From a virus, in IMG/VR virus record IMGVR_UViG_3300042305_000014, positions 1 to 30,641 of that record: a stretch of 30,641 bases of DNA; one strand, given 5' to 3'. Made by a program: the position numbers and the translations under genes. Below the pieces are notes generated by a model. The model had not been told where the DNA came from and searched no databases. It saw nothing but the letters and a program-made list of their open reading frames with translations. Within the stretch, counting starts at the first letter, position 1. The number at the start of each line of letters is the position of its first letter. This document shows, piece after piece, positions 1-30,641 of this stretch.

Positions 1-92
1 GAACCTTTGATTTCCTCAAAGAGCCGCTTACGCATGGTTGGCTTCGTATAGTTGCCAGCCTCATTGACCGATGACTTGGGCTTGGTAGCCAT
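1..92 (-). CDS. Partial copy (N-terminal 30 codons) of the small basic protein gene at 30427-30612
   Basis: This is the same gene as the one starting at 30612, cut by the end of the window. It starts at ATG 92, sharing one base with the TAA of the fibre gene upstream (TAATG), so the two are translationally coupled. It begins MATKPKSSVNEAGNY, as in the complete copy. It is not a second gene; on the circle it is one locus. Confidence 0.85.
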   Translation of the reverse strand, partial: MATKPKSSVNEAGNYTKPTMRKRLFEEIKG

Positions 93-121
93 TATGAGTC
101 TACGCCTTTAATAACTGCAAA
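1..121. repeat. Left copy of the 121-base end overlap
   Basis: Bases 1-121 match 30521-30641 except at position 48 (A here, G at 30568). The difference falls in the third base of a Tyr codon (TAT versus TAC on the minus strand), so it is silent. This is what joining the ends of a circular or circularly permuted genome from a mixed population would give. Exact terminal repeats made during replication are normally identical. The unique genome length is then 30,520. Confidence 0.9.
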
Positions 122-1300
122 GTTAAATATTGGCTGTTCAGTTGTTGTTCCACCAGTTGTGCGGAATGTAATATCAAAAGAACCCAAGGTTGTCTTAGTG
201 ACCATCAAATCATACAAATCAGTGCCTGTATGTTGATTAAGGATAATCACATCGGTTGTCGCAACGGTGCTGTTAGTTACAGTAAAAGTCGTTGCACTGG
301 TTGTGCCTGCCGCAGAAAATAATGTGATTTGACCAGTTAGTTTGTTAATCGTCACACCTGTGGTTCGGCTTGTGCCTTGAATAACTACACCGCCTGCGCC
401 TGTGGAATAACCCACGCCAGCCGTGCCAGATGATCTAAGTGAGCCTGTGACTGCTAAACTTGTTCCTGTGGCTGCTCCAATATTTGGAGTCACCAATGTA
501 GGTGTGTTGGCAAATACATTTGCGCCTGTGCCAGTTTCATCGGTTAATGCCGAGGCAAGATTTGCCGATGTAAATGAACCCAAAGATGTAGCATTGCCGA
601 CTGACGTAATAGCACCAGTCAGGTTTGCGTTTGTAGTCACATTGCCTGCGGTCAATCCAGCAGCCGTGCCTGTGATGTTTGTGCCAACAAGTGCTGATGG
701 TGTACCAAGTGCTGGCGTAACCAAGGTTGGGCTGTTTGCAAATACCAATGAACCTGTGCCTGTTTCATCAGTCATTGCTGCCCGTAAATTAGCACTGGTT
801 GGGTTTGCCAGAAACGCTTGAATTCCTGCGGCATAAACAGTCTCAGCATTGATCTGATACCAAGAGTTTGTGGGTTGATAAAACCTAATGGCTGTTGCTG
901 TGCCAGCCGACAATGTAGTTACACCGCCATAAAGTGCAGTCGCACCATTTAGCGCAATGGTTAGCGATGTGATCTCTTGAGTGGTGGTAATCAGCACCGT
1001 AGTGCCATCAGGCACACCAGTATTCAAAGGCAAAGTAATCGTGCCAGAGGCCAGCGTTCCAGCAGGTTGCAACAGCATCCATTGATCTTGGCTAACTGGA
1101 GTCGGCACAGTGATATTGAACCCAGAGCCAGGCACATAAAGATTCACCGACAAAGTTGGCGATGCAAAAGTCTGTTGGAAAAATGTCAACAGATTGCCAA
1201 TGGACAAACGTCTTGCATCCCCATTGTTAGGCGAATAAACGGGTAACTGGTCTCCGCTTGAAACAGTGCTGAGTACGGGTAACTGATTGATTTGTGGCAT
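92..1300 (-). CDS. Repeat-containing head or tail fibre protein
   Basis: A 402-residue, Ala/Thr/Gly/Ser-rich protein with almost no Cys, typical of beta-structured phage fibres. The N-terminal 50 residues (MPQINQLPVLSTVSSGDQLP) look like a virion-attachment domain of a type I associate with phage structural proteins. In the middle an element recurs: DETGTGSLVFANSPTLVTP near residues 178-196 and DETGTGANVFANTPTLVTP near 253-271. The C-terminal part reads like a small beta-sandwich. It follows the gp4-like gene by 8 bases and precedes the DUF5872-like gene across the joint. Fibre is an inference from composition and position; the attachment site (head or tail) is not shown. Confidence 0.6.
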   Translation of the reverse strand: MPQINQLPVLSTVSSGDQLPVYSPNNGDARRLSIGNLLTFFQQTFASPTLSVNLYVPGSGFNITVPTPVSQDQWMLLQPAGTLASGTITLPLNTGVPDGTTVLITTTQEITSLTIALNGATALYGGVTTLSAGTATAIRFYQPTNSWYQINAETVYAAGIQAFLANPTSANLRAAMTDETGTGSLVFANSPTLVTPALGTPSALVGTNITGTAAGLTAGNVTTNANLTGAITSVGNATSLGSFTSANLASALTDETGTGANVFANTPTLVTPNIGAATGTSLAVTGSLRSSGTAGVGYSTGAGGVVIQGTSRTTGVTINKLTGQITLFSAAGTTSATTFTVTNSTVATTDVIILNQHTGTDLYDLMVTKTTLGSFDITFRTTGGTTTEQPIFNFAVIKGVDS

Positions 1301-1308
1301 GACTGTCC

Positions 1309-1791
1309 TTAATAGTATTCGAGAGGCCCATCAGGGCCAGCAGTAACAGGGTTGGCTGGTGGTCTGATAAACGGATTATCGTAGACCCTCCAAGGCTTAT
1401 TGCCAGCACCAGCAGGCATTGTTGCCGGAAGTTGCTGTTCAAGCGGGAATGTGGCTCTTTGTAACAGAATGTCGTAACCTTGCTTGGCAGTGGTCTTGGT
1501 CTCAATCATTACTTGCTTGCCAAAACTTGGGGCAAGCCTAATGCCAAGACTACAAATAATGGCCTCGTAAGCCGAGTCAGGCACGAGGGTTTCTTCATCT
1601 AAGCTACTGTCTTGTGGGCTGGATGGCAAAGGGTAACCCAAGCGGATACCCTTGGCGTTCCAGTCTGCCATCATTGCATCTAATCTACGCAAGGCAGATT
1701 CAAGCTGTTCAGGCTGTAAATCGAACACGTAAGACGCTAACCCGATTTCCTCAAAGGCTGCGCTTATGAATTGTCGTTTTCTATAGCCCAT
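1309..1791 (-). CDS. P22 gp4-like head completion / head-to-tail adaptor
   Basis: A 160-residue protein close in length to P22 gp4 (166). The segment AAFEEIGLASYVFDLQPEQL followed by LRRLDAMMADWNAKGIRLGY is the recognisable core of this family, with a central EAIICSLGIRLAPSFGK helix. In P22 gp4 binds under the portal, closes the filled head, and receives gp10. A good ribosome site (TGAGGA, about 6 bases upstream) supports the start at 1791. It overlaps the previous gene by 28 bases. Family assignment is by pattern and position downstream of the coat gene. Confidence 0.8.
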   Translation of the reverse strand: MGYRKRQFISAAFEEIGLASYVFDLQPEQLESALRRLDAMMADWNAKGIRLGYPLPSSPQDSSLDEETLVPDSAYEAIICSLGIRLAPSFGKQVMIETKTTAKQGYDILLQRATFPLEQQLPATMPAGAGNKPWRVYDNPFIRPPANPVTAGPDGPLEYY

Positions 1792-2093
1792 GCTGATTCC
1801 TCAATGTGTTTCAGAAGTGTCGCATCTGACCAGCGTTTGTCAACCTTCATGCCAATGGCTTCAGCCTGTTGTAGCATTTCCTCACGAGTTGGTGGGCTGT
1901 CATCAACAGACTCAACAACTTCAATTGATTCATCAGGCACTTCAATAACTTTTGCGCCAATCGGTGATGGATAGTAGACTTTATTCAGCTTGCGTTCGAT
2001 AGCTTGCTCTTTTTTGAGTTTGCGCTTTTGCAAACGCAACTCCCGCCACGGGGCGAGAGTTTTAATCTTAATGATTGCGGCTGACTTAATCAT
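1764..2093 (-). CDS. Small protein with HeH/LEM-like C-terminal helix pair
   Basis: A 109-residue protein. The N-terminal third is strongly basic (RLQKRKLKKEQAIERKLNK), the middle is acidic, and the C-terminus (PTREEMLQQAEAIGMKVDKRW then SDATLLKHIEES) has the helix-extended-helix pattern seen at the ends of many phage structural proteins. It starts by ATGA overlap with the DUF6496-like gene. Its place between coat and gp4 genes suggests a minor head protein, but no function is established from the sequence. Confidence 0.6.
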   Translation of the reverse strand: MIKSAAIIKIKTLAPWRELRLQKRKLKKEQAIERKLNKVYYPSPIGAKVIEVPDESIEVVESVDDSPPTREEMLQQAEAIGMKVDKRWSDATLLKHIEESAWAIENDNS

Positions 2094-2254
2094 TTTTTCA
2101 TTGGTGCTTTGCTAGGCTTACCAGCGGCTTTTGCCGACTTAGTAGCCATACCAAGTGCCATTGCAACGGCTTGCTTTTGGGGCTTGCCTGATTTCATTTC
2201 CATTTTGATATTCTTGGAAATGGTCTTGTCTGAGTAACCTTTTTTCATTGGCAT
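2090..2254 (-). CDS. DUF6496-like small basic protein
   Basis: A 54-residue Lys-rich protein beginning MPMKKGYSDKTISKNIKMEM and continuing KSGKPQKQAVAMAL, a pattern I recognise as the DUF6496 family of short phage and bacterial proteins of unknown role. A strong ribosome site (AGGAG, 6 bases before ATG 2254) fixes the start. Its TGA overlaps the next ATG (ATGA at 2090-2093). It lies just after a hairpin terminator, so it and gp4 may be made at lower levels than coat. Confidence 0.8.
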   Translation of the reverse strand: MPMKKGYSDKTISKNIKMEMKSGKPQKQAVAMALGMATKSAKAAGKPSKAPMKK

Positions 2255-2267
2255 TTTGTTCTCCTAA

Positions 2268-2298
2268 GTAAAACAGGCCAACATCTCTGCTGGCCTGT
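2268..2298 (-). terminator. Hairpin terminator after the coat and decoration genes
   Basis: On the minus strand an 11-pair stem (one G-U pair) closes a GAGA tetraloop: arms 2298-2288 and 2283-2273, loop 2287-2284, followed by a short run of T. It starts 7 bases after the stop of the 204-residue gene and ends just before the ribosome site of the next gene. The short U run suggests partial termination or an mRNA 3'-end stabiliser rather than a complete stop. Confidence 0.6.
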
Positions 2299-2304
2299 CT
2301 AGGT

Positions 2305-2919
2305 TTAACCACCGATACGATAGACGACAAAGGTATCAGCCGCAGTCTTACGGCAACGGAAACGTGCAGATGCACCAGCCGTAGCCGCAGTTGCAGCAGA
2401 ACCAACGATGGTCACATTGGTATTGACAGTCAAAGTCAAAGCAAATGCAGCCAAAGTAATGACGCTGAAGTCAAACGAATCACCGATAGCCCACTCAGTT
2501 GCCAGATCAAGGTTTGCACCTGTTGGCAATTGAATGTCACGGCTTGCTGTAGGAGTAGCAGTGATGATGCCTGTCAACACGTTGGCAGCAGTTGCCGCCA
2601 TCGAGCCGCCATCAGCAATGTTGGCTGGCGCACCTTGAGGTTGCCAGTTGCCATTGTTGCTGATGTCAGGAGCAACACCCACAGAGTAGTAAGCGCCCGA
2701 TGCACCAGCTTGAATAATCACGTTGGTGGCATTGGTAAATGCACTTGATACATAAGTTGTGTTGTCAACCGTTGTCAGCAAATCATTGGCTTCAGGAAAT
2801 TGGGGGAAACCAACTTCTTGAAACACTTGTGCTGGCGAAAAGGCTTGAACAGCGATTTTCTCGCCTGCGGGTACTGCAACAGTGGCTGTGCCTTGTGCAA
2901 AGATTACTTGGTAGCTCAT
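2305..2919 (-). CDS. Probable minor capsid / decoration protein
   Basis: A 204-residue protein immediately downstream of the coat gene (10 bases apart), with a beta-rich, Ala/Thr-rich sequence. The C-terminal segment ending ARFRCRKTAADTFVVYRIGG resembles the terminal beta-hairpin motif common in phage virion proteins. The N-terminus (MSYQVIFAQGTATVAVPAGE) also reads as beta-structure. High-level expression is suggested by a clear AAGGAG ribosome site and a following terminator. Decoration is inferred from position; no motif proves it. Confidence 0.5.
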   Translation of the reverse strand: MSYQVIFAQGTATVAVPAGEKIAVQAFSPAQVFQEVGFPQFPEANDLLTTVDNTTYVSSAFTNATNVIIQAGASGAYYSVGVAPDISNNGNWQPQGAPANIADGGSMAATAANVLTGIITATPTASRDIQLPTGANLDLATEWAIGDSFDFSVITLAAFALTLTVNTNVTIVGSAATAATAGASARFRCRKTAADTFVVYRIGG

Positions 2920-2929
2920 GATTTACTCC

Positions 2930-4216
2930 TTAAGCCTGATTGAATAGCAAAATACCAGACATTTCTGGCTGCTTATTGACCACACCATACAGGGTGTCCA
3001 AGCGATACTTGGTCTTCATGGTGTTGACATCGTACTGCTTCTGCATGACCAACTCGATACCCTGATCGGTGGAGGCTCGCATCACTGCAACGCCAGCATC
3101 GGAGGGAACAGCGTAACGACCAGGCAAAATCTCCAATGCATCTTTCTGCCAGAAGCAGTTGATAGGTGCAGTAGTTGAGTTCAAACGGGTCATTGTTGCA
3201 GAGGCGTTAGGTGTCACGATGCAGTTTTGATACTGCAACTCGGCATCAGTTCCACCTTGGGCAGAGATGATTGGAGGTGTGATAACGCAAGTGGTTGAGT
3301 TTGTGATGCTTACCACACGGAAAGTCTTGGCAAAGCCAGTACCTTGCTTAGTGATGTGATGCACAGCCTCAACACCAGAGATCTCAAACGGTGTACCCAC
3401 TCGCAGATCAGTTGTCGATGTGACAGTGATGGTCTGGAAGCGGTTGTCAACGTTCTGGGTCTCGCCTGTCACTGCGGTAGAAGTGGCAACTGGAACATAG
3501 TAGTTGTTGGCGGAAGCCAAGGTGGACATGGTGGTGTTAGAACCAACACGTGCAGCCAAGCGGTTTGCGTAATCCAACTTGTAAGTTTCAAAGCCTGCAA
3601 CCATACCAACGAAAGAACGCTCGAAAGCGGTGTTGGACTTAGTGCCAGCGAAACTGCGGGATGCACCACCACCAGTAGCTCCACCAGCAATGTTGCCAGC
3701 GATGCCGTTGTAGTCACGGCTGGACAAAGCCAAGTAACGGTCAAAAGACTGAACGCCCTGCTCGTTCATAATGCTGTCGCACAAGGCAACATCATCATAA
3801 TCACCAGCAGCGGTGTTCACGGTCACGACCAAAGAACCTTGGGCTGCAGCAACATTCATAATTGAAATGTTAATGTCAGAGGCAAGTTTCTGCTTGGCGG
3901 CTTCGCCCAAACGACCTTCTTGCAATGCATCACGCAGTTCCAAAGCATCCAGAATGAACGGCACAGACTTTTGAAAGCCGAGTGTCGCTGGTACTGCAAG
4001 CTGTGTGTAAGCTGTGAAGTTGTTGGTCTGATCCATGCCATCATACGATTGTGCGATGTAAGGCTGTGGACGATAAATCACGTTGTTGGTGCGTTCCATC
4101 ATCGAGCCATCTGTGTTGTAGATGGACACGTTGCGGGATAAAACCAAAGCATCGTTAAAGCCTTCGAGGATGTCCTCAAACGCTACACGCTCTTCTTTTG
4201 AAAAACTATTGCTCAT
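2930..4216 (-). CDS. Major capsid (coat) protein, P22 gp5-like
   Basis: A 428-residue protein, close to P22 gp5 (430). Visible correspondences are the N-arm and E-loop region (residues about 1-100, with the LELRDALQEGRL stretch), a central VNVDNRF-like motif (here QNVDNRFQTITVTSTTDLRV, near residues 260-280), and a following beta-rich insert GTPFEISGVEAVH. P22 coat has the HK97 fold with an inserted telokin-like domain. It builds the shell together with the scaffold encoded just upstream. Ribosome site GGAG precedes ATG 4216. Confidence 0.85.
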   Translation of the reverse strand: MSNSFSKEERVAFEDILEGFNDALVLSRNVSIYNTDGSMMERTNNVIYRPQPYIAQSYDGMDQTNNFTAYTQLAVPATLGFQKSVPFILDALELRDALQEGRLGEAAKQKLASDINISIMNVAAAQGSLVVTVNTAAGDYDDVALCDSIMNEQGVQSFDRYLALSSRDYNGIAGNIAGGATGGGASRSFAGTKSNTAFERSFVGMVAGFETYKLDYANRLAARVGSNTTMSTLASANNYYVPVATSTAVTGETQNVDNRFQTITVTSTTDLRVGTPFEISGVEAVHHITKQGTGFAKTFRVVSITNSTTCVITPPIISAQGGTDAELQYQNCIVTPNASATMTRLNSTTAPINCFWQKDALEILPGRYAVPSDAGVAVMRASTDQGIELVMQKQYDVNTMKTKYRLDTLYGVVNKQPEMSGILLFNQA

Positions 4217-4233
4217 AATAAGCTCCTAATAAA

Positions 4234-5079
4234 TTATTTGGATGCTGATCGTTTCTGCGATTTGTACTGAATGACTTTCGTCATGTTGCCAGTACGAGCC
4301 GCTTCTTCTCTCAGCCGTTCAAGTGTTGAGTCAACCGCACCAGATGATCTTCCAGTTCCTGTAACGATACGCTCTGGGGCGGGTGCTTGCCTGCGATTTG
4401 TAACTTTCAAGTCTTTCTCCAGTTTTGCTACCGCAAAGGCAAACTTTACGGGGTCTTTGATTTCAGCCAACTCTTTAGCCTTTGCAGGGTTTTTGCCGAG
4501 TGCGTAAACAACGAGTGCAGGATTATCTGCACCTTGCAGCAAAACGCCTTGCTGGGTGATAGAAAAAACTTGTTGAGCAACTTCTTCAGCATCCTCAAAG
4601 TCTTTCACTCTTAGCTCGGCTTTCGCCTTGCCATAACCATCCAACTTGGCTTGCCATGCCTTTTGCTGATTCATAACTTCAGCTTCTTGCTTGGCGTTGA
4701 TTTCATCGGCCTGACGCTTGCGCTCAAACCAACTTGTCAATGCTTCCTCGTATGCATCAGCGTCATAGTCGTGATCTTCTAGCTTTGGCTTATTTCCAAT
4801 CACCACTGGCTTGGTCTCAGGTGGTGCAGCTTGTACCCTTGCTTGCAGTTCACGATTCTGCCTTTGCAGTTCTCGGTTCGTCTTACGCAACTCTTTTACC
4901 CATTCAGGCGCAGGAGTATGTTCTTCGGGAGATGGCGCTTCCTCACCAATGCTGACAACAACTTCTTCGGTATCTTCTGGTTCAATCTCATCAACGGGTT
5001 CGTTGACTTCGATTTCTTCTTCTATTACCTCGACTTCATTGTCCTCAATTACTGCCTTTTGATTCATCTTTGACCCCAT
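4234..5079 (-). CDS. Scaffolding protein
   Basis: A 281-residue, highly charged protein between portal and coat genes, the scaffold position in P22-like phages (P22 gp8, 303 residues). The N-terminus is very acidic (VIEEEIEVNEPVDEIEPEDT). A coiled-coil heptad stretch follows (WVKELRKTNRELQRQNRELQ, residues about 60-80), then a long helical middle. The C-terminus is basic (QYKSQKRSASK), as expected for the coat-binding end of P22 scaffold. Start may be 5079 or 5067 (MNQKAV); ribosome sites are weak for both. Confidence 0.75.
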   Translation of the reverse strand: MGSKMNQKAVIEDNEVEVIEEEIEVNEPVDEIEPEDTEEVVVSIGEEAPSPEEHTPAPEWVKELRKTNRELQRQNRELQARVQAAPPETKPVVIGNKPKLEDHDYDADAYEEALTSWFERKRQADEINAKQEAEVMNQQKAWQAKLDGYGKAKAELRVKDFEDAEEVAQQVFSITQQGVLLQGADNPALVVYALGKNPAKAKELAEIKDPVKFAFAVAKLEKDLKVTNRRQAPAPERIVTGTGRSSGAVDSTLERLREEAARTGNMTKVIQYKSQKRSASK

Positions 5080-5138
5080 TCAACTCACCCACTTTAAACG
5101 GCTGGGTGGTAACCGTTGTTTTAATTGTCGCTTGTTTT

Positions 5139-7202
5139 TTACTGATTCGCAACAGGTTGCACAATCTGCCCCTGCAAAATTTCTTGCACTGCCTGGGCGT
5201 TGGTCATCGCCATGCCCTGTGCTGTTTCTTCAACCTTGCCCAAAGTCTCTAGCGTTTGCGCCCGTTTGAGTTCTGCGCTTGCCACGGTTTCAACAGTATC
5301 GGCCCTTGCTTTGGCTGCTTTTGCCATTTCATTCTCGGCTGCGGCTTGCAGATACATTGCGTTCGGGTCTTGAGGCTTGCCTTGCATTTCTGCCATGAGT
5401 TCTTCTGCCTCTTGGTCTGTTGGCTGAACAACGCCCATCCGCAGTAGCTTCTTACGGAAATAAGCATTTGCATCCCCAACGCCCTCGCCTTCCATATTCA
5501 TCATCGCCATTGCAGTCAGCACTTGGGCTGTCTCAGGGTCTTGGGTGATCTGGAGCATTCCTGTCAAAGCCCTGACAGTAGCCGCACGTTTGCTACTTGA
5601 GGATGGGCCAACATCGGCAACCACATCAAATGTGGCACTGGACAGGTCATTTGCCATCACCACAGCACCAGTTTTTGTGTCAATTGTGGGTTGCATCAAT
5701 TCGACCATTCCGGCCTCACCAGTAGCGGCAATGGTTTTCATCTTGCGCTTGTCTTCGGTGTAGATTTCCTTTGCCATGCCAAGCCAAATCTCACCACATC
5801 GCTTCATGCCTTTGGCAAAGTTGCTCATGTAGATAAATGTTTGCATATCCACACGGGTTTGAATTAACTCAACCGCTTTGCCAGATACGCCTGAAATCAT
5901 CTTGTCAGCCCCTTGTGGGTTGCCCAAAATGTCCTGCATATCTTGTTCGGTGATAGCAAGCAAAGCCGCCATCGCAGGTGGGATTTGTGCTGACTTTGTG
6001 TAAGCCACAGGGCCAGAGATTTGTGTGCCGCCATCAGCACCAGTAACAGGGTTAATCAGCAGATAAGGGTAATCACGCAGGTTATCCTCTGCCCACATCA
6101 CCTGATGCCCAGCAACTTGCTCTGGAGTCATGATGGGCTTTTCAATGCTTGACAAGGCTGAAATCTCACCCAACTTGGACAATTGCATATTCTTTAGGCG
6201 TTGGGCATCTTTAGCCAGACGCACAGCACCCATGCAACGCTCGATGTTATCCACAAACCACCGCTTGCCGTACACCACCACGATGGGGATATTTTTGCCT
6301 GCGATGTAGCCTGCATCTTCTAGCACCTTGCCACCAGACATGATGTATTTGCGAACACGCATCCGCTTGACACGTTTTTGCCTGACTTCCCTTGTGCCGA
6401 CCGCCATCAGGGTTTCTTCTAACATTTCATCGTCTGCAAAGTCTTGGGCTGTATAGCGTTCCTCAGTGCCATCAATGGCTTCAAATATGCGGATTACCTC
6501 GGTTTTTTCCTCGACCTTGTAGTACTCAGCTACAAACACAACATCAGGGGTTGCCCAATCAAACTCGTATTGGTGAATGATCTTAGGCCAATCCGTTGGG
6601 TCATCGTTATAGATTTCTTTGTAGCTTTCACGGGTCATGCTGTTGACCACGAAAGCATATTTGGCATCTGACTTGTCTTGCCGCTTGGCGTTCAGATCAA
6701 AGAATACACTTGAGTCGGCATCAAAGATTGGCTCGAATCTGATGCGCTGGCGTTCATTCTCTGGGTCTTCTTCATCTTCGTAAACAGTACGCAGTCGCCA
6801 TGCACCAATGCCACCGCCAACAGCTTCCTCAAAGGCATTGTCGTAAGCCTCATCAGCCACCGATGCTTGTTCGTCAGCACGATAAAGGCCATCGCAGACT
6901 TCAGCCAGTTTGTCGTTCTCAGTCCCGTCTTTGCTCACATAGTCAACGGTGATGCGATTATTTCGGTATTCGTTAACGATGCGAATGACCGCCAACATGA
7001 TTTTGTTGACTTCAAACTTGGGCTTGTTTTCGTACTGATCCCACAATGGCCCTTCCCACTGAGAGCCGCACAACGAGTAAAAACGCCTGTCTTGTAGGCA
7101 TTGCAGACGCTCATCCCGCAGCGCAGTTTGTATATCATTAAACTGCCGCAGTGCTTCAGCGTGTAAATTTGCAAGGCGTTGGTCGTTGGGTATTCGTGCC
7201 AT
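5139..7202 (-). CDS. Portal protein, P22 gp1-like
   Basis: A 687-residue protein (P22 portal 725). The N-terminal region carries the pattern RRFYSLCGSQWEGP and KPKFEVNKIMLAVIRIVNEY followed by RNNRITVDYV, typical of P22-type portals. A long Ala/Gln/Glu-rich helical C-terminus (residues about 590-687) corresponds to the barrel. The twelve-subunit ring is the DNA entry and exit channel, binds the terminase during packaging and gp4 afterwards. It starts 23 bases after the large terminase stop, with AAGGAC as ribosome site. Confidence 0.85.
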   Translation of the reverse strand: MARIPNDQRLANLHAEALRQFNDIQTALRDERLQCLQDRRFYSLCGSQWEGPLWDQYENKPKFEVNKIMLAVIRIVNEYRNNRITVDYVSKDGTENDKLAEVCDGLYRADEQASVADEAYDNAFEEAVGGGIGAWRLRTVYEDEEDPENERQRIRFEPIFDADSSVFFDLNAKRQDKSDAKYAFVVNSMTRESYKEIYNDDPTDWPKIIHQYEFDWATPDVVFVAEYYKVEEKTEVIRIFEAIDGTEERYTAQDFADDEMLEETLMAVGTREVRQKRVKRMRVRKYIMSGGKVLEDAGYIAGKNIPIVVVYGKRWFVDNIERCMGAVRLAKDAQRLKNMQLSKLGEISALSSIEKPIMTPEQVAGHQVMWAEDNLRDYPYLLINPVTGADGGTQISGPVAYTKSAQIPPAMAALLAITEQDMQDILGNPQGADKMISGVSGKAVELIQTRVDMQTFIYMSNFAKGMKRCGEIWLGMAKEIYTEDKRKMKTIAATGEAGMVELMQPTIDTKTGAVVMANDLSSATFDVVADVGPSSSSKRAATVRALTGMLQITQDPETAQVLTAMAMMNMEGEGVGDANAYFRKKLLRMGVVQPTDQEAEELMAEMQGKPQDPNAMYLQAAAENEMAKAAKARADTVETVASAELKRAQTLETLGKVEETAQGMAMTNAQAVQEILQGQIVQPVANQ

Positions 7203-7225
7203 ATTTGTCCTTTTGGGGCGATTAT

Positions 7226-8449
7226 CTACCAGCGTTTGACATTGGGCAATGGTGTAAATGTAGCCGATTTTGTTACCGCTGACCGCCTGATGCCCTCACA
7301 CGCATATCGCAAAGCATCAATAACGTGATTCTTTTTGTCCTCAAGCATGGGCAGAATTCTGCCTGTCAATGGGTCTGATTTATAACTGTACAGGCTCAAC
7401 TCGTCAATTGTGTGGATGCAACGAGGGTGAACAACGATGTCATAGTTCTTCAAAAACTCGATACCTTCCTCTACAGACTTTGGCCCTTTGATCGCAGTCA
7501 TGATCTTTGGAAACCCGTTGCGCTTCATGTGGCTGATGGTTTCCGGCCTGGCTGAGTCTGCCACGATAGGCCACTTCTCAGCCTCTGGAACTTGCATGAA
7601 TAACTCAGGGGTGTTGATAATCTCACAGCCCACCATATAGGCTTCGTAATCAATATAAAGGGTGCGCCCGATTATGTGGCAGCGCACCAAAACTGTCGGA
7701 TCAACTGAGAAACCCCAGTCAGCACCAAGGCGATGGATTGCATCTGGCGGTGCTTCAAAGTCGTCAATTTTCCAGTTTTTGAATACCTTGCTGTTGCTGT
7801 TTTGTAGGTATTGACCCATCCAAACGTGCTGGTATTTGTCAGGGTCTCTGCGCTTGTCGTATTCCATTTCGTCTTTTAAGACTTGTGGAAACCACGGGTT
7901 ATCGCCAAAGTTGACTTTGATTACTGCTGCATCCTTTGGCGGCTCTGGCCCACGCAATAGAAAATCCACTGGGTCGGATTGCTGCCTTGGATTCCATGTG
8001 AACCATAACTCGCTGTTTGGCTTGCGAATTGTTGGTCTCAGGAGGTCAAGGCTGGTCTGACTCAGGCTTTGGGCTTCCTCAACCCAAGCGCAGTCATAAC
8101 CCTCCAGCGACTTAATGCTGTCTGCTGTATGGTTCTGCATACCCTGAAAGATTATCGCACCATCGCCCTTTTTGGACTTAATGACCGAATCTTGAACTTC
8201 AAAGTATGCACCAGCGTTCATGGCCTCAATCTTGGTCTCAAGCAGCCTCTTGACCGATTGATTCAAGGATTTCTGGATTTCACGCACACAAACGCTTCTG
8301 CGCTTTTGGTCAATGATGTGCATTTCAATCATCAACTCGGCAAACATATGGGATTTGCCAGAACCTCGACCACCCCAAGCACCTTTGTAGCGTTTGCCTT
8401 CTAACAAGGGCAGCGCCCACTGTGGTGTCTCAATTTGCAAAGTTGTCAT
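7226..8449 (-). CDS. Terminase large subunit
   Basis: A 407-residue packaging ATPase and nuclease. Walker A is GGRGSGKS (residues 26-33). The Walker B and catalytic Glu lie in DCAWVEEA (119-126). The nuclease domain shows the acidic residues in LGADWGFSVD (D244), VADSARPE (D298) and DKKNHVIDALRYA (D378), the RNase H-like order of Terminase_3 / Sf6-type enzymes. It acts with the small subunit and portal to fill heads. Its ATG overlaps the small subunit stop (ATGA at 8446-8449). Confidence 0.92.
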   Translation of the reverse strand: MTTLQIETPQWALPLLEGKRYKGAWGGRGSGKSHMFAELMIEMHIIDQKRRSVCVREIQKSLNQSVKRLLETKIEAMNAGAYFEVQDSVIKSKKGDGAIIFQGMQNHTADSIKSLEGYDCAWVEEAQSLSQTSLDLLRPTIRKPNSELWFTWNPRQQSDPVDFLLRGPEPPKDAAVIKVNFGDNPWFPQVLKDEMEYDKRRDPDKYQHVWMGQYLQNSNSKVFKNWKIDDFEAPPDAIHRLGADWGFSVDPTVLVRCHIIGRTLYIDYEAYMVGCEIINTPELFMQVPEAEKWPIVADSARPETISHMKRNGFPKIMTAIKGPKSVEEGIEFLKNYDIVVHPRCIHTIDELSLYSYKSDPLTGRILPMLEDKKNHVIDALRYACEGIRRSAVTKSATFTPLPNVKRW

Positions 8450-8874
8450 TTAACAACAACACGCTCAATGCGTTGAATGAAAGGGCTGGCAGGGTCGCCC
8501 GACAATTCAAGTTTGTCACCGTAGCGTTTCGGTGCTAATTTGGACAATAGCCATTTGCGGGTATCAACCTGAAGCCGTTGCTTTTGAACCGCCATCCAAT
8601 CTTTCTTGCCATCATTCGTAGTGCCAACGTCTTGGTCAGCAATCTGCATGGTTTCATGGGCGATTCGCTCGATCAAATCCTCTCTAGCTCGTGCGTATCT
8701 CTCCGCTAGTTTAGGGTCAGCATCGAGCCATCGCATAAAAGTGCTGTTTGCCACTCCTGCCTTTTGACACGCTTTGAAGCAGCTTAGACCATCGGTGGAC
8801 ATTCCATCTAAAACGATTTGGCTTAGTTTGTCCTTGTCTTCTGGTTTGAACTTTGGGTTTTTTCGTGTTGCCAT
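8446..8874 (-). CDS. Terminase small subunit
   Basis: A 142-residue protein with an N-terminal helix-turn-helix (CFKACQKAGVANSTFMRWLD, about residues 32-51) followed by DPKLAERYARARED, the common signature of phage small terminases. It recognises packaging-start DNA and feeds it to the large subunit. The start at 8874 is chosen because GGAGG lies 7 bases upstream; a longer reading to 8937 would run through the ribosome site. First gene of the late leftward block, directly downstream of a terminator. Confidence 0.82.
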   Translation of the reverse strand: MATRKNPKFKPEDKDKLSQIVLDGMSTDGLSCFKACQKAGVANSTFMRWLDADPKLAERYARAREDLIERIAHETMQIADQDVGTTNDGKKDWMAVQKQRLQVDTRKWLLSKLAPKRYGDKLELSGDPASPFIQRIERVVVK

Positions 8875-8921
8875 TTTGTAACCTCCGCGAAAGGTTTGTT
8901 TCTGCGATTCTGTCATTCTAC

Positions 8922-8945
8922 AAAAAAATGGGAGCATTCGCCCCC
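8922..8945 (-). terminator. Intrinsic terminator between early-left and late genes
   Basis: On the minus strand a 6-pair GC-rich stem (GGGGGC with GCTCCC, one G-U pair) closes a GAAT loop at 8945-8930, followed by seven T (8928-8922). The plus-strand form would have an A-C mismatch, so it is directional. It lies in the 102-base gap between the HNH-like gene stop (8977) and the small terminase start, and so separates replication genes from packaging genes. Late transcription must either start below it or pass it by antitermination. Confidence 0.7.
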
Positions 8946-8976
8946 AAAAGCTGGCAACTGCATTTTGTCAGCGTAC

Positions 8977-9303
8977 TCATTTTGCAATGTCCGGTACAGG
9001 AATGTCAACAGGCCATTGGTTTGTGTCCACTAACAATTGAACTGTTTTGAAGTGGGCTATGTTCCATGCTTGCTGTCTTTCAGCCTTTGACCATTTTGCA
9101 CCTTGGTCGATGTCGTAATGACAAGTTTGGCATAAAGCCGCAACCAGATTGTCATCGGCTTTTATTCCTCGGCCTTTACCGCCACCCCAATTGCTATGTG
9201 CTGCTTGAATTCCATTTTCTGTTCCACAAAGCTGACAGGATTGAGCCGCCACTAATTTTAGCAGTTTCTGGCTTCTCACATACTTGTGTTTCGGGTATTG
9301 CAT
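8977..9303 (-). CDS. HNH-type nuclease, DUF1364 / YbcO-like
   Basis: A 108-residue protein with CQLCG (residues 20-24), AAHSNWGGGKGRGIKADD (about 30-47), and CQTCHYDIDQGA (about 54-65). This order is the DUF1364 pattern, whose E. coli member YbcO is a prophage nuclease. The Cys pairs would bind zinc, and the His residues would be catalytic or metal-binding. It sits with rusA and ninB, the usual recombination neighbourhood in lambdoid phages. The gene overlaps the upstream zinc-ribbon gene by 110 bases in another frame. Confidence 0.75.
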   Translation of the reverse strand: MQYPKHKYVRSQKLLKLVAAQSCQLCGTENGIQAAHSNWGGGKGRGIKADDNLVAALCQTCHYDIDQGAKWSKAERQQAWNIAHFKTVQLLVDTNQWPVDIPVPDIAK

Positions 9304-9421
9304 ATTCTTTGGTGTAAAACTTGTGGTTGTTTTCGCACTGGCGCTTTCGGCTGACGAATTCGGGGTTTGATCGGGTGTCTAAAACTTTTAAGGTTTCAGA
9401 CCCACAGCGGGGACACATCAT
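9194..9421 (-). CDS. Small zinc-ribbon protein
   Basis: A 75-residue protein opening with MMCPRCGSETLKVLDTRSN and then RKRQCENNHKFYTKEY, similar in layout to the zinc ribbon at the front of the NrdR repressor. The fourth ligand appears to be His (CENNH) rather than Cys. Start 9421 is set by ATGA overlap with the ninB stop. No ATP-cone domain follows, so this is not NrdR itself. The last 36 codons overlap the HNH gene. Function unknown; nucleic-acid binding is an inference. Confidence 0.65.
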   Translation of the reverse strand: MMCPRCGSETLKVLDTRSNPEFVSRKRQCENNHKFYTKEYAIPETQVCEKPETAKISGGSILSALWNRKWNSSST

Positions 9422-9819
9422 GCTTCTATTCCTTTTTCTGCCATCCATGCCAAGAGCCATTCAATGAACTCTGAGCCTTCTTCTTTGGTGAATTTGTGGC
9501 TTTGTAGTCCCAATTGAACAACTCTCTCCCCGTCTAAACTTGGGGCGACCTTGCCGACCTTGCGCCCTGTCTCATGCGCCCATTGGTCAATTAAGAGCCT
9601 TTTCCAATCGTCTGATGACCAAGCACTGCCAGCGCCCTTCATTTGCTTGGCAACCATGTCAATCAGGGCATGGAACATATCATTCTGATCTGTGCTGCGG
9701 GTGGCTTTCTTGACCTCTAAGCGCAGTTGTTTACCAGCTTGTAAGGTTTCTTTAATCTTGGGCCATAGGTCTTTCAGCACTGTGTGGGCTTGGTGGGGGT
9801 TATAAAGTGAAATAATCAT
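9418..9819 (-). CDS. ninB: NinB-like recombination protein
   Basis: A 133-residue protein. The core KATRSTDQNDMFHALIDMVA and DDWKRLLIDQWAHETG is the NinB (lambda Orf) pattern. In lambda this protein binds single-stranded DNA and SSB and helps load the annealing protein. Start 9819 (MIISLYNPHQA) is set by ATGA overlap with the 26-codon gene upstream; the longer in-frame reading to 9885 would overlap that gene and has no ribosome site. Neighbours rusA and the HNH gene fit a recombination cluster. Confidence 0.82.
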   Translation of the reverse strand: MIISLYNPHQAHTVLKDLWPKIKETLQAGKQLRLEVKKATRSTDQNDMFHALIDMVAKQMKGAGSAWSSDDWKRLLIDQWAHETGRKVGKVAPSLDGERVVQLGLQSHKFTKEEGSEFIEWLLAWMAEKGIEA

Positions 9820-9896
9820 ATTGACTTTAAAAAGTAAATGACAAAAAACCAAAATATACTCAAACCCAAAGTAATTAAAATCCAATCTTTATTCAT
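9816..9896 (-). CDS. 26-residue membrane peptide between rusA and ninB
   Basis: A short gene: MNKDWILITLGLSIFWFFVI then YFLKSI. The ribosome site GAGG lies 6 bases before the ATG. Its start overlaps the rusA stop (ATGA, 9893-9896) and its stop overlaps the ninB start (ATGA, 9816-9819), so it exactly fills the gap in the chain of coupled genes. It would make a single membrane helix with a charged N-terminus. Function unknown. Confidence 0.65.
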   Translation of the reverse strand: MNKDWILITLGLSIFWFFVIYFLKSI

Positions 9897-10312
9897 ATTT
9901 GCCTCACTATTACTTCGACTTTTGCCAATTCACCATAAACCTTAGTGGCATGAATGGATGTGATTTGGGAATCATTCTCAAACACGATCTTGTCCATGCC
10001 ATCGATCACGCTCTTGATTACGTTATCCAAATCGGGCTTTTTGGTGTGTTTCTCAGAATCGCTTAAACAAGCCTCAGTGCGTTTTTTTGAGTATGAGGCG
10101 GGAACTGGAAAGGTGACATAAATAAACGCCTCCAAAGCCCCTTCTAGCGGGTTTGATGCGCCCATTGCACCTTTTGCCATCATCGCCACCTCGGATTCAT
10201 AGTTCTTTGTCTTTTCAGGTGTGTATGCAACAGGGAACTTGCCCCTTGTGGAAAACCTCGGTCTACCTTTGGCAACTGGGTGTCCATAAATCGTGAACAT
10301 GATCTGCATCAT
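9893..10312 (-). CDS. rusA: RusA-like Holliday junction resolvase
   Basis: A 139-residue protein. The N-terminus FTIYGHPVAKGRPRFST and the metal-binding core KKPDLDNVIKSVIDGMD (about residues 91-107) followed by FENDSQI are the RusA hallmarks; the usual Asp-Asp before Gln is Asn-Asp here. RusA dimers cut four-way junctions, serving recombination and resolution of packaging intermediates. It starts by ATGA overlap with the gene upstream (a second ATG follows directly at 10309). Confidence 0.87.
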   Translation of the reverse strand: MMQIMFTIYGHPVAKGRPRFSTRGKFPVAYTPEKTKNYESEVAMMAKGAMGASNPLEGALEAFIYVTFPVPASYSKKRTEACLSDSEKHTKKPDLDNVIKSVIDGMDKIVFENDSQITSIHATKVYGELAKVEVIVRQI

Positions 10313-10578
10313 TTTTTGTCTTTCTGCTCGTTCATGCGTTTTTTCAAGTCATCAGCAGCCGCTTGGCCTCGCCTCTTGGCAATATCCGCTAGAGTCTGTT
10401 GCCACCAGTATTGGGCTTCTCCCCTGCCCTCCTCCATCACCTTCTTGCGGTAGCGCCTGATCCATTCTTGGGCTTCTGTGTTCCTCATAGTCTCCTGTAA
10501 GTTCAAGCGCTCTTGTGATGACAAACTCGCTAAATTGTTGGCCTTCTCTGACTCGATTAAGGATGGCTGTCGCTTCAT
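10309..10578 (-). CDS. Small charged helical protein of early phage operons
   Basis: An 89-residue reading whose last 59 residues (from MRNTEAQEWIRRYRKKVMEE) look like the conserved part: the WIRRYRKKV, AQYWWQQTLADI and RRGQAAADDLKKRM elements recall a small phage protein family often found beside ninB and rusA genes. The true start may be ATG 10488, where AGGAG precedes it closely, leaving the first 30 codons to the overlapping gene in another frame. It ends by ATGA overlap with rusA. Function unknown. Confidence 0.6.
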   Translation of the reverse strand: MKRQPSLIESEKANNLASLSSQERLNLQETMRNTEAQEWIRRYRKKVMEEGRGEAQYWWQQTLADIAKRRGQAAADDLKKRMNEQKDKK

Positions 10579-10588
10579 GGTGTGTCAA
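10352..10588 (-). CDS. Overlapping small gene in a second frame, TTG start
   Basis: A 78-codon frame starting at TTG 10588, which overlaps the adenine methyltransferase stop (TTGA) and has an AGAGG ribosome site about 8 bases upstream. Residues 2-34 (THHEATAILNRVREG then FSEFVITRALELTGDY) look like a real amphipathic small protein, while the C-terminal half (rich in Gly, Pro, Gln) reads like non-coding overlap. The gene may be real for its first 35 codons, with the rest a by-product of the downstream gene's frame. Confidence 0.45.
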   Translation of the reverse strand: MTHHEATAILNRVREGQQFSEFVITRALELTGDYEEHRSPRMDQALPQEGDGGGQGRSPILVATDSSGYCQEARPSGC

Positions 10589-11253
10589 AACATTGCCTCT
10601 TGAACTTGTTTAGGTTGTTCAGATTCAAATAATTGTGGTTGTGCCGCTGCTAATTCAATGCGTTTGCAAGCAATGTCAAAGTATTTAGGTTCACGCTCAA
10701 TGCCAATAAACTTGCGTCCCATTTGAATTGCCGCAATTCCTGTTGTTCCACTTCCCATGAATGGATCAAGAATTGTTTTTGGGTTTGGTTTGCATTGTTC
10801 AATGCACCATTTCATAACTGCTATTGGCTTTTGAGTTGGATGTTCTTTTACATCTTTTAATGCCATTGCTCTTGAGTAATTTATTCTTCGTGCTGCTTTT
10901 TGTTGATTAGTCCAGGCTAATTCAAAGTCTGCCAACGAAAATCCATCTTGGCATTTGTCCCATGAAAGCCATCCCATTGATGGTGGAAGCCAATCTGTAA
11001 AGTAATTTCCACCCCAAACAATAACAATTTTTCCTTTTTGCAAAAATAAATCAAATGTTTCTTTTTCTGGTCTAACTTTATCCCAATGTAATTTTTCAAA
11101 ATTGTTCCAACCTGACATTCCACGACCACCAGCACTTTCTGCATTTATTCCATAAGGAGGGTCGGTAATTACTGCATCAACTTTGTCTATTGTTGGCAAA
11201 ATATCCAAGCAATCACCTAAATAAAGTGTTGCGTTTCCGATTTCAACTTTCAT
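10585..11253 (-). CDS. DNA adenine/cytosine-N4 methyltransferase, beta class
   Basis: A 222-residue enzyme. Motif IV DPPYGI is at residues 31-36 and the SAM-binding motif I DPFMGSGTTG at 163-172, preceded by HPTQKP (138-143). This order (IV before I) defines the beta class. DPPY favours adenine-N6 as target. No restriction enzyme is nearby, so it probably protects phage DNA. Base composition differs from its neighbours: four 60-base blocks I counted (10801-10920, 10981-11100) average about 32% GC, against 52% for one block in the adjacent cytosine enzyme. GGAGAA lies 7 bases before its ATG. Confidence 0.9.
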   Translation of the reverse strand: MKVEIGNATLYLGDCLDILPTIDKVDAVITDPPYGINAESAGGRGMSGWNNFEKLHWDKVRPEKETFDLFLQKGKIVIVWGGNYFTDWLPPSMGWLSWDKCQDGFSLADFELAWTNQQKAARRINYSRAMALKDVKEHPTQKPIAVMKWCIEQCKPNPKTILDPFMGSGTTGIAAIQMGRKFIGIEREPKYFDIACKRIELAAAQPQLFESEQPKQVQEAMF

Positions 11254-11974
11254 TTAAGATTCTCCATGCTGTTGCCGCCACTCTTGGAACTTGTGCATTT
11301 CCAATGGCTTTAATTCTGTCCACTTGTCCGGGAAGTCCATTATGAGTTCTGCATAATCCGGGTGAAAGTATTGAGCGCAATCCAGGCTCGTCCTTACCCA
11401 CTCCGTTGTAAAACTTGCTCTGTATTCTTGGCTTCCCCAATACCTCTTTTTTGCCGCCCCTCTCCACATACTTGTGACGGGGGTTGGTAGCCAACAACCA
11501 AATTCGTTCTCTCCGATGGGGTAGTCCAATGCAGTCTGCGCCCAACACTCCCCATTTCGCATCAAACCCCATTTTGGCCAGGTCTCCGAGAACTCGGTCA
11601 AGTCCCCTAGAAGTGAGTATTGGTGAGTTTTCCACGAACACGAATCGGGGCTGAACTTCACAAACGATCCTTGCCATTTCTCGCCACATTCCTGAGGCTT
11701 CTCCATCAATCCCTGCGCCTCGTCCTGCTGCACTGATGTCTGTACAAGGAAATCCTCCAGATACAACATCAACAATTTGTCTCCAAGGTTTTCCGTCAAA
11801 GGTTTGAACGTTATCCCAAATCGGGAAAGGCGGGAGAAGTCCGTCATTTTGTCGGGCGCACAGTACGCTTGCTGGGTAGGCTTCCCATTCGACTGCACAG
11901 ACTGTTCTCCAACCAAGGAGGTGTCCACCAAGTATTCCTCCACCAGCGCCTGCGAAAAGAGCCAACTCATTCAT
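11243..11974 (-). CDS. DNA C5-cytosine methyltransferase
   Basis: A 243-residue enzyme with the classical order: motif I LFAGAGGGILGG (6-17), motif IV GGFPCTDIS with catalytic C77, motif VI FVENS (113-117), motif VIII HRRERIW (153-159), motif X AIGNAQVPRVA (223-233). It is short for this family because only about 65 residues separate VIII and X, so the target-recognition region is small. It overlaps the P-like gene (ATGA) and the adenine enzyme by 11 bases. The whole gene is also open in another frame (11254-11970). Role: probably evasion of host restriction. Confidence 0.9.
   Translation of the reverse strand: MNELALFAGAGGGILGGHLLGWRTVCAVEWEAYPASVLCARQNDGLLPPFPIWDNVQTFDGKPWRQIVDVVSGGFPCTDISAAGRGAGIDGEASGMWREMARIVCEVQPRFVFVENSPILTSRGLDRVLGDLAKMGFDAKWGVLGADCIGLPHRRERIWLLATNPRHKYVERGGKKEVLGKPRIQSKFYNGVGKDEPGLRSILSPGLCRTHNGLPGQVDRIKAIGNAQVPRVAATAWRILNES
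11254..11970 (-). CDS. Second open frame nested in the cytosine methyltransferase gene
   Basis: A 238-codon frame starting 4 bases inside the methyltransferase ATG and ending 11 bases before its stop. GGGAG lies 7 bases before this ATG, a better spacing than to the methyltransferase ATG. The protein is Trp-rich: MSWLFSQALVEEYLV at the start, FSPDSCSWKTHQYSLLGDL in the middle, and MDFPDKWTELKPLEMHKF at the end. I recall (unverified) that proteins with these exact landmarks occur in sequence collections, often named methyltransferase although they lack its motifs. Whether it is translated is unknown. It may be a real overlapping gene or a passive shadow of a conserved enzyme. Confidence 0.4.
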   Translation of the reverse strand: MSWLFSQALVEEYLVDTSLVGEQSVQSNGKPTQQAYCAPDKMTDFSRLSRFGITFKPLTENLGDKLLMLYLEDFLVQTSVQQDEAQGLMEKPQECGEKWQGSFVKFSPDSCSWKTHQYSLLGDLTEFSETWPKWGLMRNGECWAQTALDYPIGENEFGCWLPTPVTSMWRGAAKKRYWGSQEYRASFTTEWVRTSLDCAQYFHPDYAELIMDFPDKWTELKPLEMHKFQEWRQQHGES

Positions 11975-12372
11975 GATCTCCCACCATATTGTTTTTTTAG
12001 TTCTGCCAATTTAGCTAGGGCTTCAGCCTTGATGCGATCACTTTCAATTTGCTCATGGATCGACATTTTTCGTTCAAGCAGCGTCGTGGTTATTGGTTTA
12101 ACAGGAATGTCAGGGCCTTGATTGCAAAGGTTTCTAAATTTAATTGCGCTTGGCACAAATTCCTCATTTAACTTACTTATGGCAAAGTCCATGCTTGGTC
12201 GATATGTCAGAAATCTTCCAAGTTGATTTGACCATTCTTGGCGAATTAAATTGTGGTCAACACCTTCCCAATGCCTGAGAAAAGCCGCACCATAAATTGC
12301 ACTCATGCGCCCAAAGATATAGTCCAAACCTTGTTCTGTTTCGCAAAAATCAGTTTCCAAGTAATTTGACAT
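11971..12372 (-). CDS. Replication protein P-like (helicase loader candidate)
   Basis: A 133-residue protein. The region IYGAAFLRHWEGVDHNLIRQ and WSNQLGRFLTYRPSMDFAI resembles the lambda P family, which brings the host DnaB helicase to the origin; lambda P is longer (233). The basic, helical C-terminus (RIKAEALAKLAELKKQYGG) is unmatched. Start 12372 (MSNYLETD) is chosen for the GGAGGA ribosome site upstream; the reading to 12396 lacks one. Position directly after the initiator gene matches the O-P order of lambda. The overlap with the initiator gene is 23 bases. Confidence 0.6.
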   Translation of the reverse strand: MSNYLETDFCETEQGLDYIFGRMSAIYGAAFLRHWEGVDHNLIRQEWSNQLGRFLTYRPSMDFAISKLNEEFVPSAIKFRNLCNQGPDIPVKPITTTLLERKMSIHEQIESDRIKAEALAKLAELKKQYGGRS

Positions 12373-13003
12373 TGCTTTGTCCTCCAAGTAAGCCACGGGT
12401 TAGGTTAGACAAAACATTAGCGTTTCGTTGACCAGTTTTGGTTAAATTTTTGTCTGCAACCCAATCGGCTTTAAATCCACGCCATCCACGAGCAGCACAT
12501 TCAGCCAATGCTTGTTCAAGTGTCCATCCAGCTTTATCGGCTTCTTTTTGAATTGATTTAATGACAGTCGTTGTAATAACAGCCCTGCTTGCTTTTCTTT
12601 GTTTTACAAAAGAATCCCAGACTTCTGGTGAAACGCCTTCAGGCGCTTTTGCCTTTGTCTCTTTCTCTTTCTCTACCTCTGTCTCTCTCTCTGTCTCTGT
12701 ACTATCAACTTGATATCCATTTGATATCGAATTGATATCATCTTGTTCCAGCCAGTGAGACAACTTGATAATGATTTCTTTAGTTTTAATTTCCGTCAAT
12801 CTAAGACGAAAAGCAAGGGTTTTGTTGTCAGGGATGCGCCCATCGTTTTCACTGGCAATCAACCAGAGCATGACCAAAACTTTGGCAGCCAAGGGGTCTA
12901 ATTCATGCCATTCAAGGTCATCAAGAATGTCACGATACAGCTTTACCCAAGGAGGCCGCCTATCCTTGAAATGCTGAAACTTTGTCCAGTTTTTAATTCT
13001 CAT
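12350..13003 (-). CDS. Replication initiator with internal iterons (lambda O-like role)
   Basis: A 217-residue protein. Residues about 15-85 (PPWVKLYRDILDDLEWHELD, then LAFRLRLTEIKTKEIIIKL) form a winged-helix region. A Glu/Lys/Thr linker follows (about 100-118). The C-terminal domain (WDSFVKQRKASRAVITTTV then AGWTLEQALAECAARGWRGF) resembles the C-terminal DNA-binding domain shared by phage replication proteins and DnaT-like primosome proteins. Three 11-base iterons lie inside the gene, as in lambda O. The start has no ribosome site; a U-rich tract and hairpin precede it. Confidence 0.68.
   Translation of the reverse strand: MRIKNWTKFQHFKDRRPPWVKLYRDILDDLEWHELDPLAAKVLVMLWLIASENDGRIPDNKTLAFRLRLTEIKTKEIIIKLSHWLEQDDINSISNGYQVDSTETERETEVEKEKETKAKAPEGVSPEVWDSFVKQRKASRAVITTTVIKSIQKEADKAGWTLEQALAECAARGWRGFKADWVADKNLTKTGQRNANVLSNLTRGLLGGQSNVKLLGN
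12653..12699. other. Polypyrimidine (minus strand polypurine) tract beside the iterons
   Basis: The plus strand is almost only C and T with a few G and one A across about 47 bases, ending against the iteron block. It encodes the Glu/Thr/Lys linker of the initiator. Strand-asymmetric tracts next to iterons can help strand opening; that role here is inference. Confidence 0.5.
12699..12742. repeat. Iteron cluster, candidate replication origin
   Basis: TTGATATC occurs at 12710, 12721 and 12732, exactly 11 bases apart, each containing the palindrome GATATC. On the minus strand a fourth, degenerate unit (GTTGATAGTAC) continues the phase at 12709-12699. Because 11 is not a multiple of 3, the repeats are not caused by repeated amino acids (the protein there reads DDINSISNGYQVDS). 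Iterons inside the initiator gene are the lambda ori arrangement, so this is the best origin candidate in the window. Confidence 0.65.
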
Positions 13004-13007
13004 AAAA

Positions 13008-13025
13008 AGCCCAAAAAAAAGGGCT
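13008..13025 (-). promoter_or_regulatory. Small hairpin competing with the leader terminator
   Basis: AGCCC and GGGCT flank eight T on the minus strand, forming a 5-pair hairpin 4 bases before the initiator ATG (13003). Its 5' arm is the 3' end of the large terminator stem (13021-13025 is shared), so both cannot form together. This is the geometry of an attenuator. The hairpin also lies where a ribosome site for the initiator would be expected, and none is visible. Confidence 0.45.
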
Positions 13026-13095
13026 ACACCTGAAGTCTCACCCTTGCGGATGTTGGCGGACTGGCGTAGTAACCAGCAGACTTCATGTGTAACCC
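13013..13095 (-). ncRNA. Three-way-junction RNA with intrinsic terminator, in the cro-initiator leader
   Basis: Reading the minus strand, 13095-13078 pairs with 13038-13021 over 18 positions (one A-G mismatch, one G-U). The enclosed 39 bases are fully accounted for: a 5-pair hairpin (13077-13060, loop TTACTACG), a 7-base linker CCGCCAA, and a 5-pair hairpin with a GCAA tetraloop (13052-13039). Eight T follow (13020-13013). It therefore reads as a compact structured RNA and a terminator upstream of the initiator, in the position of lambda tR1. Whether it acts in cis (attenuation) or as a released small RNA is open. No known family is claimed. Confidence 0.6.
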
Positions 13096-13125
13096 TACTA
13101 CATTAACACCGCCAAGTGTTTCCAT
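13024..13125 (-). CDS. 33-residue leader peptide ORF overlapping the structured RNA
   Basis: An ORF that starts 7 bases after the cro stop: METLGGVNVVGLHMKSAGYY then ASPPTSARVRLQV. Its TAG lies inside the 3' arm of the terminator stem, so a ribosome reading it would melt the structure. The ribosome site is weak (TAAG). It may be a leader peptide controlling the terminator, or a chance frame over a conserved RNA. I have an unverified impression that similar peptides recur in betaproteobacterial prophages. Confidence 0.4.
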   Translation of the reverse strand: METLGGVNVVGLHMKSAGYYASPPTSARVRLQV

Positions 13126-13132
13126 AATCTTA

Positions 13133-13285
13133 CTATACAAACCAATCAGGCCGCAACACCATCAATTGATAAAGCCTACCAGTTGGGATGGTTTTCCAAT
13201 TGTGTACTGCTGCCCTAGTGATGCCCAAGATGCGAGCAAGCTCACTCTGTGAGCCAGCCAATGTGATAGCTTTTTGTTTGTCCAT
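13133..13285 (-). CDS. Cro-like repressor (P22 Cro family)
   Basis: A 50-residue protein: MDKQKAITLAGSQSELARIL then GITRAAVHNWKTIPTGRLYQ. The helix-turn-helix QSELARILGITRAAVHNWK (residues about 13-31) and the short C-terminus match the P22 Cro pattern. It would bind the adjacent control region and reduce early transcription. No ribosome site precedes ATG 13285, while a strong extended -10 lies 6 bases upstream, so the mRNA is probably leaderless. A longer in-frame reading to 13396 would cross the promoter and is rejected. No partner CI repressor is seen. Confidence 0.78.
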   Translation of the reverse strand: MDKQKAITLAGSQSELARILGITRAAVHNWKTIPTGRLYQLMVLRPDWFV

Positions 13286-13291
13286 GAAATC

Positions 13292-13300
13292 AGTATAGCA
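13292..13300 (-). promoter_or_regulatory. Leftward early promoter, extended -10
   Basis: TGCTATACT on the minus strand is an extended -10 (TGn plus TATACT, 5 of 6 to consensus). No good -35 is found at 16-19 bases. Transcription would start at or within two bases of the A of the cro ATG at 13285. Confidence 0.55.
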
Positions 13301-13360
13301 AAATAAACATCTATACATTTGCAAAAAAGCAACACTAGGGAAAGTACTAATAAAAAAACC

Positions 13361-13388
13361 TTGTTGCGTGTTTAGTTTGGTGTACACT
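13361..13388 (+). promoter_or_regulatory. Rightward early promoter candidate
   Basis: TTGTTG (13361-13366) and TACACT (13383-13388) are 16 bases apart. The -35 is weak (3 of 6). The -10 overlaps the palindrome GTGTACAC, so a repressor could block it. The start would be near 13395, giving a leader of about 37 bases that ends in AGGAG before ATG 13432. Confidence 0.4.
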
Positions 13389-13431
13389 TGCGCCATGCCC
13401 TGAACTTCTTGGGGTCTATTTAGGAGATCAA

Positions 13432-13704
13432 ATGATTGACTACAAACTTCACTACCACTTTGATGAATTCGTCACTTATGACGATGGCACAACCCTTGAG
13501 AAAGTCAAGGTCGGTTATGACTACTACCCAGCAGAATTCAATCTGCCACATGACCATAACTCAGCAGAAATCTACGATGTGTTTGTCTTTAGCGAAAAGG
13601 GTGATGACATTTCTTGCGATCTGTCCTCATCCGAATTTGAACGCATTGTTTCTGAGGCCAAGATTCACCACGCTCGTATGCTAAAGGAACAAAATGAAAT
13701 CTAA
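13432..13704 (+). CDS. Acidic early protein of unknown function
   Basis: A 90-residue acidic protein, first gene of the rightward operon, with AGGAG 5 bases before its ATG. It is rich in Tyr, Asp, His and Glu (YKLHYHFDEFVTYDDGTTLE at the start), with an Asp/Glu-rich beta-like front and a helical C-terminus (EFERIVSEAKIHHARMLKEQ). First early genes often encode host-takeover or regulatory proteins, and acidity would suit a DNA-mimic or inhibitor, but nothing here proves it. It overlaps the next gene by 11 bases. Confidence 0.65.
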   Translation: MIDYKLHYHFDEFVTYDDGTTLEKVKVGYDYYPAEFNLPHDHNSAEIYDVFVFSEKGDDISCDLSSSEFERIVSEAKIHHARMLKEQNEI

Positions 13705-13786
13705 GATCATCACAACAATTGTCGAATGGACATTGGCGATCATCATCTTTGGTGGTTGGGGCGTAATGCTCGCATGGAGGGGCTAA
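13694..13786 (+). CDS. 30-residue single-helix membrane peptide
   Basis: A short gene: MKSKIITTIVEWTLAIIIFG then GWGVMLAWRG. The positively charged start and one hydrophobic helix (about residues 5-27) fit a small inner-membrane peptide. AAAGGAAC lies about 5 bases before the ATG. It begins inside the end of the preceding gene and ends two bases before the next ATG, a spacing typical of the operon. Confidence 0.6.
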   Translation: MKSKIITTIVEWTLAIIIFGGWGVMLAWRG

Positions 13787-13788
13787 TC

Positions 13789-13974
13789 ATGATTGACAAA
13801 TTTAAAGATTATTTCCGCTTGCCATCACCAAAAGAGTTGGCAGCTAAAGAACTTGAAATGGCACAGCGCAAGCTATTGGAGGCTCTCAGTGCCAACGAAT
13901 ACGCAAAGCGCATGGCTGAGTACCACCAAGACCGAATCAAACGCCTGACAGCTTATTTAAAGGAAGAATCATGA
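13789..13974 (+). CDS. Small helical early protein
   Basis: A 61-residue protein beginning MIDKFKDYFRLPSPKELAAK and continuing as one long charged helix (ELEMAQRKLLEALSANEYAK), probably a coiled coil. Start 13789 is chosen for its AGGGG ribosome site; the in-frame reading from 13726 would overlap the 30-residue gene. Its stop overlaps the next start (ATGA). Function unknown. Confidence 0.7.
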   Translation: MIDKFKDYFRLPSPKELAAKELEMAQRKLLEALSANEYAKRMAEYHQDRIKRLTAYLKEES

Positions 13975-14165
13975 ACGCAGATTACATCATCAATGAAGTG
14001 GCACAAAATGCCGCCAGCATCTATGAGGGCCAAGACCCACGGGATCGCCTGGCCTATCAAGTCGGAATGCTTCAGGGCAAGATTCGCAGCCTTTGCTACT
14101 TAATCAACATCACCGCTGAAGAACTTAAACAACTGCAAATCGAACTTTCACAGGAACAATCATGA
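13971..14165 (+). CDS. Small helical protein upstream of the ERF gene
   Basis: A 64-residue acidic protein (MNADYIINEVAQNAASIYEG at the start) with helical content and no recognised motif. It is chained by ATGA overlaps to both neighbours, so it is expected to be made together with the recombination proteins. Function unknown. Confidence 0.7.
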   Translation: MNADYIINEVAQNAASIYEGQDPRDRLAYQVGMLQGKIRSLCYLINITAEELKQLQIELSQEQS

Positions 14166-14707
14166 AAAATATCGCAACTGCATTGGTCAAAGCACAAAAG
14201 GCTTTCGGCCCAGCGCTCAAATCCTCAACAAATCCTCATTTCAAATCACGCTATGCTGATCTTTCAGCTTGCGTTGAGGCAGTCATTGATGCTTTGAACA
14301 ACAATGGTATTGCCCTAATTCAACAAAACCAACCATCGCCAGATGGGGTGATTATTGAAACCATCTTTCTCCATGAGTCTGGTGAATCCCTAAACTGTGG
14401 ACAACTTTTTGTTCCGGCTAATAAGCACGATGCCCAAGGTTTTGGTTCAGCTTTGACTTACGCTCGTAGATATTCCCTGATGGCGGCTTGCGGCATTGCA
14501 CCAGAAGATGACGATGGCAACACAGCCAGCCGCAGACCTCAAGTCAATGAAAGCGCCCTTGTAGACCACTTGGCGGCAATCGAGGCATCTACCGACCAAG
14601 ATCAATTAAAAGCCGCCTATAAAGCCGCTTATGCCGCTTGCAATGGCGATTCTGAATGGCAAAAGAAAGTAATCGCAGCAAAAGATAAAGCAAAGGGAAA
14701 ATTATGA
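14162..14707 (+). CDS. erf: ERF-family single-strand annealing protein
   Basis: A 181-residue protein. The N-terminal segment STNPHFKSRYADLSACVEAV (residues about 21-40), the central GFGSALTYARRYSLMAACGI and the acidic APEDDDGN are the ERF signatures. In P22 Erf anneals single strands and helps circularise the injected DNA. With the exonuclease directly downstream it would form a two-part recombination system. The C-terminal 50 residues are Ala/Lys-rich and helical. It overlaps both neighbours by ATGA. Confidence 0.9.
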   Translation: MKNIATALVKAQKAFGPALKSSTNPHFKSRYADLSACVEAVIDALNNNGIALIQQNQPSPDGVIIETIFLHESGESLNCGQLFVPANKHDAQGFGSALTYARRYSLMAACGIAPEDDDGNTASRRPQVNESALVDHLAAIEASTDQDQLKAAYKAAYAACNGDSEWQKKVIAAKDKAKGKL

Positions 14708-15330
14708 TTGAAATGATGGATCAAGGCACAGAAGAATGGTTCACCATTCGGATTGGCAAAGTCACCGCATCCCGTGTGGCTGATGTAATTGCCAAGACAA
14801 AGACAGGCTATTCAGCAACCCGTGACAACTACATGGCCCAGCTGGTGTGTGAACGCCTGACGGGTCAAAAGGGTGAGAGTTTCACGAATGCTGCCATGCA
14901 ACACGGCACAGACACAGAACCCCTTGCCAGAGCCGCTTATGAGGCTTTACAGGATGTTTTGGTTGATGAAGTGGGGTTTGTACCCCATCCCTCCATCATC
15001 ATGGCTGGCGCTTCTCCTGATGGCTTGGTGGGTGATGATGGCCTCTTAGAGATCAAATGCCCCAACACAGCAACGCACATTGAGACTTTGCTGTCCCAAA
15101 GTGTGCCAGGCAAGTACAACACCCAGATGCAGTTTCAGATGGCTTGCACAGGGCGGCAGTGGTGCGATTTTGTCAGCTTTGACAATCGTCTGCCAGAGGA
15201 ACTTCAATTGTTTGTGAAACGAGTCCCACGGGATAACGAGTTCATCAAGCAAATGGAAGATGAAGTGGTCAAATTCTTAAACGAACTTGATATCAAAATT
15301 GCTCAACTTATGGAATTAAAAAATGTCTAA
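14704..15330 (+). CDS. YqaJ-type (lambda exonuclease-like) nuclease
   Basis: A 208-residue enzyme. RIGKVTASR (residues 16-24), HGTDTEP (67-73), GASPDGL (102-108, D106) and LLEIKCP (114-120, E116 and K118) are the family landmarks. The last two form the PD-(D/E)XK metal centre. It would degrade one strand from DNA ends, making the single strands that the ERF protein anneals. Coupled to erf by ATGA overlap. Confidence 0.9.
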   Translation: MIEMMDQGTEEWFTIRIGKVTASRVADVIAKTKTGYSATRDNYMAQLVCERLTGQKGESFTNAAMQHGTDTEPLARAAYEALQDVLVDEVGFVPHPSIIMAGASPDGLVGDDGLLEIKCPNTATHIETLLSQSVPGKYNTQMQFQMACTGRQWCDFVSFDNRLPEELQLFVKRVPRDNEFIKQMEDEVVKFLNELDIKIAQLMELKNV

Positions 15331-15565
15331 AAAACTCTATGAAATCACCATCGTGTCAGGTAAGTACACAAACAAAGATGGTCAAGAGAAATCACGCTAC
15401 CAAACCATTGGCTCGGTCATTGAAACTAAGAATGGCCCAATGCTCAAGTTGGACAGCATCCCACTGCCAGATGGCGGCTGGAACGGCTGGGCATATCTGA
15501 ACACCCCAAAGCCAAAGGAAGATTACAAAGGCTTGCCAAAAGACGAGGAAGATATCCCATTTTGA
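15323..15565 (+). CDS. Small SSB-like protein with acidic tail
   Basis: An 80-residue protein. The N-terminal 55 residues are beta-like (KLYEITIVSGKYTNKDGQEK, then MLKLDSIPLPDGGWNGWAY), compatible with a minimal OB fold. The C-terminus ends DEEDIPF, which matches the DDDIPF tip by which bacterial SSB binds its partner proteins. With ERF and exonuclease upstream, a single-stranded-DNA-binding role is likely, but the fold is inferred, not shown. Confidence 0.55.
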   Translation: MSKKLYEITIVSGKYTNKDGQEKSRYQTIGSVIETKNGPMLKLDSIPLPDGGWNGWAYLNTPKPKEDYKGLPKDEEDIPF

Positions 15566-15570
15566 TTAAC

Positions 15571-15585
15571 AGGGGCATTGCCCCT
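15571..15585 (+). promoter_or_regulatory. GC hairpin between SSB-like and winged-helix genes
   Basis: AGGGGC and GCCCCT close an ATT loop: 6 pairs, no T run after it. It sits in the only real gap of the rightward operon, just before AAGGAA and ATG 15600. It could modulate mRNA decay or translation, or be a repressor site. Confidence 0.45.
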
Positions 15586-15599
15586 AACAAGGAAATATC

Positions 15600-15926
15600 A
15601 TGGACTATAAAGACGCATTTAAGAAAATTTTCGCCATGCCAGAATTCCCAAGAGTCAGGGCAAATGATCCTTTAACATCGTTTCAGGCAGCCGATTCAAT
15701 CAAAGAATCTGCCACCCAGCACCACCAGAGAATCTTTGAATGTCTCCAAATTCACGGGCCTTTGGGCAAAGATGGCATATCGGCCTGTACCAATTTGGAC
15801 AGCAATCAGGTTGCCAGGCGCTTAAACGAAATGAAAATAATGGGCTTGATTGAACTGACAGGCAAAACAGTCAAATCCAACTCAGGCAGAAGTGAAAGAG
15901 AATGGCAATGTACCCAATCGAATTAG
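15600..15926 (+). CDS. Winged-helix DNA-binding protein
   Basis: A 108-residue protein. Residues about 40-100 form a winged-helix pattern: HHQRIFECLQIHGPLGKDGI, TNLDSNQVARRLNEMKIMG (recognition helix), then LIELTGKTVKSNSGR as the wing. The N-terminus carries RANDPLTSFQAADSI, which I associate with small phage proteins. It may regulate the rightward operon or act in replication. Ribosome site AAGGAAA precedes ATG 15600. Confidence 0.65.
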   Translation: MDYKDAFKKIFAMPEFPRVRANDPLTSFQAADSIKESATQHHQRIFECLQIHGPLGKDGISACTNLDSNQVARRLNEMKIMGLIELTGKTVKSNSGRSEREWQCTQSN

Positions 15927-16087
15927 GCGGCAATCAGCCTGTTCATAGATTACGAACTTGTAATAAATGTGATGAGACAAAGCCGCCAGAGGGAGGGGTT
16001 GATATGGGACACAAATGGATTTGCCAAACTTGTTGGATCATGCGTTTGACAGGCAAACATTTGAGGCAAAACTCAACTGAAAAATAA
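15902..16087 (+). CDS. Small zinc-binding protein
   Basis: A 61-residue protein (start 15902 or 15908) with two Cys pairs: CNKCDETKPPEGG and CQTCWIMR, the layout of a small zinc ribbon. It overlaps the winged-helix gene by 25 bases and, at its 3' end, the lysozyme gene on the other strand by 15 bases. The two operons therefore collide here, with no terminator hairpin visible between them. Confidence 0.6.
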   Translation: MAMYPIELGGNQPVHRLRTCNKCDETKPPEGGVDMGHKWICQTCWIMRLTGKHLRQNSTEK

Positions 16088-16549
16088 GGCTCTTTCGTCA
16101 ATTCTGCGCTTTTGTAAGCCTTTGAGAACTTTGCCGCCAGCCATGCAGTACTTTAGAAGTTCCTCGGCAGCGCCCTCCATGTCTCCCCTAAGTACCTTTT
16201 GGCGCAGGGTTGACCTCTGGAGTGTGCCAAGCCCTACATTGAAAGAAAATGAAACCAGTGCGTCAAACTGTCCTTGAGTAAGAGGCACAGGACAATAAGT
16301 AGCCACGCCTTTCTCAAACCTAGTAAGGTCTGCCCTAAGTATTGCATCTACTTCCTCCATTGAGTGTTTTCGCATGGCCTCTGGCGGTGGCACAAAGGCA
16401 TCCCGCTGATCTATCTTGAGTTTGCCTTGCTCTGGAAACATCACATGACCCACCCCTACAGTCCACAGCTTTGCAGGGCATTTATAGGGATTCTGCCTCA
16501 CGCCCTCGTGATGGCGAATCATGTGCAAGCACTTGTCTGAGATGTTCAT
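16073..16549 (-). CDS. Endolysin, GH24 lysozyme
   Basis: A 158-residue T4/P22-type muramidase. The active site reads E15-x8-C24-x5-T30 (HHEGVRQNPYKCPAKLWTVG), the Glu-Cys-Thr variant found in several phage lysozymes in place of Glu-Asp-Thr. VGVGH and the C-terminal GLQKRRIDERALF also fit. There is no signal peptide or signal-anchor, so it should need a pore-forming holin to reach the wall. It is the last gene of the late block, coupled to the holin gene by ATGA. Confidence 0.9.
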   Translation of the reverse strand: MNISDKCLHMIRHHEGVRQNPYKCPAKLWTVGVGHVMFPEQGKLKIDQRDAFVPPPEAMRKHSMEEVDAILRADLTRFEKGVATYCPVPLTQGQFDALVSFSFNVGLGTLQRSTLRQKVLRGDMEGAAEELLKYCMAGGKVLKGLQKRRIDERALFFS

Positions 16550-17061
16550 TTGCCAAAAGCCCGACCACCAAAGTGGAAAGCAATGATTGAAGCAAACAAG
16601 GCTTGGGTGTCAGAGTCCCAAAGCATTTCAGCCAACTCGGTGAACGGCACACCACGATTCCAGCCATAAGCAAATAGGCCAATGTCAATAAACAACAACA
16701 GGAAAAAGAACCCGTAAGTAATGACAGGGCGCACACTTGCTCTAAGGTTTTTCATCCATGTGGATGTTCCCTCATTCAAACTTGTGTCATGGGCATAGAG
16801 GGCTTGCATTTCAGCCTGTTGTGCGCCAATCAAAACCTGAGTGGTGTTGGCTGCGCTTTCAGTAGCCAGTTGCTCAGACTTGATGTGTTCAATTCTTTCC
16901 TGTGCCTCAAATCCCGCTTTTCGTAGTTCTAACTCACGGGTGATCTGCATCTGGGCAAGGTTTAACTCATGCTTTTTATCTGCACGATCTTGAAAAAAAT
17001 CAAGAATCTTGGGCAGGCCGCCCATCAAGAATGAGATTAGGGTTGAAAGTAGTGTCAGCAT
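16546..17061 (-). CDS. Holin candidate, 3TM type
   Basis: A 171-residue protein with a hydrophobic start (TLLSTLISFLMGGL), a charged helical middle, then RASVRPVITYGFFFLLLFID (about residues 107-126) and a C-terminal segment ALFASIIAFHFGGRAFGK. The RPVITYGFF motif and the final membrane segment fit the three-helix holin family first described from gene transfer agents. Position directly before the lysozyme supports this. Its opening would release the endolysin. Confidence 0.68.
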   Translation of the reverse strand: MLTLLSTLISFLMGGLPKILDFFQDRADKKHELNLAQMQITRELELRKAGFEAQERIEHIKSEQLATESAANTTQVLIGAQQAEMQALYAHDTSLNEGTSTWMKNLRASVRPVITYGFFFLLLFIDIGLFAYGWNRGVPFTELAEMLWDSDTQALFASIIAFHFGGRAFGK

Positions 17062-17070
17062 AGTGATCCT

Positions 17071-17682
17071 TTACTGTTTGCTTTTACTCAATATATTACT
17101 TGCAATCTGCAACATACTAATTGTTTTGTTCAAGTCGTTGGGTTCTTTGTCCCACCCAACAGTGATTTGCCCAACAAACCGACCTTGCTCTGGCGGCACA
17201 CTTACACGGCATCCAAAGGTAACGCCCTTCTCAATGTACCAAAGCCCGATCTCACTTTGAGCCACGGTATATTCACTGCAAGGAATCTCATTCGCCATCA
17301 GTGCAATCACATCACGATTATTGGCTGAACTCTGCGTAAATAACCCAACATCCAAGCCATCATGCGTTTTGTCTCTGCCCTCACGGGTATAGGCACGAAA
17401 CAGAACTCTTGTGCCAAATAAAGGGTTTACTTTGAAAATGGCAATGACTGTTGCATCAGTGTTTTTAAACAAATGCGCTGCAACATCTTCTGCTCTTTCC
17501 TCTGCAATAGTTGGGAGTTTTCTGTTTTCTTTGTATGCATCAAATAAAAACGATTGGTTCTGCCAAACAAAGTACCCAGCAAAAGCAAACACCGCCATGA
17601 GTATCAGAGCAAACAGCTTGAATGGGCTATCCACATAGGACAGCACCTTGCTTAATACGTCTGCTGGCTTTTCGTCACTCAT
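17071..17682 (-). CDS. Membrane-anchored protein of the lysis region
   Basis: A 203-residue protein with one N-terminal membrane helix (FKLFALILMAVFAFAGYFVW, residues about 21-40) and a soluble remainder of about 160 residues, probably periplasmic. The soluble part is beta-rich and has two Cys (residues about 133 and 157). No known domain recognised. It lies between small membrane genes and the holin, coupled by ATGA to the gene upstream. A role in lysis or in membrane takeover is inferred from position only. Confidence 0.6.
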   Translation of the reverse strand: MSDEKPADVLSKVLSYVDSPFKLFALILMAVFAFAGYFVWQNQSFLFDAYKENRKLPTIAEERAEDVAAHLFKNTDATVIAIFKVNPLFGTRVLFRAYTREGRDKTHDGLDVGLFTQSSANNRDVIALMANEIPCSEYTVAQSEIGLWYIEKGVTFGCRVSVPPEQGRFVGQITVGWDKEPNDLNKTISMLQIASNILSKSKQ

Positions 17683-17828
17683 AGTCCAAACATCCCCAAT
17701 ATCTTGGTCACGACCTTGTCGGCTAACTCATCAGGCAGGAAGCGCAAAAAACCAACGACATACCAAGCCACGCACAGCCTGACGAACACTTTGAGAAACA
17801 AATCAAACTGTTTCTGGTACTCATTCAC
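17679..17828 (-). CDS. 49-residue membrane protein with GTG start
   Basis: A short gene starting at GTG 17828, which overlaps the upstream stop as GTGA, and ending by ATGA overlap with the next gene. Its protein (MNEYQKQFDLFLKVFVRLCV, then AWYVVGFLRFLPDELADKVV) has one or two hydrophobic stretches and a soluble tail. Exact fit into the overlap chain supports it. It may be a small lysis accessory protein; function unknown. Confidence 0.6.
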   Translation of the reverse strand: MNEYQKQFDLFLKVFVRLCVAWYVVGFLRFLPDELADKVVTKILGMFGL

Positions 17829-18319
17829 CGACCACACCTTGATCTGGCACACAGGTCTTGTATCTCAGCAATACCCCAGCCAATTGCGCCAAGGAGCATC
17901 ACGATCACAACAACCCCAACCGCCCAAGCCATGTATTCTTCTTCTTCTTCTTTGCGTTTCTTTTCTTCTTCTTTGGCTTGTCTGGCTAAATGAGCATCTT
18001 CAACATCCATTTGTTGCTGGCGCTTTTTAATCTTGTCCCACACGTCTGCACGGCCAGTAGCCTGAAATAACAACATCAATTCGGCCTCAAAACGCTTCGC
18101 CTCATCCAAGGCCATTTCGATTTGAAGCGCAGTACCTAAGTTTGATTTGTTGCCAGATCGTTTGGCTTCTACCATAGCTCTGGTAGCCACGCTCTTGGCG
18201 TCAAACATCTTGGCGATAGACGGTGCTAAACCAGCCAGATCATTTGCGACCTTGCTGGCTTTTTTGACTACGCTGATTGCACTTTGTAATCCTGCAAGCG
18301 CTGTTATGGGGTCAATCAT
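17825..18319 (-). CDS. Tail-anchored helical protein of the lysis region
   Basis: A 164-residue protein beginning MIDPITALAGLQSAISVVKK. A long charged helix follows with a Glu/Lys-rich run near residues 113-127, then a membrane helix WAVGVVVIVMLLGAIGWGIA (about 130-149). Start 18319 is chosen because it overlaps the preceding stop (ATGA); an extra 7 codons to 18340 are possible. I recognise similar proteins near phage structural genes but know no function. The orientation differs from an i-spanin (anchor at the C-terminus). Confidence 0.65.
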   Translation of the reverse strand: MIDPITALAGLQSAISVVKKASKVANDLAGLAPSIAKMFDAKSVATRAMVEAKRSGNKSNLGTALQIEMALDEAKRFEAELMLLFQATGRADVWDKIKKRQQQMDVEDAHLARQAKEEEKKRKEEEEEYMAWAVGVVVIVMLLGAIGWGIAEIQDLCARSRCGR

Positions 18320-18459
18320 TTTCTTACAACCTTTACCCATTCAAGGCAAACAACCTTCCGGTTGTAAACATCACCTGTCCACGCCCACCTTACACAACGA
18401 TACTCGACTTTTTCTGAAGTTCCTGTTAACAGAAACAGTGGCAAAAGAAGCCAAAGCAT
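18316..18459 (-). CDS. 47-residue secreted or anchored small protein
   Basis: A short gene: MLWLLLPLFLLTGTSEKVEY then RCVRWAWTGDVYNRKVVCLE. The N-terminus is a signal-like hydrophobic segment ending LLTGT; a Cys in place of the last Thr would make a lipobox, so this looks like a lost or absent lipoprotein signal. Two Cys in the exported part could pair. It is chained by ATGA to the next gene and lies 7 bases after the previous stop. Confidence 0.62.
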   Translation of the reverse strand: MLWLLLPLFLLTGTSEKVEYRCVRWAWTGDVYNRKVVCLEWVKVVRK

Positions 18460-18466
18460 CCATTGC

Positions 18467-18664
18467 TCACAAACCTATGATTTTTTTGACCAACTCGCCA
18501 GCAAAGCCTGGGCCGAGCAACACAGCCGCAATCACCACATAAAGCAAATACTCAATGCGGGTCATGCGCTGTGAACCTGATGCAAACGACTTCTCAATGG
18601 CGGTGTACCTCTCAGCACAAACCGCCTCATGAACCGCCAACCGTGTGTCGGTATCCTCAAGCAT
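18467..18664 (-). CDS. 65-residue membrane protein
   Basis: A helical N-terminus (MLEDTDTRLAVHEAVCAERY) and a C-terminal membrane helix (YLLYVVIAAVLLGPGFAGEL). The layout, a coiled domain followed by one helix and a short tail, is common among small proteins of phage lysis regions. Its ATG shares one base with the TAA of the upstream gene (TAATG). Function unknown. Confidence 0.65.
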   Translation of the reverse strand: MLEDTDTRLAVHEAVCAERYTAIEKSFASGSQRMTRIEYLLYVVIAAVLLGPGFAGELVKKIIGL

Positions 18665-19017
18665 TACATACCCTCGCCCTGTACGATGTAAACCGTAGAG
18701 GCAGCAGAGGCCAAGCCACTGAAGAATGACTCACGCTGGAAGCGCAAGACCTCAACAGCACCAGGCGCTAAGACGATGGCGGCAGTAGGTGAACCAGCCG
18801 TAGGCGCAACAGCGTTTGCCGTAGCAATTGCAGCCGTGCTTCCAACACCCAAAAACACCGTGTTGGTGCTTGAATTGATGATTCGATACTGACCTGTGCC
18901 TTGACCATCAAAACGTGAATCAACCAGTGCTTGAACGCCAGTAGAGGCAGAAGCCGCAGCTGGGATAACAACTGTTTGACCAAGGGGTGCAAATGCAATT
19001 TGTGAATTAGAGGCCAT
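18664..19017 (-). CDS. Small beta-rich virion-associated protein
   Basis: A 117-residue, Ala/Thr/Ser-rich protein without charged clusters. Its pattern (QTVVIPAAASASTGVQAL, then YRIINSSTNTVFLGVGST and VEVLRFQRESFFSG) resembles small beta-sandwich proteins seen beside phage tail-fibre genes. Position after the tailspike genes suggests a virion or tail accessory protein. Function unknown. Confidence 0.55.
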   Translation of the reverse strand: MASNSQIAFAPLGQTVVIPAAASASTGVQALVDSRFDGQGTGQYRIINSSTNTVFLGVGSTAAIATANAVAPTAGSPTAAIVLAPGAVEVLRFQRESFFSGLASAASTVYIVQGEGM

Positions 19018-19035
19018 GATTGATTCCCTTTAAAT

Positions 19036-19383
19036 TTAAATTGTCATCCAAGGCAGAGCTGGTTCAGTAGCCTTTTGAGCCAACTGACGTATGATCTGTC
19101 CAGTTACTTGCGCCTCACCTTCGTCTTTGATAAAACGAGTAGATGATTGCTCTATGTTGTTGTAGTCAATCCAAGTATTAACTTCTGGCTCAAAGCACCA
19201 GTTAAGAACTTGTTGCTCAGTCAGTTGATTAAAAGGAATGAAACTAGCACCACGAATTAGATTGCGTGTAAAAGCCGCTGATGCTGAGTTGTTGCCATCA
19301 GTGCCTGTGACTGTCAAGTCAACCCTGACAATCAGATTGTCTTCGGTTACTTGAACTTTGTTAATTGTCCATTTGTATTCCAT
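19036..19383 (-). CDS. DUF7936-like small phage protein
   Basis: A 115-residue protein. The start MEYKWTINKVQVTEDNLIVR, a central TGTDGNNSASAAF, and FIPFNQLTEQQVLNW follow a pattern I associate with the DUF7936 family, short proteins found downstream of phage tail genes. The tail of the protein (QLAQKATEPALPWMTI) is variable. Family naming is from memory. Function unknown, possibly a tail-fibre assembly or virion protein. Confidence 0.55.
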   Translation of the reverse strand: MEYKWTINKVQVTEDNLIVRVDLTVTGTDGNNSASAAFTRNLIRGASFIPFNQLTEQQVLNWCFEPEVNTWIDYNNIEQSSTRFIKDEGEAQVTGQIIRQLAQKATEPALPWMTI

Positions 19384-19392
19384 GATTGTTCC

Positions 19393-20901
19393 TTAAACAA
19401 TGTTCATTACAACGTTATCAAAATAAACAACATTGCCGCCAGGTTGCACATTAAGTGTAAGCGTAACGGTTGCTGTTCCAATAGGAGCATATTCAGATGA
19501 TTCAGTTCCAAATTGATCCCATGTCCCAACTGTTGTGTCGCCATCACCGTATGTGGCTAACGTAGTTCCGTCTGCGCTTTTAAAAACAGTTTGAATAAAG
19601 TTCCAAGGAGTTGAAGAAACAGCAGTGGCTAACTGAATCCACGCAAATACAGTTACGAGTTGACCAGGCATACAAGGCTGTGTTTGAGTAACGTTTACGC
19701 CACCACCGACTACAGAAGTAGCAAGCAATCCATAAGTGCCAAACTTTTTAGCTGTTGCACTTGCTACTGCGGTTGATCCTGCTGTCCCGTAAGGTGAAAC
19801 AGTCCATCCTGCCGTTGTTCCTGTCTCAAAATCCCCGTTATAAAGAGCATTATTAAGATGAGAAATTGTTGGTTTAACGCCGCCGCCTAAAGGAAAATGG
19901 GATGACCCAGATGCTAATACTCTGCCAGTACCACCCACAAACTCTCTATATCCTATGGTGTCGGCTACGTTGTAGTTGTTGATGTCAGGCCATGTCGAAT
20001 TAACAAAATTCAATGTGTTGTTGGCTAACACATAAAACAATGGGTCTGTCCAAGTAGTGGGATTTATTGTAATTGGGACACCGAACAAATTAACTGTGTT
20101 GGTATTGTTGTTGGCTGCCGTATTTGCAACTCTGATAAATTGGTACGCCAATGCAGAGCCTGGGTTTTCAATGTTACCGCCATAAATGTTAATGGTATTA
20201 GAGTTGCCCGTTACCCACAAACGAGTATTAAGCAAAGAAGTAGAGTACAGATAAATTTGATTCCCAGTGCTATTGACTTGGAAGTCGCCACCATCTGCAA
20301 TCAAACAGTGGCTGAACATGACAGATTCACCCTGATTAGTACCCGGCCCAAACAAAATGTTCGTTGCGTTACCTTTAAGGAAAGAACAATTCACAAATGA
20401 CATGCGCCATGTATTTGATTCAAAATACAGGTTCGTATCAAAGTTGTAGAACGAACACGATTCAATCTTGAACTGGCATCCGTTTGTAAATGTCGGATGG
20501 TATGCAAGCATTCCGTTAACACCAGCATCTGCACCACCAATAAAAATCAAACCTGTTATGCCGTGGGTTGTGTTTTGGTAATGAGAAACTGGGTACGACA
20601 GAGATGAGAAAACTTGAATTGCATAATTCGTTGTAAGAGCCGTACAGTCAATTGTCACGTTGCCGTTAGCTGCGATTGACATTAAACCCAAGTCAACTTG
20701 CAAACCATTTGCATTGCTTGGTGTTATAAGTTTATATGTCCCCGCTGGAAACACCAAGGTTGTTTTAGCAGTAGTCGCAGCAGCTATTGCAGCTTCAATT
20801 GCCGCAGTATCGTTTGTTGTACCATCACCTTTAGCGCCATAGTCCAAGACATTCAGACATTCGCCTGAAATCATTGAATAAGTTACTTTAGTAAGCGACA
20901 T
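19393..20901 (-). CDS. Tailspike with pectate-lyase-like beta-helix
   Basis: A 502-residue protein. The front, CLNVLDYGAKGDGTTNDTAA (residues about 14-33), is the entry motif of the Pectate_lyase_3 beta-helix family, followed by TLVFPAGTYKL. A long parallel beta-helix stretch runs to about residue 340. The C-terminal 150 residues (ALYNGDFETGTTAGWTVSPY to FDNVVMNIV) look like a carbohydrate-binding jelly roll. Such spikes bind and often cut host surface polysaccharide. It lacks the P22-type head-binding domain, which is a separate gene at 21811-22296. Confidence 0.75.
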   Translation of the reverse strand: MSLTKVTYSMISGECLNVLDYGAKGDGTTNDTAAIEAAIAAATTAKTTLVFPAGTYKLITPSNANGLQVDLGLMSIAANGNVTIDCTALTTNYAIQVFSSLSYPVSHYQNTTHGITGLIFIGGADAGVNGMLAYHPTFTNGCQFKIESCSFYNFDTNLYFESNTWRMSFVNCSFLKGNATNILFGPGTNQGESVMFSHCLIADGGDFQVNSTGNQIYLYSTSLLNTRLWVTGNSNTINIYGGNIENPGSALAYQFIRVANTAANNNTNTVNLFGVPITINPTTWTDPLFYVLANNTLNFVNSTWPDINNYNVADTIGYREFVGGTGRVLASGSSHFPLGGGVKPTISHLNNALYNGDFETGTTAGWTVSPYGTAGSTAVASATAKKFGTYGLLATSVVGGGVNVTQTQPCMPGQLVTVFAWIQLATAVSSTPWNFIQTVFKSADGTTLATYGDGDTTVGTWDQFGTESSEYAPIGTATVTLTLNVQPGGNVVYFDNVVMNIV

Positions 20902-20912
20902 TTAATTTTCCT

Positions 20913-21800
20913 TTAAGCAACCAAATAATTGCCAGAAATCATAAAATAACTGGTGTTGTTCACATCAGTATTAGTAACATCTATGTTGAAGTTTCCCGCC
21001 AAATCAACTTTTTTAAGCTGAATTGTTGATGAGTTTTCTGGCAAAAACGGATAGATTGCGCCGTTTATACCTGTCATATTGTCGGCAAAAGTTGTCATTA
21101 CAACGCCCCCATAGCCTACGTTTTTGTTTGTAAACGGCAATCCGCTAATAGTTGCTGCACCAGTAGAACTTCCTTTAGAACTGATTGCCAAACCAATTTG
21201 AACAAAAATACGATTGCCAATGCGTGTGTAGCGACATTCCCGCATTGCATAGGTAATACCAGTACTTGCGCCACCAAAAGCCAAAGTAACTGTTGAAACA
21301 CCTTCTTCATACCAATTTAGCAATCTGCTGGTCATTCCCGCTTGAGGGGTGTTGGCAGTGAAGTTGACACCTTTGGCGGCTGTGTTTTGGATTAAGTTAT
21401 CAGTAAAACTTGTTGCTACAGAAAGAGTAATGTTATCACCACCACCAGCGCCTGAAGAAAGTTGCGTTGTGCCGCCTGAATTTTTAAGTGCTAAACCACT
21501 AGAGTTTATTGCTTGAACAATGGGAGTTGTAACGCTGGTTGATGCAGTTACTGTCGTTGCGTTAATAGTATCTCCACCCTCTACCCTTTGCCAAACTGAG
21601 CCATTAAAGACTGCCCAATCACCAACACCCCATAATGTCTCACCATTTAAGTTAGTTGAACCAGCAACGCTGACAACATAATAATCGCCTTTTGCACCAA
21701 CGCTTGATGTGAGGGTAGGCGTGTTTGTAGAGGCATTCCATGTGCCTTTGTAGTTTAAAGCACCAAGTGCGTTCGTGATAGATGAAATTGTTTTTAACAT
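20913..21800 (-). CDS. Tail fibre protein
   Basis: A 295-residue protein. The N-terminal module (LGALNYKGTWNASTNTPTLT to LWGVGDWAVFNGSVWQRVEG, residues about 13-74) is a short unit I recognise from many phage fibres. The middle is Thr/Ser-rich. The C-terminal module (SRLLNWYEEGVSTVTLAFGG, then YTRIGNRIFVQIGLAISSKG) resembles the jelly-roll tip of other fibres and spikes. It probably contributes to host recognition together with the spike downstream. Confidence 0.65.
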   Translation of the reverse strand: MLKTISSITNALGALNYKGTWNASTNTPTLTSSVGAKGDYYVVSVAGSTNLNGETLWGVGDWAVFNGSVWQRVEGGDTINATTVTASTSVTTPIVQAINSSGLALKNSGGTTQLSSGAGGGDNITLSVATSFTDNLIQNTAAKGVNFTANTPQAGMTSRLLNWYEEGVSTVTLAFGGASTGITYAMRECRYTRIGNRIFVQIGLAISSKGSSTGAATISGLPFTNKNVGYGGVVMTTFADNMTGINGAIYPFLPENSSTIQLKKVDLAGNFNIDVTNTDVNNTSYFMISGNYLVA

Positions 21801-21810
21801 GGTTTATTCC

Positions 21811-22296
21811 TCAGAATACAAATTCAATGATAGAGGTGAATGGTGGCGCTTCTGTGAATGTTACATTGCCATTCGCAAATGCGTAAGTATTTTGATTTTG
21901 ATAAACACCGTTGATGTAGATTGCCGTAGGTAATGAACCCACTGGAAAAATTGTCTGTGTGCCTGTGCCTGTGGCGTTTAAAGCCAATGTGCCACCACCA
22001 AAAGCATTGCCGTTCAATGAGGTATAGACCACCGTAGCATTCTTATTCTGTACTTGAATGGAATAATCGCTTGCAGTGTAAATACGTGCTGGTGTGCCTT
22101 GGTAGACAAGATAACCTCCACTGGTGCGAATCGGCTGGACAGCAGTGATAGTCAAGGCTGAATCCCAGTACGCAACAATCGGGTTTGTAATTGGATTTAG
22201 ATTGACTGTGCCAATCCAGATGTAACCATCATCAAGCGGCTGTCCATCAGCATCCGCAAACGCTGGAAATGGTGGTTCTACTGATAGTGCTGACAT
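21811..22296 (-). CDS. Tailspike head-binding / adaptor protein
   Basis: A 161-residue protein. Residues 1-105 match the layout of the P22 tailspike head-binding domain: PPFPAFADADGQPLDDGYIW, then IGTVNLNPITNPI, TSGGYLVYQGTPARIYT and YSIQVQNKN. The last 50 residues (GTQTIFPVGSLPTAIYINGV, then YQNQNTYAFANGNVTF) form a small beta-domain used in phage fibres as a connector. There is no beta-helix or enzymatic part, so it probably joins the virion to the separate fibre and spike encoded downstream. Confidence 0.7.
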   Translation of the reverse strand: MSALSVEPPFPAFADADGQPLDDGYIWIGTVNLNPITNPIVAYWDSALTITAVQPIRTSGGYLVYQGTPARIYTASDYSIQVQNKNATVVYTSLNGNAFGGGTLALNATGTGTQTIFPVGSLPTAIYINGVYQNQNTYAFANGNVTFTEAPPFTSIIEFVF

Positions 22297-24222
22297 TTAT
22301 CTATTCTCCAAAGGTTGCAAAGCCTGTCGAACCCTGTTTCTGACTTCACGATTTTTGACGTATTTTGATGCTTCCCTCAAAGCTGTGACTGCTGGTGCTG
22401 GTATTCCAGTTAAACCAAAAGTCATAACAGAGTCTAAAGCAACTTGCAAAGCTGATGCTGTGTTTGAAAAATTTATCGCACCAGGCGGTGCTGTGTAAAT
22501 ATCAATGGCTATTTCGCCAAGGTCTCGGATTTGTTGGGCTTGCTTTTTGCCATATAGACCTTCGAGTTTGCCTTCTCTATCCAAAGACCGAATGACACTG
22601 TTGAGTTTGTCAGGGGAAACCAATGCTTGCCCACGTTCATCTCTTTGGGCTGTTGACAAGGATTTATTGATAATGTAACGAATTGTGTTGGACTTTAATT
22701 CATTCCATGCCTGCTTACCTTCCGGCCCTGCTGTCAGCAAAGTTTTTCTGACTTTGTTCATTTCCTCAAGTGGGGCATTGATGATAATTTTGTCGAATAC
22801 ATCATCAAAGGCAATAACACGCTCATCCGTGCCTCGCTTGGTTGACAGAAGTTTTGCTGTCAATCCTACGTTTTCAAACTCATTGGCAAAATCCTGACGA
22901 ATTTTACGAGCTGCTTTGTAAGATTCACCACCTTTACCTTCAGTTCCAGCATCAATTGCGGAATTGATTTTTCTTGCCATCAGAGACTCGCGTCTGTTTG
23001 TCCAGTCGGTAGCCTCATTGACAAATTGTCTAAGCAATTCAGTATCGTCAATGGATTTTGCTTGTGCAATCAAGTTGCCATCTGCATCTTCTACCAATAC
23101 ACCAAGCCTGATTGCCTCTTTGCGAATTGGTGCAACATTTGGTGCAACGCCTTCAAAACGCTGAACATCTGCCGCAGTTGTTGCCAACTCATTTAGAGTA
23201 ACTGGCTCAAGCATAGAACCATCTTCTCTGGCCTTGGTATAGGCATCACGAATTTTTCTTCTTTGTACTTCTGCTTTATTGACAACGGCTTTATCTACGG
23301 CTTTGCCAATGTCTCTTGCGTCTGCCAACATTGGTTCAGTACGATCAACCATCGCATCAAATTGCTGAATTAAATTTGCTGTTTGATTGCTGACTCGTTC
23401 ACGTAAAGGTGCGCCAGCCTCACCCAACTTGGCAGTCTCTTTTTCAAACTGTAAGTCTGCAAAATTTCTTGTCCTCTGACCAGCAGTTAATCCAGCAGGG
23501 CCTGTAAAACCTAATTGTTCCGCAACCGTTACTCTTTGTAACTCTGCTGGAGTGGCTGCCGCACCTACAGAAACCCTTGCGCCAGCCGCTGTAGGGGTTG
23601 GTGTGATCTCCATACCCAAAGCCTCACGAACGGCTGTTGTGGCCGCTTGTACAGGCTTTGCAATGGCCTCTCCAGTTGCTTGTGCCGCTTGCCGTGTCGC
23701 AGCCGCACCACGCTGGGCTGTTGCTTGCGTAATTGGGGCTGCACTTCTAATTGCTTGTGTGGTTGCAGTAGGTGCTGCAATAGTTGGCAAAACAGGCGGC
23801 AAAACTTCACCCAAAAATTGACCTGTAGCCTGCACCATTTCTTGGCCTGCTTCTGTCCTCGGTTGATAAGTTAATGCCTGCGCTCCTTCTGCTGCGGCTC
23901 TTTCAACCGCACGAGCAGCTTGTGGTGTACCAAACTCACCAGATAAAATTTGCTCTGTCAGACCTTTACCAGCACCAATAATTGTCCCTAACGTACCGCC
24001 TGTTGCGGCTGTTCCCAAAGTCAGGGCAGTTTCACCAGCACCAATAATACGACCTAGCACACTTGGCGTTGGTGGTACAGGCGCAAGTTGCTGTCGAGTA
24101 CGGGCAGTAGTTTCTTCTGCTTTTGCAATTTGATAAGCCTGCGCCACAGTATCAAACGCAGGCGTACCACGTTTATCCGAGTTTCTTACAATCCATGCTG
24201 CGTATTCGTCTGCGGTTGCCAT
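22297..24222 (-). CDS. DNA ejection protein, P22 gp16-like position
   Basis: A 641-residue Ala/Gln/Arg-rich helical protein. It has a hydrophobic Gly-rich segment (TLGTAATGGTLGTIIGAGKG, residues about 68-87), as in internal proteins that enter the host envelope, then long helices. P22 gp16 has 609 residues and occupies the same place, third in the gp7-gp20-gp16 series and just before the tailspike gene. It would be carried in the head and ejected with DNA. Assignment rests on order, size and composition. Confidence 0.62.
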   Translation of the reverse strand: MATADEYAAWIVRNSDKRGTPAFDTVAQAYQIAKAEETTARTRQQLAPVPPTPSVLGRIIGAGETALTLGTAATGGTLGTIIGAGKGLTEQILSGEFGTPQAARAVERAAAEGAQALTYQPRTEAGQEMVQATGQFLGEVLPPVLPTIAAPTATTQAIRSAAPITQATAQRGAAATRQAAQATGEAIAKPVQAATTAVREALGMEITPTPTAAGARVSVGAAATPAELQRVTVAEQLGFTGPAGLTAGQRTRNFADLQFEKETAKLGEAGAPLRERVSNQTANLIQQFDAMVDRTEPMLADARDIGKAVDKAVVNKAEVQRRKIRDAYTKAREDGSMLEPVTLNELATTAADVQRFEGVAPNVAPIRKEAIRLGVLVEDADGNLIAQAKSIDDTELLRQFVNEATDWTNRRESLMARKINSAIDAGTEGKGGESYKAARKIRQDFANEFENVGLTAKLLSTKRGTDERVIAFDDVFDKIIINAPLEEMNKVRKTLLTAGPEGKQAWNELKSNTIRYIINKSLSTAQRDERGQALVSPDKLNSVIRSLDREGKLEGLYGKKQAQQIRDLGEIAIDIYTAPPGAINFSNTASALQVALDSVMTFGLTGIPAPAVTALREASKYVKNREVRNRVRQALQPLENR

Positions 24223-25764
24223 TTATTGACCTCCAGCCAAAATTGCATCTGCTGCTGATCGAATGTTATTTTGTGCTGCCATCGGTTGAGGGGTTCTAGG
24301 GGTTGGGATTTGTTCAACTAATGATGTTTGTGTTCTAGGGTCATATTTCTTTGTTACATCATCAATAATTCGTGTTGAAAAATCATTGAAATTTTCACCT
24401 GCTTTTGCCGCATAGTCACCCGCAACAAAAGTATTTTTAGCTCGTGCCAAAGACCCATTGTTATTAGTAAGCCAATCTGTTTTGGCGTTATTGATTGAAG
24501 CATCAATGTCTTGCAACTTAGCCATACCACGCAAAAAGCTCGATAAATCTGAGGCTGATGCTGTTTCGCTTGGGAAACCACGCAATGCCAAAGCAATGTC
24601 TCGATCAGTTGCAGGGCCTGGTGGTAAGGATTTTATTGCCGCTGTGTTTCTAAGCCGTGTATATTCTTGGCGCAATTGAGTCATGCCACCCTGAAAACCA
24701 ACACCTCTTTTCAGGTAATCAGATGCGCTTGAAAACACACCATAACCACCACCCTCGGCTTCAAGACGTTTTGCTAGATCATTAAATTGACCAGCAGATT
24801 GTCTAGATGTTGCCGCTGCAACAGCAGATTCATTTATTAGTTTCTTTGTATCTGCTGGAACTTCATTTAATTTTTGACCAACAGATGCTAATTTCTCAGC
24901 CACAGTTGCAGTAACTTCTTGTGTTTGCAAATTAAGTTGTGCTGCACGGTTACTTATTTGGCTTTTGAGATTTTTAACATCCCAATTGCTTTTCTCAAGA
25001 ATTGCAAGTTGTTGCTGTTCTGCAAACTGCGCCTCCACTTTGGCTTTGTTGGCATCTGCTGTTGCTTTTGCAGCATCAGCGGCTGCTTTTTCTGGTGCGT
25101 TCTTTGCGGTGGCCTGTGCTGCGGTAGCATCTGCCACGGCTTTGTCTGCATCTGCAATAGCTCTTTTTAATGCACTTGGCTGGAGGGCTTCTGCCCTCTG
25201 TGTTGACAATGTTTTATCAGCATTATCGAGAAAATCTTTACCACCAGGCAATCCAGCAATGGTCAACGCAATCGTTGTTTGCGCTCCTGTTGGATTGAGC
25301 CTAATAAGATTTGAAAGGTCGTCATAACCCTGCGCTTCTTTTTCTCTCCCAGCATTTCTAAGTGCTGTGGCTTGTTCTTTAAGTTGCATTTCAGCAACTG
25401 GTAAATTTCCAGACTTAATGGCTGTGTAAACCTGAGTGCCTTGTCTTAAGGTATTTTGTTGCTGTTCTTTTGTTTGAGCCTCAAAACCAGACAATACTGT
25501 TGCCGCTTGATCTTTTGGCAAAAATGCCGTAACCCGTGCGTAATCTGTTGCTGTTGCATTCGGGTTTTTGAATAAATTTGCAAGTTCAGTTTGAGCTGCT
25601 TGTGCTTGCTCTAATGCCTTGCGTTCAAGTTCACGCCTTTGCTGTGTCGCTTGTATTTCAGCAACACCAGCACCAAGTTTGAACCCACCCAAAGCAGACT
25701 CAAATGGACTTTGCACATCCACTGTGTAATCAATAGGACGCATTAAAGGGTTAATCGTTGCCAT
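24223..25764 (-). CDS. DNA ejection protein, P22 gp20-like position
   Basis: A 513-residue protein with two helical blocks: an Ala/Gln-rich front and a coiled-coil middle (ALKRAIADADKAVADATAAQ through about residue 250). A conserved-looking element near the C-terminus, PGPATDRDIALALRGFPSET followed by FLRGMAKLQ, is one I associate with phage DNA-transfer proteins. P22 gp20 has 471 residues. It ends on the base just before the next gene's coding region. Confidence 0.62.
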   Translation of the reverse strand: MATINPLMRPIDYTVDVQSPFESALGGFKLGAGVAEIQATQQRRELERKALEQAQAAQTELANLFKNPNATATDYARVTAFLPKDQAATVLSGFEAQTKEQQQNTLRQGTQVYTAIKSGNLPVAEMQLKEQATALRNAGREKEAQGYDDLSNLIRLNPTGAQTTIALTIAGLPGGKDFLDNADKTLSTQRAEALQPSALKRAIADADKAVADATAAQATAKNAPEKAAADAAKATADANKAKVEAQFAEQQQLAILEKSNWDVKNLKSQISNRAAQLNLQTQEVTATVAEKLASVGQKLNEVPADTKKLINESAVAAATSRQSAGQFNDLAKRLEAEGGGYGVFSSASDYLKRGVGFQGGMTQLRQEYTRLRNTAAIKSLPPGPATDRDIALALRGFPSETASASDLSSFLRGMAKLQDIDASINNAKTDWLTNNNGSLARAKNTFVAGDYAAKAGENFNDFSTRIIDDVTKKYDPRTQTSLVEQIPTPRTPQPMAAQNNIRSAADAILAGGQ

Positions 25765-25774
25765 GTTCTAATCC

Positions 25775-26494
25775 TTAAAACCCAAGTCCTGGAGTTTTTC
25801 CTGCACCGTATTGGAAACCAAGCAGTTGACCAGGCAAGTTAAATAATTGTCCATAAGCTCTCGCTTGACCGATCTCACCACCAGCCCGTGCAGCACCCTG
25901 TTGAGCAAGTAAATTTGCCACATTTGTGCCAGTAGTTATGCCTTGTGCGCCAACACCAGCGGCAGATGCTTGACCGATTTTTAGTAAATTAGCTTCTGTT
26001 TCACGACCAATATCTGAGAAACCACCAAGCCTTCCGTATTGGCGCTCAATTTCCTGTTCCAACATTTGTGGTCTAAATTGAGCCAATGCCGCTTGGATAT
26101 TGCCACCACGCAATCCACCTGTGGCAGATGCACGTTGCAATAATGCTTCTTCACCAGTTCTCACTCTGGCTTGAAAACCAGCACCCTGTTCAATTTCGGC
26201 AATCGCTGCAGCTTGTCTCTCAGGGCCAAGAACACCCGCCAATGCTTGTTGTTGTTCAAAGGCTTTTGGCCCTGCTTCACCATATGCTTGAAAACGAGCC
26301 ATCGCTGGCGCACCAACCTCTACATAGGGTTTCAATATCGCCTGTAAAGCATCGAACTGTCTACGCTGTTCTTCAATGCCTGCTTGGGCTGCACCAGATT
26401 GAATGTCTGCGGCCTCGCCAGCAGCTTTGGCTTGCATTGAACTTCCGATAAGTTGGCTTCCACCAACGACTAGGGCTGTGACTGGATCAGGCAT
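25775..26494 (-). CDS. DNA ejection / transfer protein, P22 gp7-like position
   Basis: A 239-residue Ala/Gly/Gln-rich protein. MPDPVTALVVGGSQLIGSSM at the start is a weakly hydrophobic helix. GAGFQARVRTGEEALLQRAS, TGGLRGGNIQAALAQF and the QLGF end are landmarks I know from proteins annotated as phage DNA transfer proteins. P22 gp7 has 229 residues. Start ATG 26494 fits AAGGAG 7 bases upstream; the TTG at 26500 is too close to it. Overlaps the upstream gene by 8 bases. Confidence 0.62.
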   Translation of the reverse strand: MPDPVTALVVGGSQLIGSSMQAKAAGEAADIQSGAAQAGIEEQRRQFDALQAILKPYVEVGAPAMARFQAYGEAGPKAFEQQQALAGVLGPERQAAAIAEIEQGAGFQARVRTGEEALLQRASATGGLRGGNIQAALAQFRPQMLEQEIERQYGRLGGFSDIGRETEANLLKIGQASAAGVGAQGITTGTNVANLLAQQGAARAGGEIGQARAYGQLFNLPGQLLGFQYGAGKTPGLGF

Positions 26495-26930
26495 CGCCAA
26501 ACTCCTTCATGTAATCTTCAAAAGTTTCGCCATACAAAGCCATCACATGATGACCATATTTTGTGGCATATCCAGCCCCATGAACTAGCGAAACGGTCAT
26601 TAAAATCAAATCGTAATATCCAGCTCGCCAAATGAACGACTTGGCATCTGCCTGTTTATTTCGCTCTGCCGTATCCGAGGCTTGCCACTTGAGAATCATT
26701 GTCGCCAGCAAGGGCGTTAGATGGACGCTGTTGGCAATAAAAAATGTGTTCTGGTGCATACCCACCAGTGTGTTCCAAATGGTCGCATTGAGGTCTTCTC
26801 GTGCCACTTGGTCGCCATCTGCCACATCATCAAAGACTTGGATTGCGTCATAGACCATCATCAGCCAATCAATGGCTGGTTGGGGTAGCATAAAAACCTT
26901 TGTCAGGTTTTCTCGCAGTCCATTGGTCAT
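26487..26930 (-). CDS. Conserved-looking phage protein of unknown function
   Basis: A 147-residue protein (MTNGLRENLTKVFMLPQPAI at the start) that is helical with several hydrophobic runs (TFFIANSVHLTPLLATMIL; YYDLILMTVSLVHGAGY). Start ATG 26930 is set by AGGAG 6 bases upstream. It sits between the Cys-rich gene and the first ejection gene, the place of P22 gene 14, though no similarity to gp14 is visible. It may assist ejection-protein assembly (inference). Confidence 0.6.
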   Translation of the reverse strand: MTNGLRENLTKVFMLPQPAIDWLMMVYDAIQVFDDVADGDQVAREDLNATIWNTLVGMHQNTFFIANSVHLTPLLATMILKWQASDTAERNKQADAKSFIWRAGYYDLILMTVSLVHGAGYATKYGHHVMALYGETFEDYMKEFGDA

Positions 26931-26952
26931 CCACAACTCCTAATTAGGGCAG

Positions 26953-26978
26953 GCCGCTGGATGCCAGAACTCAGCGGC
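26953..26978 (+). terminator. GC hairpin in the gap before the 147-residue gene
   Basis: GCCGCTG (26953-26959) and CAGCGGC (26972-26978) pair perfectly over a 12-base loop. On the plus strand the stem can be extended and is followed by TTGATTTT, so if a terminator it faces antisense transcripts. On the minus (coding) strand no T run follows. It lies in the 75-base gap 26931-27005, which holds no gene. Confidence 0.35.
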
Positions 26979-27005
26979 TTGATTTTCGCACAAATTGACA
27001 AAAGG

Positions 27006-27401
27006 TCAATCCTCATATTCTCGGTCTTCCCAAGCCTGACAAACCCGCATATCGTTGCAGATAAAATTCAGCTTTTCGCAGTGACCCCTGAAACCTGCGC
27101 CCTTGTCATAAGCCGCCATTGGGATGCGCTCAATTCTGACTTGGGTCATGAAGCTGTTGTCGTAATACTCGCAGTTCGAGCAATGCTTGCGTCTTGCGTC
27201 TTTTTCATCGCATTGCATTGCCTCTGCCAAACCAGCGTAAAACTCCTTATTTGCACCAGGCTCATTGGTTGGCATTTCAGGGCCATAGTTCCAATCAGCG
27301 ACCGCAACGGCATAGTTCTTTTTATTCTCTGCGTTGGTCAAAAATTCTTCTTCCATCGGCAGGCCATTAAAGCCCCGTGGAATAACCATAAATTCTTTCA
27401 T
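27006..27401 (-). CDS. Cys-rich small protein
   Basis: A 131-residue protein. The C-terminal half carries HCSNCEYYDNS, then GHCEKLNFICNDMRVCQAWE; together with C64 upstream this gives six or more Cys, including CxxC, arranged like a small zinc or iron-sulfur site. The N-terminus (MKEFMVIPRGFNGLPMEEEF) is unremarkable. Location among virion genes is unusual for a metal protein. Function unknown. Confidence 0.6.
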   Translation of the reverse strand: MKEFMVIPRGFNGLPMEEEFLTNAENKKNYAVAVADWNYGPEMPTNEPGANKEFYAGLAEAMQCDEKDARRKHCSNCEYYDNSFMTQVRIERIPMAAYDKGAGFRGHCEKLNFICNDMRVCQAWEDREYED

Positions 27402-27412
27402 TTCTAGCTCCT

Positions 27413-27748
27413 TTAAGTAATTTCACGCCCACTGGCACGGATGGTTAAAGATGTGGCTGCGCTGGCAATAGTCGATATAAAACTACCAGACTCCAATGCT
27501 TGCCCAACCAATTCAGGGAATGTGTAGGTCTCATCTGGTGCAATGCTTCGTGTGTCCACAATTAAGTTGGTTACGCCTGCTGTGCCGCCACTGGTCACCA
27601 AGTTAACGCTGATCGTCACATTTCCTGCAGTTGTATTTGTGGCTGTGAATTTGTCAATGATCGCTTTACAATTCACAGCGGTGTACTGCGTAGTCTGTGT
27701 GCCTTCGGCTTGTTTTGGTGGTATCAGCACCTTGATTGATACGGTCAT
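27413..27748 (-). CDS. Small beta virion protein, paralogue of the next gene upstream
   Basis: A 111-residue beta-rich protein. TATNTTAGNVTISVNLVTSG and the end AATSLTIRASGREIT line up with ANTTASAINVRVFLVPSAG and ASTGLTIIASGGEAT in the gene at 27759-28094, so the two are tandem paralogues. Start 27748 (MTVSIKVLIPP) is set by AAGGAG 7 bases upstream. It is probably a virion or tail-associated protein. Confidence 0.6.
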   Translation of the reverse strand: MTVSIKVLIPPKQAEGTQTTQYTAVNCKAIIDKFTATNTTAGNVTISVNLVTSGGTAGVTNLIVDTRSIAPDETYTFPELVGQALESGSFISTIASAATSLTIRASGREIT

Positions 27749-27758
27749 TTCATACTCC

Positions 27759-28094
27759 TTATGTGGCTTCGCCACCACTTGCGATGATTGTGAGGCCAGT
27801 CGATGCAGCCTGAATTTGAATTGTGTCCCCTGCGTTCAGTACCTCAATGCCGTTGTATTGCAAGGCATTAGCAGCTGGCACAGACACATCGTATAGGAAA
27901 GCATTTCCAGTTCCAGCCGAACCTGCTGATGGAACTAAAAACACTCTCACGTTAATGGCGGATGCCGTTGTATTGGCAATACTGAATTCTTTAAGCAGCG
28001 TTCTAGTTGCTGCTGGCACTGTGTAAAGCGTAGTCACGCCAGTGGTGATGGCTGCTTGGCCTAATTTAACAGGGGTAATTACATCGAAAGCCAT
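27759..28094 (-). CDS. Small beta virion protein
   Basis: A 111-residue protein of Ala/Thr/Val-rich beta-structure (MAFDVITPVKLGQAAITTGV at the start, then YTVPAATRTLLKEFSIANTT). This type, with a TLYTVP element and a terminal GLTIIASGGE strand, is common among phage structural genes. It overlaps the upstream gene by 16 bases and is followed by its paralogue. Confidence 0.6.
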   Translation of the reverse strand: MAFDVITPVKLGQAAITTGVTTLYTVPAATRTLLKEFSIANTTASAINVRVFLVPSAGSAGTGNAFLYDVSVPAANALQYNGIEVLNAGDTIQIQAASTGLTIIASGGEAT

Positions 28095-28501
28095 ATCAGC
28101 ACCTGATTAGATCGAACTCTTGGGGTTTGGTTTGCATACGGCAAGATGCCATTTACATCATGCTCCAATTCGATATTATTACGCACAGGGGCAAGTGCAA
28201 GCAAATCCAATGCTTGAGCCAATCTTGGAATGGCATCCAATGTCTGCTGTATTTTGGCATTAAGCACAGCATTGTCTACCGCTGTGCTTTGTGCTAAGTA
28301 ATCAATCTGTGACAAGGCTTCATTTGCTGTTGCCGCTGCCGTGTCTGCCTGATATTCAAAGTCAGTTCCGACAATTACTTGAAGTTGGTCAACCGTAGAA
28401 AACAACAATTCAAACTGCCTGATCTGTTGTTGATCGGTCAGGAACTCAGCAAGCTGATCTCGCGTCAGATTTAGTTTGCGGGAAACGGGTGCGGTTGCCA
28501 T
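28079..28501 (-). CDS. Helical virion protein in the tail-needle position
   Basis: A 140-residue protein with heptad-like helices from residue 10 to 95 (LTRDQLAEFLTDQQQIRQFE; ANEALSQIDYLAQSTAVDNA) and a short C-terminal tail. It directly follows the gp10-like gene, where P22 encodes the tail needle gp26 (233 residues, trimeric coiled coil). It may be a short plug or needle, but no sequence match to gp26 is visible. Start ATG 28501 overlaps the gp10 stop (TGATG). Confidence 0.5.
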   Translation of the reverse strand: MATAPVSRKLNLTRDQLAEFLTDQQQIRQFELLFSTVDQLQVIVGTDFEYQADTAAATANEALSQIDYLAQSTAVDNAVLNAKIQQTLDAIPRLAQALDLLALAPVRNNIELEHDVNGILPYANQTPRVRSNQVLIWLSM

Positions 28502-29907
28502 CAATATGCCAATGCTTCAATCTGTGCCTCTAAGCGCACATAGGACACATGGGCATCACTATCGCCACGGAAACGCTGTATGCGCCAGTTCCTCATGTGA
28601 CCCTGCTGAAACCAAGCCAAACGCTTTTGGCGGTTTCCAATCGTGCCGACAGAGATAAACTTTTCCTGTGAATAAGTCTGCCCATCCAAAGAATAGCTGG
28701 TGCTGATTTTTGGGTTTTTGCCCAATGCAATGCTACCCGTCAGGCTCACAAGTTCCATCTCGTTAAATATTGCACCATTGCTCTCGTTGTAGACAATCAG
28801 TGTGCCAAACTCCCAACGCACTTGCTGACCCCAATGGTGGCCTGTATCCTGCACCAAGTAACCGATGCTTGTGGACTGCGGGTCTCCAACCATCCACTTG
28901 TCGTACACCCAAACCATGTTTCTGGCTCGGTATTGTGCAAACCCAGCAAGGGTTGTGGTCAGTGTGAACCAGACAGGGGTTTGTAATGCCTCAGATGCTG
29001 ATGCGTCATAAACTATGGTGCGATCAGGCAAATGCACATAAAGGTGTTCGTGATTCTTGTCGTTTCTGGCCTCTAACTTAACCAAGGCCAATTGAGCCTC
29101 GGTGTATTCAAGAAGTAGATTGTCAATTTCCTGAGTGCTGATCTTTTGAGTAGTTGCCGCAGCACCCACGTAGATGCTAGGTGCTTCATTTCTTGCGCTA
29201 CCTAAAAACGCAATGCGGTCAATAAAGACACAGCAAGCAAATGTTCCAACAACGCCCTTTTGGATTTGTGCGCCATCAATTCTTGCGAATGGAAATAACT
29301 CACCACCAACGTTGTCAAATACCTCAATCGTGTTGCGATTCAGGGCAAAGACTTCATTTCGCAACTTTAGTAGCGCAACCACTGGATCTGGGTCAACTTC
29401 AGAACTACCATACTTCAGCGGATTGACTTGTGTTGGGTCTGACAGTTCAGTCACGATCAAAAATTCACCATCTGTGGTCATAAAGTAACCATCAATCCAC
29501 ACCACATCTAATACCACACCCAAGTCAGGGTCAGTCACTTGTGTCAGAGTTGTACCATTCCAGTAATACAAACGCCCACCGGATGCAATCGCAAGTAAAT
29601 CAAAGCTGTAATCAAAAGTCACCAGTTGATTTGTTGGCCCACCCACATCGCCCAGCACGGTAACTGCGCCTGCGCTATCGATCTCCACTAACTTTGTACC
29701 CATTACCCGATATAACTGACCTCTCCAGTTGATGCCGCCACGATCAATGCCTGGCCCTGTGCCGTTTGCCACAATCCCATCTCCTGGTCGCAGAAACCCA
29801 TTGCTGATACCTGATTGCTTTGGCACAGGCACAAGATTCACTGGGTAGCTGGTACGCAGTTCAGGGGTGCTGTCAGTAAAAATGCCGTTCAAGATAGGTA
29901 TTTGCAT
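28501..29907 (-). CDS. DNA stabilisation protein, P22 gp10-like
   Basis: A 468-residue protein (P22 gp10, 472). The start MQIPILNGIFTDSTPELRTS and then YPVNLVPVPKQSGISNGFLR is the family entry motif. The rest is repetitive beta-structure (LYRVMGTKLVEIDSAGAVTV; LLAIASGGRLYYWNGTT), a beta-propeller type. In P22 six copies bind below gp4 and hold DNA in the head. It starts by TGATG overlap with the gene upstream. Confidence 0.85.
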   Translation of the reverse strand: MQIPILNGIFTDSTPELRTSYPVNLVPVPKQSGISNGFLRPGDGIVANGTGPGIDRGGINWRGQLYRVMGTKLVEIDSAGAVTVLGDVGGPTNQLVTFDYSFDLLAIASGGRLYYWNGTTLTQVTDPDLGVVLDVVWIDGYFMTTDGEFLIVTELSDPTQVNPLKYGSSEVDPDPVVALLKLRNEVFALNRNTIEVFDNVGGELFPFARIDGAQIQKGVVGTFACCVFIDRIAFLGSARNEAPSIYVGAAATTQKISTQEIDNLLLEYTEAQLALVKLEARNDKNHEHLYVHLPDRTIVYDASASEALQTPVWFTLTTTLAGFAQYRARNMVWVYDKWMVGDPQSTSIGYLVQDTGHHWGQQVRWEFGTLIVYNESNGAIFNEMELVSLTGSIALGKNPKISTSYSLDGQTYSQEKFISVGTIGNRQKRLAWFQQGHMRNWRIQRFRGDSDAHVSYVRLEAQIEALAY

Positions 29908-30200
29908 CACTTGGCCTTATTGCGTTCAGAGATGCGCTTTGCCTTGGCTTTGGCATCTGCTTTTGATGATGCGCCCCAAGCCCTCAGACTTAACAGCAAT
30001 CGAGTTGGTTCACCATCCTTGTATTCAGGGCCAGCATTGCCAGCCATGCGAGCCAAGAACGATGCCCTTCTAGGATTGTCACCAGACTTCACTGGTGGTT
30101 TCAGATTCATGCCCTCGGCCTTTGCCGCAGCCCTTCCCTTGGCGTTCAAGCCGCCTTTGGGGTTCTGGCCTTCTTTTCGTGCGTAAGCTGGAGTTTTCAT
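29907..30200 (-). CDS. DUF6321-like small basic protein
   Basis: A 97-residue, Lys/Arg/Ala-rich protein. MKTPAYARKEGQNPKGGLNA, LKPPVKSGDNPRRASFLARM and a final KAWG-like LRAWGASSKADA are landmarks I associate with DUF6321, found in phages and bacteria. It is the third of three coupled small basic genes between the fibre and gp10-like genes. Role unknown; the charge would suit nucleic-acid contact inside the head. Confidence 0.72.
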   Translation of the reverse strand: MKTPAYARKEGQNPKGGLNAKGRAAAKAEGMNLKPPVKSGDNPRRASFLARMAGNAGPEYKDGEPTRLLLSLRAWGASSKADAKAKAKRISERNKAK

Positions 30201-30430
30201 CTGAACCCCTTGATCTTTTCAGCAATCTTTTTAGGCTGCTTGGCAAACTGCTTTCCTGCCTTTGTAGCCTCACGCTTTGCCCTTGTGGTTGCCGCATACT
30301 CAGCCGCAGTCAGTGCTTTAATCGCCTTCTCAGGCAGATATCTCTCGCCTGTTTCAGACGATGGCTTTCCAGACTTGGTGCGCCAGTTTTGACTTGACCA
30401 ATCTTTGAGGCTTTTTTGTGTGGCTTTCAT
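30197..30430 (-). CDS. DUF5872-like protein, C-terminal half as a separate gene
   Basis: A 77-residue basic protein. SLKDWSSQNWRTKSGKPSSE, then TGERYLPEKAIKALTAAEYA and TTRAKREATKAGKQF match the second half of what I recall as DUF5872 proteins. It overlaps the preceding gene, which carries the first half, by ATGA, and the next gene by ATGA. Confidence 0.72.
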   Translation of the reverse strand: MKATQKSLKDWSSQNWRTKSGKPSSETGERYLPEKAIKALTAAEYAATTRAKREATKAGKQFAKQPKKIAEKIKGFR

Positions 30431-30612
30431 TTATAACCGCCACCTTTTTCTTTGTACTTCTTTGCCAACAGTTGGGCTTTGCGAGCCGACCATTCACCAG
30501 CCGCAGTGCCTTGCACAGCAGAACCTTTGATTTCCTCAAAGAGCCGCTTACGCATGGTTGGCTTCGTGTAGTTGCCAGCCTCATTGACCGATGACTTGGG
30601 CTTGGTAGCCAT
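30427..30612 (-). CDS. DUF5872-like protein, N-terminal half as a separate gene
   Basis: A 61-residue basic protein. YTKPTMRKRLFEEIKG and EWSARKAQLLAKKYKEKGGG match the first half of the DUF5872 pattern. Its start lies in the end overlap, so on the circle it follows the fibre gene (TAATG coupling seen at 92-94). Its stop is coupled (ATGA) to the gene holding the second half. Confidence 0.75.
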   Translation of the reverse strand: MATKPKSSVNEAGNYTKPTMRKRLFEEIKGSAVQGTAAGEWSARKAQLLAKKYKEKGGGYK

Positions 30613-30641
30613 TATGAGTCTACGCCTTTAATAACTGCAAA
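30521..30641. repeat. Right copy of the 121-base end overlap
   Basis: Same sequence as 1-121 with G at 30568 where the left copy has A. See the left copy for meaning. On the circular map this copy and the left one are a single segment covering the end of the fibre gene and the start of the DUF5872-like gene. Confidence 0.9.

Follow-up and report, generated by a model that had tools for sequence, protein, structure and literature searches.

The window analyzed here, the whole stretch of 30,641 bases of the virus record IMGVR_UViG_3300042305_000014, carries on its minus strand a P22-like virion module in which the tailspike head-binding domain forms a free-standing protein of 161 residues. The adaptor principle is known, and this P22-anchored minimal form of it appears to be new. 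Profile comparisons and structure models suggest that the protein is a virion adaptor, presumably a trimer, with its P22-type head-binding domain placed on the gp4/gp10 part of the tail. We favor, as reasonably probable, a reading in which the adaptor sits on this hub, the spike is plugged into the connector domain of the adaptor by a short peptide, and the fibre is held by a partner that follows the type of anchor; the trimer, the location in the virion and the docking contacts we infer from sequences and models.

The adaptor and its genomic context

The adaptor gene (21811-22296, minus strand) is free-standing, both as an open reading frame and in its relatives. In agreement with the original prediction, the head-binding part is a protein of its own, and the open reading frames on the minus strand form a row that consists of a 641-residue protein, the adaptor (161 residues), a fibre (295 residues) and a spike (502 residues). 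Residues 1-100 of the adaptor (21997-22296, minus strand) correspond by profile and predicted fold to a P22-type tailspike head-binding domain, the putative virion anchor. The window sequence taken alone scored 18.0 bits against the Pfam family Head_binding (PF09008), below the cutoff of 24, and a search of PHROGs returned no adaptor family at an E-value of 0.1. A profile of 14 sequences, consisting of the window domain, 5 close and 8 distant relatives, matched P22 tailspike chains with E-values from 8e-19 (1lkt) to 1e-17 and Sf6 gp14 at 1e-22. The PDB entries matched include 1lkt, 2xc1 and 7sg7; lower matches were to WceF (3.7e-4) and monalysin (0.0012).

The predicted fold points in the same direction. 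An AlphaFold2 model of the adaptor monomer, built from 47 sequences (the window and 46 of 48 dereplicated adaptors, with L177 and L193 omitted), had a mean pLDDT of 81.6, and an earlier model from 24 close sequences was poor (54.0). The modelled head-binding domain superimposed on 1lkt with a Z-score of 13.0 and an rmsd of 2.4 over 92 residues, and together with the profile match this upholds the earlier assignment to the P22 type. A scan of genome contigs with the adaptor returned two loci, which matched about residues 1-95 only.

Counterparts of gp4 and gp10, with which a head-binding domain of this type associates in the virion, are both encoded in the window. The presumed partners are a gp10-like hub or stabilization protein (28501-29910, minus strand; PF11134, 2e-36; phrog_578) and a gp4-like tail accessory factor (1309-1791, minus strand; PF11650, 5.1e-15). 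The module further contains a P22-like portal (5139-7202, minus strand; PF16510, 1.1e-152) and a P22-type major head protein (phrog_283). A gp10 match was also present in 14 of 15 records with P22-type adaptors.

The connector domain

The C-terminal part of the adaptor, which had been described as a short connector, is instead a folded domain of residues 102-161, as judged by the AlphaFold2 model and by matches to solved folds. The domain (about residues 102/103-161; 21814-21990, minus strand) is DUF4183-like, with DUF4183 matches in all 47 adaptors scanned, and is predicted to be an XD/T4gp10-type jellyroll docking domain. Its best solved matches were the neck proteins of T5 and DT57C (Z 9.2 and 9.1), which ranked above TSP4, followed by residues 123-190 of 9d84_B, an entry for gp48/gp49 of phage B2 (Z 9.0), the chain of which we take to be gp48, and by residues 187-248 of TSP4 from CBA120 (7rfv; Z 8.8, 1.9 Å, 60 residues). 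Weaker matches included T7 gp17 (Z about 7 to 8) and T4 gp10 (Z 5.7). Both XD2 and XD3 of TSP4 bind partner tailspikes, and the N250 construct in 7rfv stops before XD3, according to PMC8825819, so residues 187-248 correspond to XD2. The small jellyroll of the XD2/XD3 type in the connector model is common to many other tail proteins and Z-scores under 8 may mean just a common arrangement; the fold thus supports a docking role but does not prove it. At the sequence level, the connector profile had nothing stronger than weak matches in the PDB, among them one to 7y22 (E 0.0011), an adaptor from the tail of a Klebsiella phage.

The same connector is found on a second type of anchor. DSL-LC05 encodes a free adaptor of 170 residues with a connector that is 45% identical to that of the window over residues 118-161, and N-terminal domains of this type group with the head-binding domain of the Pam1 tailspike (7eeq, 1.5e-13). 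The profiles of the two anchor types show a modest resemblance to each other (hhalign probability 59, E 9e-5). Mean identity between the anchor types is 53% for the connector as against 21% for the head-binding domain, whereas within the anchor types the two domains are conserved alike (74/73 and 64/63). An adaptor of 237 residues in L203, with a reading frame from about position 1020 on the plus strand, has two connector domains in tandem and is possibly a natural two-socket form.

The fibre and the spike

The fibre (295 residues; 20913-21800, minus strand) was found downstream of the adaptor as an open reading frame of its own, as had been predicted. It begins with the peptide MLKTISSI (21777-21800, minus strand), which belongs to the MLK type seen in relatives with P22-type adaptors; M, L and K were invariant (100%) among 43 distinct fibre N-termini. 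Shorter relatives lack the N-terminal part (about residues 1-85 to 1-117), and the C-terminal body is exchanged.

The spike (502 residues; 19393-20901, minus strand), likewise a separate open reading frame after the fibre, is a pectate-lyase-type beta-helix protein (PF12708, 8.5e-13) with a weak, sub-threshold match to CBM_4_9. It matched the Klebsiella K2 tailspike depolymerase 8iqe at 6.6e-39 over residues 21-494, with the beta-helix beginning near residue 16. Its N-terminal peptide, MSLTKVTYSMISG (20863-20901, minus strand), is recognized from conserved N-termini and is proposed to be a docking plug: in 43 distinct spike N-termini, a set that was selected by motif, M, L, T, K and S were present in 100% and M10 and I11 in 93%. 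A peptide-bearing spike was located within 4.2 kb of the adaptor in 56 of 73 scored loci among the best 80 of 232 relatives, and in 7 of these 73 a single gene, the fibre, could be read behind the adaptor. The two loci tallied as spike-first (YSMI, other) are probably L022 and L070, where the fibre was skipped by the gene picking.

Fibres or spikes with an obvious anchor of their own were rejected on the basis of Pfam and PDB profile matches. For the spike, 20 residues precede the matched part, compared to 89-120 in the solved Klebsiella K2 tailspikes, and no virion-binding domain of its own was found. For the fibre, none was recognized either (0 matches in Pfam and a single chance-level match in the PDB, E 0.94), but the type of its N-terminus follows the type of anchor.

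Gene exchange behind the adaptor

The expectation that downstream genes are swapped behind a conserved adaptor was strongly borne out. We compared 51 complete, motif-bearing spikes from 50 loci and the window, among which adaptors were at least 90% identical in 87 pairs of loci. The spike bodies past residue 70 had no detectable similarity in 76 of these pairs and were at least 70% identical in the remaining 11; the pairs and loci are related to each other, so that these counts overstate independence. Some counts exclude loci in which the adaptor lies close to a contig end or the connector scored weakly.

The exchanged stretch is closed by a conserved gene for a 117-residue protein (18664-19017, minus strand, in the window), which was identified from the relatives. 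In 44 of the 45 loci that extend 4.2 kb or more past the adaptor (best 80 of 232), it lies at a distance of 2.4-3.7 kb downstream. A gene with a DUF7936 domain directly behind the spike (19036-19383, minus strand; PF25590, 1.1e-12) was shared by 5 of 45 such relatives, again with at least 4.2 kb past the adaptor and among the best 80 of 232. On the other side, the protein encoded immediately ahead of the adaptor (22297-24222 in the window) falls into two unrelated groups with 61 and 15 members, the window belonging to the smaller (L001-L080, best 80 of 232). With variable genes both upstream and downstream, the adaptor sits in a region that recombines on both sides.

No spike like that of the window was present among the 50 P22-type loci with complete motif-bearing spikes. 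It recurs in a locus with a Pam1-type adaptor, L174, where two spikes bear the peptide and the second of them is 83.3% identical to the window spike and agrees with it in all of the first 14 residues. The L174 adaptor is 21.9% identical to that of the window in the head-binding domain and 58.9% in the connector. Its fibre has the C-terminal body in common with the window fibre and starts with MADKKISAL, and the spike is followed by a DUF7936 gene (reverse complement 4844-5191) that is 75.7% identical to that in the window. The arrangement in L231 is the same, with the second spike running off the end of the contig. In both loci the peptide-bearing spikes are arranged in tandem behind one adaptor, with a gene for a 97-residue protein between them; in L174, the identity between the two is 31.5% across the aligned part.

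Proposed docking of the spike and the fibre

The spike peptide and the connector are strongly associated. Viral contigs were scanned for the spike peptide, with pectate-lyase motifs without the peptide as control and with sites taken from among the matches listed. After clustering at 60% identity and with at least 1.5 kb upstream required, a connector was located upstream in 54 of the 78 clusters of peptide-bearing spikes and in 10 of the 90 control clusters (Fisher p 2.6e-15, among the matches listed). The corresponding unclustered numbers, also among the matches listed, were 62 of 87 and 11 of 100. Six of 25 connector-negative spike loci had a free adaptor at another place in the locus, and most others had a weak connector match or none.

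A shared lineage could create such a link between peptide and connector, and we therefore compared bodies that are shared across the two anchor types, without motif selection. For the spikes, the peptide was present on both sides in all 11 pairs that had it on either side (from 7 P22-type and 10 Pam1-type loci, among the best 80 of 232 and of 396, respectively). For the fibres, with N-termini typed as MLK or KISxL among the same best 80 of 232 and of 396, the type differed in 70 of 88 pairs; 17 pairs had MLK on both sides, all of them via L197, and one pair had KISxL on both sides. Identity of shared bodies across the anchor types reached 98% in a spike pair (motif-selected spikes) and 93% in a fibre pair. 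Among 76 scored Pam1-type loci (best 80 of 396), a KISxL fibre came first in 63 and a peptide-bearing spike came first or second in 66.

Since the spike peptide is kept and the fibre N-terminus is mostly changed across anchors, we infer that the connector is the docking site of the spike and that the fibre has an anchor-specific partner. The head-binding domain, as a presumed trimer, would seat the adaptor on the gp4/gp10 hub, as in the P22 tailspike, and the C-terminal XD-type jellyroll would stay exposed as a docking face. The spike, having no anchor of its own, would plug into this face via the N-terminal peptide MSLTKVTYSMI. The fibre would attach by its different N-terminus (MLK...), and because this follows the type of anchor, the probable partner is either the head-binding domain or some other part specific to the virion. 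The interpretation offered in the original prediction holds in part: exchange behind a conserved adaptor is borne out and no virion-binding domain was found in the spike, but the fibre may attach elsewhere than to the connector. Spikes would need just the peptide, so that whole spike genes could move between phages with unrelated anchors.

More tentatively, we suggest that MSLTKVTYSMI and the connector constitute a shared plug and socket in aquatic short-tailed phages, across at least two types of head-binding anchor and a few other N-termini, such that complete spike genes would be plug-compatible even among phages that are otherwise unrelated, and the fibres would change an anchor-specific plug on crossing. 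Precedent makes it plausible that one adaptor could carry a branch of two receptor-binding proteins. Since an adaptor trimer with a single docking face would accommodate just one trimer, a second site would be required for two proteins; alternatively, different adaptors of one virion may carry different proteins.

We also considered a serial chain, in which the connector holds the fibre and the fibre, or its N-terminal part, in turn carries the spike, and regard it as unlikely. The order adaptor, fibre, spike is the rule behind P22-type adaptors, with an MLK fibre next in 74 of 75 readable loci (best 80 of 232), which speaks for a chain. However, the spike peptide is constant while both the N-terminus and the body of the fibre vary, and with Pam1-type adaptors the spike may precede the fibre (L118 and L161) or be the first gene after the adaptor, with no fibre gene next to it (L096, L098 and L124, which are incomplete loci and may have a fibre elsewhere).

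It is less likely still that the fibre and the spike sit on other tail proteins and that the adaptor serves just to cap the site of the tailspike or to carry another component, the linkage being due to shared ancestry. All of the associations are genomic, the head-binding domain of P22 by itself fills its virion site, and peptide-bearing spikes also occur at sites where no connector was found, as in 24 of the 78 clusters among the matches listed. Such an explanation does not sit easily with the pairing of connector and spike peptide, which is maintained across anchors with a mean identity of 21% in the head-binding domains, in different gene orders and also where the parts are fused. Furthermore, the connector is placed on unrelated short N-termini in the mini adaptors of L263 (91 residues) and L264 (103 residues), which match neither of the two head-binding profiles, again with a fibre and a peptide-bearing spike behind them.

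Separation of adaptor, fibre and spike genes

The one-chain layout of the P22 gp9-type tailspike is absent from the window and from all 77 complete P22-type relatives among the best 80 of 232, in which the genes are separate. The adaptor was complete and free-standing in these 77 of the 80 loci, with a stop at 159-163 residues in each; two of the three exceptions run off the end of the contig and one is without a start. The MLK fibre starts 9-11 nucleotides past the adaptor stop in the 74 of 75 readable loci mentioned above, the exception being L059, where the fibre starts with MANSKISAL. Within the same best 80 of 232 relatives, a Shine-Dalgarno-like motif precedes the fibre in 74 of 74 MLK loci, and in 71 of 74 the fibre ATG has an in-frame stop at most 60 nucleotides ahead of it. 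A fusion of adaptor and fibre by sequencing error, readthrough or frameshift is ruled out by the gap, the ribosome-site motif and the upstream stops.

Although fused forms exist, as in MW202475 and PfAn1 with the head-binding domain and the spike in one chain, the chance that a frameshift, a sequencing error or a programmed fusion has broken a single tailspike gene is negligible given the free adaptor in every complete relative (best 80 of 232), the gap with its own ribosome site and the stops ahead of the fibre. The distant relatives in which the head-binding domain is fused to a fibre or a spike are MW202867, MW202475, PfAn1, Skarpretter and Aeromonas 4_4512. In L257, the head-binding domain, the connector and a first spike form one chain, with a peptide-bearing second spike directly after, an arrangement in line with docking of the spike on the connector. 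Two further candidates for natural adaptor-spike fusions, L123 and L140, in which the spike motif lies in longer open frames, look like the result of false upstream starts.

Relation to known adaptor systems

The building principle of an adaptor with a docking domain and short peptides is already in print, and its logic is that of K1-5, G7C, KP32 and CBA120. As described in PMC6872550, the adapter gp37 of phage K1-5 (SP6 group) has a T4gp10-like domain and carries the K5 lyase gp46 and the endosialidase gp47 by N-terminal peptides of 7 and 11 residues, and a T4gp10-like domain also serves as docking site in the anchor-branch systems of G7C (gp66) and KP32 (gp37). The window resembles K1-5 in having a separate adapter gene that is followed by two predicted receptor-binding proteins, and short conserved N-terminal peptides on variable bodies (in a spike set selected by motif). 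It differs in having a P22-type head-binding domain as anchor and an adaptor of just 161 residues, and we liken the two by layout, not by sequence. The XD2 fold is shared with TSP4 of CBA120, but there the docking domains are part of a full-length tailspike that is anchored to the baseplate, whereas in the window one such domain ends a free adaptor.

A two-gene tailspike, gp48/gp49, has been described for Shigella phage B2 (PMC11654681). The connector resembles 9d84_B from this system, as noted above, but B2 is N4-like and its gp48 is far larger (83 kDa). With P22 and Sf6 (gp9 and gp14) the window shares the head-binding domain, the gp4 and gp10 partners and the P22-like portal, but in P22 the head-binding domain and the beta-helix form one chain and in the window they are encoded by separate genes. 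Sphingopyxis phage VSN-002 (genes 39-37) likewise has a separate head-binding protein, of 200 residues, followed by proteins of 157 and 753 residues; unlike in the window, no connector domain was recognized in its head-binding protein. DSL-LC05 and its relatives have the connector in common with the window, likewise at the end of a free adaptor, together with a fibre and with a spike that begins with MSLTKVSYSMI; they differ in the Pam1-type anchor (about 21% identical) and in a fibre that starts with MADTKISAL.

Domain shuffling in tailspikes is well described (PMC10684548). In the open PubMed Central literature, as covered by titles and abstracts, we found no free P22-type head-binding adaptor, which does not in itself prove its absence. 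Nor did we find in the open PubMed Central literature a free adaptor that combines such an anchor with a single docking domain, a peptide common to different anchor types, or a link between DUF4183 and phage tails.

If the proposed docking is correct, host recognition in uncultured aquatic phages would be built from interchangeable parts with a short coupling peptide that can be tested. This would account for the passage of complete spike genes from one phage to another with an only distantly related tail, and spike genes in metagenomes would be recognizable by their N-terminal peptide. The occurrence of the same spike body on two types of anchor provides a natural comparison of what a tail must provide in order to carry a spike.

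Two other gene pairs in the window deserve mention. An ERF and YqaJ-like recombinase pair is encoded on the plus strand (14162-15330), and might contribute to the heavy exchange. Two DNA methyltransferase genes lie side by side on the minus strand with a slight overlap (10585-11253 and 11243-11974), and are of the N6/N4 (PF01555) and C5 (PF00145) types.
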